Shown here: in pieces, positions 1 to 41,421 of the stretch | Layout of the letters: the number at the start of each line of letters is the position of its first letter | How positions within the stretch are numbered: the first letter of the stretch is position 1 | DNA from: Candidatus Buchananbacteria bacterium | GTDB taxonomy: Bacteria > Patescibacteriota > Patescibacteriia > 2-01-FULL-39-33 | Assembly: GCA_903888345.1 (NCBI GenBank) | Contig: CAISTG010000059.1 | Coordinates: forward strand, 1-41,421 | Reading direction: 5' to 3' | DNA length: 41,421 bases | Notes under the pieces: generated by a model | What the model was told of the DNA's origin: nothing | Database searches by the model: none | What the model saw: the letters and a program-made list of their open reading frames with translations, nothing else | Program-made: the position numbers and the translations under genes

Positions 1-139
1 AAGAGAGTATGTTCATTGGTATAATCACGAGAGATATCACTTAGGTAAGGATATGAACGGATTAACCCCAATACAAAAATTTAATCAATATCTGTCATCG
101 GTCGAGTCAAAAGTGTCACCCTTGACTGTTAACTAAACA
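1..139 (+). mobile_element. 3' end of an IS element (IS481/IS3-like), truncated by the window edge
   Basis: The first 139 bases hold the C-terminal end of a DDE transposase and then the right terminal inverted repeat, which ends in ACA at 137-139. The reverse complement of the last bases, TGTTTAGTTAACAGTC, matches the left IS end at 41285 (TGTACAGTTAACATCA). Both ends also share a GGGTGACA motif slightly further in. TGT...ACA termini fit IS481-like elements, but the family call is tentative because the transposase core lies outside the window. Confidence 0.8.
2..136 (+). CDS. Transposase C-terminal fragment (rve/DDE integrase type), 5' partial
   Basis: This reading frame is open from the window edge to TAA at 134-136 and gives 44 residues. 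They include WYNHERYHLG and then NGLTPIQKFNQ. That WYN-x-ER-x-H...L...TP-x-x-F pattern is the usual C-terminal end of IS481/IS3-group integrase-core transposases, which catalyse cut-and-paste or copy-and-paste movement of the IS. The catalytic DDE core is upstream of the window and cannot be checked. The stop lies inside the terminal inverted repeat, as is common in compact IS elements. The same element type starts at 41363, so the genome probably carries several copies. Confidence 0.75.
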   Translation, partial: REYVHWYNHERYHLGKDMNGLTPIQKFNQYLSSVESKVSPLTVN

Positions 140-183
140 TTGTAATAAATAATCTAAATTTTAAGAATTTAATCAGATGTCAT

Positions 184-1359
184 ATGACAATAAAATCAAT
201 TAAGCAACTCAAGAATTTAAAGGGGAAGCGCGTTTTGGTGCGGGCTGACTTTAATGTTCCCTTAACTAAAGACGGTAAAGTTGGCCAAAGTGAAGACTTT
301 CGCATTGTGCGGACTGCTCCCACAATCAACTATTTAATTAAAAAAGGAGCGAGAGTGATTATTATGGCCCATTTAGGACGTCCCGAAGGGAAGACTAACC
401 CGAAATTAAGTTTAAAACCGGTGGCTAAGCGTTTGGCTCAAGTTATTAATCGCCCGGTAAAATTATCACCCGAAATTGTGGGAGCAAAAACCACTGAACT
501 CGTTAAAAATTTAAAAAACGGCGAGGTTTTGCTATTAGAAAATGTCAGATTTGATGCGCGGGAAGAAACTGCCGATAAGAAATTTGCTCAGCAATTATCA
601 ATCCTAGGAGATCTTTTTGTTAATGATGGTTTTGCTGTTTCTCATCGTGATCAAGCATCGGTTTCAACCATTCAACAATTTTTGCCGTCCTATGCCGGGT
701 TTTTACTGGAAGATGAAATTAATCACTTAAACCGAGCCTTAAGACTGCCGAAGAAGCCACTCGTCGTTATTATTGGCGGCGCTAAAATGGAAACCAAAAT
801 TAAAGTAATCAAGAATTTTACCAAAGTGGCCAAAAGGGTGCTACTGGGCGGCGCATTGGCCAATACCGTACTAAAAGTAATGGGAGTCACCATCGGTAAA
901 TCAGCGTTTGAGCCGGAGATGTTTGCCGAAGTAAAAAAATTGAAATTAACCGATAATCAAATCGTCGTGCCTGTTGATGGCGTCATGGCAACCAAAACTG
1001 ATGCCAAAAGTGGTCGCATGGACGCTTTTGCGGACATTAAGAGTGATGAGTTAATTTTGGATATTGGTCCGGATACCATTAAATTATATGCGAGTATCAT
1101 TAAATCGGCAAAAATGGTAATGTGGAATGGACCAATGGGCTTAATTGAAAATCCAGTCTTTGCTAAGGGCACCAAAAGTTTGATAAAAATTCTGGCAGCA
1201 GCCAAGGCCGAAACAATTATTGGTGGCGGCGAAACCGTTCAAATGATCCGTAAAATGAAGTTAGAAGATAAGTTTACGTTTATTTCCACTGGCGGGGGTG
1301 CGATGTTGGAGTTTTTGGAGGGTAAGAAGTTACCGGGGTTAAAAAATATTATTAAATAA
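184..1359 (+). CDS. pgk: Phosphoglycerate kinase
   Basis: Pgk interconverts 1,3-bisphosphoglycerate plus ADP and 3-phosphoglycerate plus ATP in the cytoplasm. The 391-residue length matches bacterial Pgk. The N-terminal substrate motif RADFNVPL (from residue 20) and HLGRPEGK (from residue 63) are present. LLENVRF, GGAKMETK in the hinge region, GGGET and the terminal STGGGAMLEFLEG nucleotide-site motif are also present. The ATG at 184 starts the conserved N-terminus directly, with no SD visible upstream. It begins a tight co-directional series of five genes. Enolase and two iPGM genes lie within 10 kb, so the lower glycolytic steps are grouped here. Nothing is unusual in the sequence itself. 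Confidence 0.97.
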   Translation: MTIKSIKQLKNLKGKRVLVRADFNVPLTKDGKVGQSEDFRIVRTAPTINYLIKKGARVIIMAHLGRPEGKTNPKLSLKPVAKRLAQVINRPVKLSPEIVGAKTTELVKNLKNGEVLLLENVRFDAREETADKKFAQQLSILGDLFVNDGFAVSHRDQASVSTIQQFLPSYAGFLLEDEINHLNRALRLPKKPLVVIIGGAKMETKIKVIKNFTKVAKRVLLGGALANTVLKVMGVTIGKSAFEPEMFAEVKKLKLTDNQIVVPVDGVMATKTDAKSGRMDAFADIKSDELILDIGPDTIKLYASIIKSAKMVMWNGPMGLIENPVFAKGTKSLIKILAAAKAETIIGGGETVQMIRKMKLEDKFTFISTGGGAMLEFLEGKKLPGLKNIIK

Positions 1360-1362
1360 GTT

Positions 1363-1689
1363 ATGGAACTTAAAGAATTACACGATTTTGTTAAAGCCGA
1401 AGATCAACGCTTGCGTGACTTGTATCCTTATGAAACCAAGAAAGAAATGATCATGGCGCGCATGGTTAAAATTACCGAAGAGGTTGGTGAATTATCCGAA
1501 CAGGTACTGAAGTCGCTGGCTTTTCAGCGCAAAGAAAAAATGGTTGACGTCAAAAAGGAAGATTTGGCCGAGGAACTAATCGATGTCTTAATTACTGCAT
1601 TTTTGTTGGCCGAGGCTTTTGAAGTTGATATTGAGGCGGCCATTGAGCAGAAGGTTGAAAAAATTAAAAAGCGTTTGTATAACCAATAA
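1363..1689 (+). CDS. MazG-like nucleotide pyrophosphohydrolase
   Basis: This is a small all-alpha protein of 108 residues. It has the MazG-type metal-binding pattern: EEVGE at residues 39-43 and EELID at residues 70-74, i.e. EExxE followed by ExxD. Enzymes of this superfamily hydrolyse NTPs or dNTPs to the monophosphate and pyrophosphate and often act in house-cleaning. The actual substrate cannot be read from sequence. The gene starts three bases after the pgk stop and ends three bases before the next gene, so it is surely cotranscribed. It has no obvious SD. Confidence 0.8.
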   Translation: MELKELHDFVKAEDQRLRDLYPYETKKEMIMARMVKITEEVGELSEQVLKSLAFQRKEKMVDVKKEDLAEELIDVLITAFLLAEAFEVDIEAAIEQKVEKIKKRLYNQ

Positions 1690-1692
1690 CAT

Positions 1693-2679
1693 ATGTCACC
1701 GGAAATTAAATCAAATAATATAGAAATAGAGCCAACTGAAGCAATGACGGTTAAAGAATTAGAAACGGGCCTTTACGACACTCAAGAAGAGTTAAAAATT
1801 GCAAAGGTAACTTCAGGGGCAGAGGATTCTAGGTATTTATCGCAATTGGTGGAGAGACAAAATTTATTAATCGATTTAATTTCAATTAAGGCTGTTGAAA
1901 TAAAAAAGGATGAATCGAACCCAGATGTTTATGTGGGCGTGCTAGATGGAATCACTAAAGATTACAATCAGATCATTAGTGAGGTGGGAGATGTCGAAGG
2001 AAAAGATATTAAAATTAAAGAAAAAGTTGGAACATATATCGATTCTCTTAAAGATAGAGCCAGACTTTTTATCGAAGATATTAAGCCAGAAAATAGCGAA
2101 GAAGAAGGTGAACCATTTGATCAGGCTATCTTCGAAAAAATGTTATTAATGATGGATGGTTGTATCGGCGTCGATCAAGAAAAATTTATTTCTAAATTAG
2201 GAGAGGCTCTAAGGCCAATGGCAGAATTTCAAGTCAATAATCCTAAGTTAGCTGAACGAGCTAGAAGAAAATTATTTTTAAGAAGTAGTAGTGATAAAGA
2301 ACAATTTTATCCAATCAGGGGAACAGACAGCATTTTATCTTATGGTATTGGAGGTAGGAATGGTGATAGTCTACACTTACATTTAGCGCCAATGCGTACA
2401 GTGGAAGATAAGCATAATTTTATGTATGTAGTCATGATGAAGGCCTTCGAGGATGTGGCTGAGGTGGTTAAGGCAAATAATCAGGTTAAGGTTATTACTG
2501 CGACTTCCTATTTGGTCGCTGCAAGGCCAACGTATTATAAGAAATTTGGTTTTGAATTGGAAGCTTTGAGTACTACCGAACGGGGACATTCTTGGGGTGC
2601 AGAAGAGCGTCCCGTCTTACGAGCATTTATGGATCGTGAAAAATTTATTAAACTATTTGAAAAAAAAGATAATTTATAA
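1693..2679 (+). CDS. Uncharacterised protein with a possible GNAT-like C-terminus
   Basis: This is a soluble 328-residue protein with no signal peptide or membrane segment. The N-terminal two thirds is charged and helical and not recognised. The C-terminal third contains a stretch, ATSYLVAARPTYYKKFGFE, that resembles the end of a GNAT acetyltransferase fold, where 'yykkfGFe' follows the last strands. The acetyl-CoA pyrophosphate loop (Q/RxxGxG/A) is not clear, so acetyltransferase activity is only a guess. The gene sits between the mazG-like and SIMPL genes with gaps of 3 and 19 bases, inside the pgk operon. Confidence 0.55.
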   Translation: MSPEIKSNNIEIEPTEAMTVKELETGLYDTQEELKIAKVTSGAEDSRYLSQLVERQNLLIDLISIKAVEIKKDESNPDVYVGVLDGITKDYNQIISEVGDVEGKDIKIKEKVGTYIDSLKDRARLFIEDIKPENSEEEGEPFDQAIFEKMLLMMDGCIGVDQEKFISKLGEALRPMAEFQVNNPKLAERARRKLFLRSSSDKEQFYPIRGTDSILSYGIGGRNGDSLHLHLAPMRTVEDKHNFMYVVMMKAFEDVAEVVKANNQVKVITATSYLVAARPTYYKKFGFELEALSTTERGHSWGAEERPVLRAFMDREKFIKLFEKKDNL

Positions 2680-2698
2680 ATAATTAACTAACAAAAAT

Positions 2699-3505
2699 AT
2701 GGAAGAAAAAAAATCTTGCTGCGGCCATGAGGCTGATAGCAAATGCAAATGTCATTGTGGCAAGCATATCGTCTTGGGACTTTTAGCTGTAGTGCTAATC
2801 GTCTATGTCGGTGTATTAATTCGCAATGGTTTGCGAACTTATGATTATATCGGCAAAACACCGGATATGATCAATCAAATTACGGTAACTGGTACTGCTA
2901 AAGTTAGCGCCACCCCTGATGTTGCCGTTTTAAATATGGGCATCGTTAGTGAGGGAGCCAGCGTTACGGTCGCCCAAAAAGGCGTCACCGATAAAATGAA
3001 CGCGATTATTGCTGCCTTAAAGGGCCAGTTCAAGATTGAAGCTAAGGATATTCAAACCGAAACCTTTAGTGTTAATCCTAAGTATGACTGGAGCAGCGGC
3101 AAACAGACGATTGTAGGCTATACTGCCAACCAAAGCGTGAGTGTTAAGGTTCGTGATTTTAATATCACTGGTGATATTTTGGCTAAAGCAACTGAGCTCG
3201 GTGCCAATAATGTTTCTGGCCCATCTTTCTCGATTGATGATCCGGAAAAAGTTAAGGCTGATGCGCGAGAGAAAGCTATCACTCAAGCTAAAGCTAAGGC
3301 ACAGCTGTTAGCTACTCAGGTTGGTATTAAACTTGGCCGTATTGTTAATTTTTATGAGGGTGGCAATGAGGTTGCTAATGTCGCTTACGGCTTTGGCGGC
3401 GCCACAATGGATTCAGCAGTCGCCATGAAGGCGGTAGCTCCGACCATTGAACCAGGTAGTCAAGATGTTCAGTTAACTGTAAGTTTAAGCTACGAAATTA
3501 AATAA
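2699..3505 (+). CDS. SIMPL (DUF541) domain protein, membrane-anchored
   Basis: The protein has 268 residues. The first 22 residues are rich in Cys and His (CCGH, CKCHCGKH) and would be cytoplasmic. One membrane segment follows (about residues 24-42). The exported part is a SIMPL/DUF541 domain: ITVTGTAKVSATPDVAVLNMGI, then a QKGVTDKMNAII helix, a central YTANQSVSVKVRD strand, the AREKAITQAKAKA helix and a final QDVQLTVSLSYEI strand. SIMPL proteins form oligomeric assemblies at the envelope and have been linked to stress resistance, but the biochemical role is uncertain. The Cys/His-rich cytoplasmic tail is not part of the standard domain and may bind metal. Confidence 0.85.
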   Translation: MEEKKSCCGHEADSKCKCHCGKHIVLGLLAVVLIVYVGVLIRNGLRTYDYIGKTPDMINQITVTGTAKVSATPDVAVLNMGIVSEGASVTVAQKGVTDKMNAIIAALKGQFKIEAKDIQTETFSVNPKYDWSSGKQTIVGYTANQSVSVKVRDFNITGDILAKATELGANNVSGPSFSIDDPEKVKADAREKAITQAKAKAQLLATQVGIKLGRIVNFYEGGNEVANVAYGFGGATMDSAVAMKAVAPTIEPGSQDVQLTVSLSYEIK

Positions 3506-3510
3506 TTTCT

Positions 3511-5034
3511 ATGAAAAAGCTTCTTTGTTCTTTAATATTATTGCTGGCGGGATTAGTATTAACTAATAATTATGCTCAAGCCGCCATTGTTATTACGCCC
3601 GGAGACTTGCTTAAAACAGCAAATAATTCTGGCGTATATTATTATGGTATTGACCTGAAGCGTCATTTGTTTTCTAATGAAATTACTTTTTGGAGTTGGC
3701 ATACTGGCAGTTGGAAAGATCAAAACATTAAAGTCATCTCGCAAGACGAATTCGACTCTTTGGACACTGGTAATAATATAACTATGAGGCCAGGTAATAG
3801 TTTTATTAAATTTGATAATAGCGAAATACTTTACGCAGTTGAGCCAGGAGGAATTTTATGTGAAGTTAATCCGACCTTTGCCAACAACCAGAAAATTTGG
3901 AAAGTGATCGTTCAGTCTAGTTTTCAAACTGATTACACTAAATCATTCGATTGCTCGTTAAGCGACTACACTTTGCAAGATGATATGCCGGAAGGCTCAA
4001 TTTTCCGTTATACAGATGGTATTCAAACTTTCTATATGTCGAGTGACGGCTCACGACCAATCGACATGAACAATGGTTTGGCAAGCAATGGCTTTAAATC
4101 AAATTCGATTATCATAATTAAAGACCCAGCGCCAGGATCTTCGGCGCGAATGCGTACTGCCATTACGGCCAAAGAAGATACTTTTAGTATTGATAAAGAA
4201 CTAAATTTAAGGGGTGATTCGGTCGTTAGTAACGTCAGTTCGGGTACCATTAGGGGCTGTAATATTGATAATGGCAAGGGCCAACAAAGCTCTAGTGATG
4301 GTGTGAGTTGGAGCAATTGTCGAGCGACAGTATGTGATACTAATTATCAAGTTACCGCCGGTGCTTGCGCACTTAAACCTGGACTTCAGCCGGCGCTAGT
4401 TCCGACTAAAAACGGTTCAATCAGTAAAATTTCTACCGATGCGCAATGGCTCAGTGATGGTGGTTTTTATATTGATATCTATTGGTTAAGTGATGTATCT
4501 GGTATTGGTTATTATCGCTACCTGTATGGTGATAATCAACCTTATGGTGATTGGATCGCGGCTAATGAAACCAAAAAAATTACTGAGGGTTATTTGTCAA
4601 AAACAACCTTGAATTATTTGCCTTATGATACGGTCCAGAACCTGCAGTTCAAGGTGGCTAATAGTTCCAATAATACTGAAACCACATATTCCACTTATCG
4701 TTTCTTTACACCAAGTAAACAAACGAGGACGACCTCAGGAACCGTTAATTTTAGTTATTCTTATGCTCCGGGCGGAACGACTGGTACTTTGACTGATGTT
4801 GCGATAACTGTTTCTGCTACTTACAATGGCATGCTAGAGTATCGAGAGCTCTATTCTGACGGTAGTCCCATGCAAGAGTGGATTGGCCTAGATGTAATGG
4901 CTGGAACGGGTGATAGTTATCAAGGAACTTTTCATAAAGATTGGGCGTATGGGAGTAGTCGCACTTTTGAATTTAGGATTTCTGCCGCTAACAAGGAAAC
5001 CTATGCGTCTAGGGATACTTTCACACTAAAATAA
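3511..5034 (+). CDS. Secreted surface protein with repeated G-x-L-x-x-x-YY modules
   Basis: This is a 507-residue protein with a clear signal peptide (MKKLLCSLILLLAGLVLTNN, cleavage probably after AQA). The mature part opens with modules of the form PGDLLKTANNSGVYYYG...KRHLF, GNSFIKFDNSEILYAVE and GSIFRYTDGIQTFYMS. The same kind of module recurs in the protein at 36415. The C-terminal half is beta-rich and may hold fibronectin-like or Ig-like domains, including two related blocks with YRYLYGDNQPYGDWI and EYRELYSDGSPMQEWI. The latter look like a tandem duplicated domain. No catalytic motif is seen. It is the last gene of the pgk operon, six bases after the SIMPL gene. A role at the cell surface is inferred. 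Confidence 0.7.
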   Translation: MKKLLCSLILLLAGLVLTNNYAQAAIVITPGDLLKTANNSGVYYYGIDLKRHLFSNEITFWSWHTGSWKDQNIKVISQDEFDSLDTGNNITMRPGNSFIKFDNSEILYAVEPGGILCEVNPTFANNQKIWKVIVQSSFQTDYTKSFDCSLSDYTLQDDMPEGSIFRYTDGIQTFYMSSDGSRPIDMNNGLASNGFKSNSIIIIKDPAPGSSARMRTAITAKEDTFSIDKELNLRGDSVVSNVSSGTIRGCNIDNGKGQQSSSDGVSWSNCRATVCDTNYQVTAGACALKPGLQPALVPTKNGSISKISTDAQWLSDGGFYIDIYWLSDVSGIGYYRYLYGDNQPYGDWIAANETKKITEGYLSKTTLNYLPYDTVQNLQFKVANSSNNTETTYSTYRFFTPSKQTRTTSGTVNFSYSYAPGGTTGTLTDVAITVSATYNGMLEYRELYSDGSPMQEWIGLDVMAGTGDSYQGTFHKDWAYGSSRTFEFRISAANKETYASRDTFTLK

Positions 5035-5038
5035 GATG

Positions 5039-5067
5039 TTGAATTGAAAAAATATTTGTGTTAAAAT
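5039..5067 (+). promoter_or_regulatory. Promoter upstream of the HD hydrolase-enolase operon
   Basis: TTGAAT at 5039-5044 and TAAAAT at 5062-5067 are separated by 17 bases, a good sigma70-type arrangement just after the preceding stop codon. Confidence 0.6.
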
Positions 5068-5093
5068 AGAGGCGGTGTTAAGCCGCCTCTTTG
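5068..5093 (+). terminator. GC-rich hairpin, terminator of the pgk operon or leader hairpin
   Basis: AGAGGCGG (5068-5075) pairs perfectly with CCGCCTCT (5083-5090) and is followed only by TTTGC. Because it lies right after the -10 box at 5062, it may instead be the 5' hairpin of the next mRNA. Both roles are possible. Confidence 0.5.
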
Positions 5094-5103
5094 CATTAAA
5101 ACT

Positions 5104-5745
5104 ATGAATAATTTAGTCGAAAAAGTGCGCGAGATAATGATTGATCGATTAGCCGCCAATAAAGGCAGTCATGATTTTGATCATACGGAACGTGTTTATA
5201 ATATGGCCGTGCATCTCGCTGAGTCTGAGGGTGCTGATCTAGAAGTTATCCAATTAGCAGCCTTATTGCATGACATTGCTCGCAAAGAAGAAGATGATAG
5301 TAACGGGGCCATTAACCATGCTTTAAGAGGCGCCGAAGTTGCGCGAGAAGTTTTGTTAAATTTAGAAGTTATTGAGGATAGGATTGATATAATTTGTGAA
5401 TGTATCGCCCGCCATCGTTTTCGCGATACCTATTTGCCGGAAACGTTAGAGGAAAAGATTATTTTTGATGCCGATAAATTGGACTCGATTGGGGCAGTTG
5501 GTTTGGGACGGGCTTTCTTGTTTGCCGGTGAGGTCGGTGCTCGAATGCACAATAAGGATGTGGATATTCATAATACTGTTGAGTATTCTTCGGAGGATAC
5601 AGCTTATCGTGAGTTCTTAGTAAAACTTTCTAAAATTAAAGACAAAATGCAGACCGAGGAAGGCCGCCGTATCGCCGAAACTCGTCATCAATTTATGACT
5701 GATTTTTTTGACGCGATGAATGCCGAAGTTGATGGAGAAAAATAA
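5104..5745 (+). CDS. HD-domain phosphohydrolase
   Basis: This is a 213-residue cytoplasmic protein of the HD superfamily. The metal-binding residues are visible in order: the H of SHDFDHTERV near residue 23, the HD of LLHDIARKEEDD, a central ARHRF histidine, and the D of FDADKLDSIGAVG. This layout resembles the YedJ/YpgQ-like group of small HD hydrolases, which act on nucleotides or similar phosphoesters. The substrate is unknown. It is followed after 22 bases by eno and shares the promoter at 5039. Confidence 0.85.
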   Translation: MNNLVEKVREIMIDRLAANKGSHDFDHTERVYNMAVHLAESEGADLEVIQLAALLHDIARKEEDDSNGAINHALRGAEVAREVLLNLEVIEDRIDIICECIARHRFRDTYLPETLEEKIIFDADKLDSIGAVGLGRAFLFAGEVGARMHNKDVDIHNTVEYSSEDTAYREFLVKLSKIKDKMQTEEGRRIAETRHQFMTDFFDAMNAEVDGEK

Positions 5746-5767
5746 CAATAAATAAATTAAAAATATT

Positions 5768-7027
5768 ATGGCAAAGATCAAATCGATCAAAGCGCGAGAA
5801 ATTCTCGATTCGCGCGGTAATCCGACTGTAGAAGTTGAAGTAATTTTGGATAACGGTAAAAAAGCTTGGGCTGGCGTGCCGTCAGGCGCTTCAACTGGGT
5901 CACGAGAGGCCTTAGAACTCCGTGATGGCGATAAGAAGCGGTACAACGGTAAAGGTGTACTCAAAGCCGTTAAAAACGTCAATACTATTATTGCCCCAAA
6001 ATTAAAGGGCATGGATCCATCAAAGCAAAAAGAAATTGATGCTGTCATGATTAAGTTAGATGGTACCGACAATAAATCAAAGTTGGGCGCTAATGCCATG
6101 TTGGGCGTTTCGATGGCCGTTGCTAGAACCGCTGCCTTTTCTGCCAAAAAACCGCTTTACGTTTATTTACATAAGAAGTATTGGAGTAAAGGTAAGTTAT
6201 CTTTCCCAGTGCCAATGATGAATATTATGAATGGTGGCGCTCATGCTGGTTGGTCCATCGATATTCAGGAGTTTATGGTTACGCCACAACAAAAAAACAT
6301 TAAAGAAGCTGTCAGATGCGGTGCGGAAATTTTCCATGCACTCAAAAAATTATTAGCAAAGGCTGGTTATCCGGTTACTGTTGGTGATGAAGGTGGTTAT
6401 GCGCCGAAATTGGCTGGTAATGAGCAAGCGATGGGCTTAATTATTCAAGCCATCACTGAAGCGGGTTACAAAATGGGCAAAGACGTGAAGATTGCTATTG
6501 ATGCCGCCTCTTCAGAGTTTTTTGATGATGCTAAAAAAGTTTATGATATGAAAGCCGATAAGAAAATCAGAACCTCGGCCGAAATGATTTCTATGTATGC
6601 CGATTGGGCCAAGAAATATCCGATTGAATCTCTAGAAGATGGTCTAGCTGAAGGGGATTGGTCTGGTTGGGCTGATTTGACTAAAGCCTTAGGCAAAAAA
6701 CTTTCACTCGTCGGGGATGATTTGTTTGTTACTAATCCAGTAATTTTAAAAGAAGGAATAGAAAAGAAAGTTGGTAATGCGATTTTGATCAAATTAAATC
6801 AAATTGGTACGGTTTCGGAAACTGTTGAAGCGATGAAACTAGCTCAAGCAAATAAATATAAATTGGCTGTTAGCCATCGTAGCGGTGAAACTTGCGACGA
6901 TTTTATTGCTGACTTAGCTGTTGCTTCTGGAGCTGAGTATATTAAGACTGGCTCGCTATCAAGAATGGATCGTGTTGCTAAATATAATCGTTTGATGGAG
7001 ATTTGGGACGAACTCGGGAAGAAATAA
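5768..7027 (+). CDS. eno: Enolase
   Basis: Enolase dehydrates 2-phosphoglycerate to phosphoenolpyruvate. The 419 residues cover the whole family length. The N-terminal ILDSRGNPTVEVE signature, the substrate loop GVPSGASTGSREALELRDGD, GGAHAGWSIDIQEFM, catalytic Glu208 in VGDEGGYAP, the metal-binding aspartates of AIDAAS and VGDDLFVTN, and the LNQIGTVSET and SHRSGETCDDFIADLAV signatures are all present. The last signature has Cys-Asp where many enolases have Glu-Asp. Together with pgk and the two iPGM genes it completes the lower glycolysis set in this region. A strong terminator follows. Confidence 0.97.
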   Translation: MAKIKSIKAREILDSRGNPTVEVEVILDNGKKAWAGVPSGASTGSREALELRDGDKKRYNGKGVLKAVKNVNTIIAPKLKGMDPSKQKEIDAVMIKLDGTDNKSKLGANAMLGVSMAVARTAAFSAKKPLYVYLHKKYWSKGKLSFPVPMMNIMNGGAHAGWSIDIQEFMVTPQQKNIKEAVRCGAEIFHALKKLLAKAGYPVTVGDEGGYAPKLAGNEQAMGLIIQAITEAGYKMGKDVKIAIDAASSEFFDDAKKVYDMKADKKIRTSAEMISMYADWAKKYPIESLEDGLAEGDWSGWADLTKALGKKLSLVGDDLFVTNPVILKEGIEKKVGNAILIKLNQIGTVSETVEAMKLAQANKYKLAVSHRSGETCDDFIADLAVASGAEYIKTGSLSRMDRVAKYNRLMEIWDELGKK

Positions 7028-7043
7028 ACGACTAAAATATTTT

Positions 7044-7084
7044 AAAAGACCAAACACCTGAGGAATTTAGGTGTTTTGTCTTTT
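7044..7084 (+). terminator. Terminator after eno
   Basis: A long hairpin pairs AAAAGAC (7044) and AAACACCT with AGGTGTTT and GTCTTTT (ending 7084). A/T tracts flank both sides, so it could act in both directions. Confidence 0.8.
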
Positions 7085-7104
7085 AAAAGAAAATGTGGTA
7101 TAAT
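7076..7104 (+). promoter_or_regulatory. Extended -10 promoter for the iPGM-efflux operon
   Basis: TGGTATAAT (TATAAT at 7099-7104) carries the extended TGn motif. TTGTCT at 7076-7081 lies 17 bases upstream and overlaps the eno terminator. It leaves a leader of about 50 bases before the ATG at 7161. Confidence 0.65.
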
Positions 7105-7160
7105 ATTCCTATCAATTTCCGATTAAAAATTACCAATTACGAATTAAATCAGTCGCAATT

Positions 7161-8753
7161 ATGATCGATAAATCATCAAGTAATAAGACCAAAAAAACGA
7201 ATAAAATAAAAACAGCCAAAAAAGTAGTCTTACTGATTCTTGATGGTTGGGGAATTGGAGCTGAGGATAAATCCAATCCAATTTGGTTAGTGCAGCCGAA
7301 ATTCATCAACTCCCTGTATGAAAAGTATCCCTGGACGAAGTTATGTGCTTCTGGCGGTTGTGTTGGTGTTCCGGCTGATCAAGTGGGAAACTCCGAAGCT
7401 GGTCATATTAATTTAGGTGCGGGTCGAATTGTTGATCAAGACTCTGTAAAAATTTCCAAAAGTATTAATACTGGGCAATTCTTTAAGAATGCTGCCTTTT
7501 CAGCGGCAATTAATCATGCTATTAAAAATAAGTCGGCTTTACATTTAATGGGGATGTTAAGCAATGGGCAAAGTCCGCATAGCGATCCAGACCAATTGCT
7601 GGCTTTATTAACCATGATTCGCCGACATCCAATAAAAAAAGTATATTTGCATTTATTTACTGATGGCCGCGACAGTCCGCCAATGTCATCACTTAATGCC
7701 GTCGTAACTTTAGAAAAATTATTGAAGCCAAATGAAACGATCGCTACAATCATTGGTCGTTTTTATGCGATGGATCGCAAGAAGGTTTGGAGTAGAACTA
7801 TTGGTGCTTATAACGCCATGATTGACGGTCAAGAGGCTGGTTTTGCACCTAGTGCCCGAGCCGGAATTACGCGTTCTTATAATGCTGGAATTACTGATGA
7901 ATTTATTAAACCAATTGTTATCAAACAAAAAAACAAAATGGTTCCGCGCATCTCGGATAACGACTCTATTATCTTCTTAAATTTACGTAGTGATCGTGCG
8001 CGACAATTAGCAAAGCCATTCGTGCAAGATAAATTTGAAAACAAAAATCCGGGGTTTGCCAAAAGAAAGAAAGTGCTCCAAAATATCGTTTTTGTCGCCA
8101 TGACCGATTTTGGTCCCGATTTGGATAATATTTTAACAGCCTTTCCTTCGGAGGATGTCAAAAAAACATTACCGTTAATGTTAAAGGGGAAGCGGCAGAC
8201 TTATATTGCAGAAACTGAGAAGTATGCCCATGTAACTTTCTTTTTTAATGGCGGCTATGATCATTCATTGGCAGGCGAGCAATGGGTAAATATTCCATCA
8301 CCTCACATTGACCGTTACGATAAAGTGCCTGCTATGTCGACTGCCGCGATCACTAGTAAAGTCATCGCCTCGCTTAAGTCTTCTGATTTTATTTGTGTTA
8401 ATTTCGCCTGTCCGGATATGATTGGTCACACCGGTAGCATGGAGGCGGCAGTAGAGGCAGTCAAGGCGGTTGATGGCTATGTCAAAAAAGTTCATGACGC
8501 TGTTTTAAAACATGACGGCGTACTACTGATCACTGCTGATCATGGAAATATCGAGTATATGCTTAATTTAGAAACTGGTGAAAAAATAACCGAGCATACT
8601 GCTAATCCGGTACCGTTTATTGTTATCGGCAAAGATTATAAGCCGGCGACAAGATTGAAGAAAAATTGCGTCTTAGGCAATGTCGCGCCAACAATTTTGA
8701 AATTATTTGGTCAAGAAAAGCCGCATGCGATGTCTAAAACAAGTATCATATAA
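7161..8753 (+). CDS. gpmI: 2,3-bisphosphoglycerate-independent phosphoglycerate mutase, copy 1
   Basis: iPGM converts 3-phosphoglycerate to 2-phosphoglycerate using two metal ions and a phosphoserine intermediate. This 530-residue copy has LLILDGWGIG, the nucleophile Ser78 in VGNSEAGHINLG, DGRDSPP, GRFYAMDRKKVW, FLNLRSDRARQ, the ETEKYAHVTFFFNGG block, HTGSMEAAVEAV and LITADHGNIEYM. All catalytic motifs are intact. It has a Lys/Thr/Ser-rich N-terminal extension of about 20 residues before the first strand, which the second copy lacks. The next gene is a second complete iPGM two bases downstream. The two sequences are clearly diverged, so this is an old paralogue pair or a transferred copy. Confidence 0.94.
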   Translation: MIDKSSSNKTKKTNKIKTAKKVVLLILDGWGIGAEDKSNPIWLVQPKFINSLYEKYPWTKLCASGGCVGVPADQVGNSEAGHINLGAGRIVDQDSVKISKSINTGQFFKNAAFSAAINHAIKNKSALHLMGMLSNGQSPHSDPDQLLALLTMIRRHPIKKVYLHLFTDGRDSPPMSSLNAVVTLEKLLKPNETIATIIGRFYAMDRKKVWSRTIGAYNAMIDGQEAGFAPSARAGITRSYNAGITDEFIKPIVIKQKNKMVPRISDNDSIIFLNLRSDRARQLAKPFVQDKFENKNPGFAKRKKVLQNIVFVAMTDFGPDLDNILTAFPSEDVKKTLPLMLKGKRQTYIAETEKYAHVTFFFNGGYDHSLAGEQWVNIPSPHIDRYDKVPAMSTAAITSKVIASLKSSDFICVNFACPDMIGHTGSMEAAVEAVKAVDGYVKKVHDAVLKHDGVLLITADHGNIEYMLNLETGEKITEHTANPVPFIVIGKDYKPATRLKKNCVLGNVAPTILKLFGQEKPHAMSKTSII

Positions 8754-8755
8754 TT

Positions 8756-10342
8756 ATGCCAACTTCTCATTTAAAACCGGTTGTATTAATCATTTTAGAC
8801 GGTTGGGGGGCAGCACCGCCTTCTCGTTCTAATGCGATTACGATGGCCAAAACTCCGACCATGACTGGATTGATCAAAACCTATCCTGCCATGACTCTAC
8901 AAGCTTCCGGCGAGGCAGTTGGTTTGTCTTGGGGCGAAATTGGTAATTCGGAAGTTGGTCATTTGAATATCGGCTCGGGTAAGCTGTTATATCAGAATCT
9001 GCCGCGTATTAATAAATGCATTTATGATGGTTCATTTTTTGATAATGAAAAATTTTTGGGTGCGATTGAGCACTGTCGTAAAAACAAATCTAAGTTACAT
9101 TTATTGGGATTGATCTCTTCTGGTGGGGTTCATAGCCACATCGATCATTTGTTCGCCTTATTAGAATTATGTCAACGTGAAAAATTTAAGGATGTATATA
9201 TTCATGGCTTTCTCGATGGTCGCGATATGCCCTATAATTCGGGAATCGATTTTGTTGAAAAGATAAAAGCTAAAATCACTGAGTTCAAGCTAGGCCAAAT
9301 CGCGACGTTAGCCGGTCGTTTCTATGCGATGGATCGAGATAATCATTGGGAGCGCATTGTTTTGGCTTATGATGCCATGGTCAAAGGTGTATCAAAGGAA
9401 ATCTTTAATAATCCAGTGGAAGCAGTCCGCGCCTCCTATGACCGAAAAATTTATGATGAAGAATTCGTGCCGGTGGTTATCGGTGATAAAAATTCTCGCC
9501 CTATTGCCTTAATTGAAGATGGTGACGCTGTGATATTTTTTAATTTTCGCTCTGATCGCGCTCGCGAAATCACTAAAGCGTTAATTTTGCCGGGTTTTGA
9601 TAAATTTGATCGACCTTACTTTAAAAATTTGTATTTTGTTGGGATGACTGAATATGAAAAGGATCTGCCAATGGAGATAGCATTACCAGCTGATACCATT
9701 AAAGAGCCCTTGGCTAAGGTTATTGCTGATGCTGGCCTGAAACAATTACATCTTGCGGAAACCGAAAAATACGCTCATGTGACCTTCTTTTTTAACGGCG
9801 GTATTGAGCAAGAATTCCCCGGTGAAGAAAGAATCTTAGTGCCATCGCCTCGTGTTGCGTCATATGTTGAAAAGCCGGAAATGTCAGCCAAGGAAGTCAC
9901 CAAAAAGGTGGCCGAAGCAGTCATGTCTGATAAATTTGACTTCATCGTTGTTAATTTTGCTAATGCTGATATTGTTGGGCATACGGGAGATTTAAAGGCG
10001 ACAATTAAAGCAGTGGAAACGGTTGATAGTTGCGTCAAAAAAATCACCGAAGTTGTCTTAGCCAAAAGCGGCGCCGTTTTAATTACGGCCGATCATGGAA
10101 ACGCTGAAGAATTAGTAAATTTACAATCTGGTGAAATTGATAAGGAGCATAGCACTTATCCGGTGCCGTTCCTACTTATTAGTAAAGAATGGGAAGGCAA
10201 AAATGCTGGCTTGCAGGAAGTTCCGGACGGCGATTTGAGCCTGGCACAGCCGTCAGGGCTATTATCAGATATTGCGCCGACTATTATCAAGATATTGGGT
10301 TTAACACAACCAAAAGACATGACCGGAAAGCCATTAATTTAA
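8756..10342 (+). CDS. gpmI: 2,3-bisphosphoglycerate-independent phosphoglycerate mutase, copy 2
   Basis: This is the second full-length iPGM (528 residues), immediately downstream of copy 1. It has VLIILDGWG, nucleophile Ser65 in IGNSEVGHLNIG (closer to the common family sequence than GNSEAGH of copy 1), GGVHSHIDH, HGFLDGRDMPYNSG, GRFYAMDRDNHWER, FFNFRSDRAREI, AETEKYAHVTFFFNGG, HTGDLKATIKAVE and LITADHGNAEEL. It starts at an ATG two bases after the copy 1 stop, so translation is probably coupled. Near the C-terminus it has an extra loop (KNAGLQEVPDGDLSLAQPSG) before the final DIAPTI helix. Both copies look active. Confidence 0.95.
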   Translation: MPTSHLKPVVLIILDGWGAAPPSRSNAITMAKTPTMTGLIKTYPAMTLQASGEAVGLSWGEIGNSEVGHLNIGSGKLLYQNLPRINKCIYDGSFFDNEKFLGAIEHCRKNKSKLHLLGLISSGGVHSHIDHLFALLELCQREKFKDVYIHGFLDGRDMPYNSGIDFVEKIKAKITEFKLGQIATLAGRFYAMDRDNHWERIVLAYDAMVKGVSKEIFNNPVEAVRASYDRKIYDEEFVPVVIGDKNSRPIALIEDGDAVIFFNFRSDRAREITKALILPGFDKFDRPYFKNLYFVGMTEYEKDLPMEIALPADTIKEPLAKVIADAGLKQLHLAETEKYAHVTFFFNGGIEQEFPGEERILVPSPRVASYVEKPEMSAKEVTKKVAEAVMSDKFDFIVVNFANADIVGHTGDLKATIKAVETVDSCVKKITEVVLAKSGAVLITADHGNAEELVNLQSGEIDKEHSTYPVPFLLISKEWEGKNAGLQEVPDGDLSLAQPSGLLSDIAPTIIKILGLTQPKDMTGKPLI

Positions 10343-10359
10343 TAATCAATAATCTATAT

Positions 10360-12003
10360 ATGCTAAAAATTTTTACTAAGAAGCGATTTTGGATAATTTT
10401 AGTCGTTGTTCTAGCAATCGCTGGTTTCGCGGCTTATGGCTTGCTGAATAAAAAACCAGCAGTTGTTTATACGACTGAACCTGTCAAAAATGGCAAATTG
10501 ACACAAACTGTCTCCGCGACTGGTATGGTGGAATCGGCGCATGAGATTTCTTTAAATTTCCGGACGCCGGCGCGAATTGTTTCACAACCATTTAAAGAAG
10601 GGGCCGATGTCAAAGCGGGGCAAGTCTTAGCTGCGGCTGACGCTGGTTCTGTTAATGCTTTAGTCAAACAATACGAAGCAAATTTAGCTTCGGCTAAAGC
10701 TAATCTTGAGAAAGTTCGGGCGGGAGCTTCTAACGAAGATATCACTTTAACCCAGGAGCAGTTAATTAAATCAACCAATGATTATTCGAATCTCTTGAGA
10801 GAGTCTGATAGTCAAATCAAGATTCTAAAGGAAAAGAATATTGACGCCTTAAATAATTCTGTTTTTACCGCCCAAGCCTGTTTAAATACGATTTATAATG
10901 ATTTAGTAAATACAGAAACCACTTATTCTTTACTGACTTCCGATAGTAATATGCAGAATAAAGTTAAGAATGATTATGAGTTGTTGCGAGATAAATTTCT
11001 GACTGTACGCGCCAGCATTGAAGCGGCTAAAATCGCTAATAGTGATCAAGTTAAAATTGTAGCTGCCGCTGATAGTGCCAGGTCATTCTTAGGTGAATTA
11101 AATACTCTCTTAAGTAATAGTTACACGATGGCGGATAAGATAATTTTGAATAATGTTTATACTCAAGTTAAAAAGGATACGATTAAAGCAGATATTAGCG
11201 GACAACAATCAGCTAATAACGCCTCACTAACCGCCGTTTCTACTGCCAGAGCCAATTTAGTTAATAGTGCTAGCAGTTATGAAACTCAGATCCAATCAGC
11301 TAGCAATAGTGTGGCGATTGCCTCAGCGCAATTAAACCTGAAGAAAGCTGGCCCACGTGATTTCGATATTTCTGCGGCCTTAGCCCAGGTGGCTCAAGCT
11401 CAAGCATCGCTGGAAAAGGCACGTTCCGATGCCGAAGATTATTATTTAAGAGCCCCAATTGATGGCAAGGTAACTAAATTAAATTATTCGCTAGGTGAAA
11501 CGCCATCGGCCGCTAATCCAGTTGTGCAAATGCTGGGTAATGAACGTTATGAGATTAAAGTTGATATTCCAGAGTCAGATATCACAAAAGTTCGCGTTGG
11601 CGAAAAGGTGACTATTGAGCTCGATGCATTTGGTTCGGATCACCCCTTTAGTGGTGCGGTAACCTTTATAGATCCAGCGCAAACCATTATTAAAGATGTT
11701 ACGTACTACAAAGCGACCATTAGTTTCAATGATGACTCTTGGAATGATCAAATCAAGCCCGGTATGACCGCCAACATTACAATCGTGGCCCAAGAAAAAT
11801 CTGATGTTCTCTTCATTCCGCAACGCGCCGTTAAAATAAAAGAAGCAACTTTAGGCGAAGTGCCGGTGAAATACGTCCAAATTTTAGTTAATGGCCAACC
11901 ACAAGAAAAGATTGTGGAAATCGGTCTTCGTGGTGATAATGGTTTGGCCGAAGTACTCTCTGGGCTTAGTGTTAATGATCTAGTAATTACTTTTATCAAA
12001 TAA
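10360..12003 (+). CDS. Membrane-fusion (periplasmic adaptor-like) protein of a MacAB-type system
   Basis: The protein is 547 residues from the ATG at 10360. An upstream in-frame extension overlaps gpmI and is not credible. Residues 8-28 are one membrane anchor (WIILVVVLAIAGFAAYGLL). Then come the adaptor motifs: TVSATGMVESAHEISL, a lipoyl-type half-motif with VKAGQVLAA, a long coiled-coil hairpin rich in Ala and Asn (about residues 90-360), the second half-motif LRAPIDGKVTKLNYSLGE, and barrel strands ending KPGMTANITIVAQ. HlyD/MacA proteins connect an inner-membrane pump to the cell exterior. In an organism that may lack an outer membrane it may instead act in a Gram-positive-like MacB system. 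The next two genes encode the ATPase and permease. Confidence 0.88.
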   Translation: MLKIFTKKRFWIILVVVLAIAGFAAYGLLNKKPAVVYTTEPVKNGKLTQTVSATGMVESAHEISLNFRTPARIVSQPFKEGADVKAGQVLAAADAGSVNALVKQYEANLASAKANLEKVRAGASNEDITLTQEQLIKSTNDYSNLLRESDSQIKILKEKNIDALNNSVFTAQACLNTIYNDLVNTETTYSLLTSDSNMQNKVKNDYELLRDKFLTVRASIEAAKIANSDQVKIVAAADSARSFLGELNTLLSNSYTMADKIILNNVYTQVKKDTIKADISGQQSANNASLTAVSTARANLVNSASSYETQIQSASNSVAIASAQLNLKKAGPRDFDISAALAQVAQAQASLEKARSDAEDYYLRAPIDGKVTKLNYSLGETPSAANPVVQMLGNERYEIKVDIPESDITKVRVGEKVTIELDAFGSDHPFSGAVTFIDPAQTIIKDVTYYKATISFNDDSWNDQIKPGMTANITIVAQEKSDVLFIPQRAVKIKEATLGEVPVKYVQILVNGQPQEKIVEIGLRGDNGLAEVLSGLSVNDLVITFIK

Positions 12004-12009
12004 TAATTT

Positions 12010-12729
12010 ATGGCACCGCTAATTGAAGTCAAGGATCTAAAGAAGGACTATATTAATGATGAACTTGTCACTCCTGTTTTGCATGGAGTTAGTTTTGAAA
12101 TTCAACCAGGAGAATTTGTCGCGATCATGGGCCCCTCGGGATCGGGAAAATCAACCTTGATGCATATCTTGGGATTTTTAGATGGTATAACTAGTGGCAC
12201 CTTTTTGTTTAAAGGACGTGATGTCAGTAATCTTGATGATGATGAATTAGCGCGTATTAGAAACGAAGAAGTGGGCTTTGTGTTTCAAGCTTTTTATTTG
12301 TTGCCGAAGACTTCGGTTTATAACAATGTAAAATTACCACTCCTATATAGTGATGCCAAGGATATTGATACCCGCGTTAAGGCGGCAGTTAGTGCGGTGG
12401 GCTTGGATCATCGTATCAATAATTTTTCTAATCAATTGTCTGGAGGTGAAAAACAACGGGTGGCGATTGCTCGCGCCTTGGTCAATAATCCGTCAATTAT
12501 TTTTGCTGATGAACCGACTGGTAACTTGGATTCTAAGTCTGGCAATGCGATTATGGAGATTTTAGAAAAGCTAAACGACGCCGGACACACTATTATTTTA
12601 GTAACTCACGAAACCGATACCGCTAAACACGCCAAGCGCATTATCAAAATCGTTGATGGTGAAATTGCCGAAGATTATAATGTTAAAGATCGTCGACGCG
12701 CCATTGATGGCGGAGAGTTGATGAAATAA
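12010..12729 (+). CDS. ABC transporter ATPase, MacB/LolD type
   Basis: This is a 239-residue nucleotide-binding subunit. Walker A is GPSGSGKST (near residue 41), the Q-loop is [10 protein letters not shown], the signature is [15 protein letters not shown], Walker B is [13 protein letters not shown] and the H-loop His is in LVTHE. The LDSKSG and AKHAKRII pattern is typical of the MacB/LolD/FtsE group that powers mechanotransmission-type exporters rather than classical transport. It starts six bases after the adaptor gene and is followed by its permease. Confidence 0.93.
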
Positions 12730-12737
12730 AAAAGTTG

Positions 12738-13973
12738 ATGAAATTTACTGAAACCGTAAAATTATCTTTGTCGGTATTGCGAACAAATAAAGTTCGTAGT
12801 TTTTTGACTGGCCTCGGCATTATTATTGGTATTGCAGCCGTCATCGTTATTATGTCAGCTGGAGCGGGAGCACAAAGTTTGATTGTTAATCAGTTGAATT
12901 CCGTGGGTACCAATTTAATCGGAATTTTGCCGGGTGCCTCTGACGAGAATGGACCGCCAGCCTCAGTGTTTGGTGTGGTGGTGACAACTCTTAAATCTGA
13001 GGATGCTGTCGCGATTCAAAAAGAGATTTCAAATGTTACGGCGATTTCGTCATATAATACCGGCATTGGAACTTTTTCTTGGCAAAGTACTAAAGTTGAT
13101 TCTACATATTATGGAGTCATGGCTTCATACCCAATGGTTGAAGACTCAGAGCTTGCTAGCGGTAGATTTTTTTCTGATGATGAAGATAGTTCAGCCGCTA
13201 AAGTGGTTGTTCTGGGGTCTCAATTAGCCAAAGACATTTTTGCTGAACAAGATGCGGTCGGCCAACGAATTAAAATCAATAAAGATGTTTTTGAGGTTAT
13301 TGGCGTCATGAAGGAACGGGGAGTCTCGGGTTTTCAAAATAAAGATACGATGGCGTTTATACCATCACAAACCGCTCAGAAAGTAATGTTAGGAATTCGT
13401 TATGTTAGTTCGATGAGGGTTAAGGTTGATAATAGTGCAAATCTCGATCGCGTTGTTAACGATATTAGACTGTTACTGCGAGATCGTCATGGGCTGACTG
13501 AGTCTAAGGTTGATGATTTCTCCGTTCGTAACACTAAAGACGCCATTGCGACCTTAACGACTATCACTGATTCATTGAAATTTTTCTTAGCTGCCATCGC
13601 TGGCATTTCTTTACTGGTGGGCGGCATTGGCGTGATGAATATTATGTTGGCGGCAGTTAATGAGCGTGTTCGTGAAATTGGCCTGAGAAAGGCGGTGGGG
13701 GCAAAACGAAATGATATTATGATTCAATTCCTGGCCGAATCAGTTACTGTCACTTTATTCGGCGGGGTGATTGGTATTATCATCGGGTCACTCATATCCG
13801 CACTGGTGGCAGTTATTGCGCGCTATCTCGGCTATAATTGGGATTTAGTAGTTTCACCCTCATCAATAATGATGGGTTTTGGCGTGGCTTTCCTAGTAGG
13901 ACTAGTATTTGGTAGTTATCCAGCCAGTCGGGCGGCTAAATTGAATTCCATTGAGGCTTTGCGATATGAATAA
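12738..13973 (+). CDS. MacB-like ABC permease (FtsX domain)
   Basis: The protein is 411 residues from the ATG at 12738. A TTG three bases earlier is less likely. It has the MacB layout: first membrane helix (RSFLTGLGIIIGIAAVIVIM) followed by GAGAQ, a large extracytoplasmic MacB_PCD-like domain (about residues 45-270), and then a C-terminal FtsX domain with three helices and the motif LAAVNERVREIGLRKAVGAKR. It should pair with the ATPase at 12010 and adaptor at 10360 to export or extract a substrate, perhaps a peptide, lipoprotein or antibiotic. The substrate is unknown. The terminator at 14026 ends this operon. Confidence 0.92.
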   Translation: MKFTETVKLSLSVLRTNKVRSFLTGLGIIIGIAAVIVIMSAGAGAQSLIVNQLNSVGTNLIGILPGASDENGPPASVFGVVVTTLKSEDAVAIQKEISNVTAISSYNTGIGTFSWQSTKVDSTYYGVMASYPMVEDSELASGRFFSDDEDSSAAKVVVLGSQLAKDIFAEQDAVGQRIKINKDVFEVIGVMKERGVSGFQNKDTMAFIPSQTAQKVMLGIRYVSSMRVKVDNSANLDRVVNDIRLLLRDRHGLTESKVDDFSVRNTKDAIATLTTITDSLKFFLAAIAGISLLVGGIGVMNIMLAAVNERVREIGLRKAVGAKRNDIMIQFLAESVTVTLFGGVIGIIIGSLISALVAVIARYLGYNWDLVVSPSSIMMGFGVAFLVGLVFGSYPASRAAKLNSIEALRYE

Positions 13974-14025
13974 TTGATTACGAGTTGGGGCGAGTGATCT
14001 ATTTTGATACAATTTAAATAAACCG

Positions 14026-14055
14026 AAAATCACCTGAAAATGGTGATTTTATTTT
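14026..14055 (+). terminator. Terminator of the iPGM-MacAB operon
   Basis: AAAATCACC (14026-14034) pairs with GGTGATTTT (14042-14050) around a 7-base loop, followed by ATTTTG. Confidence 0.8.
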
Positions 14056-14108
14056 GTCTAAATTTGGATAAATTTTAGCTAAAGAAATAAATAAAGGGGA
14101 TATCCCTC

Positions 14109-14137
14109 TTGACAAAATATTATCCCTATGCTATAAT
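14109..14137 (+). promoter_or_regulatory. Full-consensus sigma70 promoter of the structured-RNA locus
   Basis: TTGACA at 14109-14114, a 17-base spacer, and TATAAT at 14132-14137. Both hexamers are a perfect consensus, which implies strong constitutive transcription starting near 14144. Confidence 0.88.
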
Positions 14138-14143
14138 AATCTA

Positions 14144-14480
14144 TTCAAGATAGGGTTGTGGATAAGTGAACGAAATTCAACTATCGACTCCGCTACCTTG
14201 GTCGCAGTTTCAAACTGTATTAAAAGATGCCTTTCGGGGCTCTTTGTTAGGGCGGCAGCAAACGTATGTCTGTTGTTGCCCTATATCAAAGGTCCCTGAA
14301 GTGCTGGAGTCATAATTCCGGAGGCCACATGAGGTCTAACGGTCGAGGTTACTCGGACTTTTGCACTGAGGCGGATCTAGGGTTTCTGGCGAAAATGAGT
14401 GATCGTAATGCCACCTAATTAATTTATAGGAGATCGGTGGTAGTCTCCAACTCTCATCATACCCAGAACCCGATTTTTTC
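14144..14480 (+). ncRNA. Candidate large structured RNA, first domain (unrecognised)
   Basis: These 337 bases after a consensus promoter contain no ORF but many pairings. CAGTT/AACTG encloses a 3-base loop (from 14206). GCC(T)-TTCG-(G)GGC lies near 14229. An 11-bp stem joins GGGCGGCAGCA (14250) to TGTTGTTGCCC. AGTGC near 14300 pairs with GCACT near 14363, enclosing CGAG-gtta-CTCG. The last domain is closed by GGGTTTCTGG (14390) with CCCAGAACCC and runs into GATTTTTTC. It includes a possible pseudoknot (see findings). The terminal CAGAACCCG recalls the CR-V segment of RNase P RNA, but no CR-I partner is seen. It is also not tmRNA, SRP RNA or a group I intron as far as can be read. Confidence 0.6.
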
Positions 14481-14837
14481 AAACCATTAGCGGACTTAAC
14501 TTAGCAGGCAAGTCCGCACCCGCTCTTTTGCTATGATGGCGCCAGGCTTAATGCCCGCGCCCTGCCGAGCTCTTCTAACAGAGAGCTCGGCACCCAACTT
14601 TAGATGATAACTTATGGTTGTCAGTTGAAGTTAGTAACGGTACCTAAAATTTGTTATCACTTTGATGCGATCAATGGCGTATGCTTGTCGCCTTGATCAA
14701 ATGCTTAGAGATCAAAGAGGAGGAGGGTTTAAAGCTAAGAAACGGGCACGGCCATAATTAATTATCGCGCCGGTTCGCTTGACTAGTTTCTTCAGTCTTG
14801 ATTGTATCAAAGTGATAACAACTTGGAGGATTTCAGA
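14481..14837 (+). promoter_or_regulatory. Multi-hairpin 5' leader of the first small ORF (possible second ncRNA domain)
   Basis: A run of strong hairpins: GCGGACTT/AAGTCCGC (14490-14517); GGCGC..GGC/GCC..GCGCC (14538-14561); an 11-bp perfect stem TGCCGAGCTCT/AGAGCTCGGCA (14563-14592); CAACT+GATAAC/GTTGTC+AGTTG (14595-14627); and GATCAA-GGCG/CGCC-TTGATC (14669-14698). A 16-bp perfect inverted repeat at 14651-14666 and 14806-14821 encloses the last 170 bases and ends five bases before the GGAGG of the ORF at 14838. The density of stems is far above that of any other intergenic region here. It could be a regulatory leader or part of one ~690-nt RNA. Confidence 0.6.
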
Positions 14838-15161
14838 ATGAAAGAGTTCTTCGACTATTTGATCGCTTTGGCAATCGGAAGCTTCGGCGACGTTCGCGAT
14901 GATTTCGAGACGGTGAACCTGAAAACGGTTACTCCGAAACTGGAACTCACCAGCGAAGGCTTCGAAATGACCTTTGAGGCCAATGGCGGAGAGTGGAAAA
15001 TCTGCCTATCAAAAGAACACGGGCTCCTGTTCATCGAAGTCTACGTGCCGTACACGTCAAGGACGATACCTTGTAGGTACAGCAAGCAAGTCCACTTCTT
15101 TCATGAGGCCGAAGCGAAGGTCATGTACGACAAGATCGTAAATGAACTTCTCGCTGCCTAG
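14838..15161 (+). CDS. Small unrecognised protein of the structured-RNA locus (107 aa)
   Basis: The start is set by TTGGAGG at 14824-14830 and the ATG at 14838. The frame is open upstream, but there it lies in the leader stem. The 107-residue product begins MKEFFDYLIALAIGSFGD and continues as an alternating charged/beta-rich domain (LELTSEGFEMTFEANGGEWKICLSKEHGLLFIEVYV) with a C-terminal helix (HEAEAKVMYDKIVNELLAA). There is no signal peptide. I do not recognise the family. Codons end in C or G much more often than in neighbouring housekeeping genes, suggesting recent transfer or selection for high expression. It is the first of three small ORFs on one transcript. Confidence 0.75.
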   Translation: MKEFFDYLIALAIGSFGDVRDDFETVNLKTVTPKLELTSEGFEMTFEANGGEWKICLSKEHGLLFIEVYVPYTSRTIPCRYSKQVHFFHEAEAKVMYDKIVNELLAA

Positions 15162-15172
15162 ACTACCCGCAC

Positions 15173-15260
15173 TTTACCGGGTGAGACAATTACGTCTCGC
15201 CCGCACCCTGAAGTAGGTTAACTTACTAGTCTACTCCTGAGTGCGACAAAGAGTTTGCCG
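15173..15260 (+). repeat. Hairpins between small ORFs 1 and 2
   Basis: GGGTGAGAC pairs with GTCTCGCCC (9 pairs with one G-T, 15179-15202). A further set around GTAG/CTAC and AGTA/TACT at about 15213-15236 could fold alternatively. They lie between the stop of the 107-aa ORF and the SD of the 60-aa ORF. Confidence 0.5.
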
Positions 15261-15301
15261 CCAAATTAGAAAAATACTACAAGAGGCGAGAGGATAGAGC
15301 C

Positions 15302-15484
15302 ATGCCTGAGCCCAAAGACCTTTACGAAAAGGTCGCGGATGTCTTGTTGCGCCAGTCTGGTAGCGACGAGAACGGACGCCCGTTCGTCGAAGTCGATCCC
15401 AACCAGGACTTCTTTGAAGCGACGCGGGTTAAGTTTCGAGACATGACGCCCGGATCAACGGAGTTCGCTGACGACAGCGAGTAA
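15302..15484 (+). CDS. Small acidic unrecognised protein (60 aa)
   Basis: This is a 60-residue acidic, soluble product starting MPEPKDLYEKVADVLLRQSG, with many Asp/Glu residues and the tail PGSTEFADDSE. The purine-rich stretch GAGGCGAGAGGATAGAGCC precedes the ATG and contains AGAGGA as a likely SD. It has no membrane segment and no recognisable motif. Its length, GC-rich codons and position between two structured RNA segments match the neighbouring ORFs. Overlapping minus-strand frames are less convincing because they lack a start context. Confidence 0.65.
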   Translation: MPEPKDLYEKVADVLLRQSGSDENGRPFVEVDPNQDFFEATRVKFRDMTPGSTEFADDSE

Positions 15485-15493
15485 CACTGCTTT

Positions 15494-15533
15494 TTCACCT
15501 GACTGTATTGCGCATTGCGTGAAACAGTCGGGC
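15494..15533 (+). repeat. Hairpin between small ORFs 2 and 3
   Basis: CCTGACTGT pairs with ACAGTCGGG (9 pairs including one G-T), with a small inner CGC-att-GCG stem. It is followed by the AAGGAG of the 45-aa ORF. Confidence 0.6.
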
Positions 15534-15556
15534 CAAACCTCAACAAGGAGAAACTC

Positions 15557-15694
15557 ATGGAAGCATTCGCGAAAATTGGGACTGCTGTAGCAATTGCCGC
15601 GGCTTGTGTTGTTGGTACCATCTACACCAATGACTCCAATTGCTTATGGGGGATGTTGATTATCCCTATCACCTTCAACTATTGGCCGAAGTAA
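15557..15694 (+). CDS. Very small membrane protein of the structured-RNA locus (45 aa)
   Basis: The ATG at 15557 is preceded by AAGGAGAAACTC, an ideal SD with correct spacing, and the ORF ends at TAA 15692-15694. The product of 45 residues begins MEAFAKIGTAVAIAAACVVG, which forms one hydrophobic helix. It continues IYTNDSN and then a second hydrophobic stretch, LWGMLIIPITF, before the end NYWPK. It could be a small single- or double-spanning membrane peptide. No family is recognised. It shares the strong SD and codon style of the two upstream small ORFs. Confidence 0.65.
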   Translation: MEAFAKIGTAVAIAAACVVGTIYTNDSNCLWGMLIIPITFNYWPK

Positions 15695-15715
15695 AAATCG
15701 GCTACCGTACAATCG

Positions 15716-15847
15716 CTCGACTGCTCTGCAATAAAATGCGGAGCAGTCGAGACCAAACCTCAGACAGTTAGGTTCGCAAGAACATGATTTGACTGCCCTA
15801 TGGCAAATTCGAGTCATGTTCGACCGGCCATAATTGTTTGAGGTTTG
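15716..15847 (+). ncRNA. Structured 3' region of the small-ORF transcript
   Basis: A 14-bp stem (15716-15729 with 15738-15751, one G-T) is followed by a branched domain. That domain is closed by CAAACCTCA (15754-15762) and TGAGGTTTG (15839-15847). Inside it GAACATGA (15780) pairs with TCATGTTC (15814), with an inner TGCC-ctat-GGCA. No ORF is seen here. It may be a 3' UTR or a processed small RNA. Confidence 0.55.
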
Positions 15848-15853
15848 TTTGTT

Positions 15854-15884
15854 AAGAGAGGCTTCGCGCCTCTCTTATTTGTTT
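15854..15884 (+). terminator. Intrinsic terminator of the structured-RNA/small-ORF locus
   Basis: AAGAGAGGC (15854-15862) pairs with GCCTCTCTT (15868-15876), followed by ATTTGTTT. Confidence 0.9.
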
Positions 15885-15945
15885 AAATATATATTTATCC
15901 ACAGCGACATATTGACAAGATATTTATTTTTTAAAAAAAATTATT

Positions 15946-15951
15946 TATAAT
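15946..15951 (+). promoter_or_regulatory. -10 box of the candidate small RNA at 15961
   Basis: TATAAT lies 9 bases upstream of the first base of the RNA stem. A TTGACA at 15912 is too far away (28-base gap) to be its -35 box, so the -35 element is unclear. Confidence 0.45.
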
Positions 15952-15960
15952 ATCGTATAA

Positions 15961-16091
15961 GGGAGGGGAAAAGCGTCAGCCATTTTCCATTGCACTTGCC
16001 TAAAAATAATTTTAGGTCGCTTATGCTTAAGTGCGACTGGAGAATATCTGATTTGTCCCTCTCTCAATCCCGCTTGATTGCGGGATTTTTA
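15961..16091 (+). ncRNA. Candidate rod-shaped small RNA with intrinsic terminator
   Basis: There is no ORF, but a near-continuous long hairpin. GGGAGGGG (15961-15968) pairs with CCTCTCTC (16058-16065). TCAG pairs with CTGA, ATTTTCCA with TGGAGAAT and GCACTT with AAGTGC, and an inner CCTAAAA-aata-TTTTAGG hairpin sits near the apex. The terminator AATCCCGC-ttgatt-GCGGGATT (16066-16087) plus TTT follows immediately. The overall shape (closed stem, internal loops, 105 nt) recalls 6S or SRP RNA. However, the SRP apical GGAAG/GCAG motif is absent and 6S RNA is usually longer, so I leave it unnamed. Confidence 0.6.
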
Positions 16092-16108
16092 ATTGTCAAA
16101 ATTAATGC

Positions 16109-16114
16109 TATAAT
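16109..16114 (+). promoter_or_regulatory. Extended -10 promoter for the membrane protein at 16204
   Basis: TGCTATAAT carries an extended -10 motif with TATAAT at 16109-16114. No good -35 box at the usual distance. Confidence 0.45.
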
Positions 16115-16134
16115 ATCGATAAGTAGATCGTCAT

Positions 16135-16192
16135 CCTGAGCTTAAGCGAAGGATCTCGTGGCATTCAGTTGGGATCCTTCGTGTTACTCAGG
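16135..16192 (+). repeat. REP-like palindrome (GTCATCCTGAG type)
   Basis: CCTGAG (16135) pairs with CTCAGG (16187), and inside it CGAAGGATC (16147) pairs with GATCCTTCG (16173). This is the common intergenic 'cctgagc...gaaggatc' type of palindrome. It lies in the leader of the gene at 16204. Confidence 0.75.
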
Positions 16193-16203
16193 TTGGCGTC
16201 TTA

Positions 16204-16647
16204 ATGTATAAGTCTATGTCACTAAAACAACTCCTAATTATTGTTATTGCTGCCACCATGATATTTTTGGTATCTTGGTTATTTATAATTTTTGAGGTTG
16301 ATCCGACTACCAGTGGCTGGATCGGTTTGTTAGTTTTTTATGCCAGTTTATTCTTTACTTTGTTGGGCGGCTTATTCGCTTTAGTAGTTATTATCCGCAA
16401 GTGGCGCAATAAGGACGAGCTAGAATATGAAATTGTTTCGCTTTCGGTACGACAGGCAATTTTCTTTTCTTTAACTATTGTTGGCGTTTTATTTTTGCAA
16501 AGCAAGAGATTTTTGACTTGGTGGAATTTGATCATCTTAATTTTAGCAGTTACTTTACTGGAGTATTTGTTTTTAAGTTTAAAACGCAAACCTATTACTC
16601 AAACTGAAACTCCCGCTCCGCCACCGTATATTCCACCTGATTTTTAA
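16204..16647 (+). CDS. Uncharacterised four-helix membrane protein
   Basis: This 147-residue protein appears to have four membrane segments at about residues 9-30, 38-63, 84-101 and 106-126. Between helices 2 and 3 is a short charged loop (IRKWRNKDELEYE), and a Pro-rich tail (TPAPPPYIPPDF) closes the protein. No motif indicates a function. The start could be the ATG at 16204 or the one at 16216. It lies alone between a palindrome and another REP element. Small four-helix proteins of this kind are frequent in Patescibacteria genomes. Confidence 0.7.
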   Translation: MYKSMSLKQLLIIVIAATMIFLVSWLFIIFEVDPTTSGWIGLLVFYASLFFTLLGGLFALVVIIRKWRNKDELEYEIVSLSVRQAIFFSLTIVGVLFLQSKRFLTWWNLIILILAVTLLEYLFLSLKRKPITQTETPAPPPYIPPDF

Positions 16648-16682
16648 TTTTATCTTTTTATTTTAAGTGAATTTATTAACTC

Positions 16683-16707
16683 GTCATTCCCGCGAAGGCG
16701 GGAATCT
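16683..16707 (+). repeat. REP-like palindrome (GTCATTCCCGCG type)
   Basis: ATTCCCGC-gaag-GCGGGAAT (16686-16705) is preceded by GTC. It belongs to the same family as copies at 18729, 18764, 20033 and 27897. Confidence 0.85.
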
Positions 16708-16732
16708 ATTTTTAATTGAATTAACTCTTGTC

Positions 16733-16868
16733 ACTTCTTTAGAAGAAGTAACCAAGAATCGCGACCGGTTAAAAATCATGGCTGAATTTTAGACTTCGTT
16801 CACTAAACCAAAAACGCTAGCGCTGTTTTAGTTTGCCTATCGGCCGTTCACTATCGTCTAAAATCAGC
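16733..16868 (+). repeat. Intergenic palindromic segment
   Basis: ACTTCTT-tag-AAGAAGT (16733-16749) is followed by a nested structure. GCTGAATTTTAGAC (16781) pairs with GTCTAAAATCAGC (16856) with one bulge. Inside, ACTAAA (16802) pairs with TTTAGT (16827) around the palindrome CGCTAGCG. No convincing ORF. It may be a mobile repeat or a remnant. Confidence 0.55.
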
Positions 16869-16916
16869 ACAATATTTTTAAATGGTCGCACTAGGGAACG
16901 AAAAAAATATATACAT

Positions 16917-17591
16917 ATGCTTAAATCAATTGATACGCAATGGGAAAAAATATATAAGAACGAAGGAAAGTCTTATAAGTATTATGATATTTTAGAACAT
17001 CCTCATCCTGATATGGGAAAGATTGTTAAGATATTTAAAAAAAATAGAGTCAAAACTGTTTTAGATCTTGGTTGTGGTGCTGGCCGTAACGCTTATTTTC
17101 TAGCCAAAAATGATTTCGACGTTTATGGATTAGACAATGCTCCAGCTGGATTAAAAATACTTAAAAAAGCTCTTAAGAATCAAGACTTAAAAGCTGATCT
17201 TAAGGTGGGAGATGTATATAAAGTCTTGCCGTATAAGGACAACACATTTGATGCGTTAATTAGTATTCAAGTAATACAGCACGCAAAAGAGACAACAATT
17301 ATTAAGGCAATCAAGGAAATCGTGCGAGTCGTTAAACCGGGGGGATTAATATTTATTACTCTGTGTGGTCGTTATTCAAACAGCAAGATAAGATTATTTT
17401 TGGTTAAAACCGCGAAGAAGATCGCTCCCAATACATATTTGCCAACTCAGGGAAATGAAGCTGGTTTGGTTCATTTTATCTATAATAAGGATTTAATCAA
17501 AAAACACTTTAGTAATTTTGAAATTTTAGAGTTTTGGCGAGACGACAAAGACTATTTCGCCTTTGTTGGTCGTAATAAAAAGTCAATATAA
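16917..17591 (+). CDS. Class I SAM-dependent methyltransferase
   Basis: The ATG at 16917 (MLKSIDTQWEKIYKNEG) gives 224 residues. An upstream in-frame extension runs through the palindromic repeat and is rejected. The AdoMet-binding motif I VLDLGCGAGRNAYFLA (about residues 49-64), the acidic end of strand 2 (YGLDNAP), LKVGDVYKVLPYKDNTFDALISIQVIQH (motifs II-III) and VRVVKPGGLIFITL follow the UbiE/Methyltransf_11-like order. The substrate cannot be read. N-terminal TQWEKIY resembles SAM methyltransferases acting on small molecules or tellurite-type proteins. It stands alone between repeats and the pheS promoter. Confidence 0.88.
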   Translation: MLKSIDTQWEKIYKNEGKSYKYYDILEHPHPDMGKIVKIFKKNRVKTVLDLGCGAGRNAYFLAKNDFDVYGLDNAPAGLKILKKALKNQDLKADLKVGDVYKVLPYKDNTFDALISIQVIQHAKETTIIKAIKEIVRVVKPGGLIFITLCGRYSNSKIRLFLVKTAKKIAPNTYLPTQGNEAGLVHFIYNKDLIKKHFSNFEILEFWRDDKDYFAFVGRNKKSI

Positions 17592-17606
17592 TGAAAAAAT
17601 ACAAAT

Positions 17607-17636
17607 TTGACTAAATCTAGGTAAAAGTATTATGAT
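17607..17636 (+). promoter_or_regulatory. Promoter of pheS
   Basis: TTGACT at 17607-17612 and TATGAT at 17631-17636 with an 18-base spacer. The ATG at 17646 lies only about 10 bases beyond the -10 box, so the mRNA is nearly or fully leaderless. Confidence 0.65.
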
Positions 17637-17645
17637 ATATACATT

Positions 17646-18722
17646 ATGAAACAAAAACTTCAAGATCTAAAACAGCAATTTGCTGCTGAAAAAGCGTCGA
17701 TCAAAACTCCTGCCGACTTAGAAGTCGTGGAAAACAAATACCTGGGCCGTAAAGCTGGGTTACTGACTAATATCATGAAAGGCATTAAGGATGTGGCCAA
17801 AGAAGAAGTCGCCGAAGTCGGTACACTGGCCAATGAAACCAAGAATTACATCATGTCAGGATTAGAAGAAATTAAGAATAGTCTTGGTGGTGGATCAGTT
17901 CATTTTGATTTTACTGTGCCGGGTAACAAGCCGCCAATTGGTCACTTGCACTTGGCAACTATTGCGATGCGCGAAATTGAAGGTATCTTAGAGCCGCTAG
18001 GATTTACTAGAACGCGCCATCACGATGTGGAATGGGATTATTACGCTTTTGAAACTTTAAATATGCCTGGAGATCATCCCGCTAGAGATGACTGGGAAAC
18101 TTTTTTTATTGACGAGGCACCGATTAAGATGAACTTGCCGGAGAAGTCACTGAAATTAGTTAAAGAGGGGAGACGAGTGCTGACTCCGCATACTTCTAGT
18201 ATTCAAGTTCGTGAAATGGAAAAAGGCGTCTTACCGATTCGCATGATGAATATTTCCAAATGCTATCGCCGACAGATTGATGTCTCACACGTGCCGATGT
18301 TTCATCAATTTGAAGGTTTAGTAATTGATAAAGGAATTAATATCACTCACTTGAAGGGGACAGTAGAATATTTCGTCAAGAAATTCTTCGGCGAAGATCG
18401 CACTATCCGTCTGCGTCCGCATCACTTCCAGTTTACCGAACCAAGTTTTGAAATCGATATCTCTTGTGGCTTGTGTCATGGCACAGGAAAGTTAGAAGAC
18501 GGAACTTCTTGCCGTATGTGCAAAGAGGGTTGGTTGGAATTAGCCGGTGCCGGTATGGTGCATCCTAATGTACTAAAGGCTGGTGGCATTGATCCAGAAA
18601 AATATTCCGGCTTCGCTTTCGGTTGGGGAGTAGAGAGATGTTATTCTATGAAGTCCGGACTTAATATTGATGACTTGCGATTGTTGTATAAAAACGATTT
18701 GAGATTTAATGAGCAGTTTTAG
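17646..18722 (+). CDS. pheS: Phenylalanyl-tRNA synthetase alpha subunit
   Basis: PheS carries the class II catalytic core of the (alpha-beta)2 enzyme that charges tRNA-Phe. The 358 residues comprise an N-terminal coiled coil (residues 1-75) and the catalytic domain with GHLHLATIAMREIEGIL, DDWETFFID, LTPHTSSIQVREM, the motif 2 region CYRRQIDVSHVPMFHQFEGLVID and the motif 3 region GFAFGWGVERCYSMKSGLNDLR-like end. A Cys pair set, CGLCHGTG...CRMCKEGW, sits before GAGMVHPNVLKAGG and may bind zinc. The partner pheT is 700 bases downstream, separated by two small genes. Confidence 0.97.
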   Translation: MKQKLQDLKQQFAAEKASIKTPADLEVVENKYLGRKAGLLTNIMKGIKDVAKEEVAEVGTLANETKNYIMSGLEEIKNSLGGGSVHFDFTVPGNKPPIGHLHLATIAMREIEGILEPLGFTRTRHHDVEWDYYAFETLNMPGDHPARDDWETFFIDEAPIKMNLPEKSLKLVKEGRRVLTPHTSSIQVREMEKGVLPIRMMNISKCYRRQIDVSHVPMFHQFEGLVIDKGINITHLKGTVEYFVKKFFGEDRTIRLRPHHFQFTEPSFEIDISCGLCHGTGKLEDGTSCRMCKEGWLELAGAGMVHPNVLKAGGIDPEKYSGFAFGWGVERCYSMKSGLNIDDLRLLYKNDLRFNEQF

Positions 18723-18728
18723 TCCGCC

Positions 18729-18787
18729 GTCATTCCGGCCTTGAGCCGGAATCTGAGCCCTGCGTCATTCCCGCGCAGGCGGGAATC
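18729..18787 (+). repeat. Pair of REP-like palindromes after pheS
   Basis: Two adjacent hairpins: ATTCCGGC-cttga-GCCGGAAT (18732-18752) and ATTCCCGC-gcag-GCGGGAAT (18767-18786), each preceded by GTC. They belong to the GTCATTCC repeat family and could also end transcription or protect mRNA ends. Confidence 0.85.
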
Positions 18788-18812
18788 TAGTTCATATAAA
18801 AATAATAATAAT

Positions 18813-19073
18813 ATGAATAACAATCTCGTAATTTTCTCGCTTGAATTATTATTAGCAATAATCTACTTAGTTTTTGGAATTGTTAGGATTGTTAATGGAT
18901 TTAAAACTAAAAATATGAAGTTAATGATTTTTGATTTTAGCAAGAAAAAGGGTACCTTATTGGGTACTTCAAAAGAAAAAGTAAAGTTTTATTTGAATTT
19001 GGTCGCGAATTTGTTAATTGTATTTGCTTTAATGAATTTTTGTTATTTGCTCTTACAAATAATGTTCGCATAA
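18813..19073 (+). CDS. Small two-helix membrane protein
   Basis: The product of 86 residues from the ATG at 18813 has two membrane segments, about residues 5-27 and 60-84. They are joined by a basic cytoplasmic loop with KTKNMKLMIFDFSKKKGTLLG. An in-frame ATG at 18741 would extend the protein across the REP palindromes (giving the SFPRRRESS-type peptide typical of translated REP repeats) and is rejected. No function can be assigned. It sits between pheS and pheT on the same strand. Confidence 0.65.
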   Translation: MNNNLVIFSLELLLAIIYLVFGIVRIVNGFKTKNMKLMIFDFSKKKGTLLGTSKEKVKFYLNLVANLLIVFALMNFCYLLLQIMFA

Positions 19074-19097
19074 AAAATATATTTATTACCAAATTTT

Positions 19098-19421
19098 ATG
19101 AACGTAAGACAAAAAGAGATTATTCAATTAGCTCAGGACCTGGGCCTTAAATATAAAGGAACTCTGTCTGTTGGGTTTCCGCTACTGGATTTTTACGTTG
19201 GTAGACGACCAATGCGGATGTTCGGAAATTATACGGATTCAAATTTGATTGGTACATACAACAATAAAGAAATTAGAATTTACGATAATTCAAGTTATCT
19301 GATTACTCCGTCGTCTACCTATATAATTATTAACGGAAAGCAGATATTCCCTAAAGATAAATTAGATAGAAAAATTTTAGATATAAAGGAAATTAATGCG
19401 ATTCTCGCGCAAAATACTTAA
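19098..19421 (+). CDS. Uncharacterised small soluble protein
   Basis: This is a 107-residue protein without signal peptide or membrane helix. It has an N-terminal helix (MNVRQKEIIQLAQDLGLKYKG) followed by beta-rich sequence (MRMFGNYTDSNLIGTYNNKEIRIYDN) and a final helix (KILDIKEINAILA). The pattern resembles small DUF-type proteins in which a short helical region precedes a barrel-like sheet, but I recognise no family. It ends two bases before the pheT start, so translation of the two may be coupled. Confidence 0.6.
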   Translation: MNVRQKEIIQLAQDLGLKYKGTLSVGFPLLDFYVGRRPMRMFGNYTDSNLIGTYNNKEIRIYDNSSYLITPSSTYIIINGKQIFPKDKLDRKILDIKEINAILAQNT

Positions 19422-19423
19422 CT

Positions 19424-21853
19424 ATGAACTTAAATATTTCTTACAACTGGCTAAAGTCGTATGTCAAAACCAGTTTGACACCGCAAGAATTTTCCAAACG
19501 AATTTCACTCTCAGGTCCTTCGGTTGATCGTATTAATGAGGTCAAACCTAATTTCAGCAAGGTAGTCGTGGGACAAATCAATAAGATCGACAATCATCCT
19601 GATGCCGATAAGCTTCATGTCTGCCAAGTTAATGTCGGCGAAAAAGAACCGTTGCAAATCGTTTGTGGCGCTCCCAATATTAAAGAAGGCCAAAAGGTGC
19701 CAGTTGTTTTGGTTGGCGGTAAAGTTGGTGACTTTGATATTAAACCAGCTAAACTTCGCGGAGTCGAAAGCTTTGGCATGATGTGCAGTCAAAAAGAACT
19801 CGGACTCGGTGAAGACCACACCGGAATTTTTATCTTACCGGATTACGTCAAAGTCGGTGCCGCCTTAGAATCAGTAATGCCAATTGAAGATACGATTCTT
19901 GATATTGAGATCACCTCTAATCGTCCTGATGCGATGAGCGTTATTGGAATTGCCCGTGAAGCGGCAGCGATTATGGATGAAAAATTCCTTTATGTAACGC
20001 CAAAACCCAATATGAATATCAAAACCTCGGGCGTCATTCCTGCGAAGGCAGAAATCCAGGGGGATGGATTCCGGGTCAAGCCCGGAATGACAAAAAGGGG
20101 AGATGGTGCAACATTACACGTTAAAGTAGCTGAAGATAAGCTCTGTCCGCGCTACTCAGCGATTGTCATGGGTGAAGTAAAAGTTGAGGCCTCACCATTA
20201 TGGATGCAACAAAGATTATTAGCTTCTGGTTTGCGTCCAATTAACAATTTAGTCGATATCACAAATTATATCTTATTAGAATTCGGTCAACCGATGCACG
20301 TTTTTGATTATGATAAACTACTTGGCGCGGAAATCAATGTCCGCTTGGCCAAGGCAGGTGAAAAAATCTTGGCATTAGATGCCAAAGAATATGAATTGGC
20401 AATAGATCAATTAGTGATTGCTGATAAAGAAAATCCAGTGGCTGTTGCTGGCGTGATGGGTGGAGAATTATCTGCTGCTACCACGACTACTAAGACAATT
20501 GTTTTTGAGTGCGCTAATTTTAATCCAGTCTCAGTTAGAAAGACCTCGAGAGCCCTTAATTTGCGTTCTGAGAGCTCTTCACTCTATGAGAAGGGAATTA
20601 GTCCAGAAAATTGTACCGCCGCGATGATGCGCGCGATTGAGCTGGCGCAAGAATTATGTGGTGCTAAGATTTCTAGCAAATTGGTTGATGTAAAATCATA
20701 CAAATATAAAGATCAAACAATCACCTTAGATTTAGACAAAGTTAACTTTGCGCTGGGAGTAAAAATCAAACCAGGCGAAATTAAAAAGAATTTAGAGGCT
20801 TTAGGATTTGAAATTTCATCTACCAAAACTAAGAAGGACGAATTCAAAGTGACGATTCCTTGGTGGCGTGATGGTGACATCGAAGGGCAACATGATTTGA
20901 TTGAAGAAATTGCTCGCATGCATGGCTATCATAACTTACCGACAGAAATTATGTCTGGCGCCCTACCAAAGGCGACTGCCAGCGTTAATTTTGCACTAGA
21001 AGACAAAATTAAGGATATTTTAGTGGGCTTTGGCTTGACTGAGCTCTATACTTATTCCTTTATTTCCGAAAAACTCGTCACCAACGTCGGCTTAAAATTG
21101 GAAGATCATATTAAAATTAATAACCCATTAAGCTCTGATTTTGAATACATGAGGATTTCATTGCTGCCAGGAGTTTTGCAGGTTATTGCCGAAAACCAAG
21201 GCTTTTATCCGTCAGGAAAGTTGTTTGATTTAAGCCAGGTGTATTTGCCGCTTGGCGCTAATGATTTGGCTGATGAAAAGTTTAAATTGCTAGTTGCTTG
21301 CTTTGGTTCTGAAGTAGAAACAGTCGCTAGTGATGCCAGGGGATTGTTAGACGGTTTAATGCAGAGATTAAATATTGCTGATACGACTTTGAAGAGTATT
21401 GATGGCGGATCAGGAATTTATGTTGGTGAAAATAAATTAGGCGAGATTAAAATTATCGAAACTAAAATTCTATCAGCTTTTGGCATCAAGAAAGCTGTTG
21501 CCGTTATTGAATTAGATTTTAGTGAAGTTGAAAAACATGCTAAATCTGCACCAACCTATAAACCAATTGCTAAATTTCCGGCGATTGAACTAGATTTGTC
21601 GATGGAAATTGATAATGTGGTTACTTTTGCGGAAGTAGCCAATATTGCTAGTGATGCTGGTGCGCCACTGATAGAAAAAGTTGATTTCTTATCGGTCTAT
21701 GCGGGCGATAAAATTCCTGAGGGTAAGAAAGCGTTAGCCATTAGAATTGTTTATCGTGATCTAAATAAAACTTTAGAACTTGCCGAAGCACAAAAGGCAC
21801 ATGATAAAGTTGTTGTAGAATTAAAAAAGAGTTATAATATAGTTGTAAGGTAA
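19424..21853 (+). CDS. pheT: Phenylalanyl-tRNA synthetase beta subunit (with an in-frame palindromic repeat)
   Basis: PheT (809 residues) binds and edits tRNA-Phe with PheS. The order is: N-terminal strand (NISYNWLKSYV); the EMAP-like tRNA-binding domain (about 44-150, VGQINKIDNHPDADKLHVCQV); the B3/B4 editing region (LRPINNLVDITNYILLEFGQPMHVFDYDKL); B5 (about 420-500); a catalytic-like core (EDKIKDILVGFGLTELYTYSF, PLSSDFEYMRISLLPGVL); and the C-terminal FDX-ACB domain (KFPAIELDLS...GKKALAIRIVYRD). Residues about 203-224 are encoded by a REP-like palindrome (20033-20091) inserted in frame between the tRNA-binding and B3/B4 parts. The frame stays open and the protein is otherwise complete. Confidence 0.96.
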   Translation: MNLNISYNWLKSYVKTSLTPQEFSKRISLSGPSVDRINEVKPNFSKVVVGQINKIDNHPDADKLHVCQVNVGEKEPLQIVCGAPNIKEGQKVPVVLVGGKVGDFDIKPAKLRGVESFGMMCSQKELGLGEDHTGIFILPDYVKVGAALESVMPIEDTILDIEITSNRPDAMSVIGIAREAAAIMDEKFLYVTPKPNMNIKTSGVIPAKAEIQGDGFRVKPGMTKRGDGATLHVKVAEDKLCPRYSAIVMGEVKVEASPLWMQQRLLASGLRPINNLVDITNYILLEFGQPMHVFDYDKLLGAEINVRLAKAGEKILALDAKEYELAIDQLVIADKENPVAVAGVMGGELSAATTTTKTIVFECANFNPVSVRKTSRALNLRSESSSLYEKGISPENCTAAMMRAIELAQELCGAKISSKLVDVKSYKYKDQTITLDLDKVNFALGVKIKPGEIKKNLEALGFEISSTKTKKDEFKVTIPWWRDGDIEGQHDLIEEIARMHGYHNLPTEIMSGALPKATASVNFALEDKIKDILVGFGLTELYTYSFISEKLVTNVGLKLEDHIKINNPLSSDFEYMRISLLPGVLQVIAENQGFYPSGKLFDLSQVYLPLGANDLADEKFKLLVACFGSEVETVASDARGLLDGLMQRLNIADTTLKSIDGGSGIYVGENKLGEIKIIETKILSAFGIKKAVAVIELDFSEVEKHAKSAPTYKPIAKFPAIELDLSMEIDNVVTFAEVANIASDAGAPLIEKVDFLSVYAGDKIPEGKKALAIRIVYRDLNKTLELAEAQKAHDKVVVELKKSYNIVVR
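20033..20091 (+). repeat. REP-like palindromic element inside pheT, in frame
   Basis: The element begins GTCATTCC (20033) and ends GGAATGAC (20091). It has two hairpins: CCTGC-gaa-GGCAG and ATTCCGGG-tcaag-CCCGGAAT. It belongs to the same family as the intergenic copies, but here it is translated as VIPAKAEIQGDGFRVKPGMT. Its 59 bases add no stop and keep the pheT frame open together with flanking bases. Confidence 0.85.
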
Positions 21854-21946
21854 TTACGAATTATGAATTTCAAATTACGAATTAAATTTATTTGTGGTTA
21901 AGTGAAATTCAGGTATTCGTAATTCGTAATTTTTAATTCGTAATTA
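21851..21946 (+). repeat. AT-rich palindromic (MITE-like) element
   Basis: TAATTACGAATTA (21851-21863) is the exact inverse of TAATTCGTAATTA (21934-21946). Further inner copies of AATTACGAATT and ATTCGTAATT occur. It overlaps the pheT stop. Related AATTACGAAT strings occur at 7127-7145 and 34781-34799. Confidence 0.7.
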
Positions 21947-21954
21947 TTAATACC

Positions 21955-22260
21955 ATGCTTAGTACATCTTTAGACCTGTTTTGGGTCGCGTTAGCGTTCG
22001 CCGTTCTTTGGATTGGCATCGCCACCGGTTTTGCTATTTTCTATTTTGCTTTGTTGGTGCGTAACATTTGGCGCATTAGTGAAAGCATTAAGAAAAAAGT
22101 TGAGGCCGTGCAAAAAGTCATGACCGCCTTTAAGGGTAGGGTCGAGAATACTGCTTCTTATGTTCCGCCACTAATTGATGCTGCCACTAAAATTATTGAA
22201 GCGATGGTAGAAAAGAAGAAAGCACAGGCAGCTAGTGGTAAAAAATCAAAAAAGAAATAA
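21955..22260 (+). CDS. Small membrane-anchored protein with basic tail
   Basis: The product of 101 residues has one N-terminal membrane helix (about residues 9-37, WVALAFAVLWIGIATGFAIFY). An amphipathic helical region follows (SESIKKKVEAVQKVMTAFKGRVENTASYV), then a Lys-rich C-terminus (KKKAQAASGKKSKKK). This resembles DUF948-like or YtxH-like small membrane proteins, but the match is only by general shape. It follows the AT-rich palindrome after pheT and precedes another small membrane gene. Confidence 0.65.
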   Translation: MLSTSLDLFWVALAFAVLWIGIATGFAIFYFALLVRNIWRISESIKKKVEAVQKVMTAFKGRVENTASYVPPLIDAATKIIEAMVEKKKAQAASGKKSKKK

Positions 22261-22281
22261 TTAATTGATGACACTAATCAT

Positions 22282-22512
22282 ATGCTCGCATCAATCGCGT
22301 TAATGCCTGTCCTTGGCTTACCAGCCATTGCTTACGGCGGCTTCGCCACTCTCATCTTATTCGCCTTTGTAGCTGTTATTGGCCATAGGATTTTCAAGGG
22401 AACTTGTAAACTTAAAAACCCCATTAAAGTCCACCAAATTGTCGCCATCCTGTCATTTATTTTTGCGGTGATTCATGGCGTGCTGGGATTATCAATTTTA
22501 TTAGGATTCTAA
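22282..22512 (+). CDS. Small membrane protein (two or three helices)
   Basis: The product of 76 residues has an N-terminal hydrophobic segment (MLASIALMPVLGLPAIAYGGF), a second helix (ATLILFAFVAVIGHRIF) and a third (HQIVAILSFIFAVIHGVLGLSILLGF). His residues in helix 3 and the HRIFKGTCKLKN loop resemble small cytochrome-b-like or DUF4405-like helices. With no second His pair, heme binding is not supported. A clear terminator follows at 22532. Confidence 0.65.
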   Translation: MLASIALMPVLGLPAIAYGGFATLILFAFVAVIGHRIFKGTCKLKNPIKVHQIVAILSFIFAVIHGVLGLSILLGF

Positions 22513-22531
22513 TCTAAATTTAGATAAAAAC

Positions 22532-22558
22532 AACCGGATTAATGTCCGGTTGTTTTAT
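22532..22558 (+). terminator. Terminator after the small membrane gene
   Basis: AACCGGA (22532-22538) pairs with TCCGGTT (22545-22551), followed by GTTTTATT. Confidence 0.8.
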
Positions 22559-22560
22559 TA

Positions 22561-22589
22561 TTGACAAAATTTCTTAGTGGTGGTATAAT
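22561..22589 (+). promoter_or_regulatory. Consensus promoter of the kinase-like/zinc-ribbon operon
   Basis: TTGACA at 22561-22566, 17-base spacer, TATAAT at 22584-22589 with an extended TGG. It is as strong as the promoter at 14109. Confidence 0.85.
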
Positions 22590-22640
22590 AGTTTGAAGTT
22601 CATTAAACAATTAACAATCGACTCTAGAGGAGATTAAATC

Positions 22641-23189
22641 ATGAGATTCCATCGTGGAAGCATCAGGTCCGTGTTGATCATTGGCTCTTTGGCCTTTAAG
22701 TTCCCCCAAATTAATCCACTGAAGGCTTTGCATAATATTATTATTGCCTTGAGCTGGAAGGGGGAAATGACTCTTAGAGAGAGAATATATCTCACTTTGA
22801 GCCTTAATGATGAGGTGCTGAATACCTCCCAGTACTATCTCTTTCGCGGTATTAGAGCAAATCTGCGAGAACGGAGGTTCTACAAGAGTAGTCGTTTATC
22901 GATTTTGGTTCCCACATATTTCAGCCTTTTTGGCTTAGTCAATATTCAAAGGGCGGGTGATATTATAGAGATGGGGATAGATGATTTTGTGAGTGAGATC
23001 ATGAAATTAACCAATAACGACCAGTCAATTCACGATGATACTCACACCCTTACCAATCCCGCAAACTATGTGGAAATGGATGGACATCTGATGATTGTCG
23101 ACTATGGCAGTAGCGGATGTCGCAATTACCTCATGAAGTGGGGTCAAGAGATTTATGATAATTTCTTGTGGTTCAGGATTTACAGCTAA
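22641..23189 (+). CDS. Reduced kinase-like protein (APH/protein-kinase fold suspected)
   Basis: The protein has 182 residues, and its start is fixed by AGAGGAGATTAAATC before the ATG. The C-terminal half contains HDD at residues 131-133, PANYV (Asn142) and HLMIVDYGS (Asp154-Tyr-Gly156). This matches the HxD...N...D(F/Y)G spacing of kinase and aminoglycoside-phosphotransferase active sites apart from a 3-4 residue insertion. Near the N-terminus GSLAFKFP (Lys20) could be the beta3 lysine strand. No Gly-rich loop is evident and the protein is much shorter than a full kinase, so it may be a minimal kinase or pseudokinase. Phosphotransfer is inferred, not shown. It is cotranscribed with the zinc-ribbon gene 18 bases downstream. 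Confidence 0.6.
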   Translation: MRFHRGSIRSVLIIGSLAFKFPQINPLKALHNIIIALSWKGEMTLRERIYLTLSLNDEVLNTSQYYLFRGIRANLRERRFYKSSRLSILVPTYFSLFGLVNIQRAGDIIEMGIDDFVSEIMKLTNNDQSIHDDTHTLTNPANYVEMDGHLMIVDYGSSGCRNYLMKWGQEIYDNFLWFRIYS

Positions 23190-23207
23190 CAACGAAGGAG
23201 ATTAACC

Positions 23208-23444
23208 ATGGCACTCGCAACAACCCGGGGTAAGGAATTTGCACTGGAAGAGCTCCGGCTGAGACGTGAAAAGAACAAGGGCCAAGAACATATTGATGAC
23301 TCTAAGCTTTATGCTGGGTCACCAATGCATTACTACTGTATTGCTTGTGATACAGTAATGACCTTGCCGGAGTCGCACATTTGCGCCGCACCCAAGCTAT
23401 GCGACGAATGTGTAGCCCTCAAGTCACTGGGCTGGCTCGAATAG
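23208..23444 (+). CDS. Small zinc-ribbon protein
   Basis: The product of 78 residues starts at the ATG preceded by AAGGAGATTAACC. The N-terminal 35 residues are charged and helical (EFALEELRLRREKNKGQEH). The C-terminal half has two CxxC knuckles, CIACDTVMTLPESHICAAPKLCDEC, a likely zinc ribbon, and ends in LKSLGWLE. Such proteins may bind nucleic acid or partner proteins. The family looks like a small Patescibacteria protein, but I cannot name it. It shares the promoter and SD style of the kinase-like gene. Confidence 0.75.
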   Translation: MALATTRGKEFALEELRLRREKNKGQEHIDDSKLYAGSPMHYYCIACDTVMTLPESHICAAPKLCDECVALKSLGWLE

Positions 23445-23456
23445 CATTAACAATTT

Positions 23457-23487
23457 CCCCAAACGGAACACTTCGTTTGGGGTTTTA
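23457..23487 (+). terminator. Terminator of the kinase-like/zinc-ribbon operon
   Basis: CCCCAAACG (23457-23465) pairs with CGTTTGGGG (23474-23482), followed by TTTTAT. Confidence 0.9.
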
Positions 23488-23490
23488 TAT

Positions 23491-23519
23491 TTGACAAAAT
23501 TGTAATCACAGCTTAAAAT
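23491..23519 (+). promoter_or_regulatory. Promoter of the M16 peptidase gene
   Basis: TTGACA at 23491-23496, a 17-base spacer and TAAAAT at 23514-23519. Confidence 0.75.
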
Positions 23520-23580
23520 CAGGGGGTAATGTATATTGACAATTTATAAATTATACAACAAAAACAACGGAGAAAACGCG

Positions 23581-24858
23581 ATGAAACACAGTATTCAGAC
23601 ACTACCGAATGGCGTTAAAATTGTAGCTATCCCAGCTGATTCGGCCAAAAGCGTAACTGTCGCTGTGGCCGTTAAAGCGGGGAGTCGGCATGAGGATGAC
23701 GAGTATTTCGGTGCCGCTCATTTCTTGGAGCATATGTGTTTTCGTGGGACCAAGTTGAGGCCAAATATGCGAGACGTCTATCTAGGGTTAGATTCCTTGG
23801 GTGCCGTTTCCAATGCGAATACCGATTTTGATGTAACGTATTATTACATCACGACTCTCCCGGCTTGCTTACGCCCGGCGGCTGAGCTGCTGTTTGATAT
23901 GACCAGTAACTCATTGCTGACCCAAGCCGACTTGGACATGGAGCGGGGCGTTATTATTGAGGAAATAGGCGGTGCCCTGGATGATCCGGCCAATTTGGTT
24001 GATGAAGCCCTCACCAACATGATGTTTGTCGGTAACGGCTTGGGCCATGATATCCTCGGTAGTAAAGAGTCAGTCAATCGTATCAATTCGGCGTACCTGC
24101 AAAAATTCCGCGACCGACTATATTGCGGTGCCAACACCTTTGTTTTTGTGGTCGGTGCTTATGATCAAGAAGATATTAGCGGTTTAGCTAATGTCTTTGC
24201 GGAAATGCCATCGGGGCAGCCTAGCCGGATCGAGCCGTTTGAGTTTGGTGCTGTCAACAAACCGGTAGTTCTGGCGAAAGAGAGCGATATTAATCAGTTG
24301 CAGTTAGCCCTCGCTTATCCCATGACGCATAATCCCCAGAGCGAGGATCTGGTCATTTTGGACCTGGTCTTACTGTTGATGGGCATCAGCTGGAATTCTC
24401 TGCTCTTCTGTGCTTTACGAGAAAAATTGGGACTAGCTTATGCCTTGCGTACTGACGTTAGAGCGCACGAAGATTGTGGCTATTTCTATATTTCTACTTC
24501 GGTTGATCCGGCCAAAGGTTTACCGGCAATTGAAGTGATTTTGAAGACACTCCATGATTTAGTATTGGATCCAAGTATCGCAGCACTAGATTTCCATAAA
24601 CAAGTCAATTGCCGGCAATTGGTGTTGACTAACGAGTCGGCACAAAATATCTTAGGCGATTCAATCGACTGCTTATTGCGCGAACGCCAGCTGCTCAGCC
24701 TGGAACAAAAGATAGCTTTGGTTCAAAATTTAAGTGAGGCTGATTTTACCTCGTTGATTGGGTCGTTGTTTGACCCAAGTCGTTTGCAAATGGTAATGTT
24801 GGGCCCTGGCGCTGATAAGCAAGCTGGCCTAAATCTGATTGAAAAGTTCATTAATTAG
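23581..24858 (+). CDS. M16 family zinc metallopeptidase
   Basis: The ATG at 23581, preceded by CGGAGAAAACGCG, gives 425 residues. A TTG 45 bases upstream is less likely. The inverted zinc motif HFLEH is at residues 47-51, with the third ligand Glu127/128 in GVIIEEIGGALDDP, about 76 residues on, as in M16 enzymes. The second half carries the inactive M16_C domain, with the conserved REKLGLAYALR and YFYISTSVDP. Single-domain-pair M16 peptidases degrade peptides or process small precursors. There is no signal peptide, so the enzyme is cytoplasmic. Its codons are GC-richer than the neighbours'. It has its own promoter and terminator. Confidence 0.93.
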   Translation: MKHSIQTLPNGVKIVAIPADSAKSVTVAVAVKAGSRHEDDEYFGAAHFLEHMCFRGTKLRPNMRDVYLGLDSLGAVSNANTDFDVTYYYITTLPACLRPAAELLFDMTSNSLLTQADLDMERGVIIEEIGGALDDPANLVDEALTNMMFVGNGLGHDILGSKESVNRINSAYLQKFRDRLYCGANTFVFVVGAYDQEDISGLANVFAEMPSGQPSRIEPFEFGAVNKPVVLAKESDINQLQLALAYPMTHNPQSEDLVILDLVLLLMGISWNSLLFCALREKLGLAYALRTDVRAHEDCGYFYISTSVDPAKGLPAIEVILKTLHDLVLDPSIAALDFHKQVNCRQLVLTNESAQNILGDSIDCLLRERQLLSLEQKIALVQNLSEADFTSLIGSLFDPSRLQMVMLGPGADKQAGLNLIEKFIN

Positions 24859-24866
24859 TAGCTTCT

Positions 24867-24893
24867 GCCGAGGATAATATTCCTCGGCTTTTA
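24867..24893 (+). terminator. Terminator after the M16 peptidase
   Basis: GCCGAGGA (24867-24874) pairs with TCCTCGGC (24881-24888), followed by TTTTA. Confidence 0.85.
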
Positions 24894-24896
24894 TAT

Positions 24897-24925
24897 TTGC
24901 CTTTTTTCTCTATTTTTAGTAAAAT
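24897..24925 (+). promoter_or_regulatory. Promoter upstream of the 118-aa gene and lysS
   Basis: TTGCCT at 24897-24902, 17-base spacer, TAAAAT at 24920-24925. Confidence 0.5.
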
Positions 24926-24951
24926 ATATTCAATATTAGTGTCTAGAATAT

Positions 24952-25308
24952 ATGGAAAAACATCTTTTTGGTGCAGAAAACAAAGAACCAATTTCGGTGA
25001 TAGAAGAACCAGATATCCGAGAAATGCTTGAGCGTCGTCAAATTAAGTCAGAGGATTGGCCCCTGGTTGAAGAGTTGGCAACTATGCCCAAGAACCTACT
25101 GATTGATAATTTCCATAACTGGTTTAATGATAGTCGCGAAAAGACAGCCAGAGAAATTGAAATTCAACTTAATAATCCGGAAATTTATAAGATGGATGAC
25201 GCCAAAAGAAGGTATTGGGAAGTTTGGCTACATTTTGCCAAGAGTTATCATTGGACCGCTTGTTATAATATGGTCCGAGTTTTAGAAAGAAGAAATAGCG
25301 AACAATAA
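24952..25308 (+). CDS. Uncharacterised soluble protein upstream of lysS
   Basis: This is a 118-residue acidic helical protein with no signal peptide or membrane segment. Notable stretches are EMLERRQIKSEDWPLVEELA and the aromatic-rich RRYWEVWLHFAKSYHWTACYNMVRVLERR. No catalytic motif is seen and I do not recognise the family. It ends eight bases before the lysS ATG, so the two are likely cotranscribed from the promoter at 24897. Confidence 0.65.
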   Translation: MEKHLFGAENKEPISVIEEPDIREMLERRQIKSEDWPLVEELATMPKNLLIDNFHNWFNDSREKTAREIEIQLNNPEIYKMDDAKRRYWEVWLHFAKSYHWTACYNMVRVLERRNSEQ

Positions 25309-25315
25309 TAAACAT

Positions 25316-26812
25316 ATGACCAATCAGCCAGAAATTAATCCCTTAGATGAAAAAATAATGCGTTTGAAACGTCTTGAGAATATCAAGGACGTTGGTGTTA
25401 ACCCTTATCCAGAAAAATTTGATAAAACTCATAGTTTAGCTGAGGCCAAAGCCGCTCAAGAGGGGACTAAAGTTAAAACAGCGGGCCGTATTATGACTCG
25501 TCGCACCATGGGTAAGATCGCTTTTTGTCATTTACAAGATTGGTCGGGAAAGTGCCAGATTGTTTTTAATATTAATGAAATTGCTGAAGAAAAATTCAAA
25601 TGGTATGTCGAAAATTTCGACATTGGTGATTTCATTGGAGTTAGTGGTGAGATATTTATCACCAAAGCAGGGGAGACCTCGATCCTAGTTAAAGAATACG
25701 AATTCTTGGGTAAAGCGTTATTGCCATTACCAGATAAGTTTCATGGGTTAAAAGATACTGATACTATTTATCGCCAGAGATACTTAGATTTATTAATGAA
25801 TGAAGAATCCAAAAAAACTTTTCAATTTCGCTCTGATTTCATTCGTGCGATTCGTGAATTCTATTGGCAAGAAAATTTTAATGAAGTAGAAACACCATCA
25901 TTCTTACACCAAGCAACTGGTGCTACTGCTACTCCTTACAAAACACACAATAACGCCTTAGACATTGATTTGGTCTTGCGTATTTCTCATGAATTGCCAC
26001 TGAAGGAATTAATTGTCGGTGGGATGGAAAAGATTTTTGAACTCGGCAAAGCTTTTCGTAATGAGGGCGTTGACCCCTCACATTTACCGGAGCATACTCA
26101 TTTAGAACATTATTGCGCTTATTGGAATTTTGAAGATAACATCAAGTTTACTGAACGGATGTTTGATTATATTTTTGATAAATTGAAATTAGATAGAAAA
26201 ATTGAAATTGAAAATCGTGATGGCCAAAAACAACAAGTTGATTTCACTACACCATGGCCACGCCTCAATTTTATCGAACTATTAAAACAAGACACTGGTT
26301 TAGACGTGATGGAATATACTGATGCGAAAGAATTACTCAAAGATATCAAGAAAAAGAAAATTGAGTTTGAGGATATGGATGAGATGAGTTTGTCTGGTTT
26401 GGTAGATAATTTATACAAAAAAGTCAGTCGTCCTAAGTTAGTTGGTCCTGTAATTTTGTATCACTATCCAAAATATTTACAACCTTTAGCTCGTATTAAC
26501 GATGATGATAAGAATATTGTCGATCAATTCCAGATGGTAGTTAATGGTTGGGAAATCGTCAAAGCTTATTCGGAATTAGTTGATCCGATTGATCAGAAAG
26601 AGCGCTTTGATGGCCAGAAAACCGCTAAAGCCGGCGGCGAAGGTGAAGTAATGGAGGGCGACGATGAATTTATTACTGCCTTAGAGCATGGTGCGCCGCC
26701 AATCTCCGGTTGGGGGATGGGCATTGATCGTACCGTGGCGATTTTGACCGGTCAAAGCAATTTGAGAGATGTGGTATTGTTTCCATTGCTGAGACCTAAA
26801 GATAAAGAATAA
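25316..26812 (+). CDS. lysS: Lysyl-tRNA synthetase (class II)
   Basis: LysRS attaches lysine to tRNA-Lys. The 498 residues contain an OB-fold anticodon domain (about residues 55-145, KTAGRIMTRRTMGKIAFCHLQDW) and the class II core. DTIYRQRYLDLLMN lies in motif 1, motif 2 reads AFRNEGVDPSHLPEHTHLEHY, and motif 3 reads PPISGWGMGIDRTVAILTGQSNLRDVVLFPLLRP. Motif 2 differs from the usual 'HNPEFTMLE' form, since His replaces the Phe and Met positions. The overall layout is still LysRS rather than AspRS. Its gene follows the 118-aa gene and is followed by a small membrane protein seven bases later. Confidence 0.93.
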   Translation: MTNQPEINPLDEKIMRLKRLENIKDVGVNPYPEKFDKTHSLAEAKAAQEGTKVKTAGRIMTRRTMGKIAFCHLQDWSGKCQIVFNINEIAEEKFKWYVENFDIGDFIGVSGEIFITKAGETSILVKEYEFLGKALLPLPDKFHGLKDTDTIYRQRYLDLLMNEESKKTFQFRSDFIRAIREFYWQENFNEVETPSFLHQATGATATPYKTHNNALDIDLVLRISHELPLKELIVGGMEKIFELGKAFRNEGVDPSHLPEHTHLEHYCAYWNFEDNIKFTERMFDYIFDKLKLDRKIEIENRDGQKQQVDFTTPWPRLNFIELLKQDTGLDVMEYTDAKELLKDIKKKKIEFEDMDEMSLSGLVDNLYKKVSRPKLVGPVILYHYPKYLQPLARINDDDKNIVDQFQMVVNGWEIVKAYSELVDPIDQKERFDGQKTAKAGGEGEVMEGDDEFITALEHGAPPISGWGMGIDRTVAILTGQSNLRDVVLFPLLRPKDKE

Positions 26813-26818
26813 CTTAAT

Positions 26819-27139
26819 ATGACATTTCTAAATGTTGCGCAATTAATATTTGTAGCTGTAGTACTCTTCCTAGTGGTATTTATTGTTGTTTTTTTGGTTA
26901 AATGTATTTTGAAAGTCATGAAAATTAAAATGAAAAAAATGCCGGATTTCTTCGATTTGTTAATTGGTCCAAACTGGGATCAATACTTTTATACCGATAG
27001 TTTCAATAGTATAAAAAGCCAGAATTTGAGAAAAATATTGAATATCATTTTAAGTGCCGTAATAAACATTATTGTTGTGTTCGCATCTTTGTTTGTTATT
27101 TTTTTGTTTATATACTTAGTATCGTATCTTAATAATTAA
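26819..27139 (+). CDS. Small two-helix membrane protein
   Basis: This 106-residue protein has an N-terminal membrane helix (about 5-32, AQLIFVAVVLFLVVFIVVFLVKCIL), a basic stretch (KVMKIKMKKMP), a soluble middle segment (FFDLLIGPNWDQYFYTDSFNSIKSQNL) and a second helix (about 78-103). No recognised motif. It lies between lysS and the cyclophilin lipoprotein gene with gaps of six bases on each side, so it is part of that operon. Confidence 0.65.
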   Translation: MTFLNVAQLIFVAVVLFLVVFIVVFLVKCILKVMKIKMKKMPDFFDLLIGPNWDQYFYTDSFNSIKSQNLRKILNIILSAVINIIVVFASLFVIFLFIYLVSYLNN

Positions 27140-27145
27140 AATATT

Positions 27146-27886
27146 ATGTCAAAAAAACTTCTTTTCATTTTACCAATCTTCGCAATCTTGCTAGCCGGTT
27201 GTGGCACTCAAGTTGCTACTGAATCTGCTACGGCGACTGCTGGCGGTAACGCTGGTGTCATTGAAAATAATCCAGTTGACGATGTCGCTGCCGGGGATTT
27301 AAACCTTGCTGACGATCAACTGGCAACTGCTAATTCTGTGGCGGCAGCTAATCAAGTTACAACTAATAATCAATCAACCAATATGCAACCAGCCCTGACT
27401 ATTGATCAAAATAAAACCTACACAGCAATTCTTCACACTAGTGAAGGCGATATCACTGTCGCTTTAGCCGCCAAAGCTACTCCAATTACCGTTAACAATT
27501 TCGTAACGCTCGCTAAAAAAGCTTTCTATAATGGCACCATTTTCCATCGCGTCATTAAAGATTTCATGATCCAAGGCGGTGATCCAACTGGCACCGGTTC
27601 TGGTGGACCTGGCTATCAATTTGCCGATGAACCATTTACTGGTGAATACACTCGTGGCACTTTGGCGATGGCTAATGCTGGCCCTAACACTAACGGTTCC
27701 CAATTTTTCATTATGCATGCTGATGTGCCATTGTCTAAGGATTATGTAATCTTCGGCCATGTTATTAAGGGAATCGAAGTCGTTGATAAGATTGCTAATA
27801 CCAAAACCGTTGCCGGTGGCGATGGAGCGATGTCCAAACCAGCCACTCCGATAACTATTAAATCGGTTGAAGTTACTGAAAAATAA
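27146..27886 (+). CDS. Cyclophilin-type peptidyl-prolyl isomerase lipoprotein
   Basis: The 246-residue precursor has a signal peptide with lipobox LLAGC (Cys19), a Thr/Ala/Asn-rich linker up to about residue 90, and a cyclophilin domain. The domain carries the usual motifs: TPITVNNFVTLAKKAFYNGTIFHRVIKDFMIQGGDPTGTGSGGPGYQFADE, RGTLAMANAGPNTNGSQFFIM and FGHVIKGIEVVDKI. These enzymes catalyse cis-trans isomerisation of proline bonds. As a surface-anchored lipoprotein it probably folds exported proteins. The catalytic Arg in FHRV and the GSQFFI segment are present. Confidence 0.95.
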   Translation: MSKKLLFILPIFAILLAGCGTQVATESATATAGGNAGVIENNPVDDVAAGDLNLADDQLATANSVAAANQVTTNNQSTNMQPALTIDQNKTYTAILHTSEGDITVALAAKATPITVNNFVTLAKKAFYNGTIFHRVIKDFMIQGGDPTGTGSGGPGYQFADEPFTGEYTRGTLAMANAGPNTNGSQFFIMHADVPLSKDYVIFGHVIKGIEVVDKIANTKTVAGGDGAMSKPATPITIKSVEVTEK

Positions 27887-27896
27887 TTAACTTGAT

Positions 27897-27915
27897 TTCC
27901 GGATTAAGTCCGGAA
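27897..27915 (+). repeat. REP-like half element before serS
   Basis: TTCCGGA-ttaag-TCCGGAA, followed by TGA, matches the second arm of the GTCATTCC palindromes. Confidence 0.7.
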
Positions 27916-27925
27916 TGATAAATAT

Positions 27926-29194
27926 ATGTTAGACCTCAAAATCATCCGCGAAAATCCGGATAAAATTAAAGCCAATTGCAAAAATCGTTTAGTCGAAGTT
28001 GATATCGATAAACTTTTAGAGTTAGACGAACAGAGAAGGGAAGCGATAGCCAAAATTGATGTCTTACGTGCGGAGCGTAATGCCTCCAGTAAAACTAAAC
28101 CAACACCAGAAATTATCGAGAAAATGAAGTCAGTAGGCGAGGAAATCAAGGCCTTAGAAGCCAAAATTGAGCCCCTAGAAGCCGATTTAAGGGACTTGTG
28201 GTTGCGCGTACCTAATTTGACTCATCCTGACGTTGTTACCAGTTCTGACGAGGAAAATAACCCGATTTTAGAAGTAGTCAAAGAACCAGTAAAATTTGGT
28301 TTTAAGCCTTTGGATCATGTTGAGTTGGGCGAAAAAATGGATTTGATTGATTTTGATCGCGCCACTAAAGTTTCTGGTGCCAAGTTTTATTATTTAAAAA
28401 ATGAATTAGCTGTGATTGAAATTGCGTTAATTCAATATGCTTTAGAGATTGCCCGTACGCATGGATTTATTCCGATGACCACCCCAGATCTGGCTAAACG
28501 CGAAGTTCTAGAAGGCTTAGGTTTTAATCCGCGCGGCGAATCAACTCAGGTTTACAATGTTGAGAACTCCGATCTATCATTAATTGGTACTGCCGAAATT
28601 TCAATGGGCGGTTACCATATGAATGAAGTTTTAAATGAAGAAGAGTTACCAAAAAAATACGTTGCTGTTAGTCATTGTTTTCGCACCGAAGCCGGATCGT
28701 ATTCCAAATTCAGTAAAGGCATGTTTCGTGTCCATCAATTTACCAAAATTGAAATGTTTCAATATGTAACTCCGGAGAATTCTGAAACCGCTCATCAGGA
28801 AATTTTAGCAATCGAAAAAGAAATTTTTGGCGGTTTAGGTGTGCCCTTTAGAATTGTCGACCACTGTACGGCTGATTTAGGTGGTCCGTCCTATCGCACC
28901 TATGATTTAGAGGCTTGGATGCCGGGTAAACCGGCTAAGGATGGCTCCGAGACTGGTGATTGGGCTGAAATTACCTCGACTTCAAATTGCACTGATTATC
29001 AAGCCCGCGGCCTTAACATTAAATACAAATCTAAAGAAGGTAAAGTAGATTTCTTACACATGTTAAATGGCACTGCTATCGCTATTGGACGCGCCATGAT
29101 TGCTATCATGGAAAACAATCAGCAAGCCGATGGTTCTATCAAAGTTCCAGAAGTCCTACATAAATATTGCGGATTCACCGAAATCAAGAGATAA
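27926..29194 (+). CDS. serS: Seryl-tRNA synthetase
   Basis: SerRS charges tRNA-Ser. The 422 residues comprise the N-terminal antiparallel coiled-coil arm (residues about 25-100, with IDKLLELDEQRREAIAKIDVLRAERN) and the class II core. LIGTAEISMGGYHMNEVL, the motif 2 region VSHCFRTEAGSYSKFSKGMFRVHQFTKIEMFQ, and motif 3 LNGTAIAIGRAMIAIMENNQQADGSIKVPEVL are present. The DLGGPSYRTYDLEAWMPGK and EITSTSNCTDYQARGLNI signatures are also there. It starts directly after a REP half element. No SD is seen. Confidence 0.97.
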   Translation: MLDLKIIRENPDKIKANCKNRLVEVDIDKLLELDEQRREAIAKIDVLRAERNASSKTKPTPEIIEKMKSVGEEIKALEAKIEPLEADLRDLWLRVPNLTHPDVVTSSDEENNPILEVVKEPVKFGFKPLDHVELGEKMDLIDFDRATKVSGAKFYYLKNELAVIEIALIQYALEIARTHGFIPMTTPDLAKREVLEGLGFNPRGESTQVYNVENSDLSLIGTAEISMGGYHMNEVLNEEELPKKYVAVSHCFRTEAGSYSKFSKGMFRVHQFTKIEMFQYVTPENSETAHQEILAIEKEIFGGLGVPFRIVDHCTADLGGPSYRTYDLEAWMPGKPAKDGSETGDWAEITSTSNCTDYQARGLNIKYKSKEGKVDFLHMLNGTAIAIGRAMIAIMENNQQADGSIKVPEVLHKYCGFTEIKR

Positions 29195-29204
29195 AATTGC
29201 TTTT

Positions 29205-29417
29205 ATGATCAAGAAAAATACCAAAGTTATCTTCATTGATGAAAATAATAATACCGATGAGCTAATAGGCGGAATACCACTCACGATCGGTGAAGTTATT
29301 AAAGTCAAAAAAAATGATGTAACGGTTGATTATGAAGTAATTAATAAAGAAGTTGAATTTATTTTTGGCAAAACAGACCAAGACGCCAATATAACCTACA
29401 CCCTTAAAAAGAAGTAA
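29205..29417 (+). CDS. Small uncharacterised protein after serS
   Basis: The ATG at 29205 gives a 70-residue soluble product: MIKKNTKVIFIDENNNTDELIGG, then GEVIKVKKNDVTVDYEVINKEVEF, and a Lys-rich end. The ORF could extend back into serS, but that start is within the serS reading region and is rejected. The shape (short beta-rich protein with IPLTIGEVIKV) is not recognised. It lies between serS and the FtsQ-like gene. Confidence 0.6.
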   Translation: MIKKNTKVIFIDENNNTDELIGGIPLTIGEVIKVKKNDVTVDYEVINKEVEFIFGKTDQDANITYTLKKK

Positions 29418-29440
29418 CATTATCAGTCTAACGGACGTGT

Positions 29441-30277
29441 ATGATCGATGACTACTCGTATCATGGCCGAAAACACATCAAACGCGATTATTACAATAAG
29501 ACTTTTCAGAATCCCTATTTTAATCGCAAGGAAAAAATCGGCCACAAGTTTAATACCAAACTGTATATTCAAATATTAACAGTTGTTTTTTTGGTTTACC
29601 TAATTATTTATAGTGATTTATTTAAGGTGAAAAGTGTCGAAGTGCAGGGGACCGATATGATCAATCCAGAAGACATTAGGGCAATTGTTAATAATGATAT
29701 TGGGCACATGAAATTGTTGATATTTCCTGGACGCAATATGATTTTCATTAATAACAAAAAAATCATCACCGACATCAATGCGCATTACGCTCTAAATAAA
29801 TTAGAAATAAATAAGGGCTGGCAGAAGGTGACTGTTAAAGTAGAAGAAAAGGTGGCAAATTTGATTGCTTTTAATAGTAATTCATACTACTTTATCGACT
29901 CCTCTGGTACCATCACTAGGGAACTATCTGTCGAAGAAATTAATAAGTACCGCTCTAAATTCCCTCTAATTTATATTAGTAAAGACTTAAAGATTAGTGA
30001 CAGACCAATTTCTGATCGCGCCGTTAATTATATTTTAGAATTGGATAAAACGCTTAAGGCTAAGGGCCTCAAGATCAAGAACTACGAGAGTGGGGAAGTG
30101 GACCAAGTCAATGTTCTGATGGAGGCTAATTGGCGCGCCTACTTTAGTATCAATACTGCCCTCTCAACCGCTGTCGATAATTTAATGCTGGTACTGACAA
30201 ATAAATTAGCTAATCGAAAATTTGAATACATTGATGTCCGGTTAGCTGACCGGGTGAGTTACTATCCGGAGAAGTAG
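29441..30277 (+). CDS. FtsQ/DivIB-like cell-division protein (POTRA domain)
   Basis: This 278-residue protein has one membrane helix (about residues 39-60, LYIQILTVVFLVYLIIYSDLF) after a short basic cytoplasmic tail. The extracytoplasmic POTRA-type segment VKSVEVQGTDMINPEDIRAIVNNDI follows, with a FtsQ-like region LEINKGWQKVTVKVEEKVANLIAF and YFIDSSGTITREL after it. FtsQ links early and late divisome proteins. The length and layout support that family, but individual sequence identity is low. A Xer recombinase gene follows, with its own promoter. Confidence 0.75.
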   Translation: MIDDYSYHGRKHIKRDYYNKTFQNPYFNRKEKIGHKFNTKLYIQILTVVFLVYLIIYSDLFKVKSVEVQGTDMINPEDIRAIVNNDIGHMKLLIFPGRNMIFINNKKIITDINAHYALNKLEINKGWQKVTVKVEEKVANLIAFNSNSYYFIDSSGTITRELSVEEINKYRSKFPLIYISKDLKISDRPISDRAVNYILELDKTLKAKGLKIKNYESGEVDQVNVLMEANWRAYFSINTALSTAVDNLMLVLTNKLANRKFEYIDVRLADRVSYYPEK

Positions 30278-30290
30278 TAAAGATATCCAC

Positions 30291-30319
30291 TTGGCATTGT
30301 TAGCCAGGTTTAGTATAAT
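30291..30319 (+). promoter_or_regulatory. Promoter of the Xer recombinase gene
   Basis: TTGGCA at 30291-30296 and TATAAT at 30314-30319 with a 17-base spacer. Confidence 0.7.
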
Positions 30320-30379
30320 ATATTTAACTTCGCATAACAGAGGATAATCGATGTCAAACTAATAATATATTAGTGAAAT

Positions 30380-31339
30380 ATGAAAAAATCAACGATTCCA
30401 TTAATAAAGCACGTAACCACCTTCCTGGAGTATATTGAGGTTGAGAAAGGCTTAAGTCCTATTACTTCGCGTAATTATTTCAATTTCCTTAAGGTTTTTA
30501 TTGATTGGCTCAGAGATCAAAATTTAAGCGATTTAAAGCCCCATGAGCTCACTGATAAGCATATTTGGGATTATCGGCTCTATTTATCGCATAAAAAGGA
30601 TGGTGCCCAGTACCTCAAAAAAACGACTCAGAGCTACTACCTTCGGGCCATTAGACAACTTCTCAACTATTTTGCTGATAAAGATATTGACTCAATGCCA
30701 TCCGAAAAAATTAAATTACCAAAATTAACGGATAAAGATAAACAAATTAAATTCCTGAAATTTAATCAGATTGAGCATTTGATGTCGATGCCTGACCTTT
30801 CAGAAGTATCGGGGCTGAGGGATCGAGCCATCCTTGAAGTCCTATTCTCTACTGGCATGCGTGTCTCGGAGTTAACTTCGCTTAACCTAAAGCAGTTTGA
30901 TATTGCCGGAATTCTAAATGGTAAAATAAAAGATATGGAGCTTTCAATCGCCGGCAAAGGTGGTAAAGTTAGAACCATCTATTTTTCTGATAATTGTATC
31001 AAGAACTTGATCGCCTACCTTAAAATTAGGCAGAATGACCTATTAACTCCCCTGTTTGTGAATTATAGCCGTAATGCTGGCGATAAGGGAGAGCGTCGGC
31101 TATCAACACGAGCAGTCGAAACTTTAGTAAAAAAGTATACCACTATGGCTGGCTTACCGGTAGACGCTACTCCACATACTCTACGTCATAGTTATGCCAC
31201 TGACTTATTGGAGCAAGGCGCTGATTTGCGGTCAGTACAAGAGCTTTTAGGACATAGTAGTGTCGCCACAACCCAAATATACACCCATGTAACCAATACT
31301 CGATTGCGCGACGTCTACAAGAAGTTTCATAGCAAATAG
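30380..31339 (+). CDS. Tyrosine recombinase, XerC/XerD type
   Basis: The 319-residue protein has an N-terminal SAM-like core-binding domain (residues 1-115) and the catalytic domain. The catalytic residues are visible: Arg161 (STGMRVSEL), a beta-hairpin Lys in AGKGGKVR, His266 and Arg269 (PHTLRHSYATDL), His292 (LLGHSSVATTQIY) and the nucleophile Tyr301 in IYTHVT. This full set and the length fit XerC/XerD, which resolve chromosome dimers, rather than phage integrases. The gene stands beside the FtsQ-like division gene with its own promoter and terminator. No dif-like site was identified. Confidence 0.9.
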   Translation: MKKSTIPLIKHVTTFLEYIEVEKGLSPITSRNYFNFLKVFIDWLRDQNLSDLKPHELTDKHIWDYRLYLSHKKDGAQYLKKTTQSYYLRAIRQLLNYFADKDIDSMPSEKIKLPKLTDKDKQIKFLKFNQIEHLMSMPDLSEVSGLRDRAILEVLFSTGMRVSELTSLNLKQFDIAGILNGKIKDMELSIAGKGGKVRTIYFSDNCIKNLIAYLKIRQNDLLTPLFVNYSRNAGDKGERRLSTRAVETLVKKYTTMAGLPVDATPHTLRHSYATDLLEQGADLRSVQELLGHSSVATTQIYTHVTNTRLRDVYKKFHSK

Positions 31340-31354
31340 ACATAAATCAAATAC

Positions 31355-31380
31355 AAAAGCCGGTCGTCTGACCGGCTTTT
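31355..31380 (+). terminator. Bidirectional terminator between xer and the minus-strand Cys-rich gene
   Basis: AAAAGCCGGTC (31355) pairs with GACCGGCTTTT (31370-31380) around GTCT. It lies between convergent genes and serves both. Confidence 0.9.
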
Positions 31381-31391
31381 CTAGTTAAATC

Positions 31392-31613
31392 TTAGTACTC
31401 ATCATCTTTATCGTCATCGTCTTCGTCCATTTCATCATCATCCTCATCTTCACTTTCTTCCTCATCCTCATCTGCAGTACTGTCATTAATCATATTGCTG
31501 CAGCCGCAGGAACAATCCGGCGGACAAGCGCAACAATGAAAGCATAATGATGGGTCGCAAGAGCACTTGCTATCATCCTCAACGGGCATGCCACATTTGA
31601 CGCATGTGTCCAT
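31392..31613 (-). CDS. Small Cys-rich protein with a highly acidic tail
   Basis: The product of 73 residues splits into two parts. The first 40 residues carry twelve Cys in pairs (CVKCGMP, CSCDPSLCFHCCACPPDCSCGC). The last 27 are almost all Asp and Glu (ADEDEEESEDEDDDEMDEDD). The Cys part suggests zinc or iron-sulfur binding and the tail suggests calcium or basic-protein contact, but no family is recognised. A TATAAT-like -10 box (31672-31677, minus strand) and a hairpin AACCGG-ttagt-CCGGTT occupy its leader. Confidence 0.7.
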   Translation of the reverse strand: MDTCVKCGMPVEDDSKCSCDPSLCFHCCACPPDCSCGCSNMINDSTADEDEEESEDEDDDEMDEDDDDKDDEY

Positions 31614-31671
31614 ACATTTGGTAAGTTTATTAATTTTATTATTAACCGGACTAACCGGTTTAATTGATAAT

Positions 31672-31677
31672 ATTATA
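31672..31677 (-). promoter_or_regulatory. -10 box of the Cys-rich acidic protein gene
   Basis: On the minus strand this reads TATAAT, about 60 bases before the start codon. A weak TTACCT sits 16 bases upstream. Confidence 0.4.
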
Positions 31678-31690
31678 ACAAAAAATATTT

Positions 31691-32920
31691 CTAAGGTAAA
31701 TAACCCATCGGATCAACTGGGACGCCATTAGAACGAACCTCAAAATGAAGGTGGGGACCCGAAGAATAGCCAGTATTTCCCGAATAACCAATAATGTCTC
31801 CCCGCTTAACGTATTGATCCTGGGCGACGTTAACCGAACTCATGTGCCCATAAAGCGTTGTAATGTTGCCTCCGTGAATAATCATGATGTAGGTGCCATA
31901 CCACTTGGTTCCTATCGCTACTTTGGCAATATACCCAGCGTCAGCAGCCCTAAGTGGTGTACCTTGAGGTATTCCTAGATCGATGCCAGAGTGCTCTCCA
32001 AGGATGGCTCGGAAGGGATAGGTGGGATCATGAAAAGTGGCAGTAATGCGACGTGAAGTCGTGGGCCAGATTAAACTAGCATTACTTAAAGTATTGAACT
32101 TCTCAGTTTGTCCCTTTTTGGCCAGTTCTGCTCTCAGCTTTTTTTCGAGGGCAGCAGTTTGGGCATTAGCCGCCGCTTGTTCTTTCTTTAAATCGGCGAG
32201 TAGGGTCTGGAATTTTTTTTCAGACTTTTGGGTTGCCGAAATTAACTGACTCTTATCATCTTTTTGCCGTCCCAGCACGTTTTTTGCGCCCTCTAATTTA
32301 TTTAAGATATTGCTTAAATCGTTTTTTTGGTTAGTTAGCTGCTTATTTTCTTCTTGCAGCTTATTTTTTGATTCCTTAATACGATTTAAGGAGCGCTGCA
32401 TGTCCTGTTGGAGATCGTTGGAGTACTTCAACTGATCATAAAATTCTGAAAACGAGTTGTTGGCAAGTAATACCTGGATATAGTCATTATCTTCGTAGCG
32501 CGCAATTAGCCTCAAGATTGCTGCTAGTTGATCTTTTTCTTTATTGATAACACTTTCAGAAGTGACGATTTTCATGTTTGTTTGCTGAATCTCCAGTTCC
32601 AGTTCCTTAGCCTGCTCTTCTTTTAGGCTTAATTCGATATCGGTTTTGGCAATCTGATTATCAAGCGTCATCACCTGATTTTTCAAGTTTACGGCCTCTT
32701 TCTGGTTATTTTTAATGTTAGCTTGGTATTCGACGATTTTAGAGGTTAAGGCGTCAATCTTGGCTCGTTGTGATTCTAATTGTTTATTTAAATCATCAAC
32801 AATGGATTGATCGGGGCCGGCAACTTCGGCGGCAGCGTTAGACGTTAAAATAGTAGCGGATAACAACAATCCGCCGATGGCTAATGAGATTATAAAATAT
32901 TTATTGGATAACTTAATCAT
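31691..32920 (-). CDS. EnvC-like murein hydrolase activator/peptidase (coiled coil + M23)
   Basis: This 409-residue exported protein has a signal peptide (residues 1-30, ending SNAAAEV), a long coiled coil (about 40-260, many Gln/Lys/Leu), and a C-terminal M23/LytM domain. The domain has HSGIDLGIPQGTPLRAADAG, MIIHGGNITTLYGHMSSV, YVKRGDIIGYSGNTG and GPHLHFEVR. The metal-binding His of HSGID, Asp, and the HLH motif are intact, so it may be an active endopeptidase rather than only an activator as in E. coli EnvC. A -10 box ends just before the ATG, so its mRNA appears leaderless. Confidence 0.9.
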   Translation of the reverse strand: MIKLSNKYFIISLAIGGLLLSATILTSNAAAEVAGPDQSIVDDLNKQLESQRAKIDALTSKIVEYQANIKNNQKEAVNLKNQVMTLDNQIAKTDIELSLKEEQAKELELEIQQTNMKIVTSESVINKEKDQLAAILRLIARYEDNDYIQVLLANNSFSEFYDQLKYSNDLQQDMQRSLNRIKESKNKLQEENKQLTNQKNDLSNILNKLEGAKNVLGRQKDDKSQLISATQKSEKKFQTLLADLKKEQAAANAQTAALEKKLRAELAKKGQTEKFNTLSNASLIWPTTSRRITATFHDPTYPFRAILGEHSGIDLGIPQGTPLRAADAGYIAKVAIGTKWYGTYIMIIHGGNITTLYGHMSSVNVAQDQYVKRGDIIGYSGNTGYSSGPHLHFEVRSNGVPVDPMGYLP

Positions 32921-32926
32921 GGCTTA

Positions 32927-32954
32927 ATTATAACATATGTGACACTATTGACAA
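32927..32954 (-). promoter_or_regulatory. Promoter of the EnvC-like gene (leaderless)
   Basis: On the minus strand TTGTCA (32949-32954) and TATAAT (32927-32932) have a 16-base spacer. The ATG starts at 32920, seven bases downstream of the -10 box. Confidence 0.6.
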
Positions 32955-32976
32955 AATAGAGAAAATACTTTAAACT
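32948..32976 (+). promoter_or_regulatory. Promoter of the 66-aa Cys protein, overlapping the divergent one
   Basis: TTGACA at 32948-32953, 17-base spacer, TAAACT at 32971-32976. Its -35 box overlaps the -35 box of the minus-strand promoter. Confidence 0.7.
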
Positions 32977-33022
32977 GACTTCACAATTTGAACTCGGATT
33001 AACAAAACAAAGGAGTGCGAAC

Positions 33023-33223
33023 ATGGGCCTCAAAGTCACTGGCATCACGAGAGAAATTACTTGCGACGGTAGAGTCAATGCGGTCAAATGTAAGGCCGCA
33101 TTTTCCCGGGAAGGCGTGAATGAAACGGTGCATGAATTCATCAAAAGTGCCGTGGTTAAGGGCTGGATTTGCAGTCCGAAATGCCTCTGCCCGAAGTGCG
33201 CTGAAATTAAGCAGAACCCCTAA
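33023..33223 (+). CDS. Small Cys-containing protein
   Basis: The product of 66 residues starts at the ATG preceded by AAAGGAGTGCGAAC. Cys14 and Cys23 lie in the N-terminal beta-rich part (ITCDGRVNAVKCKAAF). Four more Cys are in WICSPKCLCPKCAEIKQ, a possible zinc ribbon. It has the strong promoter, SD and terminator that mark the small accessory genes of this window. No family is recognised. Confidence 0.75.
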   Translation: MGLKVTGITREITCDGRVNAVKCKAAFSREGVNETVHEFIKSAVVKGWICSPKCLCPKCAEIKQNP

Positions 33224-33248
33224 TTGAACCTTACGTAATAAAGCAAAA

Positions 33249-33277
33249 GCCCCAGCATTGAGCCGGGGCCTTTTTTT
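33249..33277 (+). terminator. Terminator of the 66-aa gene
   Basis: GCCCC (33249) pairs with GGGGC (ending 33269), followed by a run of T at 33271-33277. It runs into the end of gltX on the other strand. Confidence 0.9.
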
Positions 33278-34763
33278 AAGCTAATTTTTCTATCGCCGTA
33301 TTAATTCGATCTAGAGTTTTTTCTTTTCCTAAGATTTCAGCGACCTCAAACGGGGTTGGAGATTTCTCTTGGCCGGTTAAGGCCACGCGTAATGGCCAGA
33401 GCACTTCGCCATTAGTCAGTCCCCTCTCTTTAATGAATTCAATCAGAGACTTTTCTAAATTGGCCTTAGACCAATCAGAATATTTACCTAATTCCTCGGC
33501 TACCAAACTGAGAGTAGTTTTGGCTCCAGCGCCATCGGATTTCTTCCAGATCAAGCTAGTCCCAGCATAACTCAAATCGTCTGTAAATAGGAACTTAATC
33601 CCCTCACCCATCTCGCTTAATTTGGCGACGCGATCCTTCTCCAAAATCATGATTTTTTCGAGATCCAATCCCTCGGGAATCACTCCGACATTCTGCTCTA
33701 AATACGGTTGAGCTAATTGAACAAATTTAGTGTTCGGTAATTTTTTAAGATATTCACCATTCATCCAATCTAATTTCTTAATGTCGAAAACAGCGCCAGC
33801 TTTATGTACCTTAGAAAATGAGAACTCCTTAACTAATTCTTCCATTGAAAAGATCTCTTTTTCGGTTCCAGGATTCCAACCCAATAGGGCCACATAATTA
33901 ACTAGCGCCTCTGGTAAGTAGCCGGCTTTAATATAGTCTTCAACCGCTACGTCACCTTGTCGTTTGGATAGCTTTGATTTATCAGGATTTAAGATTAATG
34001 GTAAGTGCGCATAAACTGGCGCGGCCCAACCAAAATACTCATACAAGAGTATGTGCTTCGGTGTTGATGGCAACCATTCTTCGGCGCGAATGATGTGAGT
34101 TGATTTCATTAAGTGATCATCGACAACGGCCGCCAAATGATAGGTAGGAAAACCATCGGCCTTAAGAATAACCTGATCATCAATTTCTTTGGTGTGAACT
34201 TTTACCGTACCGCGAATCATATCATTAAATTCAATCACGCGATTATCGGGAATCTTCATACGGATAACATGCTTCTCACCTGCCGCTAGTCGTTGCGCTA
34301 CTTCCGTGGCCGACAAATTCTTGCACTGACCATCATAGCGAGTTGGCAGCTTGTTAGCTTCCTGAGTATGGCGCAATTCTTCTAATCTCTCTGAGGTACA
34401 AAAACAGTAATAGGCTAGGCCTTTTGCCACTAGTTCTTCGGCATATTTCTGATATAGTGGTAGTCGTTTTGATTGTGTGTAGGGACCAAATTTTCCCAGT
34501 TCGGTCGGTTTACCGTCAGCACCAATAACCACACCCTCATCTGGTTTGATGCCTGCCCACTCTAGTACTTTTAATAAGTTTTCTACCGAGCCCTCAACTT
34601 CTCGGGTTTGGTCAGTGTCTTCAATGCGCAAGAAGAAAGTACCACCTTGGCTTTTAGCGAAGAGGTATTCATAGAGGGCGCTGCGTAATGATCCTAGATG
34701 GACAAAGCCAGTTGGGCTAGGAGCAAAACGAGTGCGGATTTTTGGTTTAAAAAAGTTGAACAT
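33276..34763 (-). CDS. gltX: Glutamyl-tRNA synthetase
   Basis: GltX attaches glutamate to tRNA-Glu (and possibly tRNA-Gln, if a GatCAB pathway is used). The 495 residues have the class I N-terminus RFAPSPTGFVHLGSLRSALYEY (HIGH-like HLG), LRIEDTDQTR, the ICFCTSERLEELR-like tRNA-acceptor region, DVAVEDYI, and the KLSKRQGD form of the KMSKS motif, then the anticodon-binding helical region. All critical parts are in place. It is the third gene of a minus-strand operon after the membrane protein and the WecG/TagA gene. Confidence 0.96.
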   Translation of the reverse strand: MFNFFKPKIRTRFAPSPTGFVHLGSLRSALYEYLFAKSQGGTFFLRIEDTDQTREVEGSVENLLKVLEWAGIKPDEGVVIGADGKPTELGKFGPYTQSKRLPLYQKYAEELVAKGLAYYCFCTSERLEELRHTQEANKLPTRYDGQCKNLSATEVAQRLAAGEKHVIRMKIPDNRVIEFNDMIRGTVKVHTKEIDDQVILKADGFPTYHLAAVVDDHLMKSTHIIRAEEWLPSTPKHILLYEYFGWAAPVYAHLPLILNPDKSKLSKRQGDVAVEDYIKAGYLPEALVNYVALLGWNPGTEKEIFSMEELVKEFSFSKVHKAGAVFDIKKLDWMNGEYLKKLPNTKFVQLAQPYLEQNVGVIPEGLDLEKIMILEKDRVAKLSEMGEGIKFLFTDDLSYAGTSLIWKKSDGAGAKTTLSLVAEELGKYSDWSKANLEKSLIEFIKERGLTNGEVLWPLRVALTGQEKSPTPFEVAEILGKEKTLDRINTAIEKLA

Positions 34764-34774
34764 ACATTAATAAA

Positions 34775-35515
34775 TTAAAATTTCAAATTACGAATAAAAT
34801 TTTTTTCCCTCAATACCAACAAGCAGAATACTCCAGTTGCCCGCCAAATTCTCCTAATTCTATTAGGCTGTTTAAGCAAACGATACAACCATTCTAAGCC
34901 AATCGCTCGCATCCATTTGGGAGCTCTTTTGGCTTGTCCTGCCAAAAAATCGAAGGTACCACCGACACCGATGGCGACTTTAATATTTGGTATCGTAGCG
35001 AGATTATTATGGATCCAGGTCTCTTGTTTAACTTGGCCAAAAGCCACTAGCAACACATTAGCGCCACTAGACCTAATTTGGTTTAAGACTGCACCGTTGT
35101 TTTCAAGTTGATATTCGGAATTTAATCGGCCGCCAGCTGAACTCCCGACTATATTAGCATGAACAAACTTTTTGTTCAATATGGTAATGGTCTCTTCCGC
35201 GCCACCTAAAAGAAAAAGTTTAAGGTTAGGATTTTTAAGTAGATCTCGAGACAGATCTGATCCGGTAACTCGGGTCAATTTTTTGCCGTGCAAAAACCGT
35301 GCCGCTAACACTAAACCAGTACCATCGCAGGTCGCCAGATCGGCGGAATTGAGAATCTCCTTAAACTTGGGATTAGCTTGCGCTGCCACTAAGAATTCTG
35401 GATTGACGGTAACGACAAATTTCTGGTCTGCTCCCCTCGCCCAAGAATCAATTTGACTCAGAGTCGAAGCGAAATTTATTTGATCAATATTTACTCCTAA
35501 AATTTCAATTTTCAT
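34775..35515 (-). CDS. WecG/TagA/CpsF family glycosyltransferase
   Basis: The ATG at 35515 (MKIEILGVNIDQINF) gives 246 residues. An earlier ATG at 35533 overlaps the previous gene by 11 bases and is less likely. Motifs of GT26 enzymes are present: VTVNPEFLVAAQ, the T-C-D-G-T-G segment ATCDGTGLVLAARFL, LFLLGGAEE, VGSSAGGR, NVLLVAFGQVKQETWI, the GVGGTFDFLAGQAKRAPKWMRAIGLEWLYRLLKQPNR signature, and the terminal basic patch. These enzymes transfer ManNAc-type sugars to lipid-linked precursors of wall polymers. A role in surface glycopolymer synthesis is inferred. Confidence 0.92.
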   Translation of the reverse strand: MKIEILGVNIDQINFASTLSQIDSWARGADQKFVVTVNPEFLVAAQANPKFKEILNSADLATCDGTGLVLAARFLHGKKLTRVTGSDLSRDLLKNPNLKLFLLGGAEETITILNKKFVHANIVGSSAGGRLNSEYQLENNGAVLNQIRSSGANVLLVAFGQVKQETWIHNNLATIPNIKVAIGVGGTFDFLAGQAKRAPKWMRAIGLEWLYRLLKQPNRIRRIWRATGVFCLLVLREKNFIRNLKF

Positions 35516-35522
35516 AAGGGTA

Positions 35523-36299
35523 TTATTTGCCACTTAAATAGTTAACGGTCATTTTAATTAAGCTACTGTTATTGTTAGTAAAACTATCGACGACAGTCAT
35601 CGCTCCCGACACTCCGCCACGCAAAAAACTTAAGTCGATTTCGTAATCTGATACATTCTCCTTAACTTCAAATCCACTGGCTTTAAGTTGTTTTTTGTAA
35701 TAATCAACCAACTCTTCCTTGTTTTTGCCGATATTATCCCATGACAAGGAAACTGATTTTGAGTTATTATTTAACGCGCGCTCTAAATCAACTAGTTTGA
35801 GTGTACTGGTCGCACCCAAGGTTTGGCCACTAGCCAGAATTTGCGTTTTCATTTCTGGTGACAAGTAACTGACAAAAGGATTTAGCGCCCAGCCCGGCAA
35901 AGCCCGAATTAATTTAATTGCTTTGGTCTTGTCAAGCGAGTTTTGAACCTTAATCTTAGCATTATCGAGCTGGTATATAGCTAAATTTTGAGGAAAATCA
36001 TTTGGTAAGGTGTCCACACTCTTAACAATTGGCCCCGCCACATAAATCACCAAATAGGCTACGGTAGCAAAAATAGCTACGAGCATTAAACCCAGACAAC
36101 CAATAAAGCTCAGACAGGAGTGACGCTGAGGGGTTGATTTACTGTGATGGCGATGATTTTTTGGCTGCTCATGATGCGCTTGAGGCGCGTTTTCAGCGGG
36201 CGGGTCAATTTGATTACTTTTATGAGCAACTTTTATTGGATTATTTGCAGGCTCATGGAGCGGCGCTGGTGGCAATTCTTCCTTCTCAATAATTCGCAT
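35523..36299 (-). CDS. Uncharacterised membrane-anchored protein
   Basis: This is a 258-residue protein with a His/Pro/Gln-rich cytoplasmic N-terminus (HHEQPKNHRHHSKSTPQRH), one membrane helix (about residues 64-91) and an extracytoplasmic region with KTQILASGQTLGATSTLKL and KEELVDYYKKQLKASGFEV. The latter part resembles the 'YYKKQLKAAGF' repeat of secreted domains of unknown function. It starts a minus-strand operon with the WecG/TagA transferase and gltX, so an envelope role is plausible. No enzyme motif. Confidence 0.65.
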   Translation of the reverse strand: MRIIEKEELPPAPLHEPANNPIKVAHKSNQIDPPAENAPQAHHEQPKNHRHHSKSTPQRHSCLSFIGCLGLMLVAIFATVAYLVIYVAGPIVKSVDTLPNDFPQNLAIYQLDNAKIKVQNSLDKTKAIKLIRALPGWALNPFVSYLSPEMKTQILASGQTLGATSTLKLVDLERALNNNSKSVSLSWDNIGKNKEELVDYYKKQLKASGFEVKENVSDYEIDLSFLRGGVSGAMTVVDSFTNNNSSLIKMTVNYLSGK

Positions 36300-36327
36300 G
36301 GGTAAATTTAATTGATTTAATACTGTT

Positions 36328-36356
36328 ATTATATCAAAATTTATCTAAATTTTCAA
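36328..36356 (-). promoter_or_regulatory. Promoter of the minus-strand operon at 36299
   Basis: On the minus strand TTGAAA (36351-36356) and TATAAT (36328-36333) with a 17-base spacer. Confidence 0.75.
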
Positions 36357-36377
36357 TTTTGCCGATTAGCCATTTTA

Positions 36378-36386
36378 TGCTATAAT
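36378..36386 (+). promoter_or_regulatory. Extended -10 promoter of the surface protein at 36415
   Basis: TGCTATAAT with TATAAT at 36381-36386. It overlaps an upstream ATG at 36385, which argues that the real start is the ATG at 36415. Confidence 0.65.
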
Positions 36387-36414
36387 GAAAACATTAGAAA
36401 TAATCGAAGACAAG

Positions 36415-37785
36415 ATGAAAAAATCAACTTGGTTTTTAATTTTATTGCTTACTATATTAATACTACCGACGAAATCATGGGCGGCTGATTTTGATCCTAG
36501 TTTTTTGATTTCTGACGCCGAAATGAAAGATTATAATTCTATGACCGCTGCTGATATTAAGAATTTTTTAACTAAAAGAAACGGCACTTTGGAGAGTTAT
36601 CTCACCTTTGATAAAGATGGCAATGCTAAAACCGCCGTACAGGCTTTTTATGAAATAGCCCAAAACTGGCAGATTAATCCGAAGTATCTATTGGTTTTAA
36701 CGCAAAAAGAGAAAAGTTTGTTGGAAGATTCCACGCCCACCCAAAAACAATACGATTGGGCAACTGGTTATGGTGTTTGTGATAGTTGCGGCATGGATGA
36801 CCCGGCAATCCAGCGGTTTAAAGGTTTCTATCGTCAGGTAAATTCCGCTGCTGCTCAAACTGCCTATTATTTAACGAATATTAAAGAGTTTAATTATCAA
36901 CCCAGCAAAACCTACGCCATTGACGGTCAAACCGTTATGTTAAAAAACACCGCCACCGCTGGATTATACAATTATACTCCGCATATTGCTGGCGCTAAAT
37001 CATTTTGGACCTTGTGGACGAAGTACTTCGGCAAAACCTGGCCCGATGGCTCGCTCTTACGGGCCGATGATGGTACGGATGTTTATTATATTGAAAATGG
37101 CGTTAAGCGCTTAATTGCTAGTAAAGCCATTTTAGCTTCGCGTTTTGATGCTAAGAAAATACTCACTGTTTCGGCAAGCGATCTAAATACTTACGATGAT
37201 GGTCCGGCTATCAAATATTTAAATTTTGCCCTACTTAAGGATTCTGCCACCGGCAATCTCTATATGATCGTCAATGATACAAAACGAAAAATTGTTTCTC
37301 AGGCCGTCTTTACGAAGCTTGGCTTTAAAGAAGACGAGATTATTGCTGTCAGTAGCAGCGACTTAGCGCTTTATAAAGATGGCTCGGATATTGCTGAATA
37401 TACCGCCTATCCGACCGGTGTTCTCTTTCAGGACGTTAAGGCCAAAAAACCCTTTGAGAAGTTATTTTATGTAATTAGTGGTGAAAAGAAACCAATTTTA
37501 ACCAAGGAGATTTTTGATGCTAATTTTTCTGGTCTAAAAATTACTCGAGTTACTGCAGCTGATTTAGACAACTACTTAACTGGCGCCAATGTAACCCTAC
37601 CAGATGGCTGGTTAGTAAAAACCAAAAAAAGTAGCGCCGTTTATGTTATTTCTCATGGACAGCGCTTACCGATAGTTAGTGGTGCTGTTTTTAGTAGTCT
37701 TGGCTACAATAGTAAAAATATCAAAACGATCACTGATGAAACCATGAATTTATTAGAAATAGGCGCCACCTTAGCTGGCAATTAA
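36415..37785 (+). CDS. Secreted lysozyme-like domain protein with surface modules
   Basis: From the ATG at 36415 the protein has 456 residues and a signal peptide (KSTWFLILLLTILILPTKSWA). The N-terminal mature half is a lysozyme-like/transglycosylase-like domain (INPKYLLVLTQKEKSLLED, then YDWATGYGVCDSC, RFKGFYRQVNSAAAQTAYYL, TATAGLYNYTPHIAGAKSFWTLWTKYFG). The C-terminal half repeats modules of the form GSLLRADDGTDVYYIENGVKRLI, like the protein at 3511. The family is known from secreted proteins of Actinobacteria and Patescibacteria. A catalytic Glu (QKEKSLLE) is plausible, but activity is not shown. Likely a cell-wall or surface-binding role. Confidence 0.8.
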   Translation: MKKSTWFLILLLTILILPTKSWAADFDPSFLISDAEMKDYNSMTAADIKNFLTKRNGTLESYLTFDKDGNAKTAVQAFYEIAQNWQINPKYLLVLTQKEKSLLEDSTPTQKQYDWATGYGVCDSCGMDDPAIQRFKGFYRQVNSAAAQTAYYLTNIKEFNYQPSKTYAIDGQTVMLKNTATAGLYNYTPHIAGAKSFWTLWTKYFGKTWPDGSLLRADDGTDVYYIENGVKRLIASKAILASRFDAKKILTVSASDLNTYDDGPAIKYLNFALLKDSATGNLYMIVNDTKRKIVSQAVFTKLGFKEDEIIAVSSSDLALYKDGSDIAEYTAYPTGVLFQDVKAKKPFEKLFYVISGEKKPILTKEIFDANFSGLKITRVTAADLDNYLTGANVTLPDGWLVKTKKSSAVYVISHGQRLPIVSGAVFSSLGYNSKNIKTITDETMNLLEIGATLAGN

Positions 37786-37802
37786 ACGTTAACAATAATT
37801 CT

Positions 37803-38594
37803 ATGTCTTTAGTTTTTGCGGCGATTACACCTCACCCCCCAACCTTAATCCCGACTATCGGTAAGGAACACTTGCAACAACTTAACCAAACCAAGCAGGC
37901 TTTTGAGGAATTAGAGCGCGAATTATATTCATCAAAGCCAGATGTTATCTTTATTATTTCGCCTCATGGTGAATTATTTCAGAATTTTTTTACTGTTAAT
38001 TTATGCGATAAATTTGAGGGAAATTTTGAAATATTCGGTGATTTTTCTACTCAACTAAATTTTAAGGGTGATACCGTTTTATTTTCCGCCAATAAAGAAG
38101 TGATCGCTACAAAGAGTCCGCTAAATATTATCTCGCAGCCCCTGCTTGACCATGGTGTTACTATTCCCCTATATTATTTAACGCGCCATCTAACAGAAAC
38201 TCCAATTGTTCCCATCTATTTCTCGATGCTTGATAATCAAGCACATCATGAGTTTGGTAAAGCTTTGAAAGATGTCATTTTAAACACTGAAAAACGAGTG
38301 GCGGTAATTGCTTCTGGCGATCTCTCTCATTGTTTGAGTAATAACTCGCCCGCCCCTTATCACCCCGACGGTAAAATTTTTGATGAAAAACTCGCTAACT
38401 TGGTTGCGACTAACAATCACACTGAACTAATCAATATCGATCAGCGTTTAGTTGATAACGCGATGGAGTGTGGCCTAAAGTCAATCTTAATTTTAGCTGG
38501 AATTTTAAGTGATATGAGTTGTCGACCAAAGATTTTGAGTTATGAAGCGCCATTCGGTGTCGGTTATCTAACTGTTTTTATTGACGTGAATTAA
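37803..38594 (+). CDS. MEMO/LigB-like (AmmeMemoRadiSam B-type) protein
   Basis: The protein has 263 residues in the extradiol-dioxygenase-like LigB/MEMO fold. Landmarks are the N-terminal FAAITPHPPTLIPTIGK, PDVIFIISPHGE, HGVTIPLYYLTRH and AVIASGDLSHCLSNNSPAPYHPDGKIFDEKL. The His at HPP (residue 12), HGE and DLSH could be metal ligands. Members with AMMECR1 and a radical-SAM partner occur in many bacteria, but neither partner is next to this gene here. Function is uncertain (possibly metal-dependent redox or cleavage). It has a terminator shared with the convergent gene. Confidence 0.82.
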   Translation: MSLVFAAITPHPPTLIPTIGKEHLQQLNQTKQAFEELERELYSSKPDVIFIISPHGELFQNFFTVNLCDKFEGNFEIFGDFSTQLNFKGDTVLFSANKEVIATKSPLNIISQPLLDHGVTIPLYYLTRHLTETPIVPIYFSMLDNQAHHEFGKALKDVILNTEKRVAVIASGDLSHCLSNNSPAPYHPDGKIFDEKLANLVATNNHTELINIDQRLVDNAMECGLKSILILAGILSDMSCRPKILSYEAPFGVGYLTVFIDVN

Positions 38595-38597
38595 AAT

Positions 38598-38618
38598 AAG
38601 CTCCCAATTTGGGAGCTT
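38598..38618 (+). terminator. Bidirectional terminator between the MEMO-like gene and the minus-strand gene
   Basis: AAGCTCCC (38598-38605) pairs with GGGAGCTT (38611-38618), followed by TTATA on one side and AAAAT on the other. It serves convergent genes. Confidence 0.85.
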
Positions 38619-38625
38619 TTATATA

Positions 38626-38883
38626 CTAGAATAGATTGCCGCAAGCGGGGCATTTTATTGGCACATTTGTGATCGTACTCGATCCGTTTGTGCTCGAAAA
38701 ATGATTTCGTGGCCGCGTCAAGGTTTGTTTATAAACAATTTTCTTACCATCATTATCTCGAAGCCTTCTGCGGCAGGCATTACAGGTCATTTTGTAAGGA
38801 AACCGCTTCTTATTCTGCTCTGCCAGTTTTCGATAGGGTTTGGCGATAATGTCAACTAACATACGTTGCAAATCTTGATTCAT
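38626..38883 (-). CDS. Small zinc-ribbon protein
   Basis: The product of 85 residues starts at an ATG preceded by AAAGGACGGGCC. It has two CxxC pairs: CNACRRRLR at about residues 34-42 and the C-terminal CPACGNLF, separated by a basic region (NDGKKIVYKQTLTRPRNH). This is a zinc-ribbon or rubredoxin-like arrangement. No named family. It is the first gene of a minus-strand pair with the 38936 gene upstream on the same strand, but each may have its own start signals. Confidence 0.7.
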   Translation of the reverse strand: MNQDLQRMLVDIIAKPYRKLAEQNKKRFPYKMTCNACRRRLRDNDGKKIVYKQTLTRPRNHFSSTNGSSTITNVPIKCPACGNLF

Positions 38884-38935
38884 GGCCCGTCCTTTCGGTT
38901 GAGTTGTCGAATTAATAATGAGCGATACAAATTTT

Positions 38936-39217
38936 TTACTCCTTTTTATTTAAACTATCAATTACTTTAAAAAAATATTTCCAGCGTTCACCAGTTTTAC
39001 ATAATTCTCTAGTTTCATTCAAGGCTTTCTCAATCGTTTCCTTAGAGTTATTCTTACAGACAGCAAAAGCCGAGCTACGCTTGAAGCCAGGCATCGCTAG
39101 TTCGTTAATTAGCTTTAAGGCTAAGTCTTGCCATTCGTAGGCTGGCGGTTTTTTCTCTGGCGCCTTAAGACCGGCAAACAGATCACCGATTTTCTGTGGT
39201 CCTTTATCATCTTTCAT
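38936..39217 (-). CDS. Uncharacterised small soluble protein
   Basis: The product of 93 residues has no membrane segment. The N-terminal KDDKGPQKIGDLFAGLKAPEKKPPAYEWQDLALKLINELA is followed by GFKRSSAFAVCKNNSKETIEKALNETRELC and a basic aromatic end. No family recognised. It resembles small helical proteins associated with DNA repair or plasmid functions in shape only, so the role is unknown. The gene is divergent from def. Confidence 0.6.
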   Translation of the reverse strand: MKDDKGPQKIGDLFAGLKAPEKKPPAYEWQDLALKLINELAMPGFKRSSAFAVCKNNSKETIEKALNETRELCKTGERWKYFFKVIDSLNKKE

Positions 39218-39255
39218 ATACTATCATTTTATGAGACAATCTGAATTAATGCAAA

Positions 39256-39284
39256 TTGACTAAGTTTAATAATTATGTTATACT
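39256..39284 (+). promoter_or_regulatory. Promoter of def (leaderless)
   Basis: TTGACT at 39256-39261, 17-base spacer, TATACT at 39279-39284. The ATG at 39292 is 7 bases after the -10 box, so transcription starts at or next to the start codon. Confidence 0.75.
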
Positions 39285-39291
39285 CTAGCAT

Positions 39292-39759
39292 ATGTTAAAT
39301 ATTCTAACCAATCCCAATCCGATCTTACGTCAGAAATCGGAAACAATAAAAGATGTAAATTCAGCCGAAATTCAGGCACTTATCCCCGAAATGACCGAGA
39401 CTATGCTCGAGAAAGACGGTGTCGGATTAGCAGCACCACAAATTGGCAAAAACATCAGATTAATCGTCATTAGGTATAAAGACGATAATATTGCCATGAT
39501 CAATCCCAAAATTATCAATAAATCCTTATTTAAGGAGTGGGATGAGGAAGGCTGTTTATCTTTCCCACATCTATTTGGCGATGTGAAGCGTTACAAGAAG
39601 ATTACTGTCACCTATCTAGATCCATCCGGCAAGGAACATAAGCTAAGTGGTGAAGGTTTTTTGGCTCGTGTAATTCAGCATGAGGTTGATCATCTTGAGG
39701 GAATTTTGTTTGTCGATAAAGCGAGAAATTTACACAAACTTGAACCAGATAATGACTAA
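39292..39759 (+). CDS. def: Peptide deformylase
   Basis: Def removes the formyl group from the initiator Met. The 155 residues have the motif I GVGLAAPQIG (residues 43-52), motif II EGCLSFP with metal ligand Cys88, and motif III QHEVDHLEGILF with His130, Glu131 and His134. The usual order and spacing are complete. Its stop codon overlaps the fmt start by eight bases, so the two formyl-metabolism genes are translationally coupled. No SD; the mRNA appears leaderless. Confidence 0.96.
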   Translation: MLNILTNPNPILRQKSETIKDVNSAEIQALIPEMTETMLEKDGVGLAAPQIGKNIRLIVIRYKDDNIAMINPKIINKSLFKEWDEEGCLSFPHLFGDVKRYKKITVTYLDPSGKEHKLSGEGFLARVIQHEVDHLEGILFVDKARNLHKLEPDND

Positions 39760-40690
39760 ACCAATCAAGACAATTTTTGTCGGCACTCCGGAATTTTCCG
39801 TGCCGTATCTTCAGGGTCTCTTAGCCGATCCTGATTTTTTGGTTACCGGCGTCATCACCCAACCAGATAAACCATCGGGTCGAAAACAAACTCTTACACC
39901 GTCACCTATTAAACTTTTAGCTCAAGCGAATAATTTAACAATTTGGCAGCCGGAGAAATTACGTCAGGACGAATCAATTGTCGCCGCCTTAAGAAATTCC
40001 GGCGCTGTACTAATGGTTGTTGTTGCCTATGGTCAAATTATTCCACAATCAATTCTAGACTTATTTCCTTTGGGAGCAATTAATGTTCATCCATCCCTGC
40101 TGCCAAAATATCGCGGTGCTAGTCCAATCCAAAATACAATTTTAAATGGAGATAAAGTAACTGGCGTCAGTATTATGTTAATGGACGCGCAAATGGACCA
40201 TGGTCCGATTTTAGCTCAAGAAATTACTGATCTCGATGGCGAAGAAACCAATGAGTCACTGCATTTTAAATTGGCGACAACTGGTGTTCCCCTATTGCTT
40301 GCCACAATTAAGAATTATTTAAATAAAAGTATTGCACCACAACCGCAAATCGATTCTGAGGCCACCTTTTGCCAAATGATTACTAAAGAAGATGCCAAAA
40401 TTGATTGGACCCAAAGCGCTACCGCCATTAAGCAAAAAATTTATGCCTTTTACCCTTGGCCAGCGACCTGGACCATGTTAGACGGACAAAGGTTTAAAAT
40501 CTTTCCGAAGGTTGAAGTATTAAAAAAATCCGGCCCAGCCGGACAAATTGAAGTTAATGATGGACAGTTAGTTATATATTGTGGCGTCGATGCTTTACAG
40601 TTACAGCAGATCCAATTGGAAGGGAAAAATCGAGCACCAGCTGCCGATTTTATTCGCGGTTATCAAATCAAAAATCCTATACTGAAATAA
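39752..40690 (+). CDS. fmt: Methionyl-tRNA formyltransferase
   Basis: Fmt transfers a formyl group from 10-formyl-THF to Met-tRNA-fMet. The ATG at 39752 (MTKPIKTIFVGTPEFSVPYL) gives 312 residues, overlapping the end of def. The N-terminal domain holds ITQPDKPSGRKQTLTPSPIK, and the catalytic block INVHPSLLPKYRGASPIQ with Asn and His. MMDAQMDHGPIL-type sequence provides the catalytic Asp. The C-terminal domain (about residues 205-312) has the expected YAFYPWPATWT and ALQLQQIQLEGKNR. A terminator follows that is shared with the next gene. Confidence 0.96.
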   Translation: MTKPIKTIFVGTPEFSVPYLQGLLADPDFLVTGVITQPDKPSGRKQTLTPSPIKLLAQANNLTIWQPEKLRQDESIVAALRNSGAVLMVVVAYGQIIPQSILDLFPLGAINVHPSLLPKYRGASPIQNTILNGDKVTGVSIMLMDAQMDHGPILAQEITDLDGEETNESLHFKLATTGVPLLLATIKNYLNKSIAPQPQIDSEATFCQMITKEDAKIDWTQSATAIKQKIYAFYPWPATWTMLDGQRFKIFPKVEVLKKSGPAGQIEVNDGQLVIYCGVDALQLQQIQLEGKNRAPAADFIRGYQIKNPILK

Positions 40691-40715
40691 AAAAGCCCCA
40701 CAATTCTAGTGGGGC
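40688..40715 (-). terminator. Terminator of the minus-strand gene at 40724 (and end of fmt)
   Basis: GCCCCAC-aattcta-GTGGGGC (40695-40715). On the minus strand the stem is followed by TTTTTT, so it mainly ends the minus-strand gene. Confidence 0.85.
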
Positions 40716-40723
40716 GGGTATAC

Positions 40724-41206
40724 TTATAGACCTAGGCGTTTAGCCTTTGCTTTGAGCAAGGCTGTTTCTTGGCATGCTTGCCTCCGACGTTTATTTCCCT
40801 TAAGCCGTGCTTGCAGGATTTGGGTAATCACGGCCTTATTCTCAATCAATGAGTTAAGAATATCTTCCCACTGGCACCCATCCATGGCTACGGGGTTATA
40901 AATCTGCACCTCACAATCGTGAAGGTTTAATTTTTCATGCTTAAATGGTATCGTTACCGATAAACCCATAAAATAGCTGGGACAAGGATATATAATTCTT
41001 ACTTCAATAGCGTCTAACTTACGAAACTTCACAAAAATTAATTTGCGAAAGTCTTCGTCAATTCCAGCCCCAAATTTTATTGGAAACACACTTCCATTGA
41101 TGACATCGGCGGGGTAATCATTGAAAAGACCCAATACAAACTCAACATACTTGATTACTTTTGCTTCTCTTTCGGCAACCTTCTTTTTCAATTCACTTGT
41201 TTTCAC
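40724..41206 (-). CDS. Uncharacterised small protein with a consensus promoter
   Basis: The start is the GTG at 41206, with GAGGAG eight bases upstream. The 160-residue product has an N-terminal helix (ELKKKVAEREAKVIKYVEFVLGLFNDYP), a beta-rich middle (DFRKLIFVKFRKLDAIEVRIIYPCPSYFMGLSVTIPF) and a very basic C-terminal helix (QILQARLKGNKRRRQACQETALLKAKAKRLGL) that could bind nucleic acid. No family is recognised. Its codons and signals match the other accessory small genes (22641, 33023, 14838). Confidence 0.65.
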   Translation of the reverse strand: MKTSELKKKVAEREAKVIKYVEFVLGLFNDYPADVINGSVFPIKFGAGIDEDFRKLIFVKFRKLDAIEVRIIYPCPSYFMGLSVTIPFKHEKLNLHDCEVQIYNPVAMDGCQWEDILNSLIENKAVITQILQARLKGNKRRRQACQETALLKAKAKRLGL

Positions 41207-41250
41207 GATCGACGCTCCTCTTGGTTGATAATTGAATGAACTAATAGGCT

Positions 41251-41279
41251 ATTATATGGCAAATTTAGTGATTTGTCAA
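41251..41279 (-). promoter_or_regulatory. Consensus promoter of the gene at 40724
   Basis: On the minus strand TTGACA (41274-41279), 17-base spacer, TATAAT (41251-41256). Perfect consensus. Its -35 box is only five bases from the IS end at 41285. Confidence 0.85.
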
Positions 41280-41284
41280 GACTA

Positions 41285-41421
41285 TGTACAGTTAACATCA
41301 AAGGGTGACATTTTGGTAAGATAAGGGTGACACTGTTAACTCACCTAAACTTAGCAAAATATATGCCAGGATCAAAGCTTAGCGCCCCTCAAGAAATAAG
41401 GTTCAGATGGTATCGTCAGGT
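41285..41421 (+). mobile_element. 5' end of an IS element (IS481/IS3-like), cut by the window edge
   Basis: The left end begins TGTACAGTTAACATCA at 41285. It matches the inverted right end seen at 124-139. AGGGTGACA occurs twice just inside (41302 and 41324), perhaps a transposase-binding site. The sequence leads into a transposase start at 41363. Confidence 0.75.
41363..41421 (+). CDS. Transposase N-terminus, 3' partial
   Basis: The ATG at 41363 opens a frame MPGSKLSAPQEIRFRWYRQ that runs off the window. This helix-turn-helix-like start and its position about 80 bases inside the IS end fit a DDE transposase of the same element as the fragment at 2-136. Only 19 codons are visible, so the family assignment rests on the terminal repeats and on the C-terminal fragment at the other end. 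Confidence 0.6.
   Translation, partial: MPGSKLSAPQEIRFRWYRQ

Follow-up and report, generated by a model that had tools for sequence, protein, structure and literature searches.

A candidate lineage-restricted structured RNA with replaceable small cistrons in one family of Patescibacteriota

We analysed a 41,421-nucleotide stretch of a Candidatus Buchananbacteria genome (hereafter the window) and found that positions 14109-15877 form a single transcription unit, consisting of a promoter, a leader, three open reading frames (ORFs) led by Shine-Dalgarno (SD) sequences and separated by stems, and a terminator. Two domains of this transcript, a 5' hairpin (H5) and a core, are conserved structured RNA, with compensatory base changes far above those of shuffled and slid controls. 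By the sequence-based tests available, the unit is a new, lineage-restricted structured RNA. Our preferred reading, to which we give a probability of roughly 0.45, is a structured polycistronic mRNA, transcribed at a high level, that acts as an expression platform with replaceable small cistrons. The features of the unit are as follows.

14109-14137, forward strand: extended -10 sigma-70 promoter, TTGACA-17-TATAAT, 12/12 consensus bases, TG before the -10 element
14232-14300, forward strand: H5, first conserved RNA domain, a long 5' hairpin with conserved GGGCGGYA...YGCC
14301-14650, forward strand: further leader stems, including a perfect 11-bp stem (14563-14573/14582-14592)
14651-14821, forward strand: core, second conserved RNA domain, helix P1 (GATGCGATCAA... 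/ ...TTGATTGTATC) around a variable interior
14681-14689, forward strand: ATGCTTGTC, just inside P1, mostly conserved across the six genomes that have the core, TGCT invariant
14825-14829, forward strand: SD of ORF1 (GGAGG), a few nucleotides past the 3' strand of P1, partly paired in the minimum free energy (MFE) fold
14838-15161, forward strand: ORF1, 107 aa, SD-led, weak alpha+beta structure model (pLDDT 66)
15162-15287, forward strand: inter-ORF sequence with stems after ORF1, z about -2.3
15302-15484, forward strand: ORF2, 60 aa, SD GAGG at 15290-15293
15498-15532, forward strand: stem-loop 3' of ORF2, CCTGACTGT...ACAGTCGGG, then CCAAACCTCA
15557-15694, forward strand: ORF3, 45 aa, SD AAGGAG at 15545-15550, hydrophobic stretch
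15716-15751, forward strand: stem-loop 3' of ORF3, 15-bp arms, 93% complementary, then CCAAACCTCA again
15754-15847, forward strand: large imperfect 3' hairpin, 39-nt arms, 74% complementary, z = -9.4
15853-15877, forward strand: intrinsic terminator, 10-bp stem, T-rich tail

An earlier note on this DNA had described one unit behind a perfect TTGACA-17-TATAAT promoter, and all 12 positions do match, with the TG extension in addition. The intrinsic terminator that it proposed is also present, with a stem of 10 bp and not of 9 bp. The unit is single-copy in its own genome. The 40 bp from 14109 and a promoter copy in another genome of the same family (G007:C4:22125) give one exact pattern fit, and that copy precedes a different GC-rich gene. 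Near-consensus promoters followed by a short leader and ORFs were also seen elsewhere in family genomes, at L003 (G007:C4), L008 (G001:C17), L010 (G003:C6), L043 (G000:C53) and L185 (G000:C36), of which L003, L008 and L010 are clearly GC-rich; this arrangement may be a general expression design in the family. Perfect DnaA-box consensus sequences (TTATCCACA) lie in inverted orientation on either side of the unit, at 14157-14165 (reverse strand) and 15895-15903 (forward strand), two being found where 0.3 are expected, and the downstream box also occurs after the unit in G004, G005, G008 and G009.

The leader of about 690 nt, called strongly structured in the earlier note, is indeed so: over 14138-14840 the MFE is -259 kcal/mol against -196 +/- 4 in dinucleotide shuffles (z = -15.3), and none of 20 shuffles folded as well. 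Scanned in 200-nt steps, the leader gives z values of about -3.4 to -4.9 and the 3' region -5.5 to -9.4; values over ORF1 and ORF2 are about 0 to -2.7, and those of the flanking genes lie close to zero. The sliding window shows another structured stretch beyond the terminator. The further claim that stem density sets the unit apart holds for the leader, the spaces between the ORFs (more weakly around ORF1 and ORF2) and the 3' end, but the excess is not uniform and is absent from ORF1 itself. Constrained folds gave no consistent closure between the 5' and 3' ends of the whole transcript, and the domains therefore look like separate local modules.

Support for the two conserved domains comes from their alignments. 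In H5, double changes occur in 9 of 20 pairs among six orthologous and two paralogous sequences, eight in all, and the covariation score is 0.38 versus 0.24 in shuffled alignments. In the core, the strands of P1 read GATRCGA.../...TCGTATC in the relatives, double changes are found in 9 of its 23 pairs, and the score is 0.46 versus 0.23. For both domains none of 500 shuffles reached the observed value, and slid controls scored much lower. Non-Watson-Crick cells in these alignments are G-U in 39 cases versus A-C in 7, which fits an RNA of the promoter's strand, although the structure had itself been chosen on that strand. Since the alignments were partly cut by hand, with long core interiors shortened, and six core sequences are few, we do not claim an exact fold for the core interior. 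ATGCTTGTC pairs as a hairpin in the fold of G009, and the interior beyond it is poorly conserved across genera. We considered ATGCTTGTC as the start codon of a leader peptide and rejected this, as the reading frames after it show no relation to one another, G008 has no ATG there and the SD spacing is short.

Homologous units occur in five further genomes of the family (G003, G004, G005, G008 and G009), and H5 and the core are common to all six. Four of the five were found by reading upstream of the gene for a small membrane protein (16204-16647 in the window; present in 8 of 10 family genomes), and in G003, G004, G005 and G008 the unit occupies the same chromosomal place, with pheS beyond the membrane protein gene in the window and in G005. 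Upstream of the unit, these four have the end of a gene resembling a UvrD-type helicase-nuclease, and the window has a MacB/FtsX gene in that position. The sixth unit, in G009, lies at a contig edge and was picked up separately, by the H5 covariance model (R1), at 82.7 bits; the same model scores 74.5 bits at the window copy, and the core models reach 124 bits (R2) and 100 bits (R3). No unit was detected in G001, G002, G006 or G007; the contig of G001 ends at this locus, and in G006 a different gene occupies the place. Between the unit and the membrane protein gene and pheST, the window also holds a second conserved RNA (15962-16087), rod-like and about 110 nt long with its own terminator, which shows compensatory changes in 14 of 28 consensus pairs across six genomes, has no Rfam match and is possibly a 6S-like RNA.

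Searches with H5 and the core through 381 genomes of the class returned the same six genomes, with nothing convincing in the roughly 370 others, and a sample of 192 genomes of the phylum gave one weak match. From these searches the RNA looks restricted to one family. Several candidates were set aside. R3 matches outside the family reached 28.7 bits, and the five that were read in context fall in AT-rich coding sequence, for example an L32-like gene, and are taken as chance. A pattern scan for H5 over whole genomes gave at least 118 stretches, apparently chance matches in GC-rich genomes, among which the only true one recognised was L082 (corresponding to G003). Two H5 matches outside the family are weak and were not accepted, one in G374 at 26 bits and one in G446 at 32 bits; the latter, an H5-like hairpin in another genome of the phylum (L217, 418-470, reverse strand), precedes an AspRS-like gene.

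Known families offer no identity for the RNA. Rfam 15 gave no match in the window at the gathering cut-off (GOLLD, ROOL, OLE, RNase P, 6S, SRP, tmRNA, group I and II introns and riboswitches included), nothing meaningful over the unit at E<=5, and only a tRNA on the five homologous loci; ARAGORN found no tRNA or tmRNA in the window. The earlier note had matched the unit to no known RNA family and had offered, as one of three ideas, a new kind of large structured RNA accompanied by small proteins; the first agrees with these searches, and the second withstands the checks that the note suggested, as Rfam gives no match and covarying homologues exist. We found no paper on structured RNAs of this lineage in the one open-licence library searched.

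The three ORFs were all recovered at the proposed lengths, each with its SD, and their translation is supported by codon statistics and these SDs. Third-position GC (GC3) is 0.65, 0.70 and 0.56 for ORF1, ORF2 and ORF3 versus 0.35-0.40 in six flanking genes, in line with the GC-rich codons reported earlier. The codon-position composition is coding-like, which is clear for ORF1 and ORF2 and less marked in the short ORF3. Only 0.2% (about 0.002) of Markov-shuffled units contain at least three SD-led ORFs that are 40 aa or longer. ORF1 (P0002) has no relative in Pfam, PHROGs, NCBIfam, the PDB, viral contigs, phages, plasmids or 380 other genomes of the class, and a fold search from its poor structure model gave no match at E<=0.001. 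ORF2 has none in Pfam, PHROGs, NCBIfam, phages or viral contigs, and ORF3, searched in the family libraries alone (Pfam, PHROGs, NCBIfam), matched nothing there. A 99-aa antisense ORF (15322-15621, reverse strand) overlaps ORF2 and the start of ORF3 and is probably a chance occurrence.

Orphan ORFs with a GC3 far above that of host genes could point to recently acquired foreign DNA or the small mobile element suggested in the earlier note, with the structure a by-product of composition. We regard this as very improbable, and the homologous RNA with compensatory changes at the same place in four relatives already contradicts it; the unit is moreover single-copy, no ORF matches a family, and comparison with dinucleotide shuffles controls for composition. 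Judged from its sequence, ORF3 probably encodes a membrane peptide, and this 45-aa product with its hydrophobic stretch is what would speak for an RNA-regulated toxin-antitoxin or peptide system, also raised earlier. That idea is barely credible to us, as no ORF has a family match in Pfam, PHROGs or NCBIfam, neither an antitoxin nor an antisense RNA partner was recognised, and the cargo differs between species.

What follows the core in the relatives is a different set of proteins. In G003, G004, G008 and G009 a small Cys-rich protein (QCC-C-KK ... CP-C) is encoded next after the core, and a second Cys-rich protein, FeoA-domain proteins and an ankyrin-like protein are also found among these units. 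The FeoA assignment rests on the G009 protein (Pfam E = 5e-19), which the G004 protein resembles, and the units of both genomes end in the FeoA gene. The homologous units with small Cys-rich proteins at their ends are those at L044 (about 4453-5215), L028 and L029. The Cys-rich and FeoA sequences hint at a link to metals. In G005, H5 and the core are well conserved but no SD-led ORF of at least 35 aa is present. Unrelated cargo and this ORF-less member together mean that the RNA is more conserved than the proteins it encodes, and it is the RNA, not the tiny proteins that vary between species, that appears to be the functional part of the transcript.

The same observations favour the main rival to an expression platform, an ornate noncoding RNA acting in trans (as scaffold, ribozyme or component of a ribonucleoprotein) with ORFs lodged between its domains that are either passengers or code for partner proteins. 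A conserved RNA with unconserved cargo, G005 with RNA and no ORF, the isolation of ORF1 within the class, the fixed place in four relatives and the very strong structure all suit such an RNA, which we rate as possible. It sits less well with the missing long-range closure, with a core just ahead of an SD in five of six genomes, with leader stems at 14301-14650 for which no homologous counterpart was recognised in the relatives, and with the behaviour of H5, which recurs in the window's own genome at G000:C53:47990 and, weakly, at C36:37791 (17.7 bits, accepted mainly on position), in both cases directly after a consensus-like promoter and ahead of an SD-led ORF; occurrence before unrelated genes suits a cis element. 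In its strongest form, a new ornate RNA class of one bacterial family, kept by selection for a trans or catalytic function of its own and used as a scaffold for inserted and exchanged small genes, the proposal is in our judgement unlikely.

The position of the core raises a further alternative, a riboswitch or protein-responsive domain that controls translation of the next ORF. In its favour, a long P1 encloses invariant nucleotides and, in five of six genomes, stands directly ahead of an SD (gap from a few to about 15 nt), the ORF1 SD is partly paired in the window's MFE fold, and FeoA (G004, G009) and the Cys-rich proteins (G003, G004, G008, G009) make a metal signal conceivable. The interior is, however, poorly conserved beyond ATGCTTGTC, the genera have unrelated proteins after the core, the relatives show no sequestration of the SD and no Rfam riboswitch matches. 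We consider this alternative improbable.

The cis-acting platform is favoured by the local domains without whole-transcript closure, the core beside an SD and the reuse of H5 upstream of other genes. The perfect promoter and terminator, the covariation of H5 and the core, and the codon statistics of the ORFs also count for it, as do repeated modules between cistrons: in G004, G008 and G009 a hairpin module, CCAAAACTATCTTG...GATAGTTTTGG, mostly 75-91 nt, sits after a stem-loop and before the next ORF or RNA domain. The window has a similar layout, a stem-loop and then CCAAACCTCA, twice, which is not homologous to that module. In such a platform, the promoter consensus would give high transcription, and H5, from its reuse behind other strong promoters in the genome, would protect the 5' end. 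The core, possibly through binding of a protein or of the ribosome, would set or regulate how ribosomes reach the cistron that follows. The stem-loops after the ORFs would protect or separate cistrons, the outcome being a changing set of small proteins made at high level. Against the platform count G005, which keeps the RNA without cargo, a leader of about 700 nt, much longer than a stabiliser needs, and the variable distance between core and SD, with the SD partly paired only in the window.

Like the ornate RNAs OLE, ROOL and GOLLD, the unit extends over hundreds of nucleotides with many stable stems and is lineage-restricted (Rfam; PMC12286853). Unlike them, it matches no covariance model and has SD-led ORFs and independent local domains, and, in further contrast, we found no phage association. 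With translational riboswitches and ribosomal-protein leaders it shares a P1-closed conserved domain directly before an SD, whereas its cargo genes are unrelated between species, one member lacks ORFs and Rfam gives no match. Structured 5' untranslated regions that stabilise mRNA, such as the ompA and aprE leaders, place a 5' stem-loop near the transcript start of strongly expressed genes. The unit also has its stem-loop close to the start, but H5 is conserved in sequence as well as structure and is accompanied by a second conserved domain and modules between cistrons. RNAIII and tmRNA are dual-function molecules in which a structured RNA also carries small ORFs; here, by contrast, the ORFs are replaceable and separated by modules, and there is no tmRNA match. 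Integron cassette arrays with attC sites likewise hold small, varied ORFs separated by repeated hairpins, and it is the module of G004, G008 and G009 that recalls them. Inspected by eye, however, its ends depart from the GTTRRRY/RYYYAAC boxes, base changes keep the RNA pairing, and no integrase was recognised near the unit.

The finding adds a structured RNA with covariation support and no Rfam family to a lineage whose genomes are small, about 0.8-1.4 Mb, and H5 and the core provide two compact, testable elements with known compensatory changes. What is unusual is that constant RNA domains occur together with replaceable small proteins, repeated hairpins between cistrons and a fixed chromosomal place. 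The finding also suggests a common structured-leader design that these bacteria use to express orphan proteins.
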